Source: Acrocarpospora catenulata
GTDB lineage: Bacteria > Actinomycetota > Actinomycetes > Streptosporangiales > Streptosporangiaceae
Assembly: GCF_018476525.1 (NCBI RefSeq)
Contig: NZ_JAHCST010000036.1
Span: forward strand, 1-64,000
Direction: 5' to 3'
DNA length: 64,000 nucleotides
Part shown: in pieces, positions 1 through 64,000 of the stretch
How the letters are laid out: the number at the start of each line of letters is the position of its first letter
Position numbering within the stretch: position 1 is the stretch's first letter
Notes under the pieces: model-generated
What the model saw: only the letters and a program-made list of their open reading frames with translations
The model's database searches: none
What the model was told of the DNA's origin: nothing
Position numbers and translations under genes: made by a program

Positions 1-165
1 CCACCCGGCCCACCCCCGCCAGGCCCGTCGCCGTCCGCTCCGCCGCCGACCGAGGAGGAGCCACCCGACACCTGGGAACACGACGTCCTGCGCGATCTCC
101 GCGACACACGCCGCATGCGGAAGATCCCGGACGACACGGCCACGCCGTCCGACGATGATTGGTGA
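1..165 (+). CDS. C-terminal end of a proline-rich protein (5' truncated by window edge)
   Basis: An open frame enters from the left edge and ends at a TGA overlapping the next gene's start by 11 bases. The visible 54 residues are Pro-rich at first, then change to a charged tail (around DTWEHDVLRDLRD, then DTRRMRKIPDD) that could be helical. Third positions are strongly G/C, and the stop-start overlap with the kinase gene supports a real upstream member of the same operon. No domain can be recognised from this fragment and the N-terminal part is outside the window, so no function is assigned. Confidence 0.55.
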   Translation, partial: PPGPPPPGPSPSAPPPTEEEPPDTWEHDVLRDLRDTRRMRKIPDDTATPSDDDW

Positions 166-1555
166 GCTGATCGAGGGCCGGTACGTGATCGAGTCGTACC
201 TGGGCGGCGGCGCGATGGGGGACGTCTGGCTGGCGCTCGATCTCACGCTCGGACGGCAGGTGGCGCTCAAACGCATCCAGGCGCAACGCGGCACCCGGGC
301 CGAGCTGACCGCCCGGGCGTTCCGGGAGGCCGAGGCGCTGGCCAGAATCGACCACCCCGGCATCGTCAAGATCTACGACGTGCTCCGGCTCGACGAGGGG
401 CCGTGCATCGTCATGGCGTACGTGCAGGGCACCAGGCTCAGCGATCTGATCAAGCGCACACCGCCGTCCGAGGCCACCGTCACCCGGTTCGGGTCCCAGG
501 TGCTGGACGCGCTCAACGCCGCGCACGCCGTGGGCGTGCTCCACCGGGACGTCAAACCGGAGAACATCCTGATCACCGACGGCGGCCGGGTGGTGCTGGT
601 GGACTTCGGGATAGCGGCGATCGACGGCCACCCGCGCCTCACCGCGGTCGGGGAGGTCATCGGCACGGTCGAGTACATCGCGCCGGAACGGCTCCGGGGC
701 AAGGTCGCCGAGGCCGCCGCCGACCTGTGGTCGCTGGGCGCGACGCTCTACATGGCGCTGGAGGGCCGCACTCCGTTCGAGCGCGCCAGCGTGGAGGCCA
801 CCATCGCCGCCATCCTCGGCCAGCCCCCGCATCCGATGATCCGGTCGGTGGCGTTGCGGCCGCTCATCGGGCGGCTGCTGGAGAAGGATCCGGCGCGGCG
901 GATCAGCGGGGGCGAACTGAAGCGCACGCTGGGCCGGACGAGCCACCGCCCGCCGCCACCCGACCCGACGCCGCCCCCACCGCCGCAACAACAGCAACAG
1001 AGCAGAGCGGCCTTCGGGGCGATCCGGCGGGCCAGGAAGTCGCTGGCCGGAACCGACCCCCGGGAGGCGGCCGCCGCGCTCGCGGTGCTGCCGCCCGCGG
1101 ACGCGGCGGCGCTGCTCACCCAGGCACGGACCGACCAGGCGTCCCCGGCGGTCGAGGAGCTGTGCGCGTACGCCGAGGCCACCGCGAAGATCCTCCAGGC
1201 CATGCCACCGCTGCGGGCCGGACGGTTGCTGAACCAGGTGGGCCGGCTGGAGCTCGTGGCGAACGTGGTGCTCAACATGGACGCGCGGCAGGCGGGGCGG
1301 GTGCTGGCGCACCTGAACGACCGGCGCGCGGCGGCGGTCATCGAGCGCATGGCGGCGGCGAAGCCGGACCTGACCGGTCTGGTGATCGCGAGGATGCCGC
1401 CGGAGAAGGCGGGGCAGGCGCTGCGCCACCTGCCGGCGGAACCGGCGGTGGGCCTGCTCATGCGCTGCCCGGGGGACTGGCGCGACCAGGTGCTGCCGTT
1501 CGTGACCGATGCCATCCGCGAACAGGTCAGACGTCGGCAGGCGGGCGAGGGGTAG
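155..1555 (+). CDS. Soluble serine/threonine protein kinase with helical-repeat C-terminal half
   Basis: Hanks-type Ser/Thr kinase, 466 aa. Visible motifs: glycine loop GGGAMG (18-22 region), ATP-binding Lys39 in VALK, catalytic loop HRDVKPEN (Asp132), DFG (Asp150) and APE (176-178), so the enzyme should be active. A Pro/Gln-rich linker (about 265-285) joins the kinase to a helical region with repeated motifs of the type MPPxxAGxxLxxL, somewhat like MgtE-N or FliG-type helical repeats. No membrane segment is visible, unlike PknB-type receptor kinases. The start codon lies inside the end of the upstream gene, with no clear ribosome site, so translational coupling is likely. The tail-anchored gene follows 12 bases later, suggesting one operon. 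Substrate unknown. Confidence 0.85.
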   Translation: MIGELIEGRYVIESYLGGGAMGDVWLALDLTLGRQVALKRIQAQRGTRAELTARAFREAEALARIDHPGIVKIYDVLRLDEGPCIVMAYVQGTRLSDLIKRTPPSEATVTRFGSQVLDALNAAHAVGVLHRDVKPENILITDGGRVVLVDFGIAAIDGHPRLTAVGEVIGTVEYIAPERLRGKVAEAAADLWSLGATLYMALEGRTPFERASVEATIAAILGQPPHPMIRSVALRPLIGRLLEKDPARRISGGELKRTLGRTSHRPPPPDPTPPPPPQQQQQSRAAFGAIRRARKSLAGTDPREAAAALAVLPPADAAALLTQARTDQASPAVEELCAYAEATAKILQAMPPLRAGRLLNQVGRLELVANVVLNMDARQAGRVLAHLNDRRAAAVIERMAAAKPDLTGLVIARMPPEKAGQALRHLPAEPAVGLLMRCPGDWRDQVLPFVTDAIREQVRRRQAGEG

Positions 1556-1567
1556 GTCCAGGCGAGC

Positions 1568-3316
1568 ATGGTGCGGGTCGAATCCGAGTGGGCCCTGTGG
1601 GGGCGGGACCCCGGCGACGAGAGCGGTCCGGCGATCCTCCGGCACGGGGGCAGCCGTTTCGAGCCAGGTCATCTCGCTGCGGCTCTGGTCAGGTTCTATC
1701 CCGGCACCCTGGAGGTGCTGCCGCAGGTCACGTTCGGCTGGATCGGCGAGGAGGGCCCGGACACCCACCTCGGCCTGGCCGTCCACGACTGGGCCCAAGA
1801 TCCCGAGGGGAGCCGAAGGCGGTCCCTCACCCGCTATTTCGCGGTTCCGTTCGGGACGCTGGCGTCGGGGCGGGTGTCGTACGAGGGGATGTTCGACGCC
1901 TTCGCCGCGTGCGCGATCCCGGACGGCCCGGACGGGATCGGCGCCGTGCTGCCGCCGCTGGATCCGGGCGGGCTCGCCTCCGCCGTGAACGAGACGGTCA
2001 AACGCGCGGCGGCGTTGCTGCTGTCCGGGCACCTGGTGTGCGTGGTGGGGGCGGACGAGGTGCCGTGGCGGATCCGGCTGCGTTTCCTCGACGCCGTGGC
2101 GGCGCTGCTGCCGTACGGGTTGCGGGCCGGGCTGGCCACGGCCACCTGGACCAGTAGCGCGGTGGGCCACCGGATCCGCCTGTCGTTCGCCAGCCAGGCT
2201 CCGGAGGGCGCGCGCCGGGTCATCTGGGGCCACGACGAGAGCGGGCTGCCGGAGCCCGCGCAGCGGGTGCTCCATCTGCTGAACCGGATCGTCGACTTCA
2301 CGGATCTGATCGCCTGGCAGGCGGCGCAGGCCACGCCCCGGGCCTTCGAGGAGCGGGACCTGAGCGACGCGCTGGTGGACATGGAGCGTTTCGTCGCGGG
2401 GAGCCCCTCCGACAAGCTGGTCCAGCTCATCGGCGAAGGGCTGGGCGACCCCGCGAGCCTGGCGGAGGTGGCCCACCACGCGCACACCCTGCAGGAGATG
2501 GAGGGACGGCCGTCGGCGGCCGATCGGGAGTACCTGCGCCAGGTCATCAGGACCAAGCACCTGTTCACGAGCGGGTCGCCGGCCGGTCAGGACGAGCGGC
2601 TGTGGCTGTACCGCACGCTGCTGTCGCTGGCCTACCCGTCCCCGCTCGACCGGTCGGTGCTCCAGGACGCCGGGCGCGATCCTGATCCCCTCCTGCTGCG
2701 GGAGCTGGCCGAGCGGTCCTGGTCCGACCAGGCGGCCTACTACCTGGTGCTCGCCCAGCTGGACCAGAACCGGCTCAGGAAGGAGATGCGCACGGCGTCC
2801 GCCGGAACGCTCGTCGAAGCGTGCGCCACCGCGACCACGACCCACGATCTGGGCCGGTTGGCGCTGGAGGAGCTCCTGCGGCGCAAGGACGTCGGCCGCG
2901 ACCTCGCCAACGCGCTGAACAGGCACGGGCAACTCGCCATCGCGATCCGCAGGCTGCATCCGGACGACCCGGAGCGGCAGCGGGCGGTCCATCGCGACCT
3001 GCTCAGATCCGCGTACGGCAGGAGCGTCGACAGCCGGGTGCTGCTCCGCGCGGTCCCCGCCCTGGAGGCCGGACCCGCCGCCCCGCTGTTCGCCGCCGCC
3101 CTCGACCTGGCCTCCGCGGGCGAGCGCGAGCAGTTCATCCATACCTGGGTGCACAACTGGCTCCGCGCCAACGCGCTCGCCACCGAGGACGGGCCGCCGC
3201 TGGTCCCCCATTCCGGCGGCGTCCGGCGCCTCCGCCCCGATCAGACCGTGCTGATGGCGTCGATGATGGCCACCGTGCTGGTGGCGCTGACCTTCATCTG
3301 GTTGATCGTCGTCTAG
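1568..3316 (+). CDS. Tail-anchored protein of unknown function, kinase operon partner
   Basis: 582 aa with no confident family. A single hydrophobic segment at the extreme C-terminus (about 560-582, MMATVLVALTFIWLIVV) predicts a tail-anchored topology with the bulk in the cytoplasm. The middle contains a conserved-looking block (RLRFLDAVAALLPYGLRAGL, then ATATWTSSAVGHRIRLSFA) that recalls the middle region of so-called GTPase-associated proteins from actinobacterial conflict systems; this is memory-based and weak. It starts 12 bases after the kinase stop and is probably co-transcribed and functionally linked to it (substrate, scaffold or membrane receptor for kinase output). GTG/ATG choice: the ATG at the start gives the most upstream plausible frame. 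Confidence 0.6.
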   Translation: MVRVESEWALWGRDPGDESGPAILRHGGSRFEPGHLAAALVRFYPGTLEVLPQVTFGWIGEEGPDTHLGLAVHDWAQDPEGSRRRSLTRYFAVPFGTLASGRVSYEGMFDAFAACAIPDGPDGIGAVLPPLDPGGLASAVNETVKRAAALLLSGHLVCVVGADEVPWRIRLRFLDAVAALLPYGLRAGLATATWTSSAVGHRIRLSFASQAPEGARRVIWGHDESGLPEPAQRVLHLLNRIVDFTDLIAWQAAQATPRAFEERDLSDALVDMERFVAGSPSDKLVQLIGEGLGDPASLAEVAHHAHTLQEMEGRPSAADREYLRQVIRTKHLFTSGSPAGQDERLWLYRTLLSLAYPSPLDRSVLQDAGRDPDPLLLRELAERSWSDQAAYYLVLAQLDQNRLRKEMRTASAGTLVEACATATTTHDLGRLALEELLRRKDVGRDLANALNRHGQLAIAIRRLHPDDPERQRAVHRDLLRSAYGRSVDSRVLLRAVPALEAGPAAPLFAAALDLASAGEREQFIHTWVHNWLRANALATEDGPPLVPHSGGVRRLRPDQTVLMASMMATVLVALTFIWLIVV

Positions 3317-3328
3317 CGTGCACCGGCC

Positions 3329-3451
3329 TCACCGGTCGGTGAGGCCGTAGACGTCGAAGGCGTGGCGGGTGTCGCAGTACTCCCTGACCTCGGTGATCCG
3401 GTGGGCGTCGTCCAGGGTGAGGACGAACATCCAGGGCGGGCGTCCCAGGGG
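3329..3451 (-). pseudogene. C-terminal remnant of a SnoaL-like (NTF2-fold) protein
   Basis: On the minus strand, a frame of about 40 residues reads PPWMFVLTLDDAHRITEVRE followed by YCDTRHAFDVYGLTDR and a stop. This resembles the C-terminal strands of SnoaL-like/ketosteroid-isomerase-fold proteins, which often end in a D-x-x-R-I-x-E-V-R-E-Y-x-D-T pattern. No matching N-terminal part is visible: upstream on that strand the sequence is occupied, in another frame, by the SDR gene, whose stop lies at the left edge of the SDR. Best read as the tail of a gene whose 5' part was lost or replaced. Family assignment is by pattern only. Confidence 0.45.
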
Positions 3452-3452
3452 G

Positions 3453-4235
3453 TTAGATCGAGCGGTGCATGCCGCCGTCGACGGTGAAGGTGTCGCCGGT
3501 GATGTAGCGGGCGGGGCCGGAGGCGAGGAACACGATGAGGGCGGCGGCCTCCTCGGCGGTGCCGAAGCGTCCCGCCGGGATGAGCCCGCGGGCGAACTCC
3601 TGCTGGGCCTCGCGGGTGGGGAAGTGCGCGCGGATCTGCTCGCTGTCGATCCGGCCAGGGGCCACGCAGTTGACGGTCACCTGGCGGTCGGCGACCACGC
3701 GGGCGAGCCCCTTGGCCCAGAGGACGCAGGCGGCGACGGCGGCCTGGGCGGCCGACACCCCGAACGGTTCGAGGATGCCGACGAGGTTGATCACGCGGCC
3801 CTGGCCGCCCGCCGCCAGCAGGGGCAGGAACTCTTCGGCCAGGCGGCGCTTGGCGTGGAAGTTGAGTTCGAACTGGCTGCGCCAGAGCGCCTCGTCGAGG
3901 GTGACGCCCGCGGGTTCGGCGCGGCCGGCGTTGTTGATCAGGATGTCGAGTCCGCCGAGCCGGTCGGTCACCTGTTCGCGCAGGCGCGCGGGAGCGTCCG
4001 GGTCGGTCAGGTCGGCGGCCAGGCAGAGGGGCCGGGGACGGCCCCCGGCTTCGAGGTCCGTGCCTCCGGGTCCCGAGGCTTCGAGTTCCGCGGCGAGGGT
4101 TTCCAGGGCGTCGAGGCGCCGGGCGACCAGGACGAGCTGGGCGCCCTCGGCGGCCAGCAGGCGGGCCGTGGCCCGGCCGATTCCGGCGCTGGCGCCAGTG
4201 ATCAGGGCGCGACGGCCCGCAAGCTCCAGATCCAC
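3453..4235 (-). CDS. SDR-family protein lacking the canonical YxxxK catalytic motif
   Basis: Short-chain dehydrogenase/reductase fold, 260 aa from the chosen GTG (VDLELAGRRALITG); an in-frame ATG 30 bases upstream is possible. It has the nucleotide motif TGASAGIG, the NNAG motif (ILINNAGRAEP) and the C-terminal ITGDTFTVDGG signature. Where the catalytic Ser and Tyr-x3-Lys normally lie, the sequence is VINLVGILEPFG followed by VSAAQAAVAACVLWAKG: the Tyr position holds Val/Ser and the Lys position Gln. The protein may bind NAD(P)H without doing ordinary SDR catalysis. A TetR-like palindrome sits just upstream, and the YbaK-like gene lies in the same direction before it. Confidence 0.8.
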   Translation of the reverse strand: MDLELAGRRALITGASAGIGRATARLLAAEGAQLVLVARRLDALETLAAELEASGPGGTDLEAGGRPRPLCLAADLTDPDAPARLREQVTDRLGGLDILINNAGRAEPAGVTLDEALWRSQFELNFHAKRRLAEEFLPLLAAGGQGRVINLVGILEPFGVSAAQAAVAACVLWAKGLARVVADRQVTVNCVAPGRIDSEQIRAHFPTREAQQEFARGLIPAGRFGTAEEAAALIVFLASGPARYITGDTFTVDGGMHRSI

Positions 4236-4267
4236 GGGGCCACCGTAGATCCGGTGGCCCCGCATAG

Positions 4268-4283
4268 TCAAGCAAGTGCTTGA
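4268..4283. promoter_or_regulatory. Palindromic operator candidate (TetR-like)
   Basis: Perfect inverted repeat TCAAGCA-AG-TGCTTGA, 7-bp arms with 2-bp spacer, in the short gap between the YbaK-like gene and the SDR gene, about 33 bases upstream of the chosen SDR start. Size and symmetry fit TetR-family operators. No TetR gene is present in the window, so the regulator is unknown. Confidence 0.45.
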
Positions 4284-4292
4284 TTTATTGCC

Positions 4293-4769
4293 CTACTCGA
4301 CCTCGGTGGGCGTGCCGTTGGTGAGTTTCAGCAGCTCGTCGTACGTGGTGGGGAAGACGGCGTGCGGGTGACCGGCGGCGGCCCAGACCGTCGGGTGCTT
4401 GGCCAGCCAGGTGTCCACCAGGGTGCGGACGGGGGCCGGGTGGCCCAGGGGAGCGACGCCGCCGATGGGCTGGCCGGTGTGCTCGCGGACGAACTCCGGG
4501 GTGGCGCGGCGGAGCTTGGCGACGCCGACGGTGCCGGCGACCAGGTCGGTGTCGACGCGGTGGGCGCCGCTGGTGAGGACCAGGAGCGGGGCGCCGTCGG
4601 CGTTGAAGATCAGGCTGTTGGCGATGGCGCCGATCTCGCAGCCCAGTTGGGCGGCCGCGGTGGCCGCGGTGGGGGCCGATTCGCCGAGCACGATGGGCTC
4701 ACCGGTCGCGCCCACTTCGCGGAGGATCGCGGCGATATGGGCGATGTTGGGGTGCAACTTTTCACTCAC
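4293..4769 (-). CDS. YbaK/ProX-family aminoacyl-tRNA deacylase
   Basis: 158 aa, typical length for the stand-alone YbaK/EbsC/ProX fold that hydrolyses mischarged aminoacyl-tRNAs. Characteristic features: N-terminal helix followed by APTAATAAAQLGCEIGAIANS, strand SLIFNADGAPLLVLTSGAHRVD, then the GQPIGGVAPLGH block that in this family lines the substrate pocket, and a C-terminal PTTYDELLKLTNG. GTG start preceded by GGCGGG. The substrate (Cys-tRNA-Pro or other) cannot be told from sequence. It lies upstream of the SDR in the same direction, but the palindrome between them suggests separate control. Confidence 0.85.
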   Translation of the reverse strand: MSEKLHPNIAHIAAILREVGATGEPIVLGESAPTAATAAAQLGCEIGAIANSLIFNADGAPLLVLTSGAHRVDTDLVAGTVGVAKLRRATPEFVREHTGQPIGGVAPLGHPAPVRTLVDTWLAKHPTVWAAAGHPHAVFPTTYDELLKLTNGTPTEVE

Positions 4770-4861
4770 CCGCCAACTCTAAACAGTACGGAAGGACGTG
4801 GGACTCGCATTACGCCCTCATTGCTCTTACCAGGGATCAAGTAGGTGTCAAGCAGGACCCA

Positions 4862-4876
4862 AGCGCACTGTGCGCT
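4862..4876. promoter_or_regulatory. Perfect palindrome upstream of L,D-transpeptidase
   Basis: AGCGCAC-T-GTGCGCT, 7-bp perfect arms, located 46 bases before the transpeptidase start codon. It could be an operator or a short 5'-UTR hairpin. No regulator can be named. Confidence 0.35.
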
Positions 4877-4921
4877 ACTGTCCTTGGCCAAATGATGGTG
4901 AAAATGAGGGGGTTGGTGTAG

Positions 4922-5731
4922 ATGAGGGCTCGACGCCGTCATCTCGCGGTCGCGGCGCTCTGCACGGCGGTCGCCGTGGCGCTGACCGGCTGCGCCGTGA
5001 CGGGCGAGGGGCAGGCACGTCCCAGTGGGGTGTCGGCCGATATTGGAGCGATCCGGCTGGTCGCGGCGGAGCGTACCGCTACGTTCACGGCACCGGGCAA
5101 GACGCTCAAGCCGGGCATGAAGGGGGCCGCCGTCAAGGCGCTCCAGACCCGGTTGACCGAGCTCGGCTACCTGCCGGGCAAGATCGACGGGCGGTACGGC
5201 GGTGCCACCCAGACGGCCGTCTGGGCGTTCCAGAAGGTCCAGGGGATCAAGCCGACCAGCACGGTCGCGACGAAGACCTGGCGGGCGCTGGAGAACCCGG
5301 TCGCGCCCAAGGTGCTGGTGCCGGGCGGCAAGCCCGACCGGGCCGAGGTGAACCTGACCAAGCAGATCATGGTGCTCTACCGGGGCGGCCAGGTGAAGCT
5401 GATCACCCACATCTCGTCCGGAAGCGGGATCCCGTACGTCGAGTACGCGGTCTGGAACGGCGTGCGCACCAAGTTCACCGGTGACGCGCGGACCCCGACC
5501 GGGAACTACAAGACGACCTGGCGCCGGAGTGGCTGGCACAAGTCGTACCTGGGCCAGCTGTACAACCCGATCTTCTTCAACGGTGGCATCGCCTTCCACG
5601 GCGCGCTCTCCGTTCCCCTGTACCCCGCCTCCCACGGGTGCGTCCGCCTCCCCATGCACGTGGCCGAGATCCTTCCCGGCCTGCTCGGCACGGGCGTTCC
5701 CGTGCACGTCAGGGGCAAGTTCGTCCGCTGA
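4922..5731 (+). CDS. L,D-transpeptidase lipoprotein with peptidoglycan-binding domain
   Basis: 269 aa exported protein. A lipoprotein signal peptide ends in ALTGC, lipidated Cys24. Residues about 62-115 form a PG_binding_1 domain (LKPGMKGAAVKALQTRLTEL). Residues about 135-269 form a YkuD/L,D-transpeptidase catalytic domain, with the signature His...SHGCVRLP; nucleophile Cys240 follows His238-Gly239. It should form 3-3 cross-links in peptidoglycan or anchor proteins at the outer face of the membrane. Monocistronic: a strong hairpin follows the stop and a palindrome precedes the start. No clear ribosome site beyond a weak GGGGG tract. Confidence 0.9.
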   Translation: MRARRRHLAVAALCTAVAVALTGCAVTGEGQARPSGVSADIGAIRLVAAERTATFTAPGKTLKPGMKGAAVKALQTRLTELGYLPGKIDGRYGGATQTAVWAFQKVQGIKPTSTVATKTWRALENPVAPKVLVPGGKPDRAEVNLTKQIMVLYRGGQVKLITHISSGSGIPYVEYAVWNGVRTKFTGDARTPTGNYKTTWRRSGWHKSYLGQLYNPIFFNGGIAFHGALSVPLYPASHGCVRLPMHVAEILPGLLGTGVPVHVRGKFVR

Positions 5732-5746
5732 CCCGGCTTTGTGATC

Positions 5747-5778
5747 ACAGCCCCATCTCCGTCCAGGAGTGGGGCTGT
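5747..5778 (+). terminator. Hairpin terminator after the L,D-transpeptidase gene
   Basis: Arms ACAGCCCCA and TGGGGCTGT pair perfectly, and the stem continues with CTCC/GGAG after a one-base bulge. A T-rich stretch (TCTCAGTTTTC) follows. Fits an intrinsic terminator for the upstream gene. Confidence 0.65.
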
Positions 5779-5811
5779 TCTCAGTTTTCGGGTGCGAATG
5801 ACGATCATTGC

Positions 5812-5867
5812 TCGAACCCGTGTTCGGTGAATCGCTTGACTTTGACCATGGTCGAATTTATGTTCGA
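5812..5867 (+). promoter_or_regulatory. SOS promoter candidate with two LexA boxes
   Basis: Two 16-bp sequences each match the actinobacterial/Gram-positive SOS box TCGAAC-N4-GTTCGA at 11 of the 12 defined bases: TCGAACCCGTGTTCGG (5812-5827) and TCGAATTTATGTTCGA (5852-5867). Between and over them lies a promoter-like pair: TTGACT at 5836-5841 and TATGTT at 5859-5864 with 17-bp spacing. The second box covers the -10 element and the first abuts the -35. The only gene downstream on this strand is the HEPN-domain gene at 6100. Derived by eye from the known consensus. Confidence 0.65.
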
Positions 5868-6099
5868 GGGGTGAGAGTGGGACTCGCGGCCCGCTCTCAC
5901 TCCACGAGGGGCCTGCGCCCCCTGGTCGTCGGCGGAGACGGGTGGGGGCGCGGCCCCGTAGCTTGGGCCGGACGGGGAGAGGGGAAGCTCCTCGTCCGGC
6001 CGTGAAAGGCGGAACCGCTGGGCGGTTTTGTCGGTGGGGTCTGCGAGGGTGAGACCACCGGCGGAAGCGCCGGAGGCCACAAAGCCCTAGGAGGCTGGC
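5868..6099 (+). other. Long structured leader before the HEPN gene
   Basis: From the predicted start of transcription (near 5871) to the HEPN start codon there are about 230 bases without a supported gene. It begins with an inverted repeat GTGAGAG (5871-5877) / CTCTCAC (5894-5900), followed by a GGGGC/GCCCC hairpin, so the leader RNA is probably folded. A GTG exactly at the predicted transcript start opens a 44-codon frame, but its third positions are less G/C-biased than those of neighbouring genes and I do not call it. Confidence 0.35.
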
Positions 6100-6558
6100 A
6101 TGACCGGACCGCAGAACGGGCCCATCACCGGGCCCGCCAACGGGCCCACCGGGCCCAAAGTGTCGCGGACCGCTCTCGCACACCTGACCGACGCCCGCGC
6201 CTGCCTGGCGGACGCGGCGCTCGCCACATCCCCGGCCGACAAGTACATCAACGCCCACCTGGCGGCCCTCCGCGCGGCCGCCGCCATCCTGGCCGCCCGG
6301 CCGCAGCTGAACGACGGCCGCCGTCGCCGCCTGCGCAGCGCCTGGGAACTCCTCCCCGAGGCTCAGCCGGAGCTCGCCCAGTGGGCCGCCTACTTCGCCG
6401 TCAGCGCCAAGAAGCGCGCCGCCGCCGAAGCCGGCCTGGTCCACCTGGTCAGCCCCCACGACGCCGAAGAACTCATCGCCGAAGCCCAGGCCTTCGTCAC
6501 CATCATCGAATCCACCCTGGGCGTCATGACCCAGGACACTCTCCCCATGGCGGGCTGA
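6100..6558 (+). CDS. SAV_6107-type HEPN domain protein
   Basis: 152 aa. A Gly/Pro/Asn-rich N-terminal stretch (GPITGPANGPTGPK) precedes an all-helical domain with the pattern of the SAV_6107 HEPN family: LTDARACLADAALATSPADK, YINAHLAALRAAAAILAARP, then a C-terminal helix with AEELIAEAQAFVTIIE. HEPN proteins are often RNases or RNA-binding partners in stress and toxin systems; no catalytic Rx4-6H motif is obvious here, so activity is open. Excellent ribosome site (TAGGAGG, 7 bases before ATG). The apparent SOS promoter upstream suggests DNA-damage induction. Confidence 0.75.
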   Translation: MTGPQNGPITGPANGPTGPKVSRTALAHLTDARACLADAALATSPADKYINAHLAALRAAAAILAARPQLNDGRRRRLRSAWELLPEAQPELAQWAAYFAVSAKKRAAAEAGLVHLVSPHDAEELIAEAQAFVTIIESTLGVMTQDTLPMAG

Positions 6559-6691
6559 CCCCGGGCTAACCCCACAGGCTGGAAGAGCTTGGGCCGCGCC
6601 AGACATCGGTTGCCGTGGCATTCCCCACCCACGCGCGACGACCGCGCAGGTGAGTGCTCCCCGGCGCAGGCGAACCTCACCCTTGTGACAG

Positions 6692-7456
6692 TCAGGTGCG
6701 GTAGCCGGAGATCTGCGCCTGGTAGACCGCTGTTCCTGTGCCCTGGCCGGGATAGCCCTTGATGTCGATGGTGCCGGTGAGGGTGCCGTCCGATTCTGTG
6801 GTGAGGGTCATCTGGCCGGAGACCGGGGCGAATATGAAGGCGCCGATGAAGTCGTTGGTGACGGTGAAGCCGTTGGCGAGGGTGGCGGCCATCCGGTCGT
6901 CTGGTTGAACCGTGACGGTGGAGCCGTTCAGTTCGACGTAGGTCATGTCGAAATCGGCGGCGCTTGTGCCGGGGATGCAGCCGGAGTTGCTGCCGAACCA
7001 GATGGCGCCGACTTCGGGGAGTGCGGCGGGCATTCCCGATACCAGGCACACGTCGACGGGGTTCACGCCGTTGGTGGTGCCCACTTCGGCGACCGTGTCG
7101 ACGATGTATACGGTGCCTTCGCGGCGGAACTCCGTCCAACCAGCGATACCGGACATGGTCACGGTGTAGGTGCCGCGGGCGAGGCCGAGTTCCTCCGGGG
7201 TGTCCGAGTCAGAGGTGTCCTCGTCCGTGGCAGGCTCGGTGTTCTCCGAGGTTTCCTCGTCCACCGGCTCGTCGGTTTCAGAGGGATCCGGGGCGGGCGC
7301 TTCGGAGCGGGGCGATTCCAGCGCAGCGGGGGAATCGGGGCCGCGGAACGAGGCCGGCTCCGGGTCTGATCCGGACGAGCAGGAGCACAGAAGCAGGGTC
7401 ACGCCGACAACGGGAACGATCCAAGCAGACCGTACCTTCCTGCGGAACTTTCTCAT
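6692..7456 (-). CDS. Secreted lipoprotein of unknown function
   Basis: 254 aa. Lipoprotein signal: basic N-terminus, hydrophobic core, lipobox LCSC with Cys26 as the lipidated residue. A long acidic, Ser/Pro/Glu/Thr-rich linker (about 30-95; contains many Glu and Asp) then leads to a beta-rich domain (about 97-254) with GTYTVTMSGIAGWTEFRREG and a repeated strand pattern ending TGTAVYQAQISGYRT. No family recognised. The layout (lipid anchor, flexible linker, compact beta domain) suggests a surface-exposed ligand-binding or protective protein. Confidence 0.7.
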   Translation of the reverse strand: MRKFRRKVRSAWIVPVVGVTLLLCSCSSGSDPEPASFRGPDSPAALESPRSEAPAPDPSETDEPVDEETSENTEPATDEDTSDSDTPEELGLARGTYTVTMSGIAGWTEFRREGTVYIVDTVAEVGTTNGVNPVDVCLVSGMPAALPEVGAIWFGSNSGCIPGTSAADFDMTYVELNGSTVTVQPDDRMAATLANGFTVTNDFIGAFIFAPVSGQMTLTTESDGTLTGTIDIKGYPGQGTGTAVYQAQISGYRT

Positions 7457-7488
7457 GGTGGGAAAGTACGTCGGCTAGTGGCATAAAT

Positions 7489-7505
7489 CCCCATCAATTG
7501 AGGGG
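7489..7505 (-). terminator. Hairpin after arginine deiminase gene
   Basis: On the minus strand, CCCC-TCAA pairs with TTGA-(T)-GGGG with a single bulged base and is followed by ATTTAT. It lies just past the arcA stop and upstream of the lipoprotein gene, so it probably ends arcA transcription, though an operator role cannot be excluded. Confidence 0.4.
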
Positions 7506-7527
7506 TTCCGGACGGGCGGCAGGAAGA

Positions 7528-8751
7528 TCAGATGCCGTCCCGTTCGAGCGGGCAGCTCATGCAGCGCGGCCCCCCGCGCCCACGCCCCAGCTCACTGCCC
7601 CGGATGGTGAGCACCTCGATGCCCTGGGCGCGCAGGAAGTTGTTGGTCGTCGTGTTCCGCTCGTACGCGACGACCACCCCCGGCCGGACGGCCAGCACGT
7701 TGCAGCCGTCGTCCCACTGCTCGCGCTCGGCCGCGTGGACGTCCTGGACGGGAGCCAGGACCGTGATGTCGTCGAGCCCGACGGCGGCGGCGATGGCCCG
7801 GTGCATGTGCTCGGGCGGATGGTCGGTGACCTTCAGTTCCTTCTCGTTGTCGCCGGGCTCGATGGTGTAGGACGGCAGCATGCCCAGGCCCGCGTACTTG
7901 GTGAAGACCCCCACGTCCACCTGGGTGAGCACGGTGTCCAGGTGCATGAAGGCGCGGGACTTGGGCAGGTTGAGCGCCACGATCCGGGTGGCCGAGCCAC
8001 TGGCGAACAGATGCTGGGCGAGCATCTCGACGGCCGGCGGCTGGGTGCGCTCGCTCATCCCGACCAGGACCGCGCCCCGGCCGAGCACCAGCACGTCGCC
8101 GCCCTCGATGGTGGTGGGCGCCATCGGCGTACCGGGATTCCAGATGTGGAAGCCCCCGGCGGCGAACATCGGGTGGTAGCGGTAGACGGCCTCGTAGTTG
8201 ACGGTCTCCCGGCGCCGGGCCTTCTTCCGCATCGCGTTGATGGACACCCCGTCGTACACCCAGCAGGAGGTGTCCCGGGTGAACAGGTGGTTGGGCAGCG
8301 GCGGCAGCACGAAGTCGTCGGGGTCCAGCGCGTGGAAGACCAGCGACTTGGGGGAGCAGCCGAGCTCGGTCAGCTCCCGCTTGGTGATCCCGCCCGTCAG
8401 GTACGGCGCGAGCGTCTCCCCGGGCAGGCCGTCCAGCGTGTTCCGGATGGCGTCGGTGGCCATCGGCCCGAACCAGCGCTCGTCGACGGTCCCGTCCAGG
8501 ATGTGTTTGCGTGCCTCCGGCAGCGCGATGGTCTCCCGGAGCAGGTCGCACAGCAGGTGGACCTGGACGCCGAGGCCGCGCAGCAGCCCCTGGAACTCCG
8601 CGTGCTCCTCGGCCGCTCGGTGCACCCAGAGCACGTCGTCGAAGAGCAGGTCGCGCATGTTGCTGGGGGTGAGCCGCTTCAGCGACAGGTCGGGCGGATG
8701 GAGCAGCACCTGGTGGAGCTCGCCCACCTCGGAGCCGACGTAGAAAACCAT
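7528..8751 (-). CDS. arcA: Arginine deiminase
   Basis: Converts arginine to citrulline and ammonia. 407 aa, the usual length. Family motifs are intact: N-terminal VGEVGEL-like start ([19 protein letters not shown]), [38 protein letters not shown] with the catalytic His/Asp, and the C-terminal [12 protein letters not shown] with nucleophile Cys397. The usual partners for ATP generation from arginine, ornithine carbamoyltransferase and carbamate kinase, are not beside it, so it may serve nitrogen supply or acid/ammonia balance rather than a complete arc pathway. Expressed from its own promoter in the 60-base gap before the DUF3040 gene. Confidence 0.95.
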
Positions 8752-8810
8752 CCCGTACCCCCATCACCCATGACAAAAGGTGAGGTGCCCGGTACTAAAC
8801 GCGACAAACG

Positions 8811-9020
8811 CTACTTACCAAGAGCGATCAGGAAAGCGCAACCGGCCAGGGCCACGGCGAGCGCGACGATCGGCCAGGCGCTCGGCGGGGACGCGATCGC
8901 CTCGGCCCGGACCACCCCGGTGCCGTGCCCGGACAGGCTGCGAGCCAGCGCGGGGTCCTCGGCGCGGAGCCGGCGAGCGATGTCGTCGAGAACGCGCTGC
9001 TCCCGCGTTGACAGCCCCAT
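8811..9020 (-). CDS. Small DUF3040-like membrane protein
   Basis: 69 aa. The N-terminal MGLSTREQRVLDDIARRL, followed by ...DPALARSL, is the conserved beginning of DUF3040 proteins; a single membrane helix follows (AWPIVALAVALAGCAFLIAL). Start chosen at ATG behind an excellent ribosome site (GGGGAGGAAG, 6 bases upstream); the longer in-frame extension lacks such a site. Members are widespread in actinomycetes and their function is unknown. Shorter than typical double-TM relatives. Confidence 0.75.
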   Translation of the reverse strand: MGLSTREQRVLDDIARRLRAEDPALARSLSGHGTGVVRAEAIASPPSAWPIVALAVALAGCAFLIALGK

Positions 9021-9144
9021 GTCTACTTCCTCCCCTGAAATCAGCTTGAAGGAAGTTTTATCGCTTTTTACGGTAATTATCCAAGCGCAGAAGGTAGATC
9101 TTCGGCCCGGGGCCAGGCTCCCGGGCGAGATCCCCGGCAGCACG

Positions 9145-9639
9145 TCAGAACGACTCGACCGCCCGGCGCGCCTCCGCGTCCAGCACACCCCAGCTGATGA
9201 ACTCCTCGGTCAGCTCGGCCGGCGACTTGTCGTAGATGACGGCAAGCGAACGCAGGTCCTCCTGGCGGATGCTCAGCACCTTGCCGTTGTAGTCCCCCCG
9301 CTGCGACTGGATGGTCGCCGCGTACCTGGCCAGCGGACCGGCCTTGTCCTTGGGCAACTGGGCGAGCCGCTCCAGATCGATGACCAGCTTCGGCGTCGGC
9401 AGCAGCGGGGACGGCGCGGCGCCCCCCGGCAGCAACTCGGAAACCGGCACCCCGTAGAAGTCGGCCAGCTCGGCAAGCTTCTGCACGGTGACCGCCCGGT
9501 CACCCCGCTCGTACGAGCCGACCACGACGGCCTTCCACCGCCCGCGGGACTTCTCTTCAACCCCATGCAAGGACAGGCCCTGCTGGGTGCGAATGGCGCG
9601 GAGTCGCGCGCCCAGCGACTTGGCGTAGTCAGACGGCAT
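9145..9639 (-). CDS. bldD: Developmental regulator BldD (c-di-GMP-responsive)
   Basis: 164 aa, nearly colinear with streptomycete BldD. N-terminal XRE-type HTH (about 8-70) with the very conserved EEKSRGRWKAVVVGSYERGD. The C-terminal domain carries the c-di-GMP-binding signature RGD-x8-RQxD: R114-G-D116 and R125-Q-E-D128. These are the positions known in Streptomyces, with Glu instead of Asp at 127. In streptomycetes BldD bound to tetrameric c-di-GMP represses sporulation genes during vegetative growth. Divergent from pyrR, the same neighbourhood as in Streptomyces. Ribosome site GGGGGCC. A BldD-box-like sequence lies in its upstream region. Confidence 0.95.
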   Translation of the reverse strand: MPSDYAKSLGARLRAIRTQQGLSLHGVEEKSRGRWKAVVVGSYERGDRAVTVQKLAELADFYGVPVSELLPGGAAPSPLLPTPKLVIDLERLAQLPKDKAGPLARYAATIQSQRGDYNGKVLSIRQEDLRSLAVIYDKSPAELTEEFISWGVLDAEARRAVESF

Positions 9640-11529
<1,890 letters not shown>

Positions 11530-11533
<4 letters not shown>

Positions 11534-12816
11534 TCATCAGGAACGCCCGCATCCTCGGCGGCGAGCCGGTCGACCTGCGCGTCGAGAACGGCCTGATCGC
11601 CGAGATCGGCCCGGGACTCGGCGGGCAGACCGTCTTCGACGCCGACGGCCTGGTCGCCCTGCCCGGCCTGGTGGACCTGCACACCCACCTGCGCGAGCCC
11701 GGCAGGGAGGACGCCGAGACGGTCGAGACCGGCACCCAGGCCGCCGCCCGCGGCGGGTACACCGCCGTGCACGCGATGGCCAACACCTCCCCGGTGGCCG
11801 ACACGGCCGGGGTGGTCGAGCAGGTCTGGCGGCTCGGCCAGGAGTACGGCCACTGCGACGTGCAGCCGGTCGGCGCGGTCACCAGCGGCCTGGACGGCAG
11901 GCAGCTGGCCGAGCTGGGCGCGATGGCCGACTCGGCGGCCCGGGTCCGGGTCTTCTCCGACGACGGCCGGTGCGTCTCGGACGCGGTGCTGATGCGCCGC
12001 GCCCTGGAGTACGTCAAGGCCTTCGACGGCGTGATCGCCCAGCACGCCCAGGAACCCCGGCTGACCGAGGGCGCCCAGCTGAACGAGGGCGAGGTCTCCG
12101 GACGGCTCGGCCTGGCCGGCTGGCCGGCGGTGGCCGAGGAGGCGATCATCGCCCGCGACTGCCTGCTCGCCGCGCACGTCGGCTCCCGGCTGCACGTCTG
12201 CCACGTCTCCACGGCCGGTTCCGTGGAGATCATCCGCTGGGCCAAGTCCAAGGGCTGGGACGTCACCGCCGAGGTGACCCCGCACCACCTGCTGCTCACC
12301 GACACCTGCGCGGAGCGCTCGCCGGTCGGCCCGTACAACCCGATCTACAAGGTGAACCCGCCGCTGCGCACCGCCGAGGACGTGCGGGCGTTGCGCGAGG
12401 CGCTCGCCGACGGCACCATCGACTGCGTCGCGACCGACCACGCCCCCCACCCGGTGGAGGACAAGGAGGCCGAGTGGGCCGCCGCCGCGATGGGCATGAT
12501 CGGCCTGGAGACCGCCCTCAGCGTCGTGCAGGAGGCCATGGTGGAGACCGGGCTGCTGGACTGGGCAGGGGTGGCCGACCGCATGTCCGGCCGCCCGGCC
12601 AGGATCGGCAGGCTCGCCGGGCACGGGCAACCGCTGGAGGTCGGCTCGGTCGCCAACATCACGCTGTACGACCCGGCCGTGCGCGCCGAGGTCGACCCCG
12701 GCTCGTTCGCCTCCAAGAGCCGCAACACCCCGTACGAGGGCATGACCCTGCCCGGCAGGGTGGTGGCCACCTTCCTGCGCGGCAGGCCGACCGTTCTGGA
12801 AGGGAAGCTGCAGTGA
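11530..12816 (+). CDS. pyrC: Dihydroorotase
   Basis: Cyclises carbamoyl aspartate to dihydroorotate. 428 aa, class I (long) type. Zinc ligands in HTHLREPG at the start of the barrel, central histidines in VSTAGSVEI and VTPHHLLLT contexts, and catalytic Asp in [10 protein letters not shown] are visible. ATG overlaps the pyrB stop (ATGA), so translation is coupled. All active-site motifs are intact, so this is a working enzyme rather than the inactive class I paralogue found beside ATCase in some bacteria. Confidence 0.96.
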
Positions 12817-13911
12817 GCTCAGCGTTGCTCGTCCTGGAGGACGGCCGCGTCTTCGAGGGCGCGCCGTACGGCGCGGTGGGGGAGACGTTCGGTGAGATGG
12901 TCTTCAACACCGGTATGACCGGCTACCAGGAGACCCTCACCGACCCCTCCTACCACCGCCAGATCGTGGCGATGACCGCCCCGCACATCGGCAACACCGG
13001 CGTCAACGAGGAGGACCCGGAGTCGGGCCGGGTCTGGGTCTCCGGCTACGTGGTCAGGGAACCCGCCCGGGTGGCCAGCAACTGGCGCGCCACCCGGTCG
13101 CTGGAGGACTACCTGCGAGACCAGGGCGTGGTCGGCATCGCGATGCGCGGGACCAGGGCGCTCACCCGGCACCTGCGCGAGCGCGGCGCGATGCGGGCCG
13201 GGGTGTTCTCCGGCGACGCGCTGGCCGCCACTCCCGAGCTGATCGAGAAGGTGCTGGCCTCGCCGTCCATGGAGGGCGCCGACCTGGCCGGCGAGGTGAC
13301 CACCGCGGCGCCGTACGTGGTGCCCGCGATCGGCGCCAAGCGGTTCACGGTGGCCGCCGTGGACCTGGGCATCAAGGCCATGACGCCGCACCGGATGGCC
13401 CAGCGCGGCTGCGAGGTGCACGTGCTGCCCGCCACCGCCACCGCGGCCGACATCCTGGCCCTGGACCCCGACGGGGTGTTCCTGTCCAACGGCCCCGGCG
13501 ACCCCGCCACGGCGGACGGCCCGGTGGCCGCGCTCCAGAAGATCCTTGAGGCGGGCAGGCCCGTGTTCGGCATCTGCTTCGGCAACCAGATCCTCGGGCG
13601 GGCGCTCGGGCTCGGCACCTACAAGCTGCGCTACGGCCACCGCGGCGTCAACCAGCCGGTCCAGGACCGCAGGACCGGCAAGGTGGAGATCTCCGCGCAC
13701 AACCACGGCTTCGCCGTCCAGGCGCCCCTGGACGGCCCCTTCGACACCCCGTACGGCCGGGCCGAGGTCAGCCACGTGAACCTGAACGACGGGTGCGTGG
13801 AGGGCCTGCGCCTGCTCGACCACCCGGCGTTCAGCGTGCAGTACCACCCAGAGGCCGCCGCCGGGCCGCACGACGCCGCCTATCTCTTCGACGAGTTCTG
13901 TGAGGTCATGG

Positions 13912-13919
<8 letters not shown>
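12813..13919 (+). CDS. carA: Carbamoyl-phosphate synthase small (glutaminase) chain
   Basis: Hydrolyses glutamine and passes ammonia to CarB. 368 aa from the GTG that overlaps the pyrC stop. N-terminal CarA-specific domain ([21 protein letters not shown]) and a C-terminal class I glutaminase with [10 protein letters not shown], nucleophile Cys255 and the later [13 protein letters not shown] carrying His and Glu of the triad. Lies between pyrC and carB and overlaps both. Confidence 0.96.
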
Positions 13920-17190
<3,271 letters not shown>

Positions 17191-17206
17191 GCTAGGAGTT
17201 CATGGA

Positions 17207-18067
17207 GTGGCCGGGACACCGGTGCAGGTGACGGGAACGGTGCTGACGACGCGCCGGGTCGACGCGTACCATGCGCTGACCGTCGTCGCGCCGGCCATCG
17301 CCGACCGGTTCCGGCCCGGCCACTTCGTCACCGTCGCGGTGGGCGGGCCGCGTACCTCCATGCTCACCAGGCGGGCCTTCGCCGTGCACGACGTCAAGCC
17401 CGACTACGGCGGCACCGTCGAGTTCGTGTTCGCGGTGCGCGGCGCGGGGACCGCCTGGCTGGCCGGCCGCAAGGCCCGCGACGCGCTGGACATGGTCGGC
17501 CCGCTCGGCCGCCCCTTCCCGCTCCCGCGCGACCCCGCCACCTGCCTGCTGGTCGGCGCCGAGTACGGCTCCGCGCCGCTGTTCGCCCTGGCCGACGCGC
17601 TGCACCAGCGCAACTGCCGGGTCGACTTCGTGCTCGGCGCGCCCAGCTCCGACCGGGTCTTCGGCGCGCTGCGGGCCCGCCGCATGGGCGAGACCACCAC
17701 GCTCACCACCGAGGACGGCTCGCTCGGCGTGCGCGGCTCGGTGGTGGACGTGCTGCCCAGCGTGATCACCGACACCCGGGCCGACGTGGTGTACGCCTGC
17801 GGTCCGATGCCCGTGCTGCGCGGGGTCACCGCGGTCTGCGTGCAGTTCGACATCCCGGTCCAGGTCTCCGTGGAGGAGGCGATGGCCTGCGGGATCGGCA
17901 TCTGCATGACCTGCACGGTGCCGGTCATCGGCGAGGACGGGGTGACCCGGATGGTCAGGGCCTGCACCGACGGTCCGGTCTTCCGCGGGGAGCGGGTGCG
18001 CTTCGACGACGTCGGCACCATCCCGTTCGACGCGCTCGGGGCTCCCGGGGGCGACCGTGCCCGTTGA
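17207..18067 (+). CDS. pyrK: Dihydroorotate dehydrogenase electron-transfer subunit
   Basis: 286 aa ferredoxin-reductase-like flavoprotein. FAD-binding barrel, then an NAD-binding fold (LLVGAEYGSAPLFALADAL; VYACGPMPVL), then the PyrK-specific [2Fe-2S] loop with Cys228, Cys233, Cys236 and Cys253 (MACGIGICMTC...RACTDGPVF). Passes electrons from dihydroorotate dehydrogenase to NAD. Its presence means the adjacent PyrD is a class 1B enzyme. GTG start with AGGAG 9 bases upstream; an earlier ATG gives a different frame. Overlaps pyrD by 11 bases. Confidence 0.92.
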   Translation: MAGTPVQVTGTVLTTRRVDAYHALTVVAPAIADRFRPGHFVTVAVGGPRTSMLTRRAFAVHDVKPDYGGTVEFVFAVRGAGTAWLAGRKARDALDMVGPLGRPFPLPRDPATCLLVGAEYGSAPLFALADALHQRNCRVDFVLGAPSSDRVFGALRARRMGETTTLTTEDGSLGVRGSVVDVLPSVITDTRADVVYACGPMPVLRGVTAVCVQFDIPVQVSVEEAMACGIGICMTCTVPVIGEDGVTRMVRACTDGPVFRGERVRFDDVGTIPFDALGAPGGDRAR

Positions 18068-19049
18068 CATGCGCGCGTACCTGGCGCACGTCGAGCTGCC
18101 CAACCCGATCCTGACCGCCGCCGGCTGCGCGGGGACCGGCCGCGAGCTGGCCCCCTTCGCGGACGTGACCCGGCTCGGCGCGCTCACCACCCGGTCCATC
18201 ACGATGGCCCCACGGGCCGGGCGGCCCACGCCCAGGATGGCCGAGACGCCCTCCGGGCTGCTCACCTCGGTCGGCCTGCAGGGGCCCGGCGTGGACGCCT
18301 TCCTGGCCCGCGAGCTGCCCTGGCTGGCCGAGCGGGGCACCCGCACCGTGGTCTCCATCGCCGGCGGCAGCGTGGCCGAGTACACCGCGCTGGCCCGGCG
18401 GCTGGCCGACGCGCCGGGGGTCACCGCCGTCGAGATCAACCTGTCCTGCCCCAACGTGGAGGACCGCGGCCGGGTGTTCGCCAGGGACGCCGTGGCCGCC
18501 GCCGAGGTGGTCGCCTCGGTGCGTGCCGCCCTCCGCTACGACGTGCCCGTGGTGGCCAAGCTGGCCCCCGACGTGGCCGACGTGGTGGCCATCGCCCGGG
18601 CCTGCGTGGACAGCGGCGCCGACGCGCTGGCCATGATCAACACCCCGATCGGGATGAGCGTCGACGTGGACACCATGCGCCCGGTGCTGGCGGCCGGCGC
18701 CGGCGGCCTGTCCGGGCCCGCCATCCGGCCGCTGGCGGTTCGCTGCGTCTGGCAGGTGCACGCCGCGCTGCCCGGGGTACCACTCGTCGGCATGGGCGGG
18801 GTGACCAGCGGCAGGGATGCCCTTGAGCTGGTCCTGGCGGGCGCCTGCGCGGTCGCCGTGGGCACCACCCTGTTCCATGACCCGTACGCCTGTCCGCGCA
18901 TCCTGAGGGAGCTGGAGGAGCTGCTCCAGGAGCGGGGCTTCGACCGCCTGGCCGACGCGGTGGGGGTGGCTCACCGGCCCGCTCAGGCCCGCGTGGACAG
19001 TTCCAGAACCGACGCTTCGAAAATTGACCTTGAGGAGAGTTCCCTGTGA
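18057..19049 (+). CDS. pyrD: Dihydroorotate dehydrogenase, class 1B catalytic subunit
   Basis: Oxidises dihydroorotate to orotate with FMN. 330 aa. The INLSCPNV motif carries the class 1 catalytic Cys (Cys131), rather than the Ser of membrane class 2 enzymes. FMN-binding GMGGVTSGRDALELVLAGA is near the C-terminus. GTG start inside the end of pyrK, consistent with a PyrD-PyrK heterotetramer. The last about 25 residues (RPAQARVDSSRTDAS...) form a lineage-specific tail. Confidence 0.94.
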   Translation: MPVDMRAYLAHVELPNPILTAAGCAGTGRELAPFADVTRLGALTTRSITMAPRAGRPTPRMAETPSGLLTSVGLQGPGVDAFLARELPWLAERGTRTVVSIAGGSVAEYTALARRLADAPGVTAVEINLSCPNVEDRGRVFARDAVAAAEVVASVRAALRYDVPVVAKLAPDVADVVAIARACVDSGADALAMINTPIGMSVDVDTMRPVLAAGAGGLSGPAIRPLAVRCVWQVHAALPGVPLVGMGGVTSGRDALELVLAGACAVAVGTTLFHDPYACPRILRELEELLQERGFDRLADAVGVAHRPAQARVDSSRTDASKIDLEESSL

Positions 19050-19753
19050 CGCCCGCACCCATCGCCGTCGCCCTGGACGCACCGAACCTGGAGACGGCGG
19101 CCCGCTGGGCGAGCCTGGTGACGCCGCACGTCTCGACCGTCAAGGTCGGGCTTGAACTGTACCTGCGGTACGGCCCCGACGTGATCGCCTCGGTGCGTGG
19201 GGCCAGCGGCGTGCAGATCTTCCTGGATCTCAAGCTGCACGACATCCCGAACACCGTGGCCGGGGCCGTACGGGCCGTAGGACGGCTCAAGCCGGCCATC
19301 CTGACCGTCCATGCCACGGGCGGCCCCGCGATGATCGAGGCGGCCGTGCAGGCCGCTCCTGAGCGGACCCAGATCGCCGCGGTCACCGTGCTCACGTCCC
19401 TGTCGGCGGCCGATCTGGCCCGGCTGGGCGTGCAGGGGCCCCCGGACGACGCGGTGCGGCGGCTGGCCGCGCTGGCCGTCGGCGCCGGAGCCCAGGCCCT
19501 GGTCTGCTCGCCCCGCGAGGTCGCCGCGGTGCGCGCGGAGGTCGGGCCGCGGATCACGCTCATCACCCCGGGAGTCAGGCCGGCCGGATCCGACACCCAG
19601 GATCAGGCAAGGGTAGCGACTCCGGAGGCCGCCATCGCCGACGGGGCCGACCTTCTGGTCATCGGGCGCCCGATCACCGGCTCTCCGGACCCCGGCGCGG
19701 CGGCGGCGGGGATCGCCGCGGCGCTCCGCCGGACGGCGCTTTCCCGGCCCTGA
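19046..19753 (+). CDS. pyrF: Orotidine 5'-phosphate decarboxylase
   Basis: Final step to UMP. 235 aa, bacterial type 1. Active-site block FLDLKLHDIPNTV with Asp61, Lys63 and Asp66; LVCSPREV and ITPGVRP phosphate-site motifs. GTG start overlaps the pyrD stop. Last gene of the operon: the orotate phosphoribosyltransferase gene pyrE, needed between PyrD and PyrF, is not in the window and must lie elsewhere. Confidence 0.95.
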   Translation: MTPAPIAVALDAPNLETAARWASLVTPHVSTVKVGLELYLRYGPDVIASVRGASGVQIFLDLKLHDIPNTVAGAVRAVGRLKPAILTVHATGGPAMIEAAVQAAPERTQIAAVTVLTSLSAADLARLGVQGPPDDAVRRLAALAVGAGAQALVCSPREVAAVRAEVGPRITLITPGVRPAGSDTQDQARVATPEAAIADGADLLVIGRPITGSPDPGAAAAGIAAALRRTALSRP

Positions 19754-19951
19754 GGGCGGTGGATTGGGGACCGGCAGTTCCGTGGCTGATAGGGCCGTTT
19801 TCGTCGACAATCCGTTAGAAAGCCACTACGGAAAGTAGTTTCTTTGACTTTGTGGGGACAGAAATAGGGCTTGACGTTGCCTGATGGGGCAAAGACCAGC
19901 TACTTTCCCATCCCGTCCGAGTACATCGACAGAAATTCGAGGTGACCCGGC

Positions 19952-20275
19952 GTGGCTCTTCCTCCCCTGACCCCCGAGCAGCGCGCCGCAGCACTTGAGA
20001 AGGCTGCCAAGGCTCGCAAGGAGCGTGCTGAGGTCAAGAACCGGCTCAAGCATGGCGCGGTATCTCTGGCCGAGGTGCTGAAGGATGGGCAGACCGACGA
20101 CGTCATCGGCAAGATGAAGGTCTCGGCTCTGCTGGAGTCGCTCCCTGGCGTGGGCAAGGTCCGCGCCAAGCAGCTGATGGAACGTCTCGGTATCGCCGAG
20201 TCCCGCCGCGTGCGGGGCCTCGGCGCTAACCAGCGCGCCTCCCTGGAGCGCGAGTTCGGCGGCGCCGAAGGCTAA
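19952..20275 (+). CDS. mihF: Actinobacterial integration host factor
   Basis: 107 aa nucleoid-associated protein of the sIHF/mIHF family, unrelated in fold to the E. coli IHF heterodimer. N-terminal basic helix, then a helix-two-turn-helix core with VSALLESLPGVGKVRAKQLM, the HhH-like DNA-contact motif of the family, and ...RRVRGLGANQRASLEREF. GTG start with GAGGTGA upstream. A 198-base gap before it suggests its own promoter. Followed by a GC-rich hairpin and gmk, as in Streptomyces. Confidence 0.93.
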   Translation: MALPPLTPEQRAAALEKAAKARKERAEVKNRLKHGAVSLAEVLKDGQTDDVIGKMKVSALLESLPGVGKVRAKQLMERLGIAESRRVRGLGANQRASLEREFGGAEG

Positions 20276-20299
20276 GGCGTACGCTGTCGGTCATCTTCA

Positions 20300-20321
20300 C
20301 GGGAGGCCACCCGGCCTCCCG
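20300..20321 (+). terminator. Strong hairpin between mihF and gmk
   Basis: CGGGAGGCC-ACCC-GGCCTCCCG: 9-bp perfect stem, 4-base loop, with a further TCAC/GTGA pairing outside. No T-run follows, so it may be an RNA-processing or attenuating hairpin rather than a full terminator; the short gap to gmk suggests partial read-through. Confidence 0.5.
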
Positions 20322-20356
20322 GCGGTGACCGCATCGCGTGACACGGGGGGCATTGA

Positions 20357-21001
20357 GTGACCGGTATGTCCTGGCCTGAAGGCAGTCAGGCCCACAAGGC
20401 CGCCACATCCGGCGGGTCCGGGACACGGTACGGTGACTCCATGCCTCAAACCCGCCTGACGGTCCTGTCCGGGCCGTCGGGTGTGGGCAAGTCCACGGTC
20501 GTCGCCGAGCTCCGGCGGGCACACCCCGAGGTGTGGCTGTCGGTCTCGGTGACCACCAGGAAACCCCGGCCAGGCGAGACCCACGGCGTGGAGTACTTCT
20601 TCGCCGACGACGCCGAGTTCGATCGGCTGATCGCCGCCGGGGACCTCCTCGAGTGGGCCGAGTTCGCCGGCAACCGGTACGGGACGCCGCGGCAGGCCGT
20701 GCTCGACCGGCTGGCGGCCGGGATCCCCACCCTGCTGGAGATCGACCTGCAGGGCGCCCGCCAGGTCCGGGCCAGCATGCCCGAGGCGCTGCTGATCTTC
20801 CTCGCCCCACCGTCCTGGGCGGAACTGGAGCGGCGGCTGCGCGGCCGGGGGACCGAGCCGCCCGAGGTGATCGCCCAGCGCCTGGAGGCGGGCCTGGTCG
20901 AGATGGCCGCCGAGAAGGAGTTCGACCTCACCCTTGTCAACACGTCCGTCCAGGACGTGTGTCATCAGCTGATAGCCTTGATGGCTGACGTCAACGACTA
21001 G
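20357..21001 (+). CDS. gmk: Guanylate kinase
   Basis: Phosphorylates GMP to GDP. 214 aa from the GTG, which has GGGGGG 7 bases upstream; a later ATG at 20441 (MPQTRLTV) would give a 186-residue protein, and both are plausible because N-terminal extensions are common in actinobacteria. P-loop [14 protein letters not shown]-binding [11 protein letters not shown] and HGVEYFF, lid [11 protein letters not shown], and [10 protein letters not shown] are all present. Confidence 0.94.
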
Positions 21002-21018
21002 CTAGGGGATTCGACGAA

Positions 21019-21282
21019 GTGACCACCAGCGCGGCGTACTCAGAAGGCATCACCAACCCGTCGATCGACGCGCTCCTCGACGTGGTCGACAGCAAGTACA
21101 GCCTCGTGATCATGGGCGCCAAGCGGGCTCGGCAGATCAACGCGTACTACTCCCAGCTGGGCGAGGGCCTGCTGGAGTACGTCGGCCCCCTGGTCGAGAC
21201 CCACGCCCAGGAGAAGCCCCTCTCCATCGCCCTCCGCGAGGTCTCCGAGGGCCTGCTCACCGCCGAGCCCATCGAGGGCTGA
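21019..21282 (+). CDS. rpoZ: RNA polymerase omega subunit
   Basis: 87 aa. Contains the omega signature [20 protein letters not shown] followed by [15 protein letters not shown], with the C-terminal actinobacterial tail [17 protein letters not shown]. Assists assembly of the core enzyme around beta-prime. GTG start 17 bases after gmk, likely same transcript. In Streptomyces coaBC follows directly; here a large regulator gene on the opposite strand intervenes. Confidence 0.94.
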
Positions 21283-21302
21283 ATCGCCGACCGGCCTGCG
21301 GA

Positions 21303-24300
21303 TCAGGGCCGGCAGAAGGTCCGGTAGTCCACCGAGGGCAGATGGGTGGCCCACTCCGCGCGGGTGAGATCCCGGCCGATCTCCCGGCAGAGGTCGCGTA
21401 CCAGCGGCTCCGGCTGGCGTGACCAGCGGATGATCCTGCCGTCGTCGCCTCCGGAGACCAGCTCTCCGCCGGGTCCGAAGGCCAGCCCCCTGATCGGGGC
21501 GGTGTGGCCGGTGAGGGTGAACGACGGGGTCCTGGACGCCAGGTCCCAGACGATGATCGTGTGATCCTCGCCCGCGGAGGCCAGCGCGCGCCCGTCGCGG
21601 CTGAAGGCGAGCACCTGGATGGCCGCCGTGTGCCCCTGGAGGGTGGCGGACAGCCGCCCGGTCCTGGTGTCCCACAGCTTGACGGTCCGGTTGGCGCCCG
21701 CGGTGGCGATCAGGGCGCCGTCCGGGCTGAAGGCGACGTCGAGGATGGAGCCCTGGCTGGTCCGCAGGGCGCGGATCTCGCGGTTCTTTGCCAGGTCCCA
21801 GAGGGAGAGGTCGCCGGCCGGGCTGGTGGAGGCGAGCAGCGGATCGCGGGGGCTGAACGCCAGCGCCGAGGCGAGATGGCCGGTGAGCGGGAAGTGCGCC
21901 TCGACCGGGTGTCCGGGGTCGCGGACGTCCCAGCGGTAGCGGCCGAGCGCGGTCGCGGCGAGAAAGTTCCCCCGCGGGTCGTAGCTGAGGTCGGTGGACG
22001 CCCCGAGCCCCGGGTAGTTGATCGTGGTGAGCTTCCGCTTACCGGCGAGGTCCCAGATGGTGACCGTGTGGCTGCGGGTGACCGTGGCCAGCCGCTTGCC
22101 GTCCGGGCTGAAGGCCACCGCCCGGACGTGGTCGGGATGGTCGCCGAGCGTGGCGATCGGGTTTCCGCGCCGATCCCACAGGCGCACCGTGGTGTCGCTG
22201 CCCGCCGAGGCGATGGTCTGGCCGTCGGGGCTGAACTCGATGTCGTTGACGGCTCCGCTGTGCCCGCTGAACGGGGCGAGGGCGTGCTCGCGGACCACGA
22301 TGGTCCTGCCAAGACCAGCCGAGGCGAGCATCGAGCCGTCGGCGCTGAGGGCCAGCGAGAGCGATTCGGTGCGGCTCCTGTCCTGGTAGATCTCGACGAG
22401 CTGCCGTCGTTCCAGGTCCCAGACCGTGACGAAGCCATCCTCGTCGGCCGTGGCGATCCGGCCTCCCGCGGGGGCGGACATGTCCCAGGTGTACGGCGAA
22501 CGCTCGGGCAGCTTCGCCAGCCGGGTCACCCCCTTACCGTCTATTCGCCAGAGCCGCACCCCGTCGTAGGCCGCGCCCGTGGCCAGGGTCCCGGTGACGG
22601 CGTCGAAGCCCAGCCGGTGGGCGTGCTCGACGGGCACCGTGGCCGTTCTGGTCCCGGAGGCGACGTCCCACACCAGGGGTTTCTCGGTCCCGCCGGTGGA
22701 GGAGACCAGGAACTTCTGGTCGGGGCTGAAGGCGAGGGCGACGACGTCCTCGCGGTGTCCCCGCAGGGTGCGGTGGCTCCCGCTGGCCACGTCCCACAGC
22801 TCGATCGCGCCCTCGCCGGCGGCCACGGCGATCTTGCTGCCGTCGGGGCTCAGCGCCATCGCGTCGGTGAGCCGTTCCCGTGACTGCCGGAAGACCGGGC
22901 GGCGGGAGTCCAGGTCCCACAGGACGACCACGCCCTCGCTGGATCCGTACGCGGCCTTGCGGATGATGGCGGCCAGCCGCCTGCCGTCGCGGCTGAACGC
23001 CACCGCCCTGGCGTGCAGCTCGCGGGGCTCGGTGCCGGGGACGGGCTCGGCGAAGGTCGCGACGCGGGTACGGCCGCGGGGATCCCACAGGCCCACCGTG
23101 CCGTCGGTGCCCGCCGAGGCCAGCCGTGAGCCGTCCGGGCTGAACGCCACCCCGTAGATCGTCGGCCCCTCGGCGTTGAGCTCGATCCGGCGGAGCGCGG
23201 CGGCCGAGACGCTCAGCAGCGCGCCCCGGGTCTCGGCCTCCGGGTTGAGCCGGAACGCGGCGATCGCCAGCAGCCCGGCCAGGTCGGGGTCGGTGCTGAG
23301 CAGGGACCGCGCCTTGAGGGCCAGCTGCCGGGTCAGCGCGACCAGCTGCTGGTGGGCGGCCTCCTGGCCCTGCCGTACCGCGACGCCGCCGCCGATCAGG
23401 GCGAGCAGGGCGAGGGCGGCCATCCCGGCCACCAGGCGTTGCAGGAGGCGGGTGCGGCGCCGGGTCGCGCTGCGCTCGCCCTCCTCAAGCTCCTGGCTGG
23501 CCCGCAGGAAGGCGTCCTCCAGCCGGTTCAGCTCCTGCGGGTGGTCCTCCGCCCAGGTCCTGGTGGCCAGCAGCCGGGCTCCCCGGTACAGGGCCCCGGC
23601 GTCGCGGCCCAGCTCCCGCCAGGTCTGCGCGGCGTCGGTGAGCCGCCGGTGCACCAGCAGGTTCGCGCGGTCGTCGGTGAGCCAGCGGTGCAGGCGGGGC
23701 CAGGCCCGGATCAGCGCCTCGTGGGCCACGTCCACCGTGTCCGCCGCGAGCACCACCAGCCGCGCGGCCGCGAGCCGGTCCAGCACGCCGGCGGTGACCT
23801 CGGGGTCGGCCAGGCCGACGAGCTCGGCCCTGGAGATGGGCCGCCGGGTGTCCTCGGTGCCGTCGCCCAGCGCGGTCAGCCGCAGGAAGATCCGGCGGGC
23901 GGCCTGCCGCTCGGCCGGGGCGAGCGCGTCGTAGACCCGTTCCGCGCTCTGCGCGATGGCGCCCCGTACGCCGCCGGCCGCCTGGTAGGCCGCCAGGGTG
24001 AGCGCCGGTCCCGTGCGGTTGCGCCAGGTCTCCAGCAGCGCGTGCGAGACCAGCGGCAGGCTGCCGGGCTCCTCTGCGGCGTCGGCCAGCACGGTGGCCA
24101 GCAGGTCGGGGGCGACGGTGAGCCCGGCCAGCGCGGCGGGACGGACCGTGATCTCCTGGAGTTCGGCGCCCGACACCGGCCCCACGAGCAGCTGGGCCTC
24201 GCCGTTCAGCGCCGCCACCAGGTCCGGGTACTGGGTCAGGTGGGCCAGGAAGTCGGCCCGCACGCCGAGCACGACGCGGCAGTCGTCCCCGGCCAGGCCC

Positions 24301-25508
24301 AGCAGGGCGGCCACGAACCGGCGCCGTTCCCCCTCCTCGGCGCAGAGGGTGAAGGTCTCCTCGAACTGGTCCACCACCAGGAGCAGGCGATGCGGAGCCA
24401 GCGCGGCCCGCACCGCGGCGGGATCGTCGCGCAGCTGCTCCAGGACGCTGTCCGGCTGTTGGTCGCGCACCTTCGCCAGCAGGTCGGCCAGCGCGTCCAG
24501 CGGATGCTCGCCCGGCGTCATCAGCAGGCCCTGCGGCTCATCCGAGCTCGATAACGAGCCGAGCAGCCCGGCGCGCAGCAGGGAGGACTTCCCGCTGCCC
24601 GAGGCCCCGAACACGCCGACCACCGGAAGACGGCCGACCAGGTCCCTGAGCCGCTCGGCCAGCGGGGCACGCCCGAAGAACCAGGCCCCGTCCTCCGGCT
24701 GGAACGCCGTCAGCCCCCGGTACGGCGACTCGTCCACGCCCGGTTCCGCCTGCGGCGCGCGTTCTAGGGCCGGCAGGAGGTCCTCGTCGCCCCGGAGCAT
24801 CGCCTCGTGCAGGCGCTGGAGCGCCGGTCCCGGATCGATGCCGAGCTGGGCGTTCAGCACCTCCCTGGTCTCCCGGAAGACCTCGAGCGCCTCGACCTGG
24901 CGGCCCGACCGGTAGAGCGCGAGCATCAGCTGGGCGCGCAGACTCTCCCGGTACGGATGCTCCCTGGTCAGGTCGGCCAGCTCGTCCGCCACCTCCAGAT
25001 GCCGCCCCAGGCCCAGCTCGGCCTCCGCCAGCCGCTCGCGCGCGGTCAGCCGGGCCTCCTCCAGCCGCCTGGCCTCCTCGGCGATGAGCGCGCAGTCGCC
25101 GAACTCCGCGAACGCCGGACCGCGCCACAGGCTGAGCGCCGCCCGCAGCCGCTCCCTGGCCGTTTCGAGCTCGCCCCGGTCCAGGGCGGCGCCGCCCTGG
25201 GTGGCCAGGCCGCGGAAGCGCGCCGCGTCCAGGCCGTCGGGAATGATCGCGTACCCGCCGGGCCGTCCGGCCAGCACGTCCGTGCCGTAGGTGCGGCGCA
25301 GCTGGTGCACGTACAGCTGGATGTTGCGCCGCGCGGAGGCGGGCGGCCGCTCGCCCCAGACGGCGGTGATCAGCCAGTCCACGGACACCGGCTGACCGGC
25401 CTTGGCCAGCAGCGCGGCCAGGGTGAGCTGAAGCTTCGGCGCGCCGTCGACCGGGCTCAGCCTGCCGTCACGGGAGACGCTGAGCGGCCCCAAAACATGA
25501 AATTCCAC
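21303..25508 (-). CDS. SARP-type regulator with STAND NTPase and WD40 propellers (AfsR-like)
   Basis: 1401 aa multidomain regulator. Residues 1-90: OmpR-type winged helix of SARPs (VEFHVLGPLSVSRDG). About 95-245: BTAD helical domain. About 275-650: novel-STAND NTPase with Walker A GASGSGKSS (near 305) and Walker B LLLVVDQFEET. One hydrophobic segment (LVAGMAALALLALIGGGVAV, near 690-712) may anchor it in the membrane. About 750-1390: 14 WD40 repeats (AFSPDG...LWD), enough for two seven-bladed propellers. GTG start with GAGGGGGCGGA upstream. Probably a ligand-sensing transcription activator. It breaks the usual rpoZ-coaBC adjacency. An 11-bp-periodic repeat lies in its upstream region. Confidence 0.88.
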   Translation of the reverse strand: MEFHVLGPLSVSRDGRLSPVDGAPKLQLTLAALLAKAGQPVSVDWLITAVWGERPPASARRNIQLYVHQLRRTYGTDVLAGRPGGYAIIPDGLDAARFRGLATQGGAALDRGELETARERLRAALSLWRGPAFAEFGDCALIAEEARRLEEARLTARERLAEAELGLGRHLEVADELADLTREHPYRESLRAQLMLALYRSGRQVEALEVFRETREVLNAQLGIDPGPALQRLHEAMLRGDEDLLPALERAPQAEPGVDESPYRGLTAFQPEDGAWFFGRAPLAERLRDLVGRLPVVGVFGASGSGKSSLLRAGLLGSLSSSDEPQGLLMTPGEHPLDALADLLAKVRDQQPDSVLEQLRDDPAAVRAALAPHRLLLVVDQFEETFTLCAEEGERRRFVAALLGLAGDDCRVVLGVRADFLAHLTQYPDLVAALNGEAQLLVGPVSGAELQEITVRPAALAGLTVAPDLLATVLADAAEEPGSLPLVSHALLETWRNRTGPALTLAAYQAAGGVRGAIAQSAERVYDALAPAERQAARRIFLRLTALGDGTEDTRRPISRAELVGLADPEVTAGVLDRLAAARLVVLAADTVDVAHEALIRAWPRLHRWLTDDRANLLVHRRLTDAAQTWRELGRDAGALYRGARLLATRTWAEDHPQELNRLEDAFLRASQELEEGERSATRRRTRLLQRLVAGMAALALLALIGGGVAVRQGQEAAHQQLVALTRQLALKARSLLSTDPDLAGLLAIAAFRLNPEAETRGALLSVSAAALRRIELNAEGPTIYGVAFSPDGSRLASAGTDGTVGLWDPRGRTRVATFAEPVPGTEPRELHARAVAFSRDGRRLAAIIRKAAYGSSEGVVVLWDLDSRRPVFRQSRERLTDAMALSPDGSKIAVAAGEGAIELWDVASGSHRTLRGHREDVVALAFSPDQKFLVSSTGGTEKPLVWDVASGTRTATVPVEHAHRLGFDAVTGTLATGAAYDGVRLWRIDGKGVTRLAKLPERSPYTWDMSAPAGGRIATADEDGFVTVWDLERRQLVEIYQDRSRTESLSLALSADGSMLASAGLGRTIVVREHALAPFSGHSGAVNDIEFSPDGQTIASAGSDTTVRLWDRRGNPIATLGDHPDHVRAVAFSPDGKRLATVTRSHTVTIWDLAGKRKLTTINYPGLGASTDLSYDPRGNFLAATALGRYRWDVRDPGHPVEAHFPLTGHLASALAFSPRDPLLASTSPAGDLSLWDLAKNREIRALRTSQGSILDVAFSPDGALIATAGANRTVKLWDTRTGRLSATLQGHTAAIQVLAFSRDGRALASAGEDHTIIVWDLASRTPSFTLTGHTAPIRGLAFGPGGELVSGGDDGRIIRWSRQPEPLVRDLCREIGRDLTRAEWATHLPSVDYRTFCRP

Positions 25509-25820
25509 CCAGACTCCGCCCCCTCGGACTTCGGGATGGGGAGAAGAATTCTGGACCTCGCCAGGATCTGTCAATCGACCGGTCAGGGGATGGAACGTTT
25601 CCCGCGACGGCCGAAATGCGGGTGACCAGCGCATATACCGCGCCTATACCGGTGTGATCGATGATCTACCCAAACCGACCCGGGTTCCTCGGGCTGCTGG
25701 AGCCGCGGGATGGTTGTGGGGATACAACCCGCCTCCCACCGCGACGGCGCACGTGCCGGTGTGATCCGCACGGTGGGAGGCGGCGGCCCCGGTGGTCGCG
25801 GCCGGTGGCACAGTGGGGGC
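25509..25820. other. Divergent intergenic region, SARP gene / coaBC
   Basis: 312 bases between two divergent starts. It holds the TATACCG direct repeat described separately. No other gene is supported; it must carry the promoters of both genes. Confidence 0.6.
25634..25651. promoter_or_regulatory. Heptamer direct repeat with 11-bp period (SARP-site architecture)
   Basis: TATACCG-cgcc-TATACCG: two identical heptamers 11 bp apart. SARP regulators are known to bind heptameric direct repeats with this spacing next to a -35 element. It lies 126 bases upstream of the SARP-type gene and 170 bases upstream of coaBC, so it may serve autoregulation. Confidence 0.5.
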
Positions 25821-27032
25821 ATGAGATGGAAGGTCGTCGTCGGGGTCTGCGCGGGGATCGCGGTCTACAAGGCGTGTGAGCTGGTCCGGCTGTTCACCGA
25901 GTCGGGGCACGAGGTCCGGGTGGTGCCCACCAGGGACGCCCTGCGGTTCGTGGGGGAGCCGACCTGGGCGGCGCTGTCCGGGAACCCGGTCAGCGCCGAG
26001 GTCTGGGACGCGGTGCACGAGGTGCCCCACGTGCGGATCGGGCAGAGCGCCGACCTGGTGGTGGTGGCCCCCGCCACCGCGGACGTGCTGGCCAGGGCGG
26101 CGGCCGGGCTGGCCAACGACCTGCTGACCAACACGCTGCTGACCGCCAGGTGCCCGGTGGTGTTCGCGCCCGCCATGCACACCGAGATGTGGGAGCACCC
26201 GGCCACCCAGGCCAACGTCGCCACCCTGCGTTCGCGGGGGGCCATCGTGATCGAGCCCGCCGTCGGGCGGCTGACCGGGGCCGACACCGGCAAGGGGCGG
26301 CTGCCGGAGCCGCAGCAGATCTTCGAGGTCTGCCGGGGCGTGCTGCGGGGCGGGTCGGCGGACCTGGCCGGGCGGCACGTGGTCATCTCGGCGGGCGGGA
26401 CCCGGGAGGCGATCGACCCCGTCCGGTTCATCGGCAACCGCTCCTCGGGGCTGCAGGGGTACGCGCTGGCCCGCACCGCCCTGGCCCGCGGCGCCGAGGT
26501 CACCCTCGTGTCGGCCAACGTGGCGTTGCCCGACCCCGCGGGCGCCAAGGTGGTCCGGGTCGAGTCCGCGATCCAGCTGCGGGAGGCCGTGCTGGCCGCC
26601 GCGGAGAGCGCGGACGCCGTCGTGATGGCCGCCGCCGTCGCCGATTTCCGGCCCGTACGGCAGAGCACCGGGAAAATCAAGAAGACCGCCGACGACCCCG
26701 ACCCCATCTATCTGACGAAAAATCCGGACATCTTGCAGGAGTTGGGGGAGGTGCGGGCGGCTCGGCGGGCGGATGGCCTGCCGTACCCGGAAGTGATCGT
26801 CGGGTTCGCCGCCGAGACCGAGGACATGATCGCCAACGGGCAGGCCAAGCTCCGGCGGAAAGGCTGTGACCTGCTGGTCGTCAACCAGGTGGGGGAGAAC
26901 CTCGCCTTCGGCACGCCCGACAACGCGGCCGTGGTGCTGGTCGCCGGCGGTGACCCGGTTGAGATCCCACGGGGGCCAAAAGAGGATCTGGCGGGCATAG
27001 TGTGGAATCTGGTAGGCGCGCGCTTGGTGTAA
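25821..27032 (+). CDS. coaBC: Bifunctional phosphopantothenoylcysteine decarboxylase / synthetase
   Basis: 403 aa, two steps of coenzyme A synthesis. N-terminal CoaC flavoprotein domain (1-185): VVGVCAGIAVYKACELVRL, active-site His in HEVPHVRIG, and APAMHTEMW in place of the more usual PAMN. C-terminal CoaB ligase domain (190-403): VISAGGTREAIDPVRFIGN, AAVADFRP, KIKK and VGFAAETED. ATG chosen because the homologous N-terminus begins at MRWKVVVGV; the AGTGGGGG tract precedes it. Transcribed away from the SARP gene. Confidence 0.95.
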   Translation: MRWKVVVGVCAGIAVYKACELVRLFTESGHEVRVVPTRDALRFVGEPTWAALSGNPVSAEVWDAVHEVPHVRIGQSADLVVVAPATADVLARAAAGLANDLLTNTLLTARCPVVFAPAMHTEMWEHPATQANVATLRSRGAIVIEPAVGRLTGADTGKGRLPEPQQIFEVCRGVLRGGSADLAGRHVVISAGGTREAIDPVRFIGNRSSGLQGYALARTALARGAEVTLVSANVALPDPAGAKVVRVESAIQLREAVLAAAESADAVVMAAAVADFRPVRQSTGKIKKTADDPDPIYLTKNPDILQELGEVRAARRADGLPYPEVIVGFAAETEDMIANGQAKLRRKGCDLLVVNQVGENLAFGTPDNAAVVLVAGGDPVEIPRGPKEDLAGIVWNLVGARLV

Positions 27033-27166
27033 CGGCGGCCCTGCCGGGAGAAACAGCAATTGGATCGATTGTCCCCGAGGTTCGAGCCCCTACCCCCCTA
27101 GGGCAGTCCCACCCGTACCCAGCAGCCGTGCGCACCCGGGCCGTGGAGATCGGAAGGAGCGATGCC

Positions 27167-27535
27167 ATGCCGGTGACCGCCGCTGTCCGGGAGCGCTGCC
27201 GCGCCCTGCTCCCGATCGGCGAGGATCTCCGTTACGTGTTCCCCGCCCGGTCGCCGGGCGCCCCCGGGGTGGCCGCCTTCCTGATCGTGGTCACCGACCG
27301 GTCCATCACCGTGCTCGCCGGCAACCCGGCCGAACGGCCGGAGCCCGCCTCGGTCTGGGCCGTGCACCCGCGACGCACCCGGCTGGGCCCCATCGAGTTC
27401 GCGGGGGGCCCGAGCATCGAGCTCGGCGGCATGGTCTTCCGGGTGGACGAGGAGTACGTCGCGGTGGTCGGCGCCGCCGACGCGGAGGCGTTCTCGCCGG
27501 GCGACCTACCACGGGACCCCCTGCCCGACTTGTGA
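27167..27535 (+). CDS. Conserved hypothetical protein
   Basis: 122 aa from the ATG behind GGAAGGAGCG. Compact alpha/beta-looking protein: an N-terminal helix (VTAAVRERCRALLPIGEDL), then strands RYVFPARS, VAAFLIVVTDRSITVLAG and PRRTRLGPIEFAGGPSIELG. The pattern resembles a single PH-like or small-ligand barrel, but I do not recognise the family. An upstream in-frame extension is rejected because it overlaps the end of coaBC and has no ribosome site. Confidence 0.65.
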   Translation: MPVTAAVRERCRALLPIGEDLRYVFPARSPGAPGVAAFLIVVTDRSITVLAGNPAERPEPASVWAVHPRRTRLGPIEFAGGPSIELGGMVFRVDEEYVAVVGAADAEAFSPGDLPRDPLPDL

Positions 27536-27632
27536 CGAATAGAGTATGAGACAGTTTCGCGGCGCCACGCTCCCTAGGGCTACACTCAGCGAAGCCATTT
27601 GACGTCAGCAGCCGCTGCATAGGAGCCACGAG

Positions 27633-28820
27633 TTGTCCCGTCGCCTGTTCACCTCCGAGTCGGTTACCGAGGGCCACCCCGACAAGATCGCCGACCAGAT
27701 CAGTGACGCGATTCTCGACGCCATGCTCAAGGACGACCCTAAGAGCCGCGTCGCCGTCGAGACGATGATCACTACTGGCCAGGTCCACGTCGCGGGTGAG
27801 GTGACGACCGAGACTTATGTCGACATCCCCGGCGTCATCCGCGAGAAGATCCTGGAGATCGGCTACGACGCCTCGCACAAGGGCTTCGACGGCGCCTCCT
27901 GCGGCGTCTCGGTGTCCATCGGCGCCCAGTCGCCCGACATCGCGCAGGGCGTCGACGACGCCTACGAGATCCGCGAGGGCGAGACCGCCGACGAGCTCGA
28001 CCGGCAGGGCGCCGGCGACCAGGGCCTGATGTTCGGCTACGCCTGCCGCGAGACCCCCGAGCTCATGCCGCTGCCGATCACCCTGGCGCACCGCATGGCC
28101 AAGCGGCTGTCCGAGGTCCGCAAGAACGGCACCGTGCCGTACCTGCGCCCGGACGGCAAGACCCAGGTCACCATCGAGTACGACGGCGACCGCCCGGTCC
28201 GGCTGGACACCGTCGTGGTCTCCACCCAGCACGCGCCGGAGATCGACCTCAAGGAGATGCTCACCCCGGACATCCGGGAGCACGTGGTCGAGCCCGTGCT
28301 CGCCGACCTGGACATCCAGGTCGAGGGCTACCGGCTGCTGGTCAACCCCACCGGCCGCTTCGAGATCGGCGGCCCGATGGGCGACGCGGGCCTCACCGGG
28401 CGCAAGATCATCGTGGACACTTACGGCGGCATGGCCCGCCACGGCGGCGGCGCCTTCTCCGGCAAGGACCCCTCCAAGGTGGACCGCTCGGCCGCGTACG
28501 CCATGCGCTGGGTGGCCAAGAACATCGTCGCCGCCGGCCTCGCCGACCGCGCCGAGGTCCAGGTCGCCTACGCCATCGGCAAGGCCCAGCCCGTCGGCGT
28601 CTTCGTGGAGACCTTCGGCACCGAGAAGGTCGCCGTAGCCAAGATCCAGGAGGCCGTGCTCCAGGTCTTCGACCTCCGCCCCGCCGCCATCATCCGGGAC
28701 CTCGACCTCCTGCGCCCCATCTACTCCGAGACCGCCGCCTACGGCCACTTCGGCCGAGAGGGCGTCTCCTGGGAGTCCACCGACCGCGCCGACGCCCTCC
28801 GCGAAGCCGCCGGTCTCTGA
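27633..28820 (+). CDS. metK: S-adenosylmethionine synthetase
   Basis: Makes SAM from methionine and ATP. 395 aa. TTG start ([20 protein letters not shown]) with TAGGAGC 8 bases upstream; no ATG or GTG fits the conserved N-terminus. Methionine/ATP site [28 protein letters not shown] hexapeptide and the P-loop-like [19 protein letters not shown] are intact. No SAM riboswitch pattern is seen in the 97-base leader. Followed by a strong terminator. Confidence 0.96.
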
Positions 28821-28834
28821 TCCTCCATCCAGCG

Positions 28835-28866
28835 ACGGCGCCCGCCCATCCTCTGGCGGGCGCCGT
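28835..28866 (+). terminator. Intrinsic terminator after metK
   Basis: ACGGCGCCCGCC pairs perfectly with GGCGGGCGCCGT (12-bp stem, 8-base loop), followed by a moderately T-rich tract (TTCGGTGTTCT). Ends the metK transcript before priA. Confidence 0.75.
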
Positions 28867-28932
28867 TTCGGTGTTCTGGGCCGACCTGGGAGAACGCCCG
28901 GAGCGGTGGTTCGGATCTGGTAGGACAGGAGG

Positions 28933-31071
28933 GTGACCGGGTCAGTGGAGGCCTCGCAGGAGGCTCTGATCGCGCTGCCGGAAGGGCCCGCGGGTGGTAA
29001 GGGCGTGAGCAGGGCGAAAGGGGCTCCGGAGGCGGCGGGGGAGCTGCCCGTGGCCCGGGTGGTGGTGGATTCGTTGCTGCCGCACCTGGACCGGGCCTTC
29101 GACTATCTCGTGCCCGCCGCCATGGACGGGGACGCGGTCCCCGGGTGCCGGGTGCGGGTGCGGTTCGCCGGGAAGCTGACGGACGCCTTCCTGCTGGAGC
29201 GGCTTTCGGAGAGCGAGCACGAGGGACAGCTGCTGTTCCTCGACCGGGTGGTCTCGCCCGAGGCGGTGCTGACCCCGGAGATCGCCGCTCTCGCCCGCGC
29301 GGTCGCCGACCGGTACGCGGGGACGCTGTCGGACGTCCTGCGCATCGCCATTCCGCCCCGGCACGCCAGGGCGGAGGGCGAGACCGCCGAGAGCGACCGC
29401 CCGGCCGCCGCGTTCCCGCACCGGCCCTGCAACGCCTGGGCGGCCTACCCCATCGGAGAGTCGTTCCTGGCGGCTCTCCGCGAAGGGCGGGCACCCCGGG
29501 CCGTGTGGACCGCCGTGCCGGGGACGGACGACGACGGCCCCACCTGGCCGCTGGCCGTCGCGGAGGCGGTGCGGGCGACGGTCGAGGGCGGCAGAGGCGC
29601 CCTGGTGGTGCTGCCGGACGGTAAGGACGTGGCCCTGCTCGACCGGGCGCTCTCCGACCCGGACGAAGGCGGTCGCAGGAAGGGCACCAGCGACGGGACC
29701 CGCGGATGGCACGTCGCCATCAGCGCCGATCTCGGACCCGCCGAGCGGTACCGGCGCTGGTTGCGGGTGCTGAGGGGCCAGGTGCGGGTGGCCGTCGGCC
29801 TGCGGGGAACGGCGTTCGCGCCCGTGCGGGACCTTGGTCTGATGGTCATCTGGGACGACGGGGATGATCTTCATGCCGAGCGGCACGCGCCCTATCCGCA
29901 CGCCAGGGAGGTCCTCGCCATGCGGGCGGAGCGCACGGGAGCCGGTCTCCTGATCGGCGGGTACGCGATGAGCGCCGACGGGGCCAGGCTGATCGCCACC
30001 GGCTGGGCCAAGCCGCTGGTGCCGGACCGGGAGGCGGTCCGGGCGCGGGCGCCGAGGATGCGCCCGGCGGGGGACGACGCGGAGCTGGCCCGTGACCAGG
30101 CCGCCCGGCGGGCCCGGCTGCCCAGCCTGGCGTGGCGGGCGCTCAAGCAGGGGCTGGAGCAGGGGCCGGTGCTGGTCCAGGTGCCACGCAGGGGCTATCT
30201 GCCCGCCCTGGCCTGCCAGCACTGCCGCGCGCCCGCCCGCTGCTCGGCCAAGTCCGCGGCGGTGGACCCGGCGGCGGACCCGGCGGTGGACGCGGTGGAC
30301 GCGGCGCACGCCTGCTCCGGGCCGCTGGCGTTGCGGAGCGGGCACGCGATGCCGTACTGCCGGTGGTGCGGGCGGATCGCCGGGGACTGGCGGTGCGGGG
30401 TGTGCGGCGGAAACCGGGTCAGGGCCAGTGTGGTCGGGGCCAGGCGGACGGCCGAGGAGCTGGGGCGGGCGTTCCCCGCGGTGCCGGTGAAGACCTCGGG
30501 GCGGGACGGCGTGCTGGCGACGGTCGGCGGCAAACCGGCGCTGGTGGTGGCCACGCCGGGGGCCGAGCCGGTGGCCGAGGGCGGCTACGCGGCGGCGGTG
30601 CTGCTGGACGGCTGGGCGTTGCTCGGGCGGCCGGACCTGCGGGCGGGCGAGGAGGCGCTGCGGCGGTGGATGAACGCCGCCGCCCTGGTCCGGCCCGGCG
30701 GCGAGGTGGTCGTCATGGCGGACTCCGCGGTGCCGGTGGTGCAGGCGATGGTGCGGTGGGACGCGATCACCTACGCCGACCGCGAGCTCCAGGACCGGGC
30801 CCAGCTGGGCTTCCCGCCGGTGACGACGATGGCCACGCTGACCGGCCAACCGGCGGCGGTGCGGGAGATGCTGGCCGGTCTCGGCCTGCCGGCGCGCGCG
30901 GACGTGCTGGGGCCGGTGCCCGTCGAGGACGGCGCCGAGCGGGCCATGGTCCGGGTGCCGCGCCAGGCCGCGCCGGAACTGGCCAGGACGCTGAAGGGCG
31001 CCGCCGGGGTCAGATCGGCCCGCAAGGCCGAGGTGGTCCGGGTCCAGATCGACCCCCTCGAACTGATCTGA
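28933..31071 (+). CDS. priA: Probable replication restart protein PriA, helicase-inactive form
   Basis: 712 aa. N-terminal 3'-DNA-binding domain (VARVVVDSLLPHLDRAFDYL), helicase-like region and two pairs of Cys motifs that bind zinc (CQHCRAPARC near 426; YCRWCGRIAGDWRCGVCGG near 475-495). The Walker A lysine loop (GxTGxGKT) is absent: the corresponding place reads VEGGRGALVVLPDGKD, and the DEEH box is replaced by IWDDGDDLHAE. Loss of the ATPase motifs is known for actinobacterial PriA, which presumably acts as a structural adaptor for primosome loading. GTG start after the metK terminator. Confidence 0.9.
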   Translation: MTGSVEASQEALIALPEGPAGGKGVSRAKGAPEAAGELPVARVVVDSLLPHLDRAFDYLVPAAMDGDAVPGCRVRVRFAGKLTDAFLLERLSESEHEGQLLFLDRVVSPEAVLTPEIAALARAVADRYAGTLSDVLRIAIPPRHARAEGETAESDRPAAAFPHRPCNAWAAYPIGESFLAALREGRAPRAVWTAVPGTDDDGPTWPLAVAEAVRATVEGGRGALVVLPDGKDVALLDRALSDPDEGGRRKGTSDGTRGWHVAISADLGPAERYRRWLRVLRGQVRVAVGLRGTAFAPVRDLGLMVIWDDGDDLHAERHAPYPHAREVLAMRAERTGAGLLIGGYAMSADGARLIATGWAKPLVPDREAVRARAPRMRPAGDDAELARDQAARRARLPSLAWRALKQGLEQGPVLVQVPRRGYLPALACQHCRAPARCSAKSAAVDPAADPAVDAVDAAHACSGPLALRSGHAMPYCRWCGRIAGDWRCGVCGGNRVRASVVGARRTAEELGRAFPAVPVKTSGRDGVLATVGGKPALVVATPGAEPVAEGGYAAAVLLDGWALLGRPDLRAGEEALRRWMNAAALVRPGGEVVVMADSAVPVVQAMVRWDAITYADRELQDRAQLGFPPVTTMATLTGQPAAVREMLAGLGLPARADVLGPVPVEDGAERAMVRVPRQAAPELARTLKGAAGVRSARKAEVVRVQIDPLELI

Positions 31072-31155
31072 ACCCACAGGTCACCGCGTTCCCAGGGGTC
31101 TCAACCGGGTTCGCTCCGATTCGCGATGCGGTCAGTAACCCGTTAGCGTCTCCCT

Positions 31156-32862
31156 GTGTCGATCGAATGGGTGAACCGGGCCATCGACGGTCTGCGCGCG
31201 TGGGGGAAAGAGAAGGGCGTCGAACTCGACGTCGACGAGGTGCGGTTGCTGTGCGACTACGCCAGCGACTACCTGGAGGTCAACGAGCTCGGCGACTTCC
31301 GGCCGGCCACGTTCGAGGAACTGCTGCTGGAGATCTACCCGCGCAAGGTGATCGCCCCGCCGGAGACCGCGCCGGAGACGGTGGCCGCCGCCAGGACGCT
31401 CGTGGAGTTCCTGGTCGACACCGGCGAGATCGCCACCAAGGCGGCCGCCAGGATGCGCGCCACCCTGGACCGGATCGGCCCCGAGATGCCCGCCGCCCTC
31501 GCTGACACCAGCAAGTACGGCATGGCCAAGAGCATCTTCAGCGCCATCGGTCCCGAGTCCCTGGAACTGGGCGACCCGGCGGCCGTCCAGGGCGCGATGG
31601 CCGAGGCCCGCGCGGCCCCCGCGGACACGATCGACACCGACGTCATCGACGAGGAGTGTGACTGCCCGGGCTGCGCCCCCCTCCCGCCGGTACGGCTCCC
31701 GCCCACCGCCGAGGTGGTCGCCTCCTGCCGCGAGGTCCCGCTGCTCGACGACGCCCACCGCGTGGTGGCCTGGCTGGTCGAGCGGAACGCCACCAGCACG
31801 GTCCGCCGCGCCCTGCGGGTCAGGGACGCCGGGCGCATCACCGCCGAGCTGGGGGTGCCCCGCCCCGCCCTGGCCTGGCGGCTGGCCCTGGAACTCGGCC
31901 TGGCCGAGCTGGCCGGCACCACGATCGTCCAGGAGCAGGGCTACCGCCCGCTGGCCGAGCGCACCTTCGAGGAGGTGCTGGACCTGTGGGTGGGCACGGT
32001 GGAGTTCCTCGGCGAGGAGGGCCGCGAGGTGACCGGCGCCCCCGCCGTGGACGAGGAGATCTACTCCATCCACGACCTGCTCTACCGCCTGCGCGAGCCG
32101 GTCGCGCTGGACGCGCTCGCCGACTACCTGCGCGAGGTCACCGACGGCGCCCTGATCGAGGACCTCCCCGCGGCCCTGGAGGGCCTGCGGTACGCGGGCA
32201 CCGTCCTGCTCACCCCGGAGGGCCTGGCCCTCACCCCGCACGGCCTCTGGGGCCTGCGCGAGATGTACGTCGAGCTCGGCCTGGACGCCCCGATCGCCCC
32301 CGACCTGGCCGAGGGCGACGCCGAGGCGCTCATCACCGGCCTGCTGAACGAGGGCCTGCCCGACGAGCTGGCCGAGCAGGACGTGGCCCGCTGGCTGGCC
32401 GCCCGCACCCCCGAGCAGGCCGCCGCCGAACTGCTGGCCGCCGTGGCCGGTGCCCCCGCCCAGGTGCGCGGCGTGGCCGTGAGCATCGTGGACCGGCTGG
32501 ACGCCGCCGCCGAGCCGGCCGTCCGCGACCGCCTGACCGACCAGGAGCTGCGCCCGCACGCCATCCACTGGCTGGTGGCCCGCGGCCTGGACGCCCCGCC
32601 GCTGACCGAGGCCGAGGCGCTCTGGGTGAGCGTGGACATGCTCGCCCTGGCCATCCCGGCCGCCGCCGCCGACCCGGAGCGGTTCGCCGAGAACATGGGC
32701 GCCTCCGGGCCGCCGCCCGAGGTGATCGAGGACATGTGGCGGGTGGACCACCCGGATCTGGTGGAGGTGCTGGAGCTGCTCGGCCAGACCCTCGCCGACG
32801 AGAACGCCGCGAAGGCGGCGCGGAAGGCCGCATTCAAGGCCCGTTCGCGGGGCATCAGGTAA
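31156..32862 (+). CDS. Unknown protein, first of a tandem paralogous pair
   Basis: 568 aa, soluble, largely helical, very Ala/Leu/Glu-rich. No enzyme motif is recognisable. A short Cys cluster, ECDCPGCAPLPP (near 171), might bind metal. The C-terminal half matches the next gene: both end with a VDHPD-x2-x-VLELLG block followed by AAKAARKAAFKARS-type sequence, and both have an LTPxGxWGL/AVR motif in mid-protein. The repeats look like small winged-helix or HEAT-like units. GTG start 84 bases after priA. Conserved actinomycete protein of unknown role. Confidence 0.7.
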   Translation: MSIEWVNRAIDGLRAWGKEKGVELDVDEVRLLCDYASDYLEVNELGDFRPATFEELLLEIYPRKVIAPPETAPETVAAARTLVEFLVDTGEIATKAAARMRATLDRIGPEMPAALADTSKYGMAKSIFSAIGPESLELGDPAAVQGAMAEARAAPADTIDTDVIDEECDCPGCAPLPPVRLPPTAEVVASCREVPLLDDAHRVVAWLVERNATSTVRRALRVRDAGRITAELGVPRPALAWRLALELGLAELAGTTIVQEQGYRPLAERTFEEVLDLWVGTVEFLGEEGREVTGAPAVDEEIYSIHDLLYRLREPVALDALADYLREVTDGALIEDLPAALEGLRYAGTVLLTPEGLALTPHGLWGLREMYVELGLDAPIAPDLAEGDAEALITGLLNEGLPDELAEQDVARWLAARTPEQAAAELLAAVAGAPAQVRGVAVSIVDRLDAAAEPAVRDRLTDQELRPHAIHWLVARGLDAPPLTEAEALWVSVDMLALAIPAAAADPERFAENMGASGPPPEVIEDMWRVDHPDLVEVLELLGQTLADENAAKAARKAAFKARSRGIR

Positions 32863-32885
32863 CTCCTGTGGAGTAAGTTGCAGAG

Positions 32886-34139
32886 ATGCCTGGTTCTGGG
32901 ATCCTCGACAGGGACGTGCTCACCTTCCCGCCGGTCGACCTGGCGCTCGACGCCGAGTTGGCGGCCACCGTGCTCACCGTGCCGCTGGTGCGGGACGCGC
33001 ACCGGCTGGCCGGGTGGACCGGGGCGCGCGGGGTCACCGCCGAGCACCTGCTGAGCGAGGCCGACGCCGCCGCCGCGGCGACGGCGCTCGGGGTGGACAC
33101 CCGGCGGCTGCGGCTGCTCTGGGTGGTCGCGGTGAACGGCCGGCTGATCGAGCTCACCAAGGAGGGCGCCCGCCCCGGCCCGGGCGTGGCCGACCCCATG
33201 GAGTTCTGGGACGGCGTGGTGATGGACGTCCTGGACCGCACCGACGACCCCGCCGGGCTGACCGGGTCGAGCGTGATCGACGAGCATCTCACCGAGATCC
33301 TGGCCACCATGTACTCGGTCCGCGACGGCATGTCCTCGGCCACCCTCGCCTCCGGCATCCTGCAGGCGCACGAGGTGGGCTGCGCGGCCCGCGCCCCCGA
33401 GCTGCGCCGTCTGCGCATCTCGCTGCCCACCGAGCTGGCCGACGCGATGGACCTGCTCTCCTACTGCGGCCTGATCGAGATCGCGGGCGACCTGGTCCGG
33501 CTCACCCCGCGCGGGGTCTGGGCGGTCCGGCGGGACCTGCTCAGGGAGGGTCACGACGCGCCGTCCCTGCGCGAGGTGGCCGGTCTGGCCGAGCTGAGCG
33601 CCGGCGAGCTGGTGGCGGCGCTGCTGGCCGGGCGGGCCTCGGCCAGCGCGGCCACCCTGTGGCTGGAGCGCCGTGTCCCCGAGGAGGCCGCCCGGGACCT
33701 GATCAAGGTGGCCGCCTGCGGCAACGCGGCCCAGCGCGGCACCGCGGACACCATCCTGGAGGAGCTCGGCCCCGAGGCCGCCCCCGCCGTGCGGGAGGCC
33801 CTGGCCGAGCCCATGATGTGGCGGTACGCCGCCGCCTGGCTGGGCGTGCGCGACCTGGAGGCCCCGGCCCTGGGCGGCCAGGACGGCGCCTGGGTGGCGG
33901 TGGACACCCTGGCCGCGCTGCTCTACCTGGGCGACCGGGTGGACTCCCCGGCCAAGCTGGACATCCTCGGCGAGGACCTGCTCACCCTGGTCCCCGAGAT
34001 GGGCGCCGTGGACCACCCCGACACGATGGCCGTGCTGGAACTGCTCGGCAAGCACCACCCGGACGTGGTGGTGGCAAAGGCGGCGCGGAAGACGGCGATG
34101 AAGGCGCGCTCGGCCCTGGCGGGACGCCAGGCCCCGTAA
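32886..34139 (+). CDS. Unknown protein, second of a tandem paralogous pair
   Basis: 417 aa, paralogue of the upstream gene with the shared tail VDHPDTMAVLELLGK followed by VAKAARKTAMKARS, and the shared LTPRGVWAVRRDLL motif. It lacks the upstream gene's N-terminal 150 residues and its Cys cluster. ATG 23 bases after the first paralogue's stop, so both are probably made together and may form a hetero-oligomer. Function unknown. The 92-bp palindromic repeat begins 19 bases after its stop. Confidence 0.7.
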   Translation: MPGSGILDRDVLTFPPVDLALDAELAATVLTVPLVRDAHRLAGWTGARGVTAEHLLSEADAAAAATALGVDTRRLRLLWVVAVNGRLIELTKEGARPGPGVADPMEFWDGVVMDVLDRTDDPAGLTGSSVIDEHLTEILATMYSVRDGMSSATLASGILQAHEVGCAARAPELRRLRISLPTELADAMDLLSYCGLIEIAGDLVRLTPRGVWAVRRDLLREGHDAPSLREVAGLAELSAGELVAALLAGRASASAATLWLERRVPEEAARDLIKVAACGNAAQRGTADTILEELGPEAAPAVREALAEPMMWRYAAAWLGVRDLEAPALGGQDGAWVAVDTLAALLYLGDRVDSPAKLDILGEDLLTLVPEMGAVDHPDTMAVLELLGKHHPDVVVAKAARKTAMKARSALAGRQAP

Positions 34140-34157
34140 ACTGGGGAGATCCCGAGT

Positions 34158-34249
34158 TTTAACGAGAAACCCGTCCCATGGACAGCCGCATAGTCGCCGA
34201 CCAGGGTGCTCGCCGCTGCGGCTGCCCAGATCACGACTTTCTCATTAAA
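34158..34249 (+). repeat. 92-bp palindromic repeat, copy A
   Basis: Terminal inverted repeats TTTAACGAGAAA / TTTCTCATTAAA (one mismatch) enclose a core with the inner inverted pair CAGCCGCA / TGCGGCTG and the block CTCGCCGCTGCGGCTG, which is shared with copies B and C. By-eye alignment to copy C gives 14 mismatches in 92 positions. The right end (ATTAAAGGAGG) runs into the ribosome site of def. It may act as a mobile palindromic element (MITE-like) or a structured intergenic RNA. Confidence 0.75.
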
Positions 34250-34263
34250 GGAGGAGCCCGCTT

Positions 34264-34812
34264 GTGGCAATTCAGCCGATCCGCCTGTTCGGCGACCCCG
34301 TCCTGCGCACCCCGGCTGACTCGGTCGTGGACTTCGACAAGGAGCTGCGCAAGCTCGTCAAGGACCTGACCGACACCATGATGGACGCGCCGGGCGCGGG
34401 TCTGGCGGCGCCGCAGATCGGTGTCGGCCTGCGGGTCTTCACCTACTACGTGGACGAGCAGCTGGGCCATCTGATCAACCCGGACCTGGATCTCTCCGCC
34501 GACCTGGATGAGGAGGGCGAGGAGGGCTGCCTGTCCTTCCCCGGCCTGTCCTTCCCGACGCCACGCGCGATCCGCGCCGTAGCCAAGGGCTACAACATGC
34601 ACGGAGAGCCGGTCACCCTGGAGGGCACCGACCTGATGGCCCGCTGCTTCCAGCACGAGACCGACCACCTCAACGGGGTGCTGTTCATCGACCGCATGGA
34701 CGCCAAGCAGCGCAAGCTGGCCATGAAGGCGATCCGCGAGGCGGAGTGGAGCGGCCTGTCGGCCCCGGTCGTCAAGCTCTCCCCGCACGCCACGCACGGC
34801 CGGGCGCTCTGA
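34264..34812 (+). CDS. def: Peptide deformylase
   Basis: Removes the formyl group from nascent proteins. 182 aa. The three metal/active-site motifs are intact: [18 protein letters not shown] (metal ligand Cys89) and QHETDHLNG (His131, catalytic Glu132, His135). GTG start with AAAGGAGG upstream, part of which comes from repeat copy A. Upstream of fmt with a 28-base gap, the usual def-fmt pair. Confidence 0.95.
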
Positions 34813-34840
34813 CCGCCGCCCCGGGAAAGGAAACGATCAG

Positions 34841-35767
34841 GTGAGGCTGGTCTTCGCGGGCACGCCGGAGACCGCGCTGCCGTCGTTGCGGGCGCTGCTG
34901 GCGTCCCGCCACGAGGTGGTCGCGGTGGTGACCCGGCCGGACGCGCAGTCGGGCCGCGGCAGGAAGGTGCACCCCAGCCCGGTGGCCGAGCTGGCCCAGG
35001 AGGCGGGCGTCGAGGTGCTCCGCCCGGCCAAGGCGGGGGATCCGGAGTTCCTGGCGCGGCTCAGGGAGATCGCCCCGGACTGCTGCCCGGTGGTCGCCTA
35101 CGGCGCGCTGCTGCCGCAGGCCGCCCTGGACATCCCCCCGCAGGGCTGGATCAACCTGCACTTCTCGCTGCTGCCCGCCTGGCGCGGCGCGGCCCCGGTG
35201 CAGCACGCCATCCTGCACGGGGACGAGATCACCGGCGCGGCCACCTTCCGGATCGTCAAGGAACTGGACGCCGGGCCCGTCTTCGGCGTGCTGACCGAGT
35301 CCGTCCGCCCCTCGGACACCAGCGGCGACCTGCTGGCCCGGCTGGCCGACGCCGGGGCGGGACTGCTGCTCGCCACGCTGGACGGGGTCGCCGACGGCAC
35401 GCTGGAGGCCCGCCCGCAACCGGCCGAAGGGGTCAGCCTGGCCCCCAAGATCACCGTCGAGGCGGCCCGGGTGGACTGGGCGGCTCCCGCGATGCGGGTG
35501 GACCGTCTGATCCGGGCCTGCGCCCCGGCGCCCGGCGCCTGGACCGACTTCCGCGGCCAGCGCCTCAAAATCGGTCCGGTACGGCTCGCGCCGGAGGCGG
35601 AGAAGCTCGCGCCAGGGGAGCTGCGGGCCACCAAGCACAGCGTGCTGGCCGGAACCGGGAGCCACCCGGTGGAGCTGGGCGAGGTGCAGCCGCAGGGTAA
35701 GCGTCAGATGACGGCGGACGAGTGGGCGCGCGGCGTCCGCGTGACGGACCAGGATCGGCTGGACTAG
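34841..35767 (+). CDS. fmt: Methionyl-tRNA formyltransferase
   Basis: Formylates Met-tRNA for initiation. 308 aa. N-terminal formyltransferase domain with the hallmark [20 protein letters not shown] (His and the SLLP loop), Asp in [19 protein letters not shown], and a C-terminal OB-like tRNA-binding domain. GTG start, GGAAAGGAAA upstream. Paired with def; the rsmB ATG follows 2 bases after the stop. Confidence 0.95.
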
Positions 35768-35769
35768 CC

Positions 35770-37284
35770 ATGACCGGCGCCAGGAACAACGGCAAGAACA
35801 CGGCCAAGAACGCGGCCAACAACCTTGCCAAGGACCCTGCCAAGAACAACGGCAAGGGCACGAACAAGGCCACCGGCGGCGGCGCCGGCGGCACTGGCGG
35901 CACCGGGCCGCAGCGGCGTGGCGGCCGGAAGGGCGCCCGCCCGCGCAAGCCGTACCGGGACGCGGCCCGTAACGCCGCCTACGACCTGATCCGCGCGGTC
36001 GACGAGCGGGACGCCTACGCCAACCTGCTGCTGCCCGCGCTGCTCCGCCAGCGCGGCATCACCGGCCGGGACGCGGCCCTGGCCACCGAGCTGGCCTACG
36101 GCACCCTGCGCGGCCTGGGCAGCTACGACGAGGTGATCGCCGCCTGCAGCGACCGGGCCCCTGAGGACGTGGACCCCCCGCTGCTCGACGCCATCCGGAT
36201 GGGCGTGCACCAACTGCTCAAAACCCGCATCCCCCCGCACGCCGCGGTCAGCGCCACCATCGACCTGGTCCGCCTGCGCGTCGGCCAGGGCCAGTCCAGG
36301 TACGCCAACGCCGTGCTCCGCAAGGTGGCGGGGCGGGATCTGGCGGAGTGGCTGGCCATCGTCGCGCCCCCGGCCGACAAGGACCCGGTCGGCCATCTGG
36401 CCGTGGTGCACAGCCACCCGGCCTGGATCGTCTCCGCGCTGCGCGACGCGGTGGGCGGCGACTTCGGCGAGACCGCCGCGCTGCTGGCCGCCGACAACGA
36501 GCGCCCCCGGGTGGCCATGGTGGCCCGCCCCGGCCGTGCCACGCTGGACGAGCTGCTCGCCGCCGGGGCGGAACCGGCCGCCTACTCGCCGTACGGGGCG
36601 TACCTGACCGAGGGCGACCCCGGGTCGATGGCCGCGGTCGGCGAGGCGCGGATCGCGGTGCAGGACGAGGCGAGCCAGCTGGTCGCGCTGGCGCTGACCC
36701 GGGTGCCGCTGGACTCCGACGGCACCTGGCTGGACATGTGCGCGGGCCCGGGCGGCAAGGCCGGGCTGCTGGACGCGATCGCCACCCAGACCGGGGCCCG
36801 GCTGCTGGCGGCCGACGTCCAGGAGCACCGGGCCCGGCTGGTCTGGCAGGCCACCAAGGAGGCCAAGGTGGTGATCGCCGACGGCACCCGGGGGCCCTGG
36901 CGGCCCGGGGCCTTCGACCGGGTGATGCTGGACGCGCCGTGCACCGGCCTGGGCGCCCTCCGCCGCCGCCCGGAGGCGCGCTGGCGGCGCGACCCGAGAT
37001 CGATACCCGAGCTGACCCGGCTCCAGCGGCGGCTGCTGGACGCCGCCCTCGACGCGGTACGGCCCGGCGGCGTGGTGGCGTACGTGACGTGCTCCCCGCA
37101 CCTGGCCGAGACCCGCGCCGTGGTGGGCGATGTGGCCGACCGGGTGGACGTCCTGGACGCCCGGGAGTTCCTGCCCGAGGTGCCGGGCCTGGGCGACGGC
37201 CCGTACGCGCAGTTCTGGCCGCACCGGCACGGTACCGACGCGATGTTCCTGGCCCTGCTCAAACGGCGTTCCGGGGACCAATAG
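35770..37284 (+). CDS. rsmB: 16S rRNA m5C967 methyltransferase
   Basis: 504 aa. A Lys/Asn/Gly-rich, probably disordered N-terminal extension (about 1-55, with repeats of the type [13 protein letters not shown]) is followed by a NusB-like RNA-binding domain (about 60-195) and the SAM-dependent methyltransferase domain: [19 protein letters not shown] for SAM, catalytic Cys pair Cys391 in DAPCTGLG and Cys441 in TCSP. ATG chosen just after the fmt stop. The basic extension is lineage-specific and may add rRNA affinity. Confidence 0.93.
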
Positions 37285-37295
37285 ACTCGGGGCTC

Positions 37296-37955
37296 ATGGC
37301 CGTTCAGATCTCGCCCAGCATTCTCTCCGCCGACTTCGCCCGCCTCGCCGACGAGGCGGCCCGGGTTGAGGGGGAGGCCGACTGGTTGCATGTCGACGTC
37401 ATGGACAACCACTTCGTGCCCAACCTCACCCTCGGCCTGCCGGTGGTGGAGGCGCTGCTGCGGGCCACCTCGATCCCGGTCGACTGCCACCTGATGATCG
37501 AGGACCCGGACCGCTGGGCGCCCGGGTACGCCGAGGCCGGGGCCGGGAGCGTGACCGTGCACGCCGAGGCGGCCAAGGCGCCGGTGCGCACCCTGCGGGC
37601 GATCCGCGCCGCCGGGGCCCGCTCGGGCTTCGCGCTCAACCCGGCCACCGCCGTGGAGCCGTACGAGGACCTGCTGCCCGAGATCGACATGCTGCTGCTG
37701 ATGACCGTGGAGCCGGGGTTCGGCGGCCAGCGGTTCCTGGACGTGGTGCTGCCCAAGGTGACCCGGGCCCGGGCTCTGATCGAGAAGCACGGCGGGGAGA
37801 TCTGGCTCCAGGTGGACGGCGGCGTCTCCGCCGAGACCATCGAGCGCTGCGCGACGGCCGGGGCGGACGTGTTCGTGGCCGGAAACGCGGTCTACGCGGC
37901 CGCTGACCCGGCTGAGGCGGTGCGCCGGTTGCGGGAGTTGGCCACGGGGTTCTGA
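37296..37955 (+). CDS. rpe: Ribulose-phosphate 3-epimerase
   Basis: Interconverts ribulose-5-P and xylulose-5-P in the pentose phosphate pathway. 219 aa TIM barrel. [15 protein letters not shown] start, [14 protein letters not shown] and [10 protein letters not shown] metal/active-site motifs, [12 protein letters not shown] phosphate loop and LQVDGGVS with the second catalytic Asp. Its product feeds the riboflavin pathway encoded next (ribulose-5-P is a RibBA substrate). ATG 11 bases after the rsmB stop. Confidence 0.95.
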
Positions 37956-38039
37956 CCGGCCAGGACGTCCGGCAGCCGATCATCTGACACCCGGTCGGCC
38001 ATTTCCGTGCAAGTCATGGCACACTGGTATCCGAGCAAA

Positions 38040-38166
38040 GCGTGCTCCGGGGTCGGTGTAATTCCGAACCGGCGGTTAAAGTCCGCGACCCGGCCGAAGC
38101 CATCGGCCGGTTGATCTGGTGAAATTCCAGGACCGACGGTGAAAGTCCGGATGGGAGGCAGCGCGC
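38040..38166 (+). ncRNA. FMN riboswitch (RFN element)
   Basis: Classic RFN conserved blocks in order: GGGGTCGGTGTAATTCCGAA, CCGGCGGTTAAAGTCCGCGA, a variable GGCCGAAGCCATCGGCC arm, CTGGTGAAATTCCAG, ACCGACGGTGAAAGTCCGG and ATGGGAGGCAG. Flanking GCGTGC/GCGCGC closes P1. Placed about 110 bases before the ribD start. The sequence between aptamer and start has no T-run terminator, so control is probably at translation start by hiding the GAGGAGAG ribosome site. High FMN would switch off ribD-ribE-ribBA-ribH. Confidence 0.95.
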
Positions 38167-38277
38167 GAGCGGGCGGTGGCAGCGCCCCCGGCACCAGCCG
38201 GAGCGGCATATCCGCCGTCCGTTGCCCTTGCGCCGCCCCGGAGTCCGCCTGGAGACACAGGTGAGGAGAGACCCGGG

Positions 38278-39354
38278 GTGTCAGACCAGAGCGACGCCGA
38301 CTTCATGCGGCGCGCCATCGCGCTAGCCGCCCACGGCCTCGGCGGCACCAGCCCCAACCCCGTGGTGGGCTGCGTCGTGCTGGACTCGTCGGGCAACCCG
38401 GTGGGGGAGGGCTACCACGCCCGCGCCGGCGGGCCGCACGCCGAGATCCACGCCCTGCGCGCGGCGGGGGACTGGGCCAGGGACGGCACCGCGTACGTCA
38501 CGCTGGAGCCCTGCGACCACATCGGCAGGACCGGGCCGTGCAGCCAGGCGCTGATCGAGGCGGGCGTGCGCCGGGTCGTGGTGGCGGTCACCGACCCCAA
38601 CCCGCTGGCCGCCGGCGGCGTGGCCCGGCTGCGGGCGCACGGCATCCAGGTGGACACCGGGGTGCTGGCCGAGGAGGCCGAGGCGGGCAACGCGGCCTGG
38701 CTGACCTCGGTACGGCTCGGCCGGCCGTACGTGACCTGGAAGTTCGCGGCGACGCTGGACGGACGCTCGGCGGCACAGGACGGCACCAGCAAGTGGATCA
38801 CCTCCACCCAGGCACGCGGCGACGCGCACCGGCTGCGCGCCCAGCAGGACGCCATCCTGGCCGGGATCGGCACCGTGCTCGCCGACGACCCCCGGCTGAC
38901 CGCCCGCCCGGCCGGCCCCAAACCCCTGCTCCGGGTGGTGCTGGACAGCGACGGCCGCACCCCGCCGGAGGCGCGCGTGCTGGACTCCGCCGCCCCCACC
39001 CTGATCGCGATCGCCGACGACGCCAAAGCCCCCGAGGCCGACTACGTCCGCCTGCCGCGCGTGCCCGGCGGCCTGGACCTGACCGCCCTGCTGGCCGAGC
39101 TGCGCGCCCGCGGCGTGGTGAGCCTGATGGTGGAGGGCGGCCCCGTGGTGGCCGGGGCCTTCGTGAAAGCCGGGCTGGTGGACCGGGTGGTCGCCTATCT
39201 GGCCCCGGCCCTGCTCGGCTCGGGCGCCGCCGCGCTGGGCCCGGCCGGGGTGGCCACCATCGGCGGCACCCACCGGCTGGAGTTCCTCGACGTCGCCCCC
39301 GTCGGGCCGGACCTGCGGATCACCGCCCGGCCGATCCCCCTGAAGGAGTTGTAG
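38278..39354 (+). CDS. ribD: Bifunctional riboflavin deaminase / reductase
   Basis: Deaminates and reduces the GTP-derived pyrimidine. 358 aa. N-terminal deaminase with zinc ligands His54, Cys79 and Cys88 and catalytic Glu56 (PHAEIHAL; EPCDHIGRTGPC). C-terminal RibG-type reductase (TWKFAATLDGRSA; GTVLADDPRLTARP; LMVEGGP). GTG start chosen for the GAGGAGAG site 8 bases upstream; an earlier in-frame start runs into the riboswitch region. Stop abuts the ribE ATG. First gene of the riboswitch-controlled operon. Confidence 0.95.
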   Translation: MSDQSDADFMRRAIALAAHGLGGTSPNPVVGCVVLDSSGNPVGEGYHARAGGPHAEIHALRAAGDWARDGTAYVTLEPCDHIGRTGPCSQALIEAGVRRVVVAVTDPNPLAAGGVARLRAHGIQVDTGVLAEEAEAGNAAWLTSVRLGRPYVTWKFAATLDGRSAAQDGTSKWITSTQARGDAHRLRAQQDAILAGIGTVLADDPRLTARPAGPKPLLRVVLDSDGRTPPEARVLDSAAPTLIAIADDAKAPEADYVRLPRVPGGLDLTALLAELRARGVVSLMVEGGPVVAGAFVKAGLVDRVVAYLAPALLGSGAAALGPAGVATIGGTHRLEFLDVAPVGPDLRITARPIPLKEL

Positions 39355-39944
39355 ATGTTCACCGGAATCGTGGAGGAACTCGGCGAGGTGGTGCGGATCG
39401 ACCGGCTGGGCGCCGACGCCGCCCGGCTGGCGGTACGCGGGAAGCTGGTCACCGTGGGCACCGGGCACGGCGAGTCGATCGCGGTCAACGGCGTCTGCCT
39501 GACCGTGGTGGACGTGACCGGTGAGGTGTTCACCGCCGACGTGATGAAGGAGACCCTGGACCGCTCGTGCCTGGGGGTGCTCCAGCCCGGGTCGCGGGTG
39601 AACCTGGAGCGGGCCGTCCGGGTGGACCAGCGGCTGGGCGGCCACATCATGCAGGGTCACGTGGACGGCACGGGGGTCATCCTGACCCGCGAGCCCACCC
39701 CGCACTGGGAGGTGGTCCGCCTCTCCCTCCCATCCGATTTGTCGCGCTATGTAGTGGAAAAGGGATCGATCGCGGTGGACGGTGTGAGCCTCACCGTGAC
39801 CGCCGTTGACGAGCGGAGCTTCGCGGTCAGCCTGATCCCCGCCACCCTCGCGCTCACCACGCTCGGCGCCAAGCAGCCGGGCGACCCCGTCAACCTCGAG
39901 GTCGACGTCATCGCCAAGTACGTCGAGAAGCTAGTGATCAGATC

Positions 39945-39948
<4 letters not shown>
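39355..39948 (+). CDS. ribE: Riboflavin synthase alpha chain
   Basis: Dismutates two lumazines to riboflavin. 197 aa of two homologous lumazine-binding barrels (about 1-97 and 98-190): [26 protein letters not shown] and, in the second, [17 protein letters not shown] immediately after the ribD stop; end overlaps the ribBA start by 4 bases. Confidence 0.95.
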
Positions 39949-41656
<1,708 letters not shown>

Positions 41657-41687
41657 TCGAGGGGGCGGCGCGATACCGTACGGTGCT

Positions 41688-42140
41688 GTGCGTGATCCAC
41701 TGCCGCCCCAGCTGCCCATGACCTGGCGCCCGCGCCGCGCCCGTTTCGTCGCGTACGGCCTGGCGGCGGTGATGGTCACCGGGGCCATCGTGCTGGCGAT
41801 CTTGCTGCCCGCGCAGTTCAAGATCCCCGACCGGATCGGCATCCTGGTCTTCTTCGGCCTGGTCGCCTGGGTGCTGCACCTGCTCGGCCGCCTCCGGGTG
41901 GTGGCGGACGAGCGCGGCATCACCGTGGTCAACGCGCTGCGCACGCACCGCTACGAGTGGGCCGAGGTGCTGGACGTGACCCTGGCCGGCGCCGACCCCT
42001 GGCCCCGGCTGGACATCGCCGACGGCAGCGTGGTGGGCGCGATGGGCATCCAGGGCTCGGAGAAGCAGCGGGCCGCCCAGGCGGTGGCCGAACTCCGCCT
42101 GCTCATCAAAGCCAAGGGCGAGGCCCCCGAGGACCGCTGA
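41688..42140 (+). CDS. PH-domain membrane protein
   Basis: 150 aa. Two membrane segments near the N-terminus (FVAYGLAAVMVTGAIVLAIL and IGILVFFGLVAWVLHLLG) followed by a small bacterial PH-like beta domain (LRVVADERGITVVNALRTHR, YEWAEVLDVTL) on the cytoplasmic side. GTG start; 31 bases after ribH, so possibly read from the rib operon. A PH-domain gene next to ribH is, from memory, common in actinomycetes. Function unknown. Confidence 0.75.
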   Translation: MRDPLPPQLPMTWRPRRARFVAYGLAAVMVTGAIVLAILLPAQFKIPDRIGILVFFGLVAWVLHLLGRLRVVADERGITVVNALRTHRYEWAEVLDVTLAGADPWPRLDIADGSVVGAMGIQGSEKQRAAQAVAELRLLIKAKGEAPEDR

Positions 42141-42311
42141 TCCGGGCTGATCGAGGGGGTGAGGATCGGCTACCCCACCCCGGATGACTGCTGGTGTAAC
42201 GAGATCCGCCGGGGTAACGTCGGGGGGCACTCCGGATTTGGTACGACGTTGTGCCCAAGTCCTACTCCACGGGAAATCCTCGACAAGTCTCGATAAATGG
42301 GGTGGCGGGCT
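42141..42311 (+). promoter_or_regulatory. Upstream region of the Fxs locus
   Basis: 171 bases between the PH-domain gene and fxsA. A weak GGGGTG/CACCCC hairpin (42156-42181) may end the rib transcript. Two GTAAC sequences, at 42196 and 42214, lie 18 bp apart and could be a regulator site, but do not match a consensus I can name. No gene is supported here. Confidence 0.35.
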
Positions 42312-42413
42312 ATGTCTGAGCTCATGTCTGACGTGGTGGTGGATCTCGCGGATGTGCCACTTGCTGAAATCGTCATCGACGACGGATCGGTGGCCTTCAA
42401 CTCGGCGATCTGA
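42312..42413 (+). CDS. fxsA: FxsA precursor peptide (FxSxx-COOH family)
   Basis: 33-residue peptide beginning MSELMSDVVVDLADV and ending GSVAFNSAI-stop. The C-terminal F-N-S-A-I is the defining FxSxx-COOH signature of FxsA peptides, which are modified by the radical SAM enzyme FxsB. Composition is acidic (6 Asp, 2 Glu) with a leader-like VVVDLADVPLAEIVID stretch. It lies 72 bases before fxsB on the same strand, exactly where a precursor is expected. For the Fxs class, formation of a three-residue cyclophane between the Phe ring (29) and the side chain of residue 31 (Ser) is reported; that this peptide gets that link is inferred. No strong ribosome site (GGTGG only). Confidence 0.85.
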   Translation: MSELMSDVVVDLADVPLAEIVIDDGSVAFNSAI

Positions 42414-42485
42414 CCCGGCGGAAACGGGTCCGGTGCCGAGCCGAATGAGCCGGGTGGCGGTATGAGCTGGGCGGTGTGAAGCGGT

Positions 42486-44642
42486 ATGGCCGGTCTCATC
42501 CCGCTCCGGCAGTTCGTGGTGAAGGTCGCCAGCCGGTGCGACCTGGCGTGTGATCACTGCTACGTGTACACGCACGCCGACCAGAGCTGGCAGGGCCGCC
42601 CGGCGTACCTGTCGGCGGAGACGGCCGCCCTGGTGGCCGACCGCATCGCCGAGCACGCCCGGCGCCACCGGCTGACCGACGTGCACGTGGTGCTGCACGG
42701 CGGGGAGCCGCTGCTGGCCGGGGTGGACCGGCTTCGCCGCACCGCCAGGGAGCTGCGCCGCGCCCTGGACGGCGTGGCCGCGCTTGACCTGCGCGTGCAC
42801 ACCAACGGCGTACTGCTGGACGCCGCGTTCTGCCGGATGTTCCGGGAGGAGGAGATCGGCGTCGGCCTGTCCCTGGACGGCGACCGGGCCGCGCACGACC
42901 GCCACCGGGTGCACCGTGACGGCCGGGGCAGCTTCGACCAGGTGGTCCGCGCGGTGGCCCTGCTCCGCGAGCACGCCCCGGAACGGTACGCGGGCCTGCT
43001 CTGCACGGTGGACGTGCGCAACGACCCGATCCGCGTCTACGAGACCCTGATCGGCCTGGAGCCGCCCAGGGTCGACTTCCTGCTCCCGCACGCCACCTGG
43101 GACAACCCCCCGCCGGGGACCGGTGGGGAGGCCACGCCGTACGCGGACTGGCTGCTGGCCGTCTACCGGCGCTGGCAGGCCGACGGACGGCCCACCCGGG
43201 TGCGCATGTTCGAGTCGATCATCCTCACCAGCCGGGGCGGCCGCAGCCTCACCGAGTCCCTCGGCCTCAGCCCCACCGACCTGGTCGTGATCGAGACCGA
43301 CGGCGGCTACGAGCAGGCCGACTCCCTCAAGACCGCCTTCGACGGCGCCCCGGCCACCGGCCTCAACGCCCGCGACCACCCCCTCGACCTGGTGGCCGCC
43401 CACCCCGGCATCACCGCCAGGCAACTCGGCAAGGCCGGCCTCACCCCCACCTGCCAGAGCTGCTCCCTGGTGGACAGCTGCGGCGGCGGCCTCTACGCCC
43501 ACCGCTACCGAACCGGCACCGGCTTCCACAACCCATCCGTCTACTGCACCGACCTGACCGAACTCATCCAGACCATCCGCGACGGCCTGCCACCCCGTCC
43601 CCCCGAACTCGGCTTCTCCGCCGACATGCTGGAGCTGCTCGGCACCGCCCGCGGCGACCCCGCCGAGGTGGCCCACCTGCTCAGGGCCCAGCGTGGCCTG
43701 ACCCGCAAGGGCGTCGCGCAGGCCACCCGGGTCTCCGGCGTCTGGCCGTTACTGGTCCGCCTGGACCGCGAGCACCGCGCCGCCGTGGACCACGTCTTCG
43801 ACTATCCGTACGTCCGGGCCTGGGCGGCCGTGCAGCGGCGGCGTGGCCAGGTGGCGGTCGAGCACCGGGGCCACCTGGCCGCCATCGTGGCCGCGGTGGC
43901 GTTGCGCGCGGGCGAGCGGCTTCGGGTCAGGGTGCCGGTCCTGGACGGCCGGGTTCACCTGCCAGGCCTGGGCAGGCTCACCGTGGGCGAGGGCACCGAA
44001 GCCCAGGTCACCGTCTCCGACGGCACCTTCGAGGTCCGCGCAGGACACCGCAGGTTCGGCCCCGGCGACCCCGCCTGGGAACCCGTCCGGGTCCTGTACG
44101 ACGGCGACCTGACCGTGCTCCTGGACGACGTCGACCGCTACCGGACGGGCTTCGGCCCCCAGATCCGCGAACGCCTCGACGCGGCCGAGTTCGACCGCTT
44201 ACGTGAGGTGTTCGCGGCAGCCTGGGACCTGCTGGCCCGGGAACACCCGAGCCGTGCGGCCGCGATGCGCTCAGGGCTGCGCGTGATCACGCCCGTGGCG
44301 GGCGACGGCGCGGTGACCCGCGCCGCCTACGGCGCCGTCGCCCTCGGCCCGGCCACCGACCCCGCCGCGATGGCCCTCACCCTGGCCCGCGAGTTCCAGC
44401 GCGCCCAGCTGGGGGCGCTGGACGACATGTTCCACCTCACCGAGGGCAACCGGGAGGCCGAGGAGCGCCTGTACGCGGCCTACGGGCGGCTGGCGCACGC
44501 CGATTACCTGGGCGCGGCGGGGCGCACGCTGGCCCGGCAGGCGGGCGACCTGCTGGATGATCCCGCCCTGTTCGATCTGTCCCCGCTGGGAAAGAGACTG
44601 GTGGGCGAGATGCGCAGGGCGGCGGCCCGGCTCGGCCCGTGA
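42486..44642 (+). CDS. fxsB: Radical SAM/SPASM maturase FxsB with inactivated HExxH-type extension
   Basis: 718 aa. N-terminal radical SAM domain with the 4Fe-4S motif Cys18-x3-Cys22-x2-Cys25 (SRCDLACDHCYVY) and HGGEPLL. SPASM-type auxiliary-cluster cysteines: Cys323, Cys326, Cys332, Cys354 (TCQSCSLVDSCGG...VYC). The C-terminal about 340 residues correspond to the HExxH-type (beta-hydroxylase-like) extension of some FxsB proteins; where HEFQH would lie, the sequence is R635-E-F-Q-R639 (LAREFQRAQLGALDD), so both metal-ligand histidines are lost. Expected to modify FxsA at the FNS motif; the extension may now only bind the peptide. ATG chosen from the conserved start (PLRQFVVKVASRC). Confidence 0.9.
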   Translation: MAGLIPLRQFVVKVASRCDLACDHCYVYTHADQSWQGRPAYLSAETAALVADRIAEHARRHRLTDVHVVLHGGEPLLAGVDRLRRTARELRRALDGVAALDLRVHTNGVLLDAAFCRMFREEEIGVGLSLDGDRAAHDRHRVHRDGRGSFDQVVRAVALLREHAPERYAGLLCTVDVRNDPIRVYETLIGLEPPRVDFLLPHATWDNPPPGTGGEATPYADWLLAVYRRWQADGRPTRVRMFESIILTSRGGRSLTESLGLSPTDLVVIETDGGYEQADSLKTAFDGAPATGLNARDHPLDLVAAHPGITARQLGKAGLTPTCQSCSLVDSCGGGLYAHRYRTGTGFHNPSVYCTDLTELIQTIRDGLPPRPPELGFSADMLELLGTARGDPAEVAHLLRAQRGLTRKGVAQATRVSGVWPLLVRLDREHRAAVDHVFDYPYVRAWAAVQRRRGQVAVEHRGHLAAIVAAVALRAGERLRVRVPVLDGRVHLPGLGRLTVGEGTEAQVTVSDGTFEVRAGHRRFGPGDPAWEPVRVLYDGDLTVLLDDVDRYRTGFGPQIRERLDAAEFDRLREVFAAAWDLLAREHPSRAAAMRSGLRVITPVAGDGAVTRAAYGAVALGPATDPAAMALTLAREFQRAQLGALDDMFHLTEGNREAEERLYAAYGRLAHADYLGAAGRTLARQAGDLLDDPALFDLSPLGKRLVGEMRRAAARLGP

Positions 44643-44670
44643 AACCGATCGCCGAACTCTGGGGTGCTGG

Positions 44671-45486
44671 GTGACTCCTTCTGACACGGAAGTGGTCCAC
44701 ACCCGTGCCACGCTCGCGCGCGACCTGCGCCGGATCGGCCTGCCCAGGGGCGGCATCGTGCTGGTGCACTCCTCGCTCAGCGAAGTGGGCACGGTGGCGG
44801 GCGGCCCGGCCGCCGTGATCGCCGCCGTCCGCGACGTGCTCGGCCCGGAGGGCACCCTGGTCGCCCCTACCTTCACCGAGCACAATTCCCTGTCGTCGAA
44901 TGCCTATCTTGAGGCCGTACAGGGCATGACGCCCGCCGAGAAAATGTGGTATCACGCGCAAATGCCGCCATTTGATCGTGAAACCATGCCTTCGCGCGGC
45001 ATGGGGCAGATTCCGGAGCAGTTACGGATGACCCCCGGCGCCATTCGCAGCGACCATCCGCAGACCTCGTTCGCCGCGCTCGGCCCGGCCGCGGCCACGC
45101 TCATGGACGGCCACGATCGGAAATGCCATCTCGGCGAGCTTTCCCCGCTCGGCGCGATGTACCGGACCGGCGCCCATATCCTCCTGCTCGGGGCCGGCTA
45201 CGACTCCTGCTCGGCATTCCATCTCGCCGAGTATCGTCAACCGGAACCTCCGGAGGCGGTCTACCGTTGTGTGGTCAAGACGCCGGACGGACGACGGGAA
45301 TGGTGCGAATATATGGACATCGTTCTTGATGACACGGACTTCGCTTGTATTGGTGAAGCGCTTGACCGAACGGGAATCGTCAATCGCGGAGAGGTCGGTT
45401 CCGCCCCGACCCGGCTCGCTCCGATGGGCCCGGCCGTGGACTTCGCCACGCGCTGGCTCGCCGAGAACCGGCGCGGAACAGGCTGA
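44671..45486 (+). CDS. AAC(3)-family N-acetyltransferase in the Fxs locus
   Basis: 271 aa from the GTG (VTPSDTEVVHTRATLARDLR). Family motifs of aminoglycoside 3-N-acetyltransferases: VLVHSSLSEVG, PEGTLVAPTFTEHNS, DHPQTSFAALGPAAA, YRTGAHILLLGAGYDSCSAF. It belongs to Fxs gene sets in actinomycetes (memory-based) and probably acetylates something other than a drug: the peptide product, its conjugate or a small-molecule partner. The second half uses markedly more A/T-ending codons (AAT, GAA, TTT, TAT) than fxsB or fxsT, which hints at different ancestry. Starts 28 bases after fxsB. Aminoglycoside resistance should not be assumed. Confidence 0.85.
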   Translation: MTPSDTEVVHTRATLARDLRRIGLPRGGIVLVHSSLSEVGTVAGGPAAVIAAVRDVLGPEGTLVAPTFTEHNSLSSNAYLEAVQGMTPAEKMWYHAQMPPFDRETMPSRGMGQIPEQLRMTPGAIRSDHPQTSFAALGPAAATLMDGHDRKCHLGELSPLGAMYRTGAHILLLGAGYDSCSAFHLAEYRQPEPPEAVYRCVVKTPDGRREWCEYMDIVLDDTDFACIGEALDRTGIVNRGEVGSAPTRLAPMGPAVDFATRWLAENRRGTG

Positions 45487-45493
45487 GGCCGGC

Positions 45494-46156
45494 ATGACGC
45501 AGATCCGGCCGGGCGCGCGCAGACACGATCCCCCCACGGCGTCCAAGACGGCGGATCCGTACTTCTTCCTGTCCTACGCCCACGCGCCGTCGATCCGGGG
45601 ACAGGACGACCCGGACTATCTCATCGAACAGGTGCTCACCGACCTGTCCACCCACATCATGCACATGACCGACCACCCGGACGGGCCGGTCGGAATCATC
45701 GACCGGCATATTCCCGCCGGAAAAGCCTGGAAAGCCGACATCCTCGGCGCGCTCGCCCGCTGCCGGGTGCTGCTGGCCTTCTATTCCGACCGGTACTTCT
45801 CCAGTGAGTGGTGCGGCATGGAATGGCACGCGTTCAGCGTCCGGGAGGACCTGCACGCCAATCTCACCGGCAATCCGGTGCACGCCATCGTCCCGGTCTT
45901 CTGGACCCCGGTGGACCAGGAGGACCTGCCCGAGGTCGCGCAGAGCCGCCAATTCAGCTTCGCCAACATGGGCGACCACTACAAAAGCGGGGGACTGTAC
46001 GGACTGGCTGCCCGGCGCCGTTACCGCGACGACTACGACGTCGCCACATTCGAGATCGCCCAGAACATCGTGCTGACCGCGAAGAGCACCCGGCTCCGCC
46101 CGTGCGGCACCCAGGATTTCCCCGACCTGAGGAACGTGTTCGATGAAAGCGAATGA
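45494..46156 (+). CDS. TIR-like protein, companion of FxsC
   Basis: 220 aa, essentially one TIR-like domain. The start PYFFLSYAHAPSIRG corresponds to TIR box 1; IDRHIPAGKAWKADILGAL resembles the BB-loop region and VLLAFYSDRYFSSEWCGMEW the box 3 region, with Glu in the SSEWC motif that in active TIR NADases is catalytic. The next gene begins with the same motif (PYFFLSHARTP), so the two are paralogous over this domain. ATG starts 7 bases after the acetyltransferase stop; the end overlaps FxsC by 14 bases. Enzyme activity cannot be judged from sequence. Confidence 0.8.
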   Translation: MTQIRPGARRHDPPTASKTADPYFFLSYAHAPSIRGQDDPDYLIEQVLTDLSTHIMHMTDHPDGPVGIIDRHIPAGKAWKADILGALARCRVLLAFYSDRYFSSEWCGMEWHAFSVREDLHANLTGNPVHAIVPVFWTPVDQEDLPEVAQSRQFSFANMGDHYKSGGLYGLAARRRYRDDYDVATFEIAQNIVLTAKSTRLRPCGTQDFPDLRNVFDESE

Positions 46157-47390
46157 CATCGGACCATATTTCTTTCTCAGCCACGCCCGGACGCCGTCGG
46201 CCCCCGCCGACCGCGCCGAGTCCAACCGGTTCGTCGGCAAGTTCTACCGGGACCTCAACCGGGGACTGGCCGAGTTCGCGGGCCGGGTGACCGGCTTCAT
46301 GGAGGAACGCCGCGTGGCGCCCGGCGTCCCGCTGCCCGAGGACGTGTTGCGCGCGGTCTCCTCCTGCAAGGTGCTGGTTCCGCTCTACTCCGATCGGTAC
46401 TTCGCCGACCAGGCCTGCGCGGTGGAGTGGAAGCTGTTCACCCGCAGGGGGGAGAGCGGCGCCGCCCCCGTGCTCGGCTCCATCGTGCCCGCGGTGTGGA
46501 GCCCCGTGGACTTCTCCGAACTCCCGGCCGAGGTGCGTTCGGTGCCCTTCGACCCCACCGAGTTCGGCTCGGCCTACGCCGACTACGGCCTGTACGGCCT
46601 GGTCAGGCTCTCCCGGTTCGAGACCGAGTACCACACCGCCGTGCGCCACCTGGCCGAGCGCATCGCCGCCGCGGGGAGCCGGTCCCACCTGCGGTCCGGC
46701 TGGGGCGGGCCCGCCGAGGTGCGCCCGGCCGCCTTCACCGGTTCGACCACCCGGCCGCCGCTGCGCCTCATGGTGGCCGCCCGGCCCCGGCCGGGGGACT
46801 CGCCGCTGGACTGGAACCCCTACCACTCCCGGTCCGGCAAGCCGATCGTGGCGCTGGCCTCGTACCTGCTGGCGAACCTGAAGTACCAGCCGAAGGCGGT
46901 GACCTTCGAGGAGGCCGCGCCCGGCCTGCTCGAAGAGACCGTGCCCGCCGGGCCGGGGCTGCTTCTGGTGGACCCCTGGGCGCTCGCCGATCCCGCCGTC
47001 GCCGACGGGCTCCGCCGGTTCGACGAACTGGACCGTCCGTGGATCCGTGTCATGGTCCTGATCGGCGCCGGGGCGGACCGGAATTCCGATAGCGTGACGA
47101 ATCTCACGCGCCAGGTGGCCGCGGTGTTCCGGAACCGGTTCGCCGCCGAGGAGCGGTCGTCCACGAAGGAGGCCCTCCGCGGCATCGTGTCCGTCGAGGA
47201 GTTCGAGGCGATCCTGCCCCATCTGGTGCGCATCGTCAGCAAGCAGTACCTGAAAAAGCTGACGGAGAACCTGGAAAGTGTGACGCAGACCGCTCCCAGC
47301 CAGGCCGCGGAGTTCCCGCGGCCCCGCCTGAAGGGTCCTGCGCTGTTCAACGGCGATCGCGACGCGGAGGAACGGCATGACCGGCCTTGA
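46143..47390 (+). CDS. fxsC: TIR-like protein FxsC
   Basis: 415 aa. N-terminal TIR-like domain (about 8-180: PYFFLSHARTPSAPADRAES, VLVPLYSDRYFADQACAVEW) and a C-terminal domain (about 200-400) with PLDWNPYHSRSGKPIVALAS, LLVDPWALAD, and a helical tail containing IVSKQYLKKLTENL. The two-domain form matches FxsC of FxSxx-COOH systems. ATG lies inside the end of the TIR-like companion and its own end overlaps fxsT by 14 bases, indicating coupled translation and probably a complex of the three products. Confidence 0.82.
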   Translation: MKANDIGPYFFLSHARTPSAPADRAESNRFVGKFYRDLNRGLAEFAGRVTGFMEERRVAPGVPLPEDVLRAVSSCKVLVPLYSDRYFADQACAVEWKLFTRRGESGAAPVLGSIVPAVWSPVDFSELPAEVRSVPFDPTEFGSAYADYGLYGLVRLSRFETEYHTAVRHLAERIAAAGSRSHLRSGWGGPAEVRPAAFTGSTTRPPLRLMVAARPRPGDSPLDWNPYHSRSGKPIVALASYLLANLKYQPKAVTFEEAAPGLLEETVPAGPGLLLVDPWALADPAVADGLRRFDELDRPWIRVMVLIGAGADRNSDSVTNLTRQVAAVFRNRFAAEERSSTKEALRGIVSVEEFEAILPHLVRIVSKQYLKKLTENLESVTQTAPSQAAEFPRPRLKGPALFNGDRDAEERHDRP

Positions 47391-50300
47391 TGGTCAGGCA
47401 GTGCACGAGGTTCAGCACGAGGGCACCCCCGAGCAGGAGGGTCATATCGTGACCTTCTACTCGTACAAGGGCGGCACCGGCCGCACCATGTCCCTCGCCA
47501 ACACCGCCTGGATCCTGGCCAGCGCCGGAAAGCGGGTGCTGGTGGTGGACTGGGACCTGGAATCGCCAGGACTGCACCGGTTCTTCCAGCCGTTCCTGGA
47601 TCCGGAGATCGTCGAGTCCACCCCGGGGGTCATCGAGATCCTCACCGACTACGCGCACGACGCGGTCCACCCCGGCGTCGACTTCGCCGCGCTCATCGAG
47701 CGGCACGCCAAGGTGCTGGCCAGCGCCGTGTCCATCGAGTGGGACTACTTCCCGCCCGGGGGCGGCCTGGACTTCATCTCCGCCGGGCGGCAGCGCCGGG
47801 AGTACTCGGCCCAGGTCTCCAGCTACGAGTGGGACGACTTCTACGACAAGTGGCACGGCGGTCAGTTCCTGGACGCGCTCCGCAACGACATGAAGCGCAA
47901 CTACGACTACGTGCTGATCGACAGCCGGACCGGGCTGAGCGACGTCTCCGAGATCTGCACCGTCAACCTGCCCGACACCCTGGTGGTCTGCTTCACGCTC
48001 AGCAACCAGAGCATCGAGGGCGCCTCCGCGCTGGCCAGGGAGATCGACGACCGGTACCACAACCGGGGCATCCGCATCCTGCCGGTGCCGATGCGCATCG
48101 AGGAGGGCGAGAAGGAGAAGGCCGACATCGGCCGGGCGCTGGCCCGCAGCAGGTTCGGCCGGTTCCCGACCGGCATGACGGAGGAGGCCGCGCGGCGGTA
48201 CTGGGGGTCGGTGGAGATTCCGTACCGGCCGTTCTACGCCTTCGAGGAGATTCTCGCGCCGTTCGGGGACGCGCCCGGCCTGACCTCCTCCATGCTCACC
48301 GCCTGCGAGCGGCTCACCGGGGTGATCTCCGAGGGCGAGGTGCGCGCGCTGGCGCCGCCCAGCCGGGGCGGGCGGGCGGTCACCGCCGAGGAGGCCGAGA
48401 AGCTCCGGCTCCGCTACCGGCAGCACTTCCTGCGCCGCCCGGTGGTGCCGAGCACCCGGGTCTGCGTCAGCTACGCCCCAGAGGACCGGCTCTGGGCCGA
48501 GTGGATCCAGGCGGTGCTCCGCTCGGCCGGGCTCAACGTCACCATGCTCAGCTCCGGGGACATCCCCGGCGCGGCCGAGGAGAACATCGGCCGGATCGTG
48601 CAGGAGGTGGACCGGGTCATCGCCGTGGTGTCCTCGTCCTACCTGCGGGCCAGGCGCTCCCTCCAGGTGCTCGGCGCCGCCGCCGAGTCCGACCCGTCCG
48701 GCGCCCGGCACCTGCTCATCCCGGTCCGGGTCGGCGAGGTCAGCCTGATCTCCCCGCTCATCGACAGGGAGCCCGTCGACCTGCGCCGGATGACCCCGCA
48801 GCAGGCGGTGACCGCGCTGCTGCGCCTGTTCGACCGGCGGCCCCCCGCGCAGGGCGAGGAGGGCAGGACCGCCGCGCCGCGCTTCCCCGGCGAGGCCCCG
48901 GCCGTCTGGAACGTGCCCACCCGCAACGCCGTCTTCACCGGCCGCGGCATCCTGCTGGAGAACCTCCGCGACCAACTGGTGGCCGGCGGCTCCACCGTGG
49001 TGCTCCCGCAGGCCCTGTACGGCCTGGGCGGGGTCGGCAAGACCCAGGTGGCGCTGGAGTACGCGCACCGGTTCATGGCCGACTACGACCTGGTCTGGTG
49101 GATCCAGGCCGAGCAGCCGGGCCTGGTCGCCTCGGCGCTGGGCGAGCTGGCCGCGCACCTGAACATCGAGTCGCCCGACAACCTGCTGGAACCGGCCAGG
49201 GTGGTGCGGGACGCGCTGCGGCGCGGCCTGCCGTACAGCCGGTGGTTGCTGATCTTCGACAACGCGGACGCGCCCCAGCAGATCGAGCGGTACCTGCCCG
49301 GCGGCTCCGGGCACGTGATCATCACCTCCCGCAACCAGTCGTGGAGCCAGACCGCGGCCCCGCTGGAGGTGGACGTGTTCAGCCGGGCCGAGAGCCTGGA
49401 GCACCTCACCCGCCGGGTCAAGAAGCTGACCGCCGAGGACGCCGTGCGCATCGCGGAGGCCCTGGGCGACCTGCCCATCGCGATCGAGCAGGCGGGCGCC
49501 TGGCTCGGCGAGACCGGCACCACCGTCGAGGAGTACCTGTCCCAGCTGGACGGCACCCTGTCCGGCATGCTCTCCATGGGCACCCCCGCCAACTACCCGT
49601 CCCCGGTCGCGGCCACCTGGAACGTCTCGTTCACCGCGCTGCGCAGGCGGTCCCCGGCCTCGGTGCGGCTGCTGGAGCTGCTGGCCTTCTTCGCCCCCGA
49701 GCCGGTCTCGCTCAGCCTGGTGCGCAGCGACGCGATGCGCCGCTGCCTGCTGCCCTACGACGACGCCCTGCACGAGCGGATGGTCATCGGCAAGGTGATC
49801 CAGGAGCTGGGCCGCTTCGCGCTGGCCAAGGTGGACCAGAGCGGCAACTTCATCGAGGTGCACCGCCTGGTGCAGGCCGTGGTCCGCGACCAGATGTCAC
49901 CGGAGCTCCAGGAGCAGACCGTGCACGAGGTGCACAACGTGCTGGTGGACGCCCGCCCCACCGAGGGCGACACCGACTCGCCGGAGAACGGGCCGCGCTA
50001 CGACCTGATCTGGCCGCACCTCGGCCCGTCCAGGGCGGGCGAGTGCGACGAGGCCGAGACCCGGCACCTGCTCATCGACCGGGTGCGTTTCCTCTGGCAG
50101 CGCGGCGAGTACCAGGCCGCCCTGGAACTCGGCCAGTCGCTCAAGGTGACCTGGGAGACCAAGCTCGGCGAGGACGACCGGCAGACCCTCCAGCTCCAGT
50201 CCCAGGTGGCCAACGTGCTCCGTTCGCAGGGCCACTACCAGCAGGCCCGCGAGCTGGACAAGGAGGTCTTCGACAAGCAGACCAAGGCGCTCGGCAAGAA

Positions 50301-51378
50301 CCACCCCAACACGCTGATGACCGCCGCCGGACTGGCCGCCGACATGCGCGCCCTGGGCGAGCTGACCGAGGCGCTGGAGGTCGAGCGCACCACCTACGAC
50401 CTGTGGAGGGAGGGGTACGGCGAGGACAACCCGCGCACCCTGGGGGCGGCCAACAACCTGGCGGTGGCGCTCCGCCACGTCGGCGAGTTCCACCGCGCCC
50501 TGGAACTGGACGAGAACACCCTGCAGCGGCGCCAGGCGGTGATCGGCCACGACCACCCGTTCACCCTGTCCTCGGCCAGCAACCTCGCCAGGGACCTGCG
50601 TGAGCTCGGCGACTTCCGCGGGTCGGTCCGGCTGCTTGAGGAGAACATGGCCGCGCACATCCGCGTGCTGGGCGCCGAGCACCCCAGCACCATGCGCGCC
50701 GCCAAGAGCCTGGCCGCCGCGCTCCGGGTGGCCGGCGAGTACGCCAGGGCACTGGAACTGATCAAGGACACCCACAACCGGCTGAGCCGCCGCGCGGTCG
50801 CCGGCTCACCCGACTCGCTGGCCTGCACCCTGGAGCTGGCCTGCACGCTGGCCACCTGCCAGGAGCCGGGCCAGGCCGGGGAACTGTCCGCCGGGGTGAT
50901 GAAGGAGTTCGCCGCCGTGCTCGGCCCCGACCACCCGTACACCCTGGCCGCGGCCAACAACCTGGCCATCTACCGGGCGGCCTGCGGTGACCTGGCGGGC
51001 GCGGCGGAACTGGCGGCCGACACCCTGGACCGCCTGCGGGCGCGCATGCCGGACGGCCACCCGTTCATCGCGATGTGCGCGATCAACCTGGGCGTGGTGC
51101 GGATGCGGCAGGGCCACCCGGAGTCGGCCGAGGTCCTGTTCGCCGAGACCGCCGAGTCGCTGCGCGGCAAGCTGGGCCCCGAGCACCCGGACACCCTGGT
51201 CTGCCTGAGCAACCTGGCCTGCGCCGTCCAGGCGGCCGGGCGGCCCGGCGAGGCCCAGGACCTGCGCGCCCGGCTGGCCGCGCCCAGCTTGCGGGCGTTC
51301 GGCGAAGGGCACCCGGACCTTCAGGCCATCCGGGAGGGGCTGCTGGCCAGCCGCCCCCTGGAGCCTCACCCCTGGTAG
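47377..51378 (+). CDS. fxsT: FxsT: ParA-like/TIR/NB-ARC/TPR protein of the Fxs system
   Basis: 1333 aa. Residues about 20-330: ParA/MinD-like NTPase with deviant Walker A K31-GGTGRT (FYSYKGGTGRTMS) and VLVVDWDLESPGLHRF. About 360-490: TIR domain (RVCVSYAPEDRLWAEWI ... VIAVVSSSYL). About 510-790: NB-ARC/STAND NTPase with GLGGVGKT (Lys555), Walker B WLLIFDNAD, GHVIITSRN and GDLPIAIEQAGAWL. About 830-1333: tetratricopeptide repeats (ALELDENTLQRRQAVIGHDH-type units). This is an NLR-like design: repeats as sensor, NB-ARC as switch, TIR as output. It closes the Fxs operon. Its 3' end overlaps the convergent hydrolase gene by 13 bases. Confidence 0.88.
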   Translation: MTGLDGQAVHEVQHEGTPEQEGHIVTFYSYKGGTGRTMSLANTAWILASAGKRVLVVDWDLESPGLHRFFQPFLDPEIVESTPGVIEILTDYAHDAVHPGVDFAALIERHAKVLASAVSIEWDYFPPGGGLDFISAGRQRREYSAQVSSYEWDDFYDKWHGGQFLDALRNDMKRNYDYVLIDSRTGLSDVSEICTVNLPDTLVVCFTLSNQSIEGASALAREIDDRYHNRGIRILPVPMRIEEGEKEKADIGRALARSRFGRFPTGMTEEAARRYWGSVEIPYRPFYAFEEILAPFGDAPGLTSSMLTACERLTGVISEGEVRALAPPSRGGRAVTAEEAEKLRLRYRQHFLRRPVVPSTRVCVSYAPEDRLWAEWIQAVLRSAGLNVTMLSSGDIPGAAEENIGRIVQEVDRVIAVVSSSYLRARRSLQVLGAAAESDPSGARHLLIPVRVGEVSLISPLIDREPVDLRRMTPQQAVTALLRLFDRRPPAQGEEGRTAAPRFPGEAPAVWNVPTRNAVFTGRGILLENLRDQLVAGGSTVVLPQALYGLGGVGKTQVALEYAHRFMADYDLVWWIQAEQPGLVASALGELAAHLNIESPDNLLEPARVVRDALRRGLPYSRWLLIFDNADAPQQIERYLPGGSGHVIITSRNQSWSQTAAPLEVDVFSRAESLEHLTRRVKKLTAEDAVRIAEALGDLPIAIEQAGAWLGETGTTVEEYLSQLDGTLSGMLSMGTPANYPSPVAATWNVSFTALRRRSPASVRLLELLAFFAPEPVSLSLVRSDAMRRCLLPYDDALHERMVIGKVIQELGRFALAKVDQSGNFIEVHRLVQAVVRDQMSPELQEQTVHEVHNVLVDARPTEGDTDSPENGPRYDLIWPHLGPSRAGECDEAETRHLLIDRVRFLWQRGEYQAALELGQSLKVTWETKLGEDDRQTLQLQSQVANVLRSQGHYQQARELDKEVFDKQTKALGKNHPNTLMTAAGLAADMRALGELTEALEVERTTYDLWREGYGEDNPRTLGAANNLAVALRHVGEFHRALELDENTLQRRQAVIGHDHPFTLSSASNLARDLRELGDFRGSVRLLEENMAAHIRVLGAEHPSTMRAAKSLAAALRVAGEYARALELIKDTHNRLSRRAVAGSPDSLACTLELACTLATCQEPGQAGELSAGVMKEFAAVLGPDHPYTLAAANNLAIYRAACGDLAGAAELAADTLDRLRARMPDGHPFIAMCAINLGVVRMRQGHPESAEVLFAETAESLRGKLGPEHPDTLVCLSNLACAVQAAGRPGEAQDLRARLAAPSLRAFGEGHPDLQAIREGLLASRPLEPHPW

Positions 51379-52271
51379 ACGCCGGTGACCGGCCGGGGGG
51401 ACTGACTCCGGCCGGTCAGCCAGGGCAGGATCTTGGGCAGCGCGTCCAGCGCGCCGAAGTGCGCGACGCCCGTCTTCAGGGTGAGCGAGGCGGTCGGGAT
51501 GCGGTCGGCCAGCCAGAGCGAATGGCTGATCGGCGAGAAGACGTCCTCGGCGCCGTGCCAGAGCAGGACGGGCACCGTGATGTCGGCCGGGTCGAAGCCC
51601 CAGGGCCGGGCGAAGGCCACCGCGTCGTCGGCCCAGCCGTCGGCGGAACGGCGGAGCGCCTCGGCGTAGTTCTCCTCCAGCATCCTGCGGATACCGGTGT
51701 CGGAGACCACCCGCCGGTCGGGCTTGGGCAGTTCCGAGTAGAGCGAGGCGATGAGCCGTACCGGATTGGCCTTGATCTCGTCGGCGGTGGCCCTGAGCCG
51801 CTCGATCAGGTGGGTGCGGCCCTGCAGGGCGGCGGTGTACTCGGCGATGTTGGACTCGGTCATGCCGGCGAACCACTCCAGGCCCTCGGCGTCCCGCGGG
51901 GCGAGGCTGACCAGGGCGGCCGCCCGGGTCACCCGGTCGCCGAGCAGGGCCGCGCAGGCCAGCGCGTGCGGGCCGCCGCCGGAACGGCCGACCACCGCGA
52001 ACTTCTTCAGGCCCAGGGTGTCGGCGATCACCTGGACGTCCTCGGCGCAGTCGGCCACCCGGCGGCCGATGTGCGAGTCCGACTGGCCGTAGCCGGGGCG
52101 ATCGTAGGTGATCAGCCGTACCCCCAGCCGGTAGAGCAGGCCGCTGCGCGGCCGTGGCCCGAGGCGGCTGCCCGGCGTGCCGTGCAGTAGGAAGACCGGA
52201 TCTCCGGTGGGGACCCCCCGCTCCTCATATGACAGGAGTCGGTCCTCGGCCGCCTTCACGACCTCGGTCAA
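51366..52271 (-). CDS. Alpha/beta-fold hydrolase
   Basis: 301 aa. HGTPGSRLGPRP oxyanion loop, nucleophile elbow VGRSGGGPHA, acid in LLWHGAEDVFSPISHS and catalytic His in TGVAHFGALD. TTG start chosen because AGAGGAGGAA lies 4-13 bases upstream; longer frames reach back without a ribosome site. Substrate unknown; proline-iminopeptidase-like and ester hydrolases share these motifs. It converges on fxsT with a 13-bp overlap, so the two transcripts may interfere. A PHO-box-like array is upstream in the correct orientation for this gene. Confidence 0.88.
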   Translation of the reverse strand: MTEVVKAAEDRLLSYEERGVPTGDPVFLLHGTPGSRLGPRPRSGLLYRLGVRLITYDRPGYGQSDSHIGRRVADCAEDVQVIADTLGLKKFAVVGRSGGGPHALACAALLGDRVTRAAALVSLAPRDAEGLEWFAGMTESNIAEYTAALQGRTHLIERLRATADEIKANPVRLIASLYSELPKPDRRVVSDTGIRRMLEENYAEALRRSADGWADDAVAFARPWGFDPADITVPVLLWHGAEDVFSPISHSLWLADRIPTASLTLKTGVAHFGALDALPKILPWLTGRSQSPRPVTGVYQG

Positions 52272-52614
52272 CGGTTCCTCCTCTGGTAGATCGGCGGGTG
52301 TTCCCCGGGAGGAAAGCGTAAGGGTGCCGTGGAGCCAATGGGAGTCAGTGCCGGATGGCGCAAGACTCTCAAGCCCATCTTCGCCCACGCTGGCGCGGGG
52401 CTGAAGGCGACATCGTCAACCGTGGCGCTTTCGAGGGCAGACTGTCACCGATGGGCGCCAGATGCCAGAAGATGTGGGTATGGAGGAGACCTTGGGCCGG
52501 TGAGCCGTCGATGAACCGCTGGTGAACCACTGGTGAGGGTACCCGTCCATCTGAATGTTCTTTGGGCGGAATTGGCTGGAGCGGCGGCGCGGGCGCGGGA
52601 CGTAGCCTTGGTCT
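52272..52614. other. Divergent intergenic region, hydrolase / MoxR operon
   Basis: 343 bases with promoters for both flanking genes. The only clear structure is the four-unit 11-bp direct repeat described separately. Open frames crossing it lack codon bias and family resemblance. Confidence 0.55.
52495..52538 (-). promoter_or_regulatory. PHO-box-like array of four 11-bp direct repeats
   Basis: On the minus strand four consecutive 11-mers read CCTCACCAGTG, GTTCACCAGCG, GTTCATCGACG and GCTCACCGGCC. They fit the streptomycete PhoP direct-repeat unit, whose best-conserved part is GTTCACC. Their direction points to the alpha/beta hydrolase gene (start 224 bases further on), but repression of the MoxR operon 77 bases away on the plus strand is also possible. 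PhoP itself is not in the window. Confidence 0.55.
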
Positions 52615-53505
52615 GTGTGGGAACGGACGGCCCGGGCGGCTGACATCGCCTCTCCGGCGGCACTGGCCGCGCTGATGGAACAGCACGACTACCTCGCCGG
52701 AGAAGGGCTGGCCACCGCGGTCTTCCTGGCCCTGAAGATGGGACGGCCGCTCTTCCTGGAAGGGGAGGCGGGCGTCGGCAAGACCGAGCTGGCCAAGACC
52801 CTCGCCGCGGTGCTGGACGCCCCGCTCATCCGGCTCCAGTGCTACGAGGGCCTGGACGCGGCGCAGGCCCTCTACGACTGGGACTTCGCCCGGCAGCTGC
52901 TGCACCTGAAGGCGGCCGAAGCGGCGGGCGCCACCGACGTGAAGGCGCTGGAGGGGGAGATCTACGACCGCCGTTTCCTGATCGCCCGGCCGCTGCTGCG
53001 GGCGCTGGAGACGCAGCCGGCCGTGCTGCTGGTGGACGAGGTGGACCGGGCCGACGACGAGTTCGAGGCGTTCCTCCTGGAGGTGCTCTCCGACTTCACC
53101 ATCACCATCCCCGAACTGGGCACCGTGGCCGCCGCCGTCCCGCCGACCGTGGTGGTCACCTCCAACCGGACCAGGGAGGTGCACGACGCGCTGAAACGGC
53201 GCTGCCTCTACCACTGGCTGGAGCACCCGAGTTTCGACCGGGAGGTGGCCATCCTGCTGCGCCGCCTCCCCTCCTGCACCGAGGCCCTGGCCGGCCAGGT
53301 GGCCACCGCCGTCGCCCGGCTCCGGGAGGCCGACCTGGTCAAGCCGCCCGGGGTGGCCGAGACCCTGGACTGGACCGAGGCCCTGCTCACCCTGGGCGCC
53401 ACCCACCTGGACCCCGACCTGGCCGCCGCCACCCTGGGCGCGGTGCTGAAGTACCGCGAGGACCAGCAGCTGGTGGTCAAGAACGGCCTGCTCCGTGACG
53501 GCTGA
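52615..53505 (+). CDS. MoxR-type AAA ATPase (CoxD-like)
   Basis: 296 aa. Walker A EGEAGVGKTELAK (Lys56), Walker B VLLVDEVDRAD, sensor VVVTSNRTREVHDALKRRC. MoxR ATPases work with VWA proteins as chaperones that insert metal centres or activate enzymes; with a VWA gene overlapping it, and xdhC and mocA downstream, the likely client is a molybdenum hydroxylase (CO-dehydrogenase or xanthine-dehydrogenase family), as CoxD/CoxE are for Mo-Cu CO dehydrogenase. GTG start; the Mo enzyme structural genes are not in the window. Confidence 0.87.
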   Translation: MWERTARAADIASPAALAALMEQHDYLAGEGLATAVFLALKMGRPLFLEGEAGVGKTELAKTLAAVLDAPLIRLQCYEGLDAAQALYDWDFARQLLHLKAAEAAGATDVKALEGEIYDRRFLIARPLLRALETQPAVLLVDEVDRADDEFEAFLLEVLSDFTITIPELGTVAAAVPPTVVVTSNRTREVHDALKRRCLYHWLEHPSFDREVAILLRRLPSCTEALAGQVATAVARLREADLVKPPGVAETLDWTEALLTLGATHLDPDLAAATLGAVLKYREDQQLVVKNGLLRDG

Positions 53506-54598
53506 CCATCGGCTCGCCGGCTCACTGGTGGGTTCGCTGGTGGGCTTCGTCCGTACGCTCCGGGCGGCCGGGGTGCCCGCCGACCACGAACGCGCCCGGG
53601 GGTTCCTCAGCGCGCTGGCACACCTGGACCCGGCCAGCGAGCAGGACGTCTACTGGGCCGGGCGGCTCACCCTCTGCGCCGGGCCGGACGACCTGCCCCG
53701 CTACGACCGCTGCTTCGCCGCCTACTGGGCGGGGCTGCGGCCGGGGCCGGCCAGGCCGGCGATGACCGTCACGGTCACCCGGTACACCGCGACCCCGGCC
53801 GGCGCCAGGGAGCAGGGGGCCGAGTCCGACTCCAACGTGCTGCCCGCCACCGCCAGCCGGATCGAGGTGCTCCGCAACCGGGACGTGACCCGGCTCACCG
53901 AGGCCGAGCGGGCCGAGGTGCACCGCATGCTGGCCCTGCTCAGGACCGCTCGCGAGCAGCGCCGCACCCGGCGGTTCTCGCCCGCCGCGCACGGGGTGCT
54001 CGACCCGCGCAGGACGGTACGCGAGACGATCAGGCGGGGCGGCGAACCGGCCAGGCTCCGGCTGCGCACGCGGCGCTTCAAGCCCCGCCGGGTGGTCATG
54101 CTGGCCGACGTGAGCGGTTCGATGGCCGCCTACGCCGACACGCTGCTCCGGTTCGCGCACGCGCTGGTCCGCGCCGAGCCCCGGGCCACCGAGGTGTTCA
54201 GCGTCGGCACCCGGCTCACCCGGATCACCGCCGAGCTGCGCCACCGCGACCCGGCGACGGCCATGGCGGCGGTCTCCGGGGCCATCCCGGACTGGAGCGG
54301 CGGGACCCGGCTGGGCGAGGAGCTGCGGGAACTGCTCCGGCTCTCCGCCGCCAGGGGCGCGGTGGTGGTGATCGCCTCCGACGGCTGGGAACGCGGCGAC
54401 CCGGGCCTGCTGGCGGCGCAGATGGCCCGGCTCTCCCGGCTGGCACACCGCGTCATCTGGGTAAACCCGCACAAGGGGCACCCCGGCTACGAGCCGCTCA
54501 CCGCGGGCATGCGCGCCGCGCTGCCGTACGTGGACGAGCTGGTGGCGGGCCACAGTCTGGGGGCGTTCGAGGAGTTGGCGGAGCGGTTGAGTCAATGA
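53495..54598 (+). CDS. VWA-domain protein (CoxE-like)
   Basis: 367 aa. N-terminal helical region (LVGFVRTLRAAGVPADHERA), Arg-rich middle (RLRLRTRRFKPRRVV) and C-terminal VWA domain with MIDAS motif Asp205-V-Ser207-G-Ser209 (LADVSGSMAAYAD), later SGGTRLGEELRELL and VVIASDGWERGDPG. Partner of the MoxR ATPase (starts 11 bases before that gene ends). Its stop codon lies inside the left terminal repeat of palindromic repeat copy B. Confidence 0.88.
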   Translation: MTADHRLAGSLVGSLVGFVRTLRAAGVPADHERARGFLSALAHLDPASEQDVYWAGRLTLCAGPDDLPRYDRCFAAYWAGLRPGPARPAMTVTVTRYTATPAGAREQGAESDSNVLPATASRIEVLRNRDVTRLTEAERAEVHRMLALLRTAREQRRTRRFSPAAHGVLDPRRTVRETIRRGGEPARLRLRTRRFKPRRVVMLADVSGSMAAYADTLLRFAHALVRAEPRATEVFSVGTRLTRITAELRHRDPATAMAAVSGAIPDWSGGTRLGEELRELLRLSAARGAVVVIASDGWERGDPGLLAAQMARLSRLAHRVIWVNPHKGHPGYEPLTAGMRAALPYVDELVAGHSLGAFEELAERLSQ

Positions 54599-54681
54599 GA
54601 AAGGCGTGATGTGGACAGCCGCAGCGGCGAGTCACCGGTTCGGAGATCATGCGGCTGGTCATGGAACGGGTTTCTCATTGA
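54592..54681 (-). repeat. 90-bp palindromic repeat, copy B (inverted)
   Basis: Perfect 11-bp terminal inverted repeats TCAATGAGAAA / TTTCTCATTGA. On the minus strand the core is homologous to copies A and C (CCCGTTCCATGACCAGCCGC and ACTCGCCGCTGCGGCTGTCC). The VWA gene's TGA is part of the left end. Lies in the short VWA-xdhC gap and is in opposite orientation to copies A and C. Confidence 0.75.
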
Positions 54682-54695
54682 GAAGGGCGTGGGTC

Positions 54696-55796
54696 ATGCG
54701 TGATGTTCTGTCGCAGATCGTCCGATGGTGGGCGGCGGGGGAGCGCTTCGGGCTGGCCACCGTGGTGGGCACCTTCCGGAGCGCGCCCCGTCCGCCCGGG
54801 GCCTCGATGGCCGTGCTGGGCGGCGAGGCGGTCGGCAGCGTCTCCGGGGGCTGCGTCGAGGGCGCGGTGTACGAGCTGGCCCAGGAGGTGGTGGGGGACG
54901 GGCGGCCGGTGCTCCAGCGCTACGGGGTGAGCGACGACGACGCCTTCAGCGTGGGCCTGACCTGCGGCGGCATCATCGACGTCTTCGTGGAGCCGGTCTC
55001 CAGAGAGCTGTATCCGGAACTGGGCGAGATCGCCGCCTGCATCGAGAAACGGGAGCCGGTGGCGGTGGCCACCATCCTGTCAGGACCCGGCACGGCCGGC
55101 GCCCGCCGGGTGATCTGGCCGGACCACGCCTCCGGCACGCTCGGCTCCCGGCGGCTGGACGACGCGGTCGACGACGACGTGCGCGGCATGCTGGCCCAGG
55201 GCCTGACCGGCGTCCGCCGGTACGGGCCGCAGGGGGAGCGGCGGCTGGACGCCCTCCAGGTCTTCGTGCAGTCCTTCGCCCCCGCGCCGCGCATGCTGGT
55301 CTTCGGGGCCATCGACTTCGCCGCCTCGGTGGCCAGGATCGGCAAGTTCCTCGGCTACCACGTGGTGGTCTGCGACGCCCGGCCGGTCTTCGCCACCGGC
55401 AAGCGGTTCCCGGACGCCGACGAGGTGGTGGTCAAGTGGCCGCACGACTACCTCACCTCGACCACCGTGGACGAGCGTACGGTGATCTGCGTGCTCACCC
55501 ACGACCCCAAGTTCGACGTGCCGCTGCTGGAGGTGGCGCTGCGCACGCCCGCCGCGTACGTGGGGGCGATGGGCTCCCGGCGCACCCACGAGGACCGGCT
55601 GGCCCGGCTCCGCGAGGCCGGGCTGGGCGAGGTGGAGCTGGCCAGGCTGCGCTCCCCGATCGGCCTGGACCTGGGGGCCCGCACCCCGGAGGAGACCGCC
55701 GTGTCGATCGCGGCCGAGCTGATCCAGCTGCGCTGGGGCGGTTCCGGCCGCCCGCTCACCACGACCGAGGGGCGCATCCACGGGGACCAGCCCTAG
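54696..55796 (+). CDS. XdhC/CoxF-family molybdoenzyme maturation protein
   Basis: 366 aa. N-terminal XdhC_CoxI domain (LATVVGTFRSAPRPPGASMA, SVSGGCVEGAV, GLTCGGIIDVFVEP with the conserved Cys) and C-terminal Rossmann-like XdhC_C domain (MLVFGAIDFAASVARIGKFL, CVLTHDPKFD, AYVGAMGSRRTHEDR). Binds molybdenum cofactor, protects it during sulfuration and inserts it into the target enzyme. ATG chosen after repeat copy B with AGAAGGG upstream; frames starting inside the repeat are rejected. mocA follows without a gap. Confidence 0.9.
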   Translation: MRDVLSQIVRWWAAGERFGLATVVGTFRSAPRPPGASMAVLGGEAVGSVSGGCVEGAVYELAQEVVGDGRPVLQRYGVSDDDAFSVGLTCGGIIDVFVEPVSRELYPELGEIAACIEKREPVAVATILSGPGTAGARRVIWPDHASGTLGSRRLDDAVDDDVRGMLAQGLTGVRRYGPQGERRLDALQVFVQSFAPAPRMLVFGAIDFAASVARIGKFLGYHVVVCDARPVFATGKRFPDADEVVVKWPHDYLTSTTVDERTVICVLTHDPKFDVPLLEVALRTPAAYVGAMGSRRTHEDRLARLREAGLGEVELARLRSPIGLDLGARTPEETAVSIAAELIQLRWGGSGRPLTTTEGRIHGDQP

Positions 55797-56375
55797 ATGG
55801 CCGGGGTGACCGGGCTGCTGCTGGCCGCCGGTTCCGGCAGCCGGTTGGGCAGGCCCAAGGCGCTGGTGGAGTTCGCCGGGGAGCGGCTGGTGGACAGGGG
55901 AGTGCGGCTGCTGGAGGAGGGCGGCTGCCATCCGGTGGTGGTCGTGCTCGGGGCGGCCGCCGTACCGGTCAGGGGGGCGGTGACCGTCCTCAACCCGGAC
56001 TGGGCAACTGGCATGGCGTCCTCGCTGCGGGTGGGTCTGGCGGCGGTGCCGGACGCCTCGCCCGCCGTGGTCGTCGCCCTGGTGGACCAGCCGCTGGTAC
56101 GGCCCGCGGCGGTGGCCCGGCTGATCGAGGCGTTCCGGGCCGGGGCGGAGGTGGCGGTGGCCGGGTACCACGGCAAGCCCCGCAATCCGGTGCTCTTCCG
56201 GCGGGAGCGGGTGCCGGAGCTGGTGGCGACGCTGGCGGGGGACACGGGGGCGCGACCGTACCTGCGGGCCCACCCCGAGCTGGTCACCGTGGTGCCGTGC
56301 GAGGACGTGGGGGATCCGGCGGACATCGACTCGGCGGCCGACCTGGCCGCGCTGGCGGAGCGGGCGGCCTGGTGA
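55797..56375 (+). CDS. mocA: Molybdenum cofactor cytidylyltransferase-like protein
   Basis: 192 aa nucleotidyltransferase. LLLAAGSGSRLGRPKAL nucleotide loop, NPDWATGMASSLRVGL, and VVVALVDQPLV in which the Asp coordinates metal. Transfers CMP to molybdopterin to make MCD, the cofactor form of the xanthine-dehydrogenase/CO-dehydrogenase family. ATG directly after the xdhC stop (TAG-ATG). MobA (GMP-transferring) is less likely given the XdhC neighbour. Repeat copy C begins 33 bases after its stop. Confidence 0.87.
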   Translation: MAGVTGLLLAAGSGSRLGRPKALVEFAGERLVDRGVRLLEEGGCHPVVVVLGAAAVPVRGAVTVLNPDWATGMASSLRVGLAAVPDASPAVVVALVDQPLVRPAAVARLIEAFRAGAEVAVAGYHGKPRNPVLFRRERVPELVATLAGDTGARPYLRAHPELVTVVPCEDVGDPADIDSAADLAALAERAAW

Positions 56376-56408
56376 GGGCTGAAATGAGCCGAAATTTCGG
56401 GCGTTGGT

Positions 56409-56500
56409 ATTAACGAGAAATCCGTCCCATAGCCAGCCGCATGGCCTCCGACCAGGACACTCGCCGCTGCGGCTGTCCAGATCACGTATTTCTCATTAAT
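56409..56500 (+). repeat. 92-bp palindromic repeat, copy C
   Basis: Terminal inverted repeats ATTAACGAGAAA / TTTCTCATTAAT (one mismatch at the same place as in copy A), same orientation and length as copy A. Shares the inner CAGCCGC / TGCGGCTG pair and the CTCGCCGCTGCGGCTG core. Its right end supplies the TAA stop of the minus-strand EEP-family gene. Confidence 0.75.
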
Positions 56501-57383
56501 AGCGTAAGTCGGCGGTGGCTGCCCGGTGGTCGCTGCCGGCGGCCTCCAGCACTCCGGCGGCGACGGCCGTCATGCCCCGGAAGAGGATGTGGTCCGGCCG
56601 GGTGATCGGGAAGTTCGCCGGCCAGGTGAAGCCGAACCCGCGCCCGGCCTCCTCCTGCGCGTCGGCGAGCGGCGGCACCAGCTCCTCCCGGTGCCGGTCG
56701 GTGGTGGCCGTGTTCAGGTCGCCCAGCAGGACCAGCCGGCTGCTCTTGTCCGCCGCGACGAGCTTGCCCGCGGCGGCCAGCGTCTCGTCCCTGAACTCGG
56801 TCTCGCCGGGGCGGGCCGAGGCCAGGTGCATGACGTACACGGTCACCTCGCCCTTGGGCGCCTTCACCACCGCGCGCAGCGCGCGGGCCCAGCCCAGGCC
56901 CACGTCCACCTTGCGGGCCTCCGCCAGCGGGTAGCCGCTCCAGAGGCCGACCGTGCCGACCTGGAAGTGGTGCGGGTAGCGGGAGTTGAGCTCCTTGGCG
57001 GCCGGGCCGCCCGGGGTCAGCTCCTGGAGCGCGACCAGGTCGCGGCCCTGCGAGACCTCCCGTACGGCCGTCGCGGACAGGTCGTTGGAGACACCCACGT
57101 TGAGGGTGGCCACCGTCAGGTCCGCCGTGCCGCCGGGCGGGCTGCGCAGCAGGCTGGGGCCGAACATGACCCCCCAGACCAGGGCCGGGAGCAGCGCGAC
57201 CAGCAGGGTCGCCCGGTGCCTGGCGGCCAGCGCGGCGGCCAGCAGCACCGGCACGCCGAGCCCCAGCCAGGGCAGCACGCTCTCCAGCACGGCGGTCGCC
57301 CCGCCGAGCGCGGGCAGCAGCCGGTGACCCGCCAGCACCGCGGCCAGCGCGGCCGCGAGCACGATGACCGCACCTCTCAGCAA
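56496..57383 (-). CDS. Membrane-anchored endonuclease/exonuclease/phosphatase-family protein
   Basis: 295 aa. Two to three N-terminal membrane segments (AVIVLAAALAAVLAG; VPVLLAAALAARHRATLLVA) followed by an EEP-superfamily catalytic domain facing outward: VATLNVG, LVALQEL with the metal-binding Glu, LLGDLNT, and a terminal SDHRAATADL with the catalytic Asp-His. Substrates in this group range from nucleic acids to phosphodiester lipids; not determined. TTG start with GGGGAGGGAT upstream. The stop codon TAA is formed by the end of repeat copy C. Confidence 0.82.
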   Translation of the reverse strand: MLRGAVIVLAAALAAVLAGHRLLPALGGATAVLESVLPWLGLGVPVLLAAALAARHRATLLVALLPALVWGVMFGPSLLRSPPGGTADLTVATLNVGVSNDLSATAVREVSQGRDLVALQELTPGGPAAKELNSRYPHHFQVGTVGLWSGYPLAEARKVDVGLGWARALRAVVKAPKGEVTVYVMHLASARPGETEFRDETLAAAGKLVAADKSSRLVLLGDLNTATTDRHREELVPPLADAQEEAGRGFGFTWPANFPITRPDHILFRGMTAVAAGVLEAAGSDHRAATADLRY

Positions 57384-57492
57384 GATCCCTCCCCAGCCCT
57401 CGCATCCATCGTCCCGGACATATTGGACCGGTGGCCTCACGTGTACCCTCGGAATGCCAACGGAACAAGATTCGGTTGAGAGGGACGGCTTC

Positions 57493-58527
57493 ATGCGGAT
57501 CGGGATGGCTCTGGAGTACTCGGCAGGCTTCAAACAGACCGTGGAGGAGCTGGCCGACTTCGAGAAGGCCGGTCTGGACATCGTCTTCGTGGCCGAGGCG
57601 TACAGTTTCGACGCGGTCAGCCAGTTGGGGTACATCGCGGCCAGGACCGAGCGGCTGCGCATCGCCTCCGGCATCCTGCCGATCTACTCGCGCACCCCGG
57701 CGCTGCTGGCGATGACCGCGGCCGGCCTGGACTACGTCTCCGACGGGCGGTTCGTGCTCGGGCTCGGGGCGTCCGGGCCGCAGGTGATCGAGGGGTTCCA
57801 CGGCGTGCCGTACACGGCGCCGCTGGAGCGCACCCGGGAGATCATCGAGATCTGCCGGAAGGTGTGGCGGCGGGAGAGGCTGGAGTACCAGGGGCGGCAC
57901 TACACGCTGCCGCTGCCCGGCGGCACCGGTCTCGGCAAGCCGCTCAAGCTGATCAACACTCCGGTCCGGGAGCGGGTGCCGATCGTGATCGCCGCCATCG
58001 GGCCGAAGAACGTGGAGCTCACCGCCGAACTGGCCGAGGGCTGGGAGCCGATCTTCTACCTGCCGGAGAAGGCCGCCGAGGTCTGGGGCGGCGCGCTGGC
58101 CGCCGGGAAGGCCCGGCGGGACCCGGCGCTGGGCGAGCTGGACGTGGTCGCCCAGGCGCCCCTGGCCATCGGCGACGACGTCGAGGGCCTGCTCGAACTG
58201 ATCCGCCCGATGGCCGCGCTCTACATCGGCGGCATGGGCGCCAAGGGCCGCAACTTCTACAACGACCTGGCCCGCCGCTACGGCTACGAGAAGGAGGCCG
58301 AGCTCATCCAGGAGCTCTACCTGGCCGGCCGGAAGGAGGAGGCGGCCGCCGCGGTCCCGCGCGAGCTCCTGGTCAACATGTCCCTCATCGGTTCTGAGGG
58401 CTTCGTCCGCGACCGCGTCCAGGCCCTGCGCGACTCCGGCGTCACCACCATCAACGTCACCCCGATCGCCGCCACCCACGCCGACCGCCTCGCCCTGATC
58501 GAAAGGATCCGTGACATCGCCGACTGA
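57493..58527 (+). CDS. LLM-class F420-dependent oxidoreductase
   Basis: 344 aa luciferase-like monooxygenase fold. MRIGMALEYSAGFKQTVEEL, DIVFVAEAYSFDAVSQLGYI, RIASGILPIYSRTPALLAMT and RFVLGLGASGPQVIEGFHG fit the F420-binding branch (F420 phosphate site in the GLGASGPQV loop). Likely reduces or oxidises a small organic substrate using cofactor F420; substrate unknown. ATG with GAGAGGGA upstream. Monocistronic, ending at a bidirectional terminator. Confidence 0.88.
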   Translation: MRIGMALEYSAGFKQTVEELADFEKAGLDIVFVAEAYSFDAVSQLGYIAARTERLRIASGILPIYSRTPALLAMTAAGLDYVSDGRFVLGLGASGPQVIEGFHGVPYTAPLERTREIIEICRKVWRRERLEYQGRHYTLPLPGGTGLGKPLKLINTPVRERVPIVIAAIGPKNVELTAELAEGWEPIFYLPEKAAEVWGGALAAGKARRDPALGELDVVAQAPLAIGDDVEGLLELIRPMAALYIGGMGAKGRNFYNDLARRYGYEKEAELIQELYLAGRKEEAAAAVPRELLVNMSLIGSEGFVRDRVQALRDSGVTTINVTPIAATHADRLALIERIRDIAD

Positions 58528-58582
58528 CCCAGGGAAGAGCCGGCTGTGCGTGACGCACGGTTCGGGGCGGTCGGCTGTGCAT

Positions 58583-58609
58583 ACGGCACCATGACGGGCC
58601 AGGTGCCGT
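58583..58609. terminator. Bidirectional terminator
   Basis: ACGGCACC and GGTGCCGT form a perfect 8-bp stem with an 11-base loop, followed by TTT on the plus strand. It lies between the convergent F420-oxidoreductase and GH9 genes. Confidence 0.55.
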
Positions 58610-58640
58610 TTCCCACCCTCGGAGCCACCAGCTCATCGGC

Positions 58641-60509
58641 TCAGTCGCGGGACATGAGAGTGAGCGCGTACAGGGCGATGGCGGCGAAGTCGTCGGCCGG
58701 TTCTGAGGCCTGCCAGGAGCGCACGTCGTCCACGTAGCGGGCGCCCCGGCCGGTGAACTCGGCGTAGCGGTCCACGCCGTCGGGCGGGCAGTGGTTCATC
58801 TCCTCGAAGTGGCCGCCCAGGCCGTCGGCGAACAGGTCCTCGCTGTTCGGGCCGTTCACCACGGCGCCGGTGAGCGGCTTGGGGAAGCCGAGGTTGGCGA
58901 TCTGGTGGTGCGGGCACTTCTCGTAGTTCTCGCCCACCCCGACCATGAAGGACACCCCCCAGGGGTTGGCGCCCAGCGCCCAGCCGCGCTGCCGGGTGCC
59001 GAAACCGTCATAGCCGGGGTCCCCGCTCACCGACCGGTAGAGCCGGGCGGTGGCGGCCAGGCCGAAGGCGTGCGGCACCGCGTCGAACTGGGCGTACTCG
59101 GCGCCCGCCTGGAACGGGTCGGAGCCCGCCCGGGCGGCGCCGATCTCCAGCTGGGCCTTCAGGTCGGCGATCAGGTTCTGCTCGCCCACCGCGAGACCCC
59201 TGGCGTCCGCGCCGCGCAGGGCGAGCACCAGGTCGCGGTGGGCCAGGGCGCTCACGTCGTACAGGTTGAGGGTGTCCCCGCCGGCCTCGTGGGTCAGGTA
59301 CTGCCCGGCCCAGTGGGCGGCCTGGGCCAGCCAGGCGCCCGCCCGGGGGTCGCCCAGCCGCCGGGCGGCCAGCGCCAGCTCGGCCCCGCCCAGCTCCATG
59401 TCGTCCCGCCAGTTGCTCTCGGGGTAGAACGCGAACGGCAGCGAGGTCACCAGGCGGCCGACGTTGGTGGTCCTGGCCTGGGCGTAGACCGTGGCGGCCC
59501 GGTCCAGCCAGCGGCGGGCCTTGGCGCGGTCCGGCTCCACCTGGGCGGCCAGCGCGAAGGCGGCGGCGGTGCGGCCGGTCAGGTTGGGGCTGATCGGCTG
59601 GCCGGGCGGGGCGGCCCGGAACACCGGGCGGTGGCGGATGTGGCGCCGGTCCGCGCCGGTGTCGTGGTCGTCGGCCTCGGGCAGCCGCCAGACGTCGTGG
59701 TCGCCGACGAAGGTGCCCTCCTCGTTCCCGGCGCCGATGCCGACCTGGATGTAGAGGGTCCTGGTCTGCTCGTCCCACATCTTGTCCAGCCAGCGCAGGC
59801 CGTGCCTGGCCTCCGCGGCCACCTCGGGGCCGCCGCCGTCCCGGCGGGCCGCCCACATGAGGGTGTCCACGTACGCCAGGATGTGGGTGAACTTGAGATA
59901 GTCCCCGGCGTCGAACCAGCCGCCCTCCACGTCGACCTTCTTCTGGCCGCCCGCCGGGGTCAGCTCGCCCTTGATCACGTCGGTGTCGTCCCCGGCGAAG
60001 GTCGGCCACTCGTACACGGTCGCGGCCCGGTCGTTGCGGTGGCTGGGGCGGCGGCCGAAGGCGCCGGGGACGACGTCGGCGCCGTCGCGCTGGCTCTGGA
60101 AGAAGGTGAGCGCCTTGGCCGCGGGTCCGGCGAACAGGCGCGCGGGGGCCACCTGGAACTCGGGCGAGGTCAGGCCGCCCGCCTTGATCCGGTAGCCGCC
60201 CGGCCGCTCAAGCGCGGACAGGTCGAGCAGGTGGACGTGCGGGTAGCGGGTGTTCCACGGCCCCCGGTCGCCGCCGGCCGAGCCGGTCAGGACCGTACGG
60301 CCCCGGCCGTCCACCACCGTGAAGGGCAGGTTGCCCGCGGCGGTGGTGCTGAGCAGGTAGGCGTGTTTGCTCTCCGCCGGGGCGAACCCCAGCTGGTCGA
60401 CCCGGATGAACCCGGTCACCCGGGTGCCCGCCGCGGCGGCCGGGATCCCTGGGACCACTCCGGCCAGGGCGGTCAGCAAGGCTGTCGACGCTAAAGCCAG
60501 GACTCTCAT
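58641..60509 (-). CDS. Secreted glycoside hydrolase family 9 (cellulase-type) protein
   Basis: 622 aa from the ATG with GGGGAG 7 bases upstream; a GTG two codons earlier is possible. Sec signal peptide ending near PAAAAG. Immunoglobulin-like N-terminal domain of cellulases (about 32-125: VTGFIRVDQLGFAPAESKHA), then a GH9 (alpha/alpha)6 barrel. Catalytic base loop DAGDYLKF (Asp200 and Asp203) and proton donor Glu603 in ASEPADDFAA. No carbohydrate-binding module. Probably an endoglucanase or exo-acting beta-glucosidase acting on plant polymer fragments. A long palindrome sits just upstream of the start. Confidence 0.9.
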   Translation of the reverse strand: MRVLALASTALLTALAGVVPGIPAAAAGTRVTGFIRVDQLGFAPAESKHAYLLSTTAAGNLPFTVVDGRGRTVLTGSAGGDRGPWNTRYPHVHLLDLSALERPGGYRIKAGGLTSPEFQVAPARLFAGPAAKALTFFQSQRDGADVVPGAFGRRPSHRNDRAATVYEWPTFAGDDTDVIKGELTPAGGQKKVDVEGGWFDAGDYLKFTHILAYVDTLMWAARRDGGGPEVAAEARHGLRWLDKMWDEQTRTLYIQVGIGAGNEEGTFVGDHDVWRLPEADDHDTGADRRHIRHRPVFRAAPPGQPISPNLTGRTAAAFALAAQVEPDRAKARRWLDRAATVYAQARTTNVGRLVTSLPFAFYPESNWRDDMELGGAELALAARRLGDPRAGAWLAQAAHWAGQYLTHEAGGDTLNLYDVSALAHRDLVLALRGADARGLAVGEQNLIADLKAQLEIGAARAGSDPFQAGAEYAQFDAVPHAFGLAATARLYRSVSGDPGYDGFGTRQRGWALGANPWGVSFMVGVGENYEKCPHHQIANLGFPKPLTGAVVNGPNSEDLFADGLGGHFEEMNHCPPDGVDRYAEFTGRGARYVDDVRSWQASEPADDFAAIALYALTLMSRD

Positions 60510-60525
60510 CGGCACACTCCCCGCG

Positions 60526-60548
60526 AAGTTAGGAAAGGTTCCTAACTT
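60526..60548. promoter_or_regulatory. 10+10 bp palindromic operator upstream of the GH9 gene
   Basis: AAGTTAGGAA-AGG-TTCCTAACTT: perfect 10-bp arms with a 3-base spacer, 17 bases upstream of the cellulase ATG and 50 bases from divergent pepQ. A repressor bound here would cover the promoter or ribosome site. Length and position suggest a sugar-responsive repressor (LacI-, ROK- or GntR-like); none is encoded in the window. Confidence 0.55.
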
Positions 60549-60597
60549 CCTAGCCTGGGCCGGGAATCACGTCAACATATGCCGTAAATTTCATCGC

Positions 60598-61638
60598 ATG
60601 ACCTATGCCGAACGGCGGCGCCGGCTGGCGGCCGGGATCGCCGCCCAGGATGTGCCCGCGCTGCTGGTGACCCGGGCCGTCAACGTGCGCTACCTCACCG
60701 GCCTGGCCAGCTCCAACGCCGCCGTGCTGGTCCGCGCCGACGGCACCGCCACGCTGGCCACCGACGCCAGGTACCTGACGACCGCCCGGCAGAACTGCGC
60801 CGACCTGGAGGAGATCGTCCAGGCCAGGGACGTGGCCGCCGCCCTGCTCGGCCCGGGCGCGGCCGTCGAGGCGCACGACATGACGGTGGCCGACTACCGG
60901 CGGCTCGGCGGCGACATGCCCGCCCTGACCGGCCTGGTGGAGGGCCTGCGCACGGTCAAGGACGAGACCGAGATCGCCGCGCTGCGCCGTGCCTGCGCCG
61001 TCACCGACGAGGCGTTCGCCCAGGTCGTCTCCGGCATCGCGCCCGGCGACACGGAACGCGAGATCGCCCGCCGCCTGGAGTTCCGTATGATGGAACTCGG
61101 CGCGGACCAGCCCGCCTTCGCCACCATCGTGGCCTCGGGCCCCAACGGCGCCGTGCCGCACCACGCCCCCACCGACCGCCCAGTCGAGCGCGGCGACCTG
61201 ATCACCATGGACTTCGGCGCGCTCTGCGAGGGCTACCACGCCGACATGACCCGCACGGTCGCGCTCGGCCCGCCCGCCGGCTGGCAGCGCGAGATCTACG
61301 ACCTGGTACGCCAGGCGCAGCGGGCCGGGCGGCACGCGCTCCGCCCCGGGGCCACCGCCCACGAGATCGACGCCGCCGCCCGGGACCTGATCGCCGGCGC
61401 GGGCCACGCCGAGCACTTCGAGCACGGGCTCGGCCACGGTGTCGGCCTGGAGATCCACGAGCTTCCGTTCCTCGGCCCCGACAGGACCGGTAGACTAGAG
61501 GATCGAGTTCCGATCACGGTCGAGCCTGGGGTCTACCTGCCGGGCAAGGGCGGTGTGCGCATCGAGGACACGCTGGTGACGCGTGCCGACGGGCCGGAGC
61601 TACTCACTCTGACGACCAAGGAGCTGCTCGTCCTGTAG
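60598..61638 (+). CDS. pepQ: Xaa-Pro dipeptidase/aminopeptidase P family (M24)
   Basis: 346 aa pita-bread metalloprotease. Metal ligands: Asp in TMDFGALCEGYHADMTRT (two Asp), His in GHGVGLEIHELP, Glu in ITVEPGVYLPG and Glu in GGVRIEDTLV. N-terminal creatinase-like domain shows VRYLTGLASSNAAVLV. Cleaves X-Pro dipeptides or N-terminal X-Pro bonds in the cytoplasm. Upstream of efp with a 27-base gap, the standard pepQ-efp-nusB arrangement; the symbol follows that context. Confidence 0.88.
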   Translation: MTYAERRRRLAAGIAAQDVPALLVTRAVNVRYLTGLASSNAAVLVRADGTATLATDARYLTTARQNCADLEEIVQARDVAAALLGPGAAVEAHDMTVADYRRLGGDMPALTGLVEGLRTVKDETEIAALRRACAVTDEAFAQVVSGIAPGDTEREIARRLEFRMMELGADQPAFATIVASGPNGAVPHHAPTDRPVERGDLITMDFGALCEGYHADMTRTVALGPPAGWQREIYDLVRQAQRAGRHALRPGATAHEIDAAARDLIAGAGHAEHFEHGLGHGVGLEIHELPFLGPDRTGRLEDRVPITVEPGVYLPGKGGVRIEDTLVTRADGPELLTLTTKELLVL

Positions 61639-61665
61639 GGCGGCCCGAAAGCAGGAGAACCACAC

Positions 61666-62226
61666 GTGGCGACGACGAACGACCTCAAGAACGGACTGGT
61701 GCTGAAGCTCGACGGCGGCGAACTGTGGGCCGTTGTGGAGTTCCAGCACGTCAAGCCCGGTAAGGGCGGCGCGTTCGTCCGTACCAAGCTGAAGAACGTG
61801 CGCTCCGGCAAGGTGGTCGACAAGACCTTCAACGCCGGCGTCAAGGTGGACGTGGCCACCGTGGACAAGCGGGAGATGCAGTTCTCCTACATGGACGGCG
61901 GCGAGTTCGTGTTCATGGACACCGAGACCTACGACATGCTCAACGTCCCCCGGGTCTCGGTCGGCGACGCCGCCAACTACCTGCTGGAGAACATGACCGC
62001 CACGGTGGCGCTGAACGAGGGCGAGGTGCTCTACGTGGAGCTCCCGGCGGCGGTCGAGCTGGTCATCGCGGAGACCGAGCCCGGCCTCCAGGGCGACCGC
62101 TCCACCGGCGGCACCAAGCCCGCCACGCTGGAGACCGGCGCCGAGATCAAGGTGCCGCTGTTCATCACGACCGGCGAGAAGGTCAAGGTCGACACCCGTA
62201 CCGGCGACTACCTCGGTCGCGCTTGA
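61666..62226 (+). CDS. efp: Translation elongation factor P
   Basis: Relieves ribosome stalling at polyproline. 186 aa, three beta barrels: KOW-like N-terminal domain with tip loop [11 protein letters not shown] (Lys33; actinobacterial EF-P often functions without the lysyl modification), middle OB domain, and C-terminal [16 protein letters not shown] signature. GTG start with AGGAGA upstream. The stop overlaps the nusB ATG (TGATG). Confidence 0.96.
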
Positions 62227-62636
62227 TGTCAGCCCGGGGGAAGGCCCGGCGGCGCGCCCTGGACATCCTGTTCGAGGCCGAGGCCAGGGGCCGCAGCCCG
62301 CTGGAGGTGCTGGCCGAGCGGGTGGAACGGGCCGAACCGCCGGTCAACGAGTACACGGTCACCCTCGTCGAGGGGGTGACCCGGCACATCGGCCGGGTCG
62401 ACGAGCTCATCTCGACCTACGCCGAGGGCTGGACGATGGAGCGCATGCCGGCCGTGGACCGCAACATCCTGCGGGCCGGCACCTACGAGATGCTCTGGTC
62501 GGCCGAGGTGCCCGAGGGCGTGGTGATCAGCGAGTGGGTGCACCTGGCCGGGGAGCTCTCCACCGACGAGTCCCCCCAGTTCGTCAACGGCATCCTCGCC
62601 CGCTTCAAGCAGCTCAAGCCCTCCTTGGTGCTGTGA
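62226..62636 (+). CDS. nusB: Transcription antitermination factor NusB
   Basis: 136 aa all-helical RNA-binding protein of the rRNA antitermination complex. ARGKARRRALDILFEAEARG at the N-terminus, YTVTLVEGVTRHIGRVDELI, RMPAVDRNILRAGTYEML and ESPQFVNGILARF at the end are the conserved blocks. ATG shares a base with the efp stop. In Streptomyces nusB and efp neighbour bldD; here they are over 50 kb away from it. Confidence 0.95.
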   Translation: MSARGKARRRALDILFEAEARGRSPLEVLAERVERAEPPVNEYTVTLVEGVTRHIGRVDELISTYAEGWTMERMPAVDRNILRAGTYEMLWSAEVPEGVVISEWVHLAGELSTDESPQFVNGILARFKQLKPSLVL

Positions 62637-62658
62637 CCGCGAACGTTAGGGGACGGTA

Positions 62659-63354
62659 GTGCGCGACGCCTTGGCAGGAGTGGTGTGGGACGCCCTGCGT
62701 CCGGTCCTGGCCGACCGGCGGCTGGACATCGTGGACGCCGGGGGCGGCACCGGCGGGTTCGCGGTGCCGCTGGCCCGGCTCGGCCACGCGGTCACCGTGG
62801 TGGACCCGACGCCGGACTCGCTGGCCGCGCTGGAGCGCCGGGCCGCTGAGGCGGGCGTGACGGTCACCGGGATCCAGGGGGATGCCGGTGATCTCGGCGA
62901 GCTGCTCCCGCCCGGCAGCGCGGATCTGGTGCTCTGCCACAGCGTGCTGGAGTACGTGGAGGATCCCGCCGCCGCGCTGGCCGCCGCCGCCGGGCTGCTC
63001 CGGCCGGGCGGCGCGCTCAGCGTGCTGGCCGCCAACCCGGTGGCCACCGCCGTCCACCGCGCCCTGGCCGGCAACTTCGGCGAGGCCCGCCGGGCGCTGG
63101 CCGACACCGCCGGGCGGTGGGGCGAGAAGGACCCGACCCCGCACCGGTTCACCCCGGAGGCGCTGACCATCCTGCTGGCCAAGGCCGCCTTCACCGTCGG
63201 CGAGGTGCACGGCGCCGGGGTCTTCGCCGACCTGGTGCCCGACCGGCTGGCCGAGGCCGATCCGGACGGCCTGGCCAAGTTGGAGCGGGCCGCCGCGGTC
63301 CACCCGGTGCTCCGCGACATCGCCACCCGGGTGCACGTGCTCGCCTACCGGTAG
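62659..63354 (+). CDS. Class I SAM-dependent methyltransferase
   Basis: 231 aa. SAM-binding motif I VDAGGGTGGFAVPLAR, motif II VVDPTPDSLAALE, motif III-like ADLVLCHSVLEYV, and post-motif GGALSVLAAN. Resembles CmoA/UbiE-type small-molecule or tRNA methyltransferases; substrate unknown. GTG start 22 bases after nusB, with GGGGACGG upstream. A methyltransferase next to dinB is, from memory, frequent in actinomycetes. Confidence 0.8.
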   Translation: MRDALAGVVWDALRPVLADRRLDIVDAGGGTGGFAVPLARLGHAVTVVDPTPDSLAALERRAAEAGVTVTGIQGDAGDLGELLPPGSADLVLCHSVLEYVEDPAAALAAAAGLLRPGGALSVLAANPVATAVHRALAGNFGEARRALADTAGRWGEKDPTPHRFTPEALTILLAKAAFTVGEVHGAGVFADLVPDRLAEADPDGLAKLERAAAVHPVLRDIATRVHVLAYR

Positions 63355-63381
63355 AACAGGCGTTCGGATAGACTCGGCCCT

Positions 63382-64000
63382 GTGTCCAGGAAGCAGATGT
63401 TGCCGGGCGGGGGCGGCGGTCTCGCGGACGACTCCGGCTGCCCCATCCTGCACGTGGACATGGACGCCTTCTTCGCCAGCGTGGAGCTGATCGACCGGCC
63501 GGAGCTGGTGGGACTGCCCGTCATCATCGGGCACACGGGGGGCCGCGGCGTGGTGCTCAGCGCCACCTACGAGGCCCGCAGGTTCGGGGTGCACTCGGCG
63601 ATGCCGATGACCCGGGCCCGCCGCCTCTGCCCGCAGGCCGTCGTCATCCCGCCCAGCCACGGCAAGTACGGGAGGATCTCCCGAGGCGTGATGGAGATTT
63701 TCCACGCCGTCACCCCCGACGTGGAGCCGCTCTCGGTGGACGAGGCGTTCCTGGACGTGAGTGGCGCCCGCCGCCGCCTCGGCTCCCCGGCCGCCATCGC
63801 CATGATGATCCGCGCGCAGGTGGCCGAGCGGTTCGGCATCACCTGCTCGGTCGGCGTGGCCAGCACCAAGTTCGTGGCCAAGCTGGCCTCCCGCGAGTGC
63901 AAGCCGGACGGGCTGCTGGTGGTCGCCGCCGACCGGGTGGTGGAGTTCCTCCACCCGCTGCCCGTGGCGGCCCTGTGGGGCGTCGGGGAGCGCACCGAGC
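63382..64000 (+). CDS. dinB: DNA polymerase IV (3' end outside the window)
   Basis: Y-family translesion polymerase; the first 206 residues are present. Catalytic carboxylates in HVDMDAFFASVE and SVDEAFLDVSG; steric-gate region after DMDAFF; VGVASTKFVAKLAS of the palm and a little-finger start. N-terminal Gly-rich extension (MLPGGGGGLADD) precedes the core. GTG start with GCCCTGT only, no strong ribosome site. No LexA box is evident in the 27 bases before it. Cut by the window edge. Confidence 0.93.
   Translation, partial: MSRKQMLPGGGGGLADDSGCPILHVDMDAFFASVELIDRPELVGLPVIIGHTGGRGVVLSATYEARRFGVHSAMPMTRARRLCPQAVVIPPSHGKYGRISRGVMEIFHAVTPDVEPLSVDEAFLDVSGARRRLGSPAAIAMMIRAQVAERFGITCSVGVASTKFVAKLASRECKPDGLLVVAADRVVEFLHPLPVAALWGVGERTE

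What the first reader, a model, noticed from the sequence alone, without database searches (positions are those of the whole stretch)
47377..51378. FxsT is an NLR-like protein with a ParA-type NTPase placed before TIR and NB-ARC
One polypeptide combines a deviant Walker A NTPase (K31-GGTGRT), a TIR domain, an NB-ARC switch (GLGGVGKT) and a long TPR array. Two further stand-alone TIR-like genes precede it. Known STAND defence proteins use TPRs for sensing and TIR for NAD-depleting output. The extra ParA-like module, and pairing with a peptide maturase, suggest that the modified FxsA could be the ligand or trigger. This is inference.
Basis: partly seen in the sequence, partly recalled or inferred. 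Interest (0 to 1): 0.7.

Follow-up and report, generated by a model that had tools for sequence, protein, structure and literature searches.

The report
FxsT: pseudo-ParA/pseudo-TIR STAND platform protein
A large bacterial switch protein that sits beside a modified-peptide factory is real and already named, but its built-in TIR domain looks enzymatically dead, and the neighbouring FxsC proteins carry the intact TIR active site instead.

Summary
Window 47377-51378 (+) encodes one 1333-aa protein: ParA/MinD-like NTPase (KGGTGRT, K31), TIR, NB-ARC (GLGGVGKT, 549) and a TPR array. Two TIR-like FxsC genes lie directly upstream. It is a textbook FxsT (NF040586, 993.6 bits, cut-off 300). The architecture, including an "inactive MinD/ParA-like domain", and the idea that the peptide is a signal or toxin are already in print (Kaur et al. 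2020). Three things are added here. (1) The FxsT TIR looks catalytically dead: Glu stands at the NADase position in 1 of 102 rows, whereas FxsC keeps it in 108 of 108. Any NADase output should therefore come from FxsC. (2) A convergent alpha/beta-hydrolase with an intact Ser-Asp-His triad (51366-52388, -) is a near-constant partner: in 77 of 80 related loci, and in 31 of 31 family genomes with this FxsT type versus 3 of 89 others. (3) A Kitasatospora protein fuses an FxsC TIR with intact Glu to a TIR-NB-ARC-TPR. Best reading: FxsT is a non-enzymatic STAND platform, probably sensing the matured FxsA C-terminus, that gathers FxsC and the hydrolase. The ligand, the output and any phage role remain inference.

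The parts
42312..42413 (+). fxsA: 33-aa precursor ending in F-N-S-A-I (an upstream in-frame ATG lies at 42297)
   Evidence: translation, sequence; an FxSxx-ending short ORF lies just upstream of fxsB in 60 of 64 related loci with a full fxsB
42486..44642 (+). fxsB: radical SAM/SPASM cyclophane-type peptide maturase with a C-terminal aKG-HExxH-type domain whose motif is lost here (REFQR)
   Evidence: TIGR04269 565.9 bits (cut-off 370), TIGR04267 49 bits (cut-off 40); motif comparison
44557..45486 (+). AAC(3)/Antibiotic_NAT-like acetyltransferase; true start probably downstream of the listed ATG
   Evidence: PF02522 250.9 bits; lies between fxsB and fxsC in 36 of 70 related loci that have both
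45494..46156 (+). fxsC1: TIR-like FxsC N-terminal domain only, with SEWCGMEW (catalytic-type Glu)
   Evidence: NF040588 168.7 bits (on ORF 45269-46156); pairwise match of WCxxE to Cat1, SNC1 and RUN1 TIRs at weak E-values
46143..47390 (+). fxsC2: full FxsC, TIR-like domain (Glu95) plus FxsC C-terminal domain
   Evidence: NF040588 150.7, TIGR04276 113.2 bits; model resembles TIR domains, best RUN1 Z 11.7
47377..51378 (+). fxsT: ParA-like(KGGTGR)-TIR-NB-ARC-TPR protein, 1333 aa; overlaps fxsC2 by 14 nt
47440..48342 (+). FxsT ParA/MinD-like domain (about residues 22-322), P-loop Lys replaced by Arg36
   Evidence: NF047398; model; best structural match MinD-ATP 3q9l_A Z 22.9, rmsd 2.8, 236 aligned
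48460..48813 (+). FxsT TIR domain (residues 362-479), catalytic-Glu position Val431
   Evidence: TIR_2 65.7 bits; residue counts
48958..49533 (+). FxsT NB-ARC (residues 528-719), Walker A GLGGVGKT intact
   Evidence: PF00931; conservation
50059..51375 (+). FxsT TPR array (about residues 895-1333)
   Evidence: PF13374, PF13424
51366..52388 (-). alpha/beta-hydrolase, convergent with fxsT, invariant Ser136/Asp282/His310 triad
   Evidence: PF00561 67 bits; alignment of 22; linkage

Best explanation
FxsT is the STAND (AP-ATPase/NB-ARC) hub of a standalone FxSxx peptide system. Proposed working: FxsB, with the AAC(3)-like enzyme in this subset, matures FxsA at its C-terminal F-x-S-x-x end. The TPR array of FxsT senses that free C-terminus, or its loss or displacement under stress, and the intact NB-ARC then oligomerises. 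The N-terminal ParA-like and TIR modules are not the output enzymes. They are a pseudo-NTPase (Arg at the P-loop Lys) and a pseudo-TIR (no catalytic Glu) that act as an assembly and docking surface. The TIR-like FxsC proteins, which keep the catalytic Glu, dock through TIR-TIR contacts and are the likely NAD+-using enzyme. The linked alpha/beta-hydrolase is a second enzyme, for processing, turnover or output. Shown here: the domain order, the residue losses and retentions, the locus composition and phylogenetic co-occurrence, and one natural FxsC-TIR/FxsT fusion. Inferred: peptide sensing, oligomerisation, FxsC NADase activity, the role of the hydrolase, and any antiphage function.
For: Domain identity. 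FxsT 22-320 model resembles MinD/ParA and the FxsC model resembles NADase-type TIRs such as RUN1. Catalytic Glu: FxsT 1 of 102 anchored rows (L/V/I in 77), FxsC 108 of 108 unique; 34 of 34 in alignment A3; 40 of 40 in an earlier set. Both positions fall about six residues into the corresponding model helix (FxsT 426-438, FxsC 90-104). TIR is the least conserved domain of FxsT: mean pairwise identity 0.385 against 0.665 (ParA), 0.633 (NB-ARC), 0.602 (DUF7779), 0.504 (TPR) in 30 sequences. Arg36 in 104 of 108 rows. Co-occurrence in 120 family genomes: hydrolase in 31 of 31 genomes with long FxsT, 3 of 89 others; FxsC in 30 of 31 and 2 of 89. Fisher p 1.2e-25 and 8.9e-25, ignoring shared ancestry. 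Hydrolase in 77 of 80 loci, moved upstream of fxsB in 8 of them. Fusion of FxsC_Nterm to TIR-NB-ARC-TPR in Kitasatospora sp. MAA4, L144:1000-4611, with CGREW in the FxsC part. FxsA in 60 of 64 loci. Overlapping genes fxsC2/fxsT.
Against: No biochemistry. Loss of one Glu is a strong but indirect sign of inactivity: E or D stands one position earlier in 49 of 102 rows (not in the window, where it is Gln) and could conceivably act. Some TIRs with intact Glu are inactive (recalled), so FxsC activity is not shown either. I have no background rate of Glu retention in unrelated actinomycete TIRs (one search gave too few). Four family genomes with near-full-length but divergent FxsT matches (G046, G067, G070, G113; 31-34% identity) have no hydrolase match at E 1e-70 and are counted among the 89. 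The genome's own second FxsT copy (contig C176) is broken between frames, and no hydrolase or fxsB was found in the stretches read beside it and beside a further FxsC on contig C145. L131 has FxsT without hydrolase or fxsB. Co-occurrence p-values are not corrected for phylogeny. Peptide binding by the TPRs is untested.
Confidence: 0.5

Rival explanations
1. One reading: FxsT is a TIR-NLR whose own TIR depletes NAD when the TPRs sense a phage or the modified FxsA, giving abortive infection.
For: TIR_2 and NB-ARC domains above curated cut-offs; the ParA-like part matches a PADLOC candidate-defence model, PDC-M28B, 84.7 bits; the general plan of STAND defence proteins (recalled; Kaur et al. passages).
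Against: No Glu at the catalytic position in 101 of 102 rows, Val431 in the window; TIR is the least conserved domain; the PADLOC match covers only the ParA-like part.
Confidence: 0.08
2. A developmental or physiological regulator: FxsT works like an AfsR/MalT-type STAND switch and the FxsA peptide is an internal or cell-cell signal, with FxsC making a nucleotide signal; no immune role.
For: NB-ARC region also matches the SARP regulator AfsR model weakly (52.1 bits, cut-off 1430); the window locus sits among metabolic genes (ribAB upstream, XdhC and CoxE-type vWA downstream); found in many Streptomyces, Kitasatospora and Streptosporangiaceae.
Against: Only 31 of 120 family genomes carry the long form, some with several copies, which is patchy for a core developmental gene; no DNA-binding domain was found in FxsT.
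Confidence: 0.27
3. Peptide-producer machinery: FxsA is an exported bioactive RiPP, FxsB/AAC(3)/hydrolase are tailoring or self-immunity enzymes, and FxsT/FxsC sense or control production.
For: Maturase, acetyltransferase and hydrolase in one locus; very small precursor (33 aa here).
Against: No exporter was among the roughly ten window ORFs that I scanned, though the neighbourhood was not searched exhaustively for one; FxsT and FxsC are large and conserved, which is more than self-immunity seems to need (inference).
Confidence: 0.15

Closest known systems
FxSxx-COOH system (FxsA/FxsB/FxsC/FxsT; NCBIfam TIGR04269, NF040588, TIGR04276, NF040586) and the standalone peptide-processing systems of Kaur et al. 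2020 (PMC7159879)
   Same: [quoted passage not shown] peptide suggested as toxin or signal
   Different: The passages I saw there speak of an N-terminal TIR without remarking on its Glu; they link alpha/beta-hydrolases to caspase-type and GAP1 systems, not to the FxSxx loci, and name no AAC(3)-like gene (figures and source data not seen)
TIR-NB-ARC plant NLRs such as RUN1, RPP1, Roq1
   Same: TIR next to NB-ARC and a repeat sensor; FxsC fold is close to RUN1 TIR
   Different: In FxsT the TIR lacks the Glu and the Glu-bearing TIR is a separate protein; TPR instead of LRR; extra ParA-like module
KGGVGR-motif variant AAA domain NF047398
   Same: FxsT 23-223 scores 151.7 bits, above the cut-off of 90
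   Different: Domain model named only by its motif; here fused to TIR-NB-ARC-TPR
RRNPP-type TPR peptide sensors (recalled)
   Same: Proposed analogy: TPR array sensing a short peptide C-terminus
   Different: No sequence relation tested; no DNA-binding domain found in FxsT

Membership tests
FxSxx-COOH system TPR protein FxsT (NF040586) | NB-ARC-TPR match above curated score | tested here: met
   993.6 bits, cut-off 300
FxSxx-COOH system | Short precursor ending F-x-S-x-x at the C-terminus beside fxsB | tested here: met
   FNSAI end at 42413; 60 of 64 relatives
FxSxx-COOH system | FxsB radical SAM/SPASM maturase | tested here: met
   TIGR04269 565.9 bits, cut-off 370
FxSxx-COOH system | TIR-like FxsC | tested here: met
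   two genes, NF040588 168.7 and 150.7 bits, cut-off 130
Kaur et al. peptide-processing system | HExxH enzyme (there called a zincin-like metallopeptidase) acting on the precursor | tested here: not met
   Motif is REFQR in the window's FxsB; HEFQH kept in 52 of 101 rows, 7 of the other 49 too short to judge, some contigs present twice. NCBIfam has a model for an inactivated-extension form (NF040587: 137.3 bits here, below its cut-off of 225), so the NCBI FxSxx names do not rest on it. A separate HExxH gene nearby was not sought. Filed here as NCBI FxSxx, not as a full Kaur-type set.
Active ParA/MinD ATPases | KGGxGK[ST] with both lysines (recalled) | tested here: not met
   KGGTGRT; Arg at the second Lys in 104 of 108 rows; fold itself matches
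Catalytic TIR NADases (FxsT TIR) | conserved Glu in helix alphaC (role recalled; RUN1 E100A entries listed) | tested here: not met
   Val431; Glu in 1 of 102 rows
Catalytic TIR NADases (FxsC) | conserved Glu in helix alphaC | tested here: met
   108 of 108
Catalytic TIR NADases (FxsC) | cleaves NAD+ | not testable with these tools
   needs an assay
NLR/STAND (NB-ARC) proteins | Walker A and B, GLPL-like and MHD-like motifs and C-terminal repeats | tested here: met
   GLGGVGKT, LLIFDNAD, GDLPIA, VHRLVQ, TPRs
Antiphage defence system | protects against phage | not testable with these tools
   only pointer: ParA-like part matches PADLOC candidate model PDC-M28B, E 1.7e-24

The most novel reading that the evidence does not exclude
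FxsT is a split bacterial NLR: a wholly non-enzymatic platform (dead ParA and dead TIR around a live NB-ARC switch), gated by the cyclophane-modified C-terminus of FxsA, that activates a TIR NADase in trans (FxsC) together with an obligate alpha/beta-hydrolase. A post-translationally modified self peptide would act as the guard or licence of a STAND immune hub.
Probability: 0.27. Interest if true: 0.78.

Novelty: new member of a known kind. Interest (0 to 1): 0.44.

Why it matters
Knowing that the enzyme-competent TIR is in FxsC, not FxsT, and that a hydrolase belongs to the module changes which proteins should be assayed and which mutants are informative. A ribosomal modified peptide gating an NLR would link peptide natural products to bacterial immunity or development.

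Tried and rejected
Rejected: chance or misframed ORF (30 aligned full-length relatives). Rejected: FxsT TIR as a normal NADase. Rejected: hydrolase as a mere syntenic bystander, because it moves to upstream of fxsB in 8 of 80 loci and still stays in the locus, tracks long FxsT over 120 genomes, and one of the 3 hydrolase-only genomes (G119, L163) also has it beside an NB-ARC-TPR gene; in the other two (L164, L165) none of my six models matched beside it. Tried without yield: literature for Fxs names listed unrelated acronyms or chemistry, apart from PMC7159879; the string FxSxx occurs in 4 held papers, of which PMC7159879 is on the subject and the other 3 were judged by title and start of abstract only. 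Papers listed were seen as listings only. Haft and Basu 2011 was not held. No simple link between HExxH loss in FxsB and the AAC(3) gene was apparent by eye; not tested statistically. The FxsT TIR by itself found only Toll-receptor-related 2 among solved chains, weakly (E 0.021-0.024). VIA-align rows for FxsT cover residues 14-335 at most, so the fold match of its TIR was not tested by structure; a weak receiver-like match of the FxsC C-terminal domain (204-384, Z 8.5) was not pursued. Six loci with FxsT-like proteins that do not match the ParA-TIR part (L075, L077, L078, L079, L081, L082) showed no hydrolase or FxsC match, but I chose these six myself; that they lack ParA/TIR rests on match ranges and on family scans of L075 and L077 only. 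The label T_ParA comes from a profile that extended beyond ParA; ParA presence was judged by the KGG motif and NF047398. The own-genome TIR control gave only 5 TIR_2 matches, 3 of them in this locus, so it was not useful as a background for Glu retention. The FxsC count covers sequences above 100 bits of my profile (or 50 bits of phmmer) outside FxsT frames; weaker relatives and fusions were not counted.
Full report
Observation. The frame 47377-51378 (+) is a single ORF encoding 1333 aa. Curated models give NF047398 AAA_KGGVGR (23-223), TIR_2 (362-479), NB-ARC (528-719), DUF7779 and TPR_10/TPR_12, and NF040586 FxSxx_TPR over 513-1332 with 993.6 bits. The two upstream TIR-like genes are FxsC1 (45494-46156, N-terminal domain only) and FxsC2 (46143-47390, N- and C-terminal domains). 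The cassette is tight: fxsC1/fxsC2 and fxsC2/fxsT overlap by 14 bases each. The precursor FxsA is 42312-42413 and ends FNSAI. The window belongs to a 10.29-Mb, 181-contig assembly. A genome that genome-search runs same-genus (G079) shares a contig length and an FxsT N-terminus with Acrocarpospora phusangensis, so the window is probably an Acrocarpospora.

What is already known. Kaur et al. 2020 (PMC7159879; section 24 read in full; [quoted passage not shown] In the held library the string FxSxx occurs in 4 papers, of which this one is on the subject. So the architecture and the peptide-as-signal idea are not new.

The ParA-like part. The first 504 residues were modelled with 36 sequences from the window and named loci (pLDDT 87.0, pTM 0.71). 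Residues 22-320 match MinD-ATP (3q9l_A, Z 22.9, rmsd 2.8, 236 aligned), and many ParA/Soj structures score alike. The signature Lys31 is K in 102 of 108 rows, but the P-loop lysine is Arg in 104 of 108 (3 gaps, 1 Ser); Asp58, Asp60 and Asp182 are kept in 104, 105 and 106. With mean pairwise identity 0.665 it is the most conserved of the five FxsT segments compared in 30 sequences. A domain that loses its catalytic lysine yet stays this conserved probably still binds something. Whether it binds nucleotide is not known.

The TIR part. The TIR is the least conserved domain (0.385; ParA 0.665, NB-ARC 0.633, DUF7779 0.602, TPR 0.504). At the position of the NADase Glu, read from a conserved S-x-x-Y type anchor, FxsT has Glu in 1 of 102 rows, and Leu, Val or Ile in 77; in the window it is Val431. 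By alignment column the figure is 3 Glu among 101 non-gap rows. Six of the 108 rows did not fit the anchor and were skipped. E or D occurs one residue earlier in 49 of 102 rows, but the window has Gln there. FxsC has Glu at the matching place in 108 of 108 unique sequences. In phmmer the FxsC1 segment SEWCGMEW falls on SRWCLDEL of RUN1 and SDWCWDEL of Cat1; the E-values are weak (0.016-0.43 for six chains). The FxsC2 model (pLDDT 83.6) matches TIR domains over about residues 3-183, best the RUN1 E100A-NAD entry (Z 11.7, rmsd 3.0, 142 aligned). Val431 lies in helix 426-438 of the FxsT model and Glu95 in helix 90-104 of the FxsC model. The role of Glu100 and its kin in catalysis is recalled knowledge plus the entry titles.

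The locus. The genome-contig scan returned 80 loci (more exist). In these, fxsB and fxsC lie upstream of fxsT in 70, and an AAC(3)-like gene lies between them in 36 of 70. An alpha/beta-hydrolase is convergent beside fxsT in 63 of 80, upstream of fxsT on the same strand in 8 (in those, ahead of fxsB), elsewhere in the locus in 6, and not found in 3: L141 ends inside fxsT, L127 has only about 2.3 kb upstream of the fxsT frame, and L131 is a real absence with 7.5 kb of room downstream. Its Ser136, Asp282 and His310 are invariant in an alignment of 22, made of the window and 21 of 76 located copies. In 120 family genomes I counted a long FxsT where the match reached from residue 21 or earlier to 1319 or later at 45% identity or more (30 genomes, the window's own included) plus G029 (43%, from residue 68, match beginning at the contig's first base). 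The hydrolase at E up to 1e-70 occurs in 31 of these 31 and in 3 of the other 89; FxsC at E up to 1e-20 in 30 of 31 (not G002) and 2 of 89. Fisher p is 1.2e-25 and 8.9e-25, without correction for ancestry. Four of the 89 (G046, G067, G070, G113) have divergent near-full-length matches (31-34% identity) and no hydrolase at that threshold. G079 carries a further 515-aa frame with ParA-like and TIR parts only and its own hydrolase (L072).

Linkage of FxsC to FxsT. In Kitasatospora sp. MAA4 one frame (L144:1000-4611) combines FxsC_Nterm (166.1 bits, 27-196) with a second TIR-like segment and NB-ARC-TPR (866.7 bits, 381-1202); no KGGVGR domain was found in it. The FxsC part reads CGREW with Glu, and the second TIR-like segment has Ile at the Glu position. 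This is a natural fusion of a Glu-bearing TIR to the FxsT plan, in place of the ParA-like part. It is one case.

FxsA and FxsB. A short ORF ending F-x-S-x-x lies just upstream of fxsB in 60 of 64 loci with a full fxsB (missing in L090, L097, L122, L152; L099 has a second, probably spurious one). Over the whole same-strand sequence of those loci only 1 other such ORF was found. The end is mostly FNSAL, FNSSI or FQSAL-like. The HExxH motif of the FxsB C-terminal domain is HEFQH in 52 of 101 rows and absent in 49, of which 7 rows are short maturases that do not reach the domain; the window has REFQR. Rows from the two collections overlap for a few contigs.

Defence databases. PADLOC gave PDC-M28B, a candidate system, on the ParA-like part of FxsT (84.7 bits, E 1.7e-24) and pVip on FxsB (28.1 bits); FxsC1, FxsC2, the hydrolase and the AAC(3)-like protein gave none at E 0.001. 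This shows that the ParA-like module is shared with a suspected defence protein, and no more.

Mechanism. Best reading: FxsT is a STAND platform with a live NB-ARC switch and two N-terminal modules that have lost their catalytic residues. FxsC supplies the enzyme-competent TIR. The hydrolase is a regular third enzyme. The matured FxsA C-terminus is the most economical ligand for the TPR array, since the locus makes a peptide whose clearest conserved feature is its C-terminal end. The sequence facts and linkage are shown; ligand, assembly, NADase activity and defence role are inference. A regulator of development and a peptide-producer role remain open.

Verdict. The finding is real and correctly drawn, belongs to a named and published family, and is worth a moderate score for the division of labour between FxsT and FxsC and for the hydrolase.

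Noticed in passing
   Followed up: yes
window 44557-45486 (+): AAC(3)/Antibiotic_NAT-like gene inside the cassette, present in 36 of 70 related loci; possible peptide acetylase rather than a drug-resistance gene (inference).
   Followed up: partly
L144:1000-4611: Natural fusion FxsC TIR - TIR-like - NB-ARC - TPR in Kitasatospora sp. MAA4.
   Followed up: yes
L072:17044-18588: ParA-like plus TIR frame without NB-ARC/TPR, with its own convergent hydrolase, next to a full fxsT-hydrolase pair in the same-genus genome G079.
   Followed up: partly
L074:344-4569 (own contig C176) and L076:98-1006 (own contig C145): Second FxsT copy in the window's genome lies in two overlapping frames, with an FxsC at the edge of another contig; no fxsB or hydrolase found in the stretches read.
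   Followed up: partly
window 42486-44642 (+): HExxH of the FxsB extension is lost here and in many relatives (intact in 52 of 101 rows).
   Followed up: partly
window 46752-47294 (+): The FxsC C-terminal domain (residues 204-384) gives a weak receiver-like structural match (Z 8.5).
   Followed up: no
window 47431-48039 (+): The FxsT ParA-like part (19-221) matches the PADLOC candidate-defence model PDC-M28B at E 1.7e-24.
   Followed up: no
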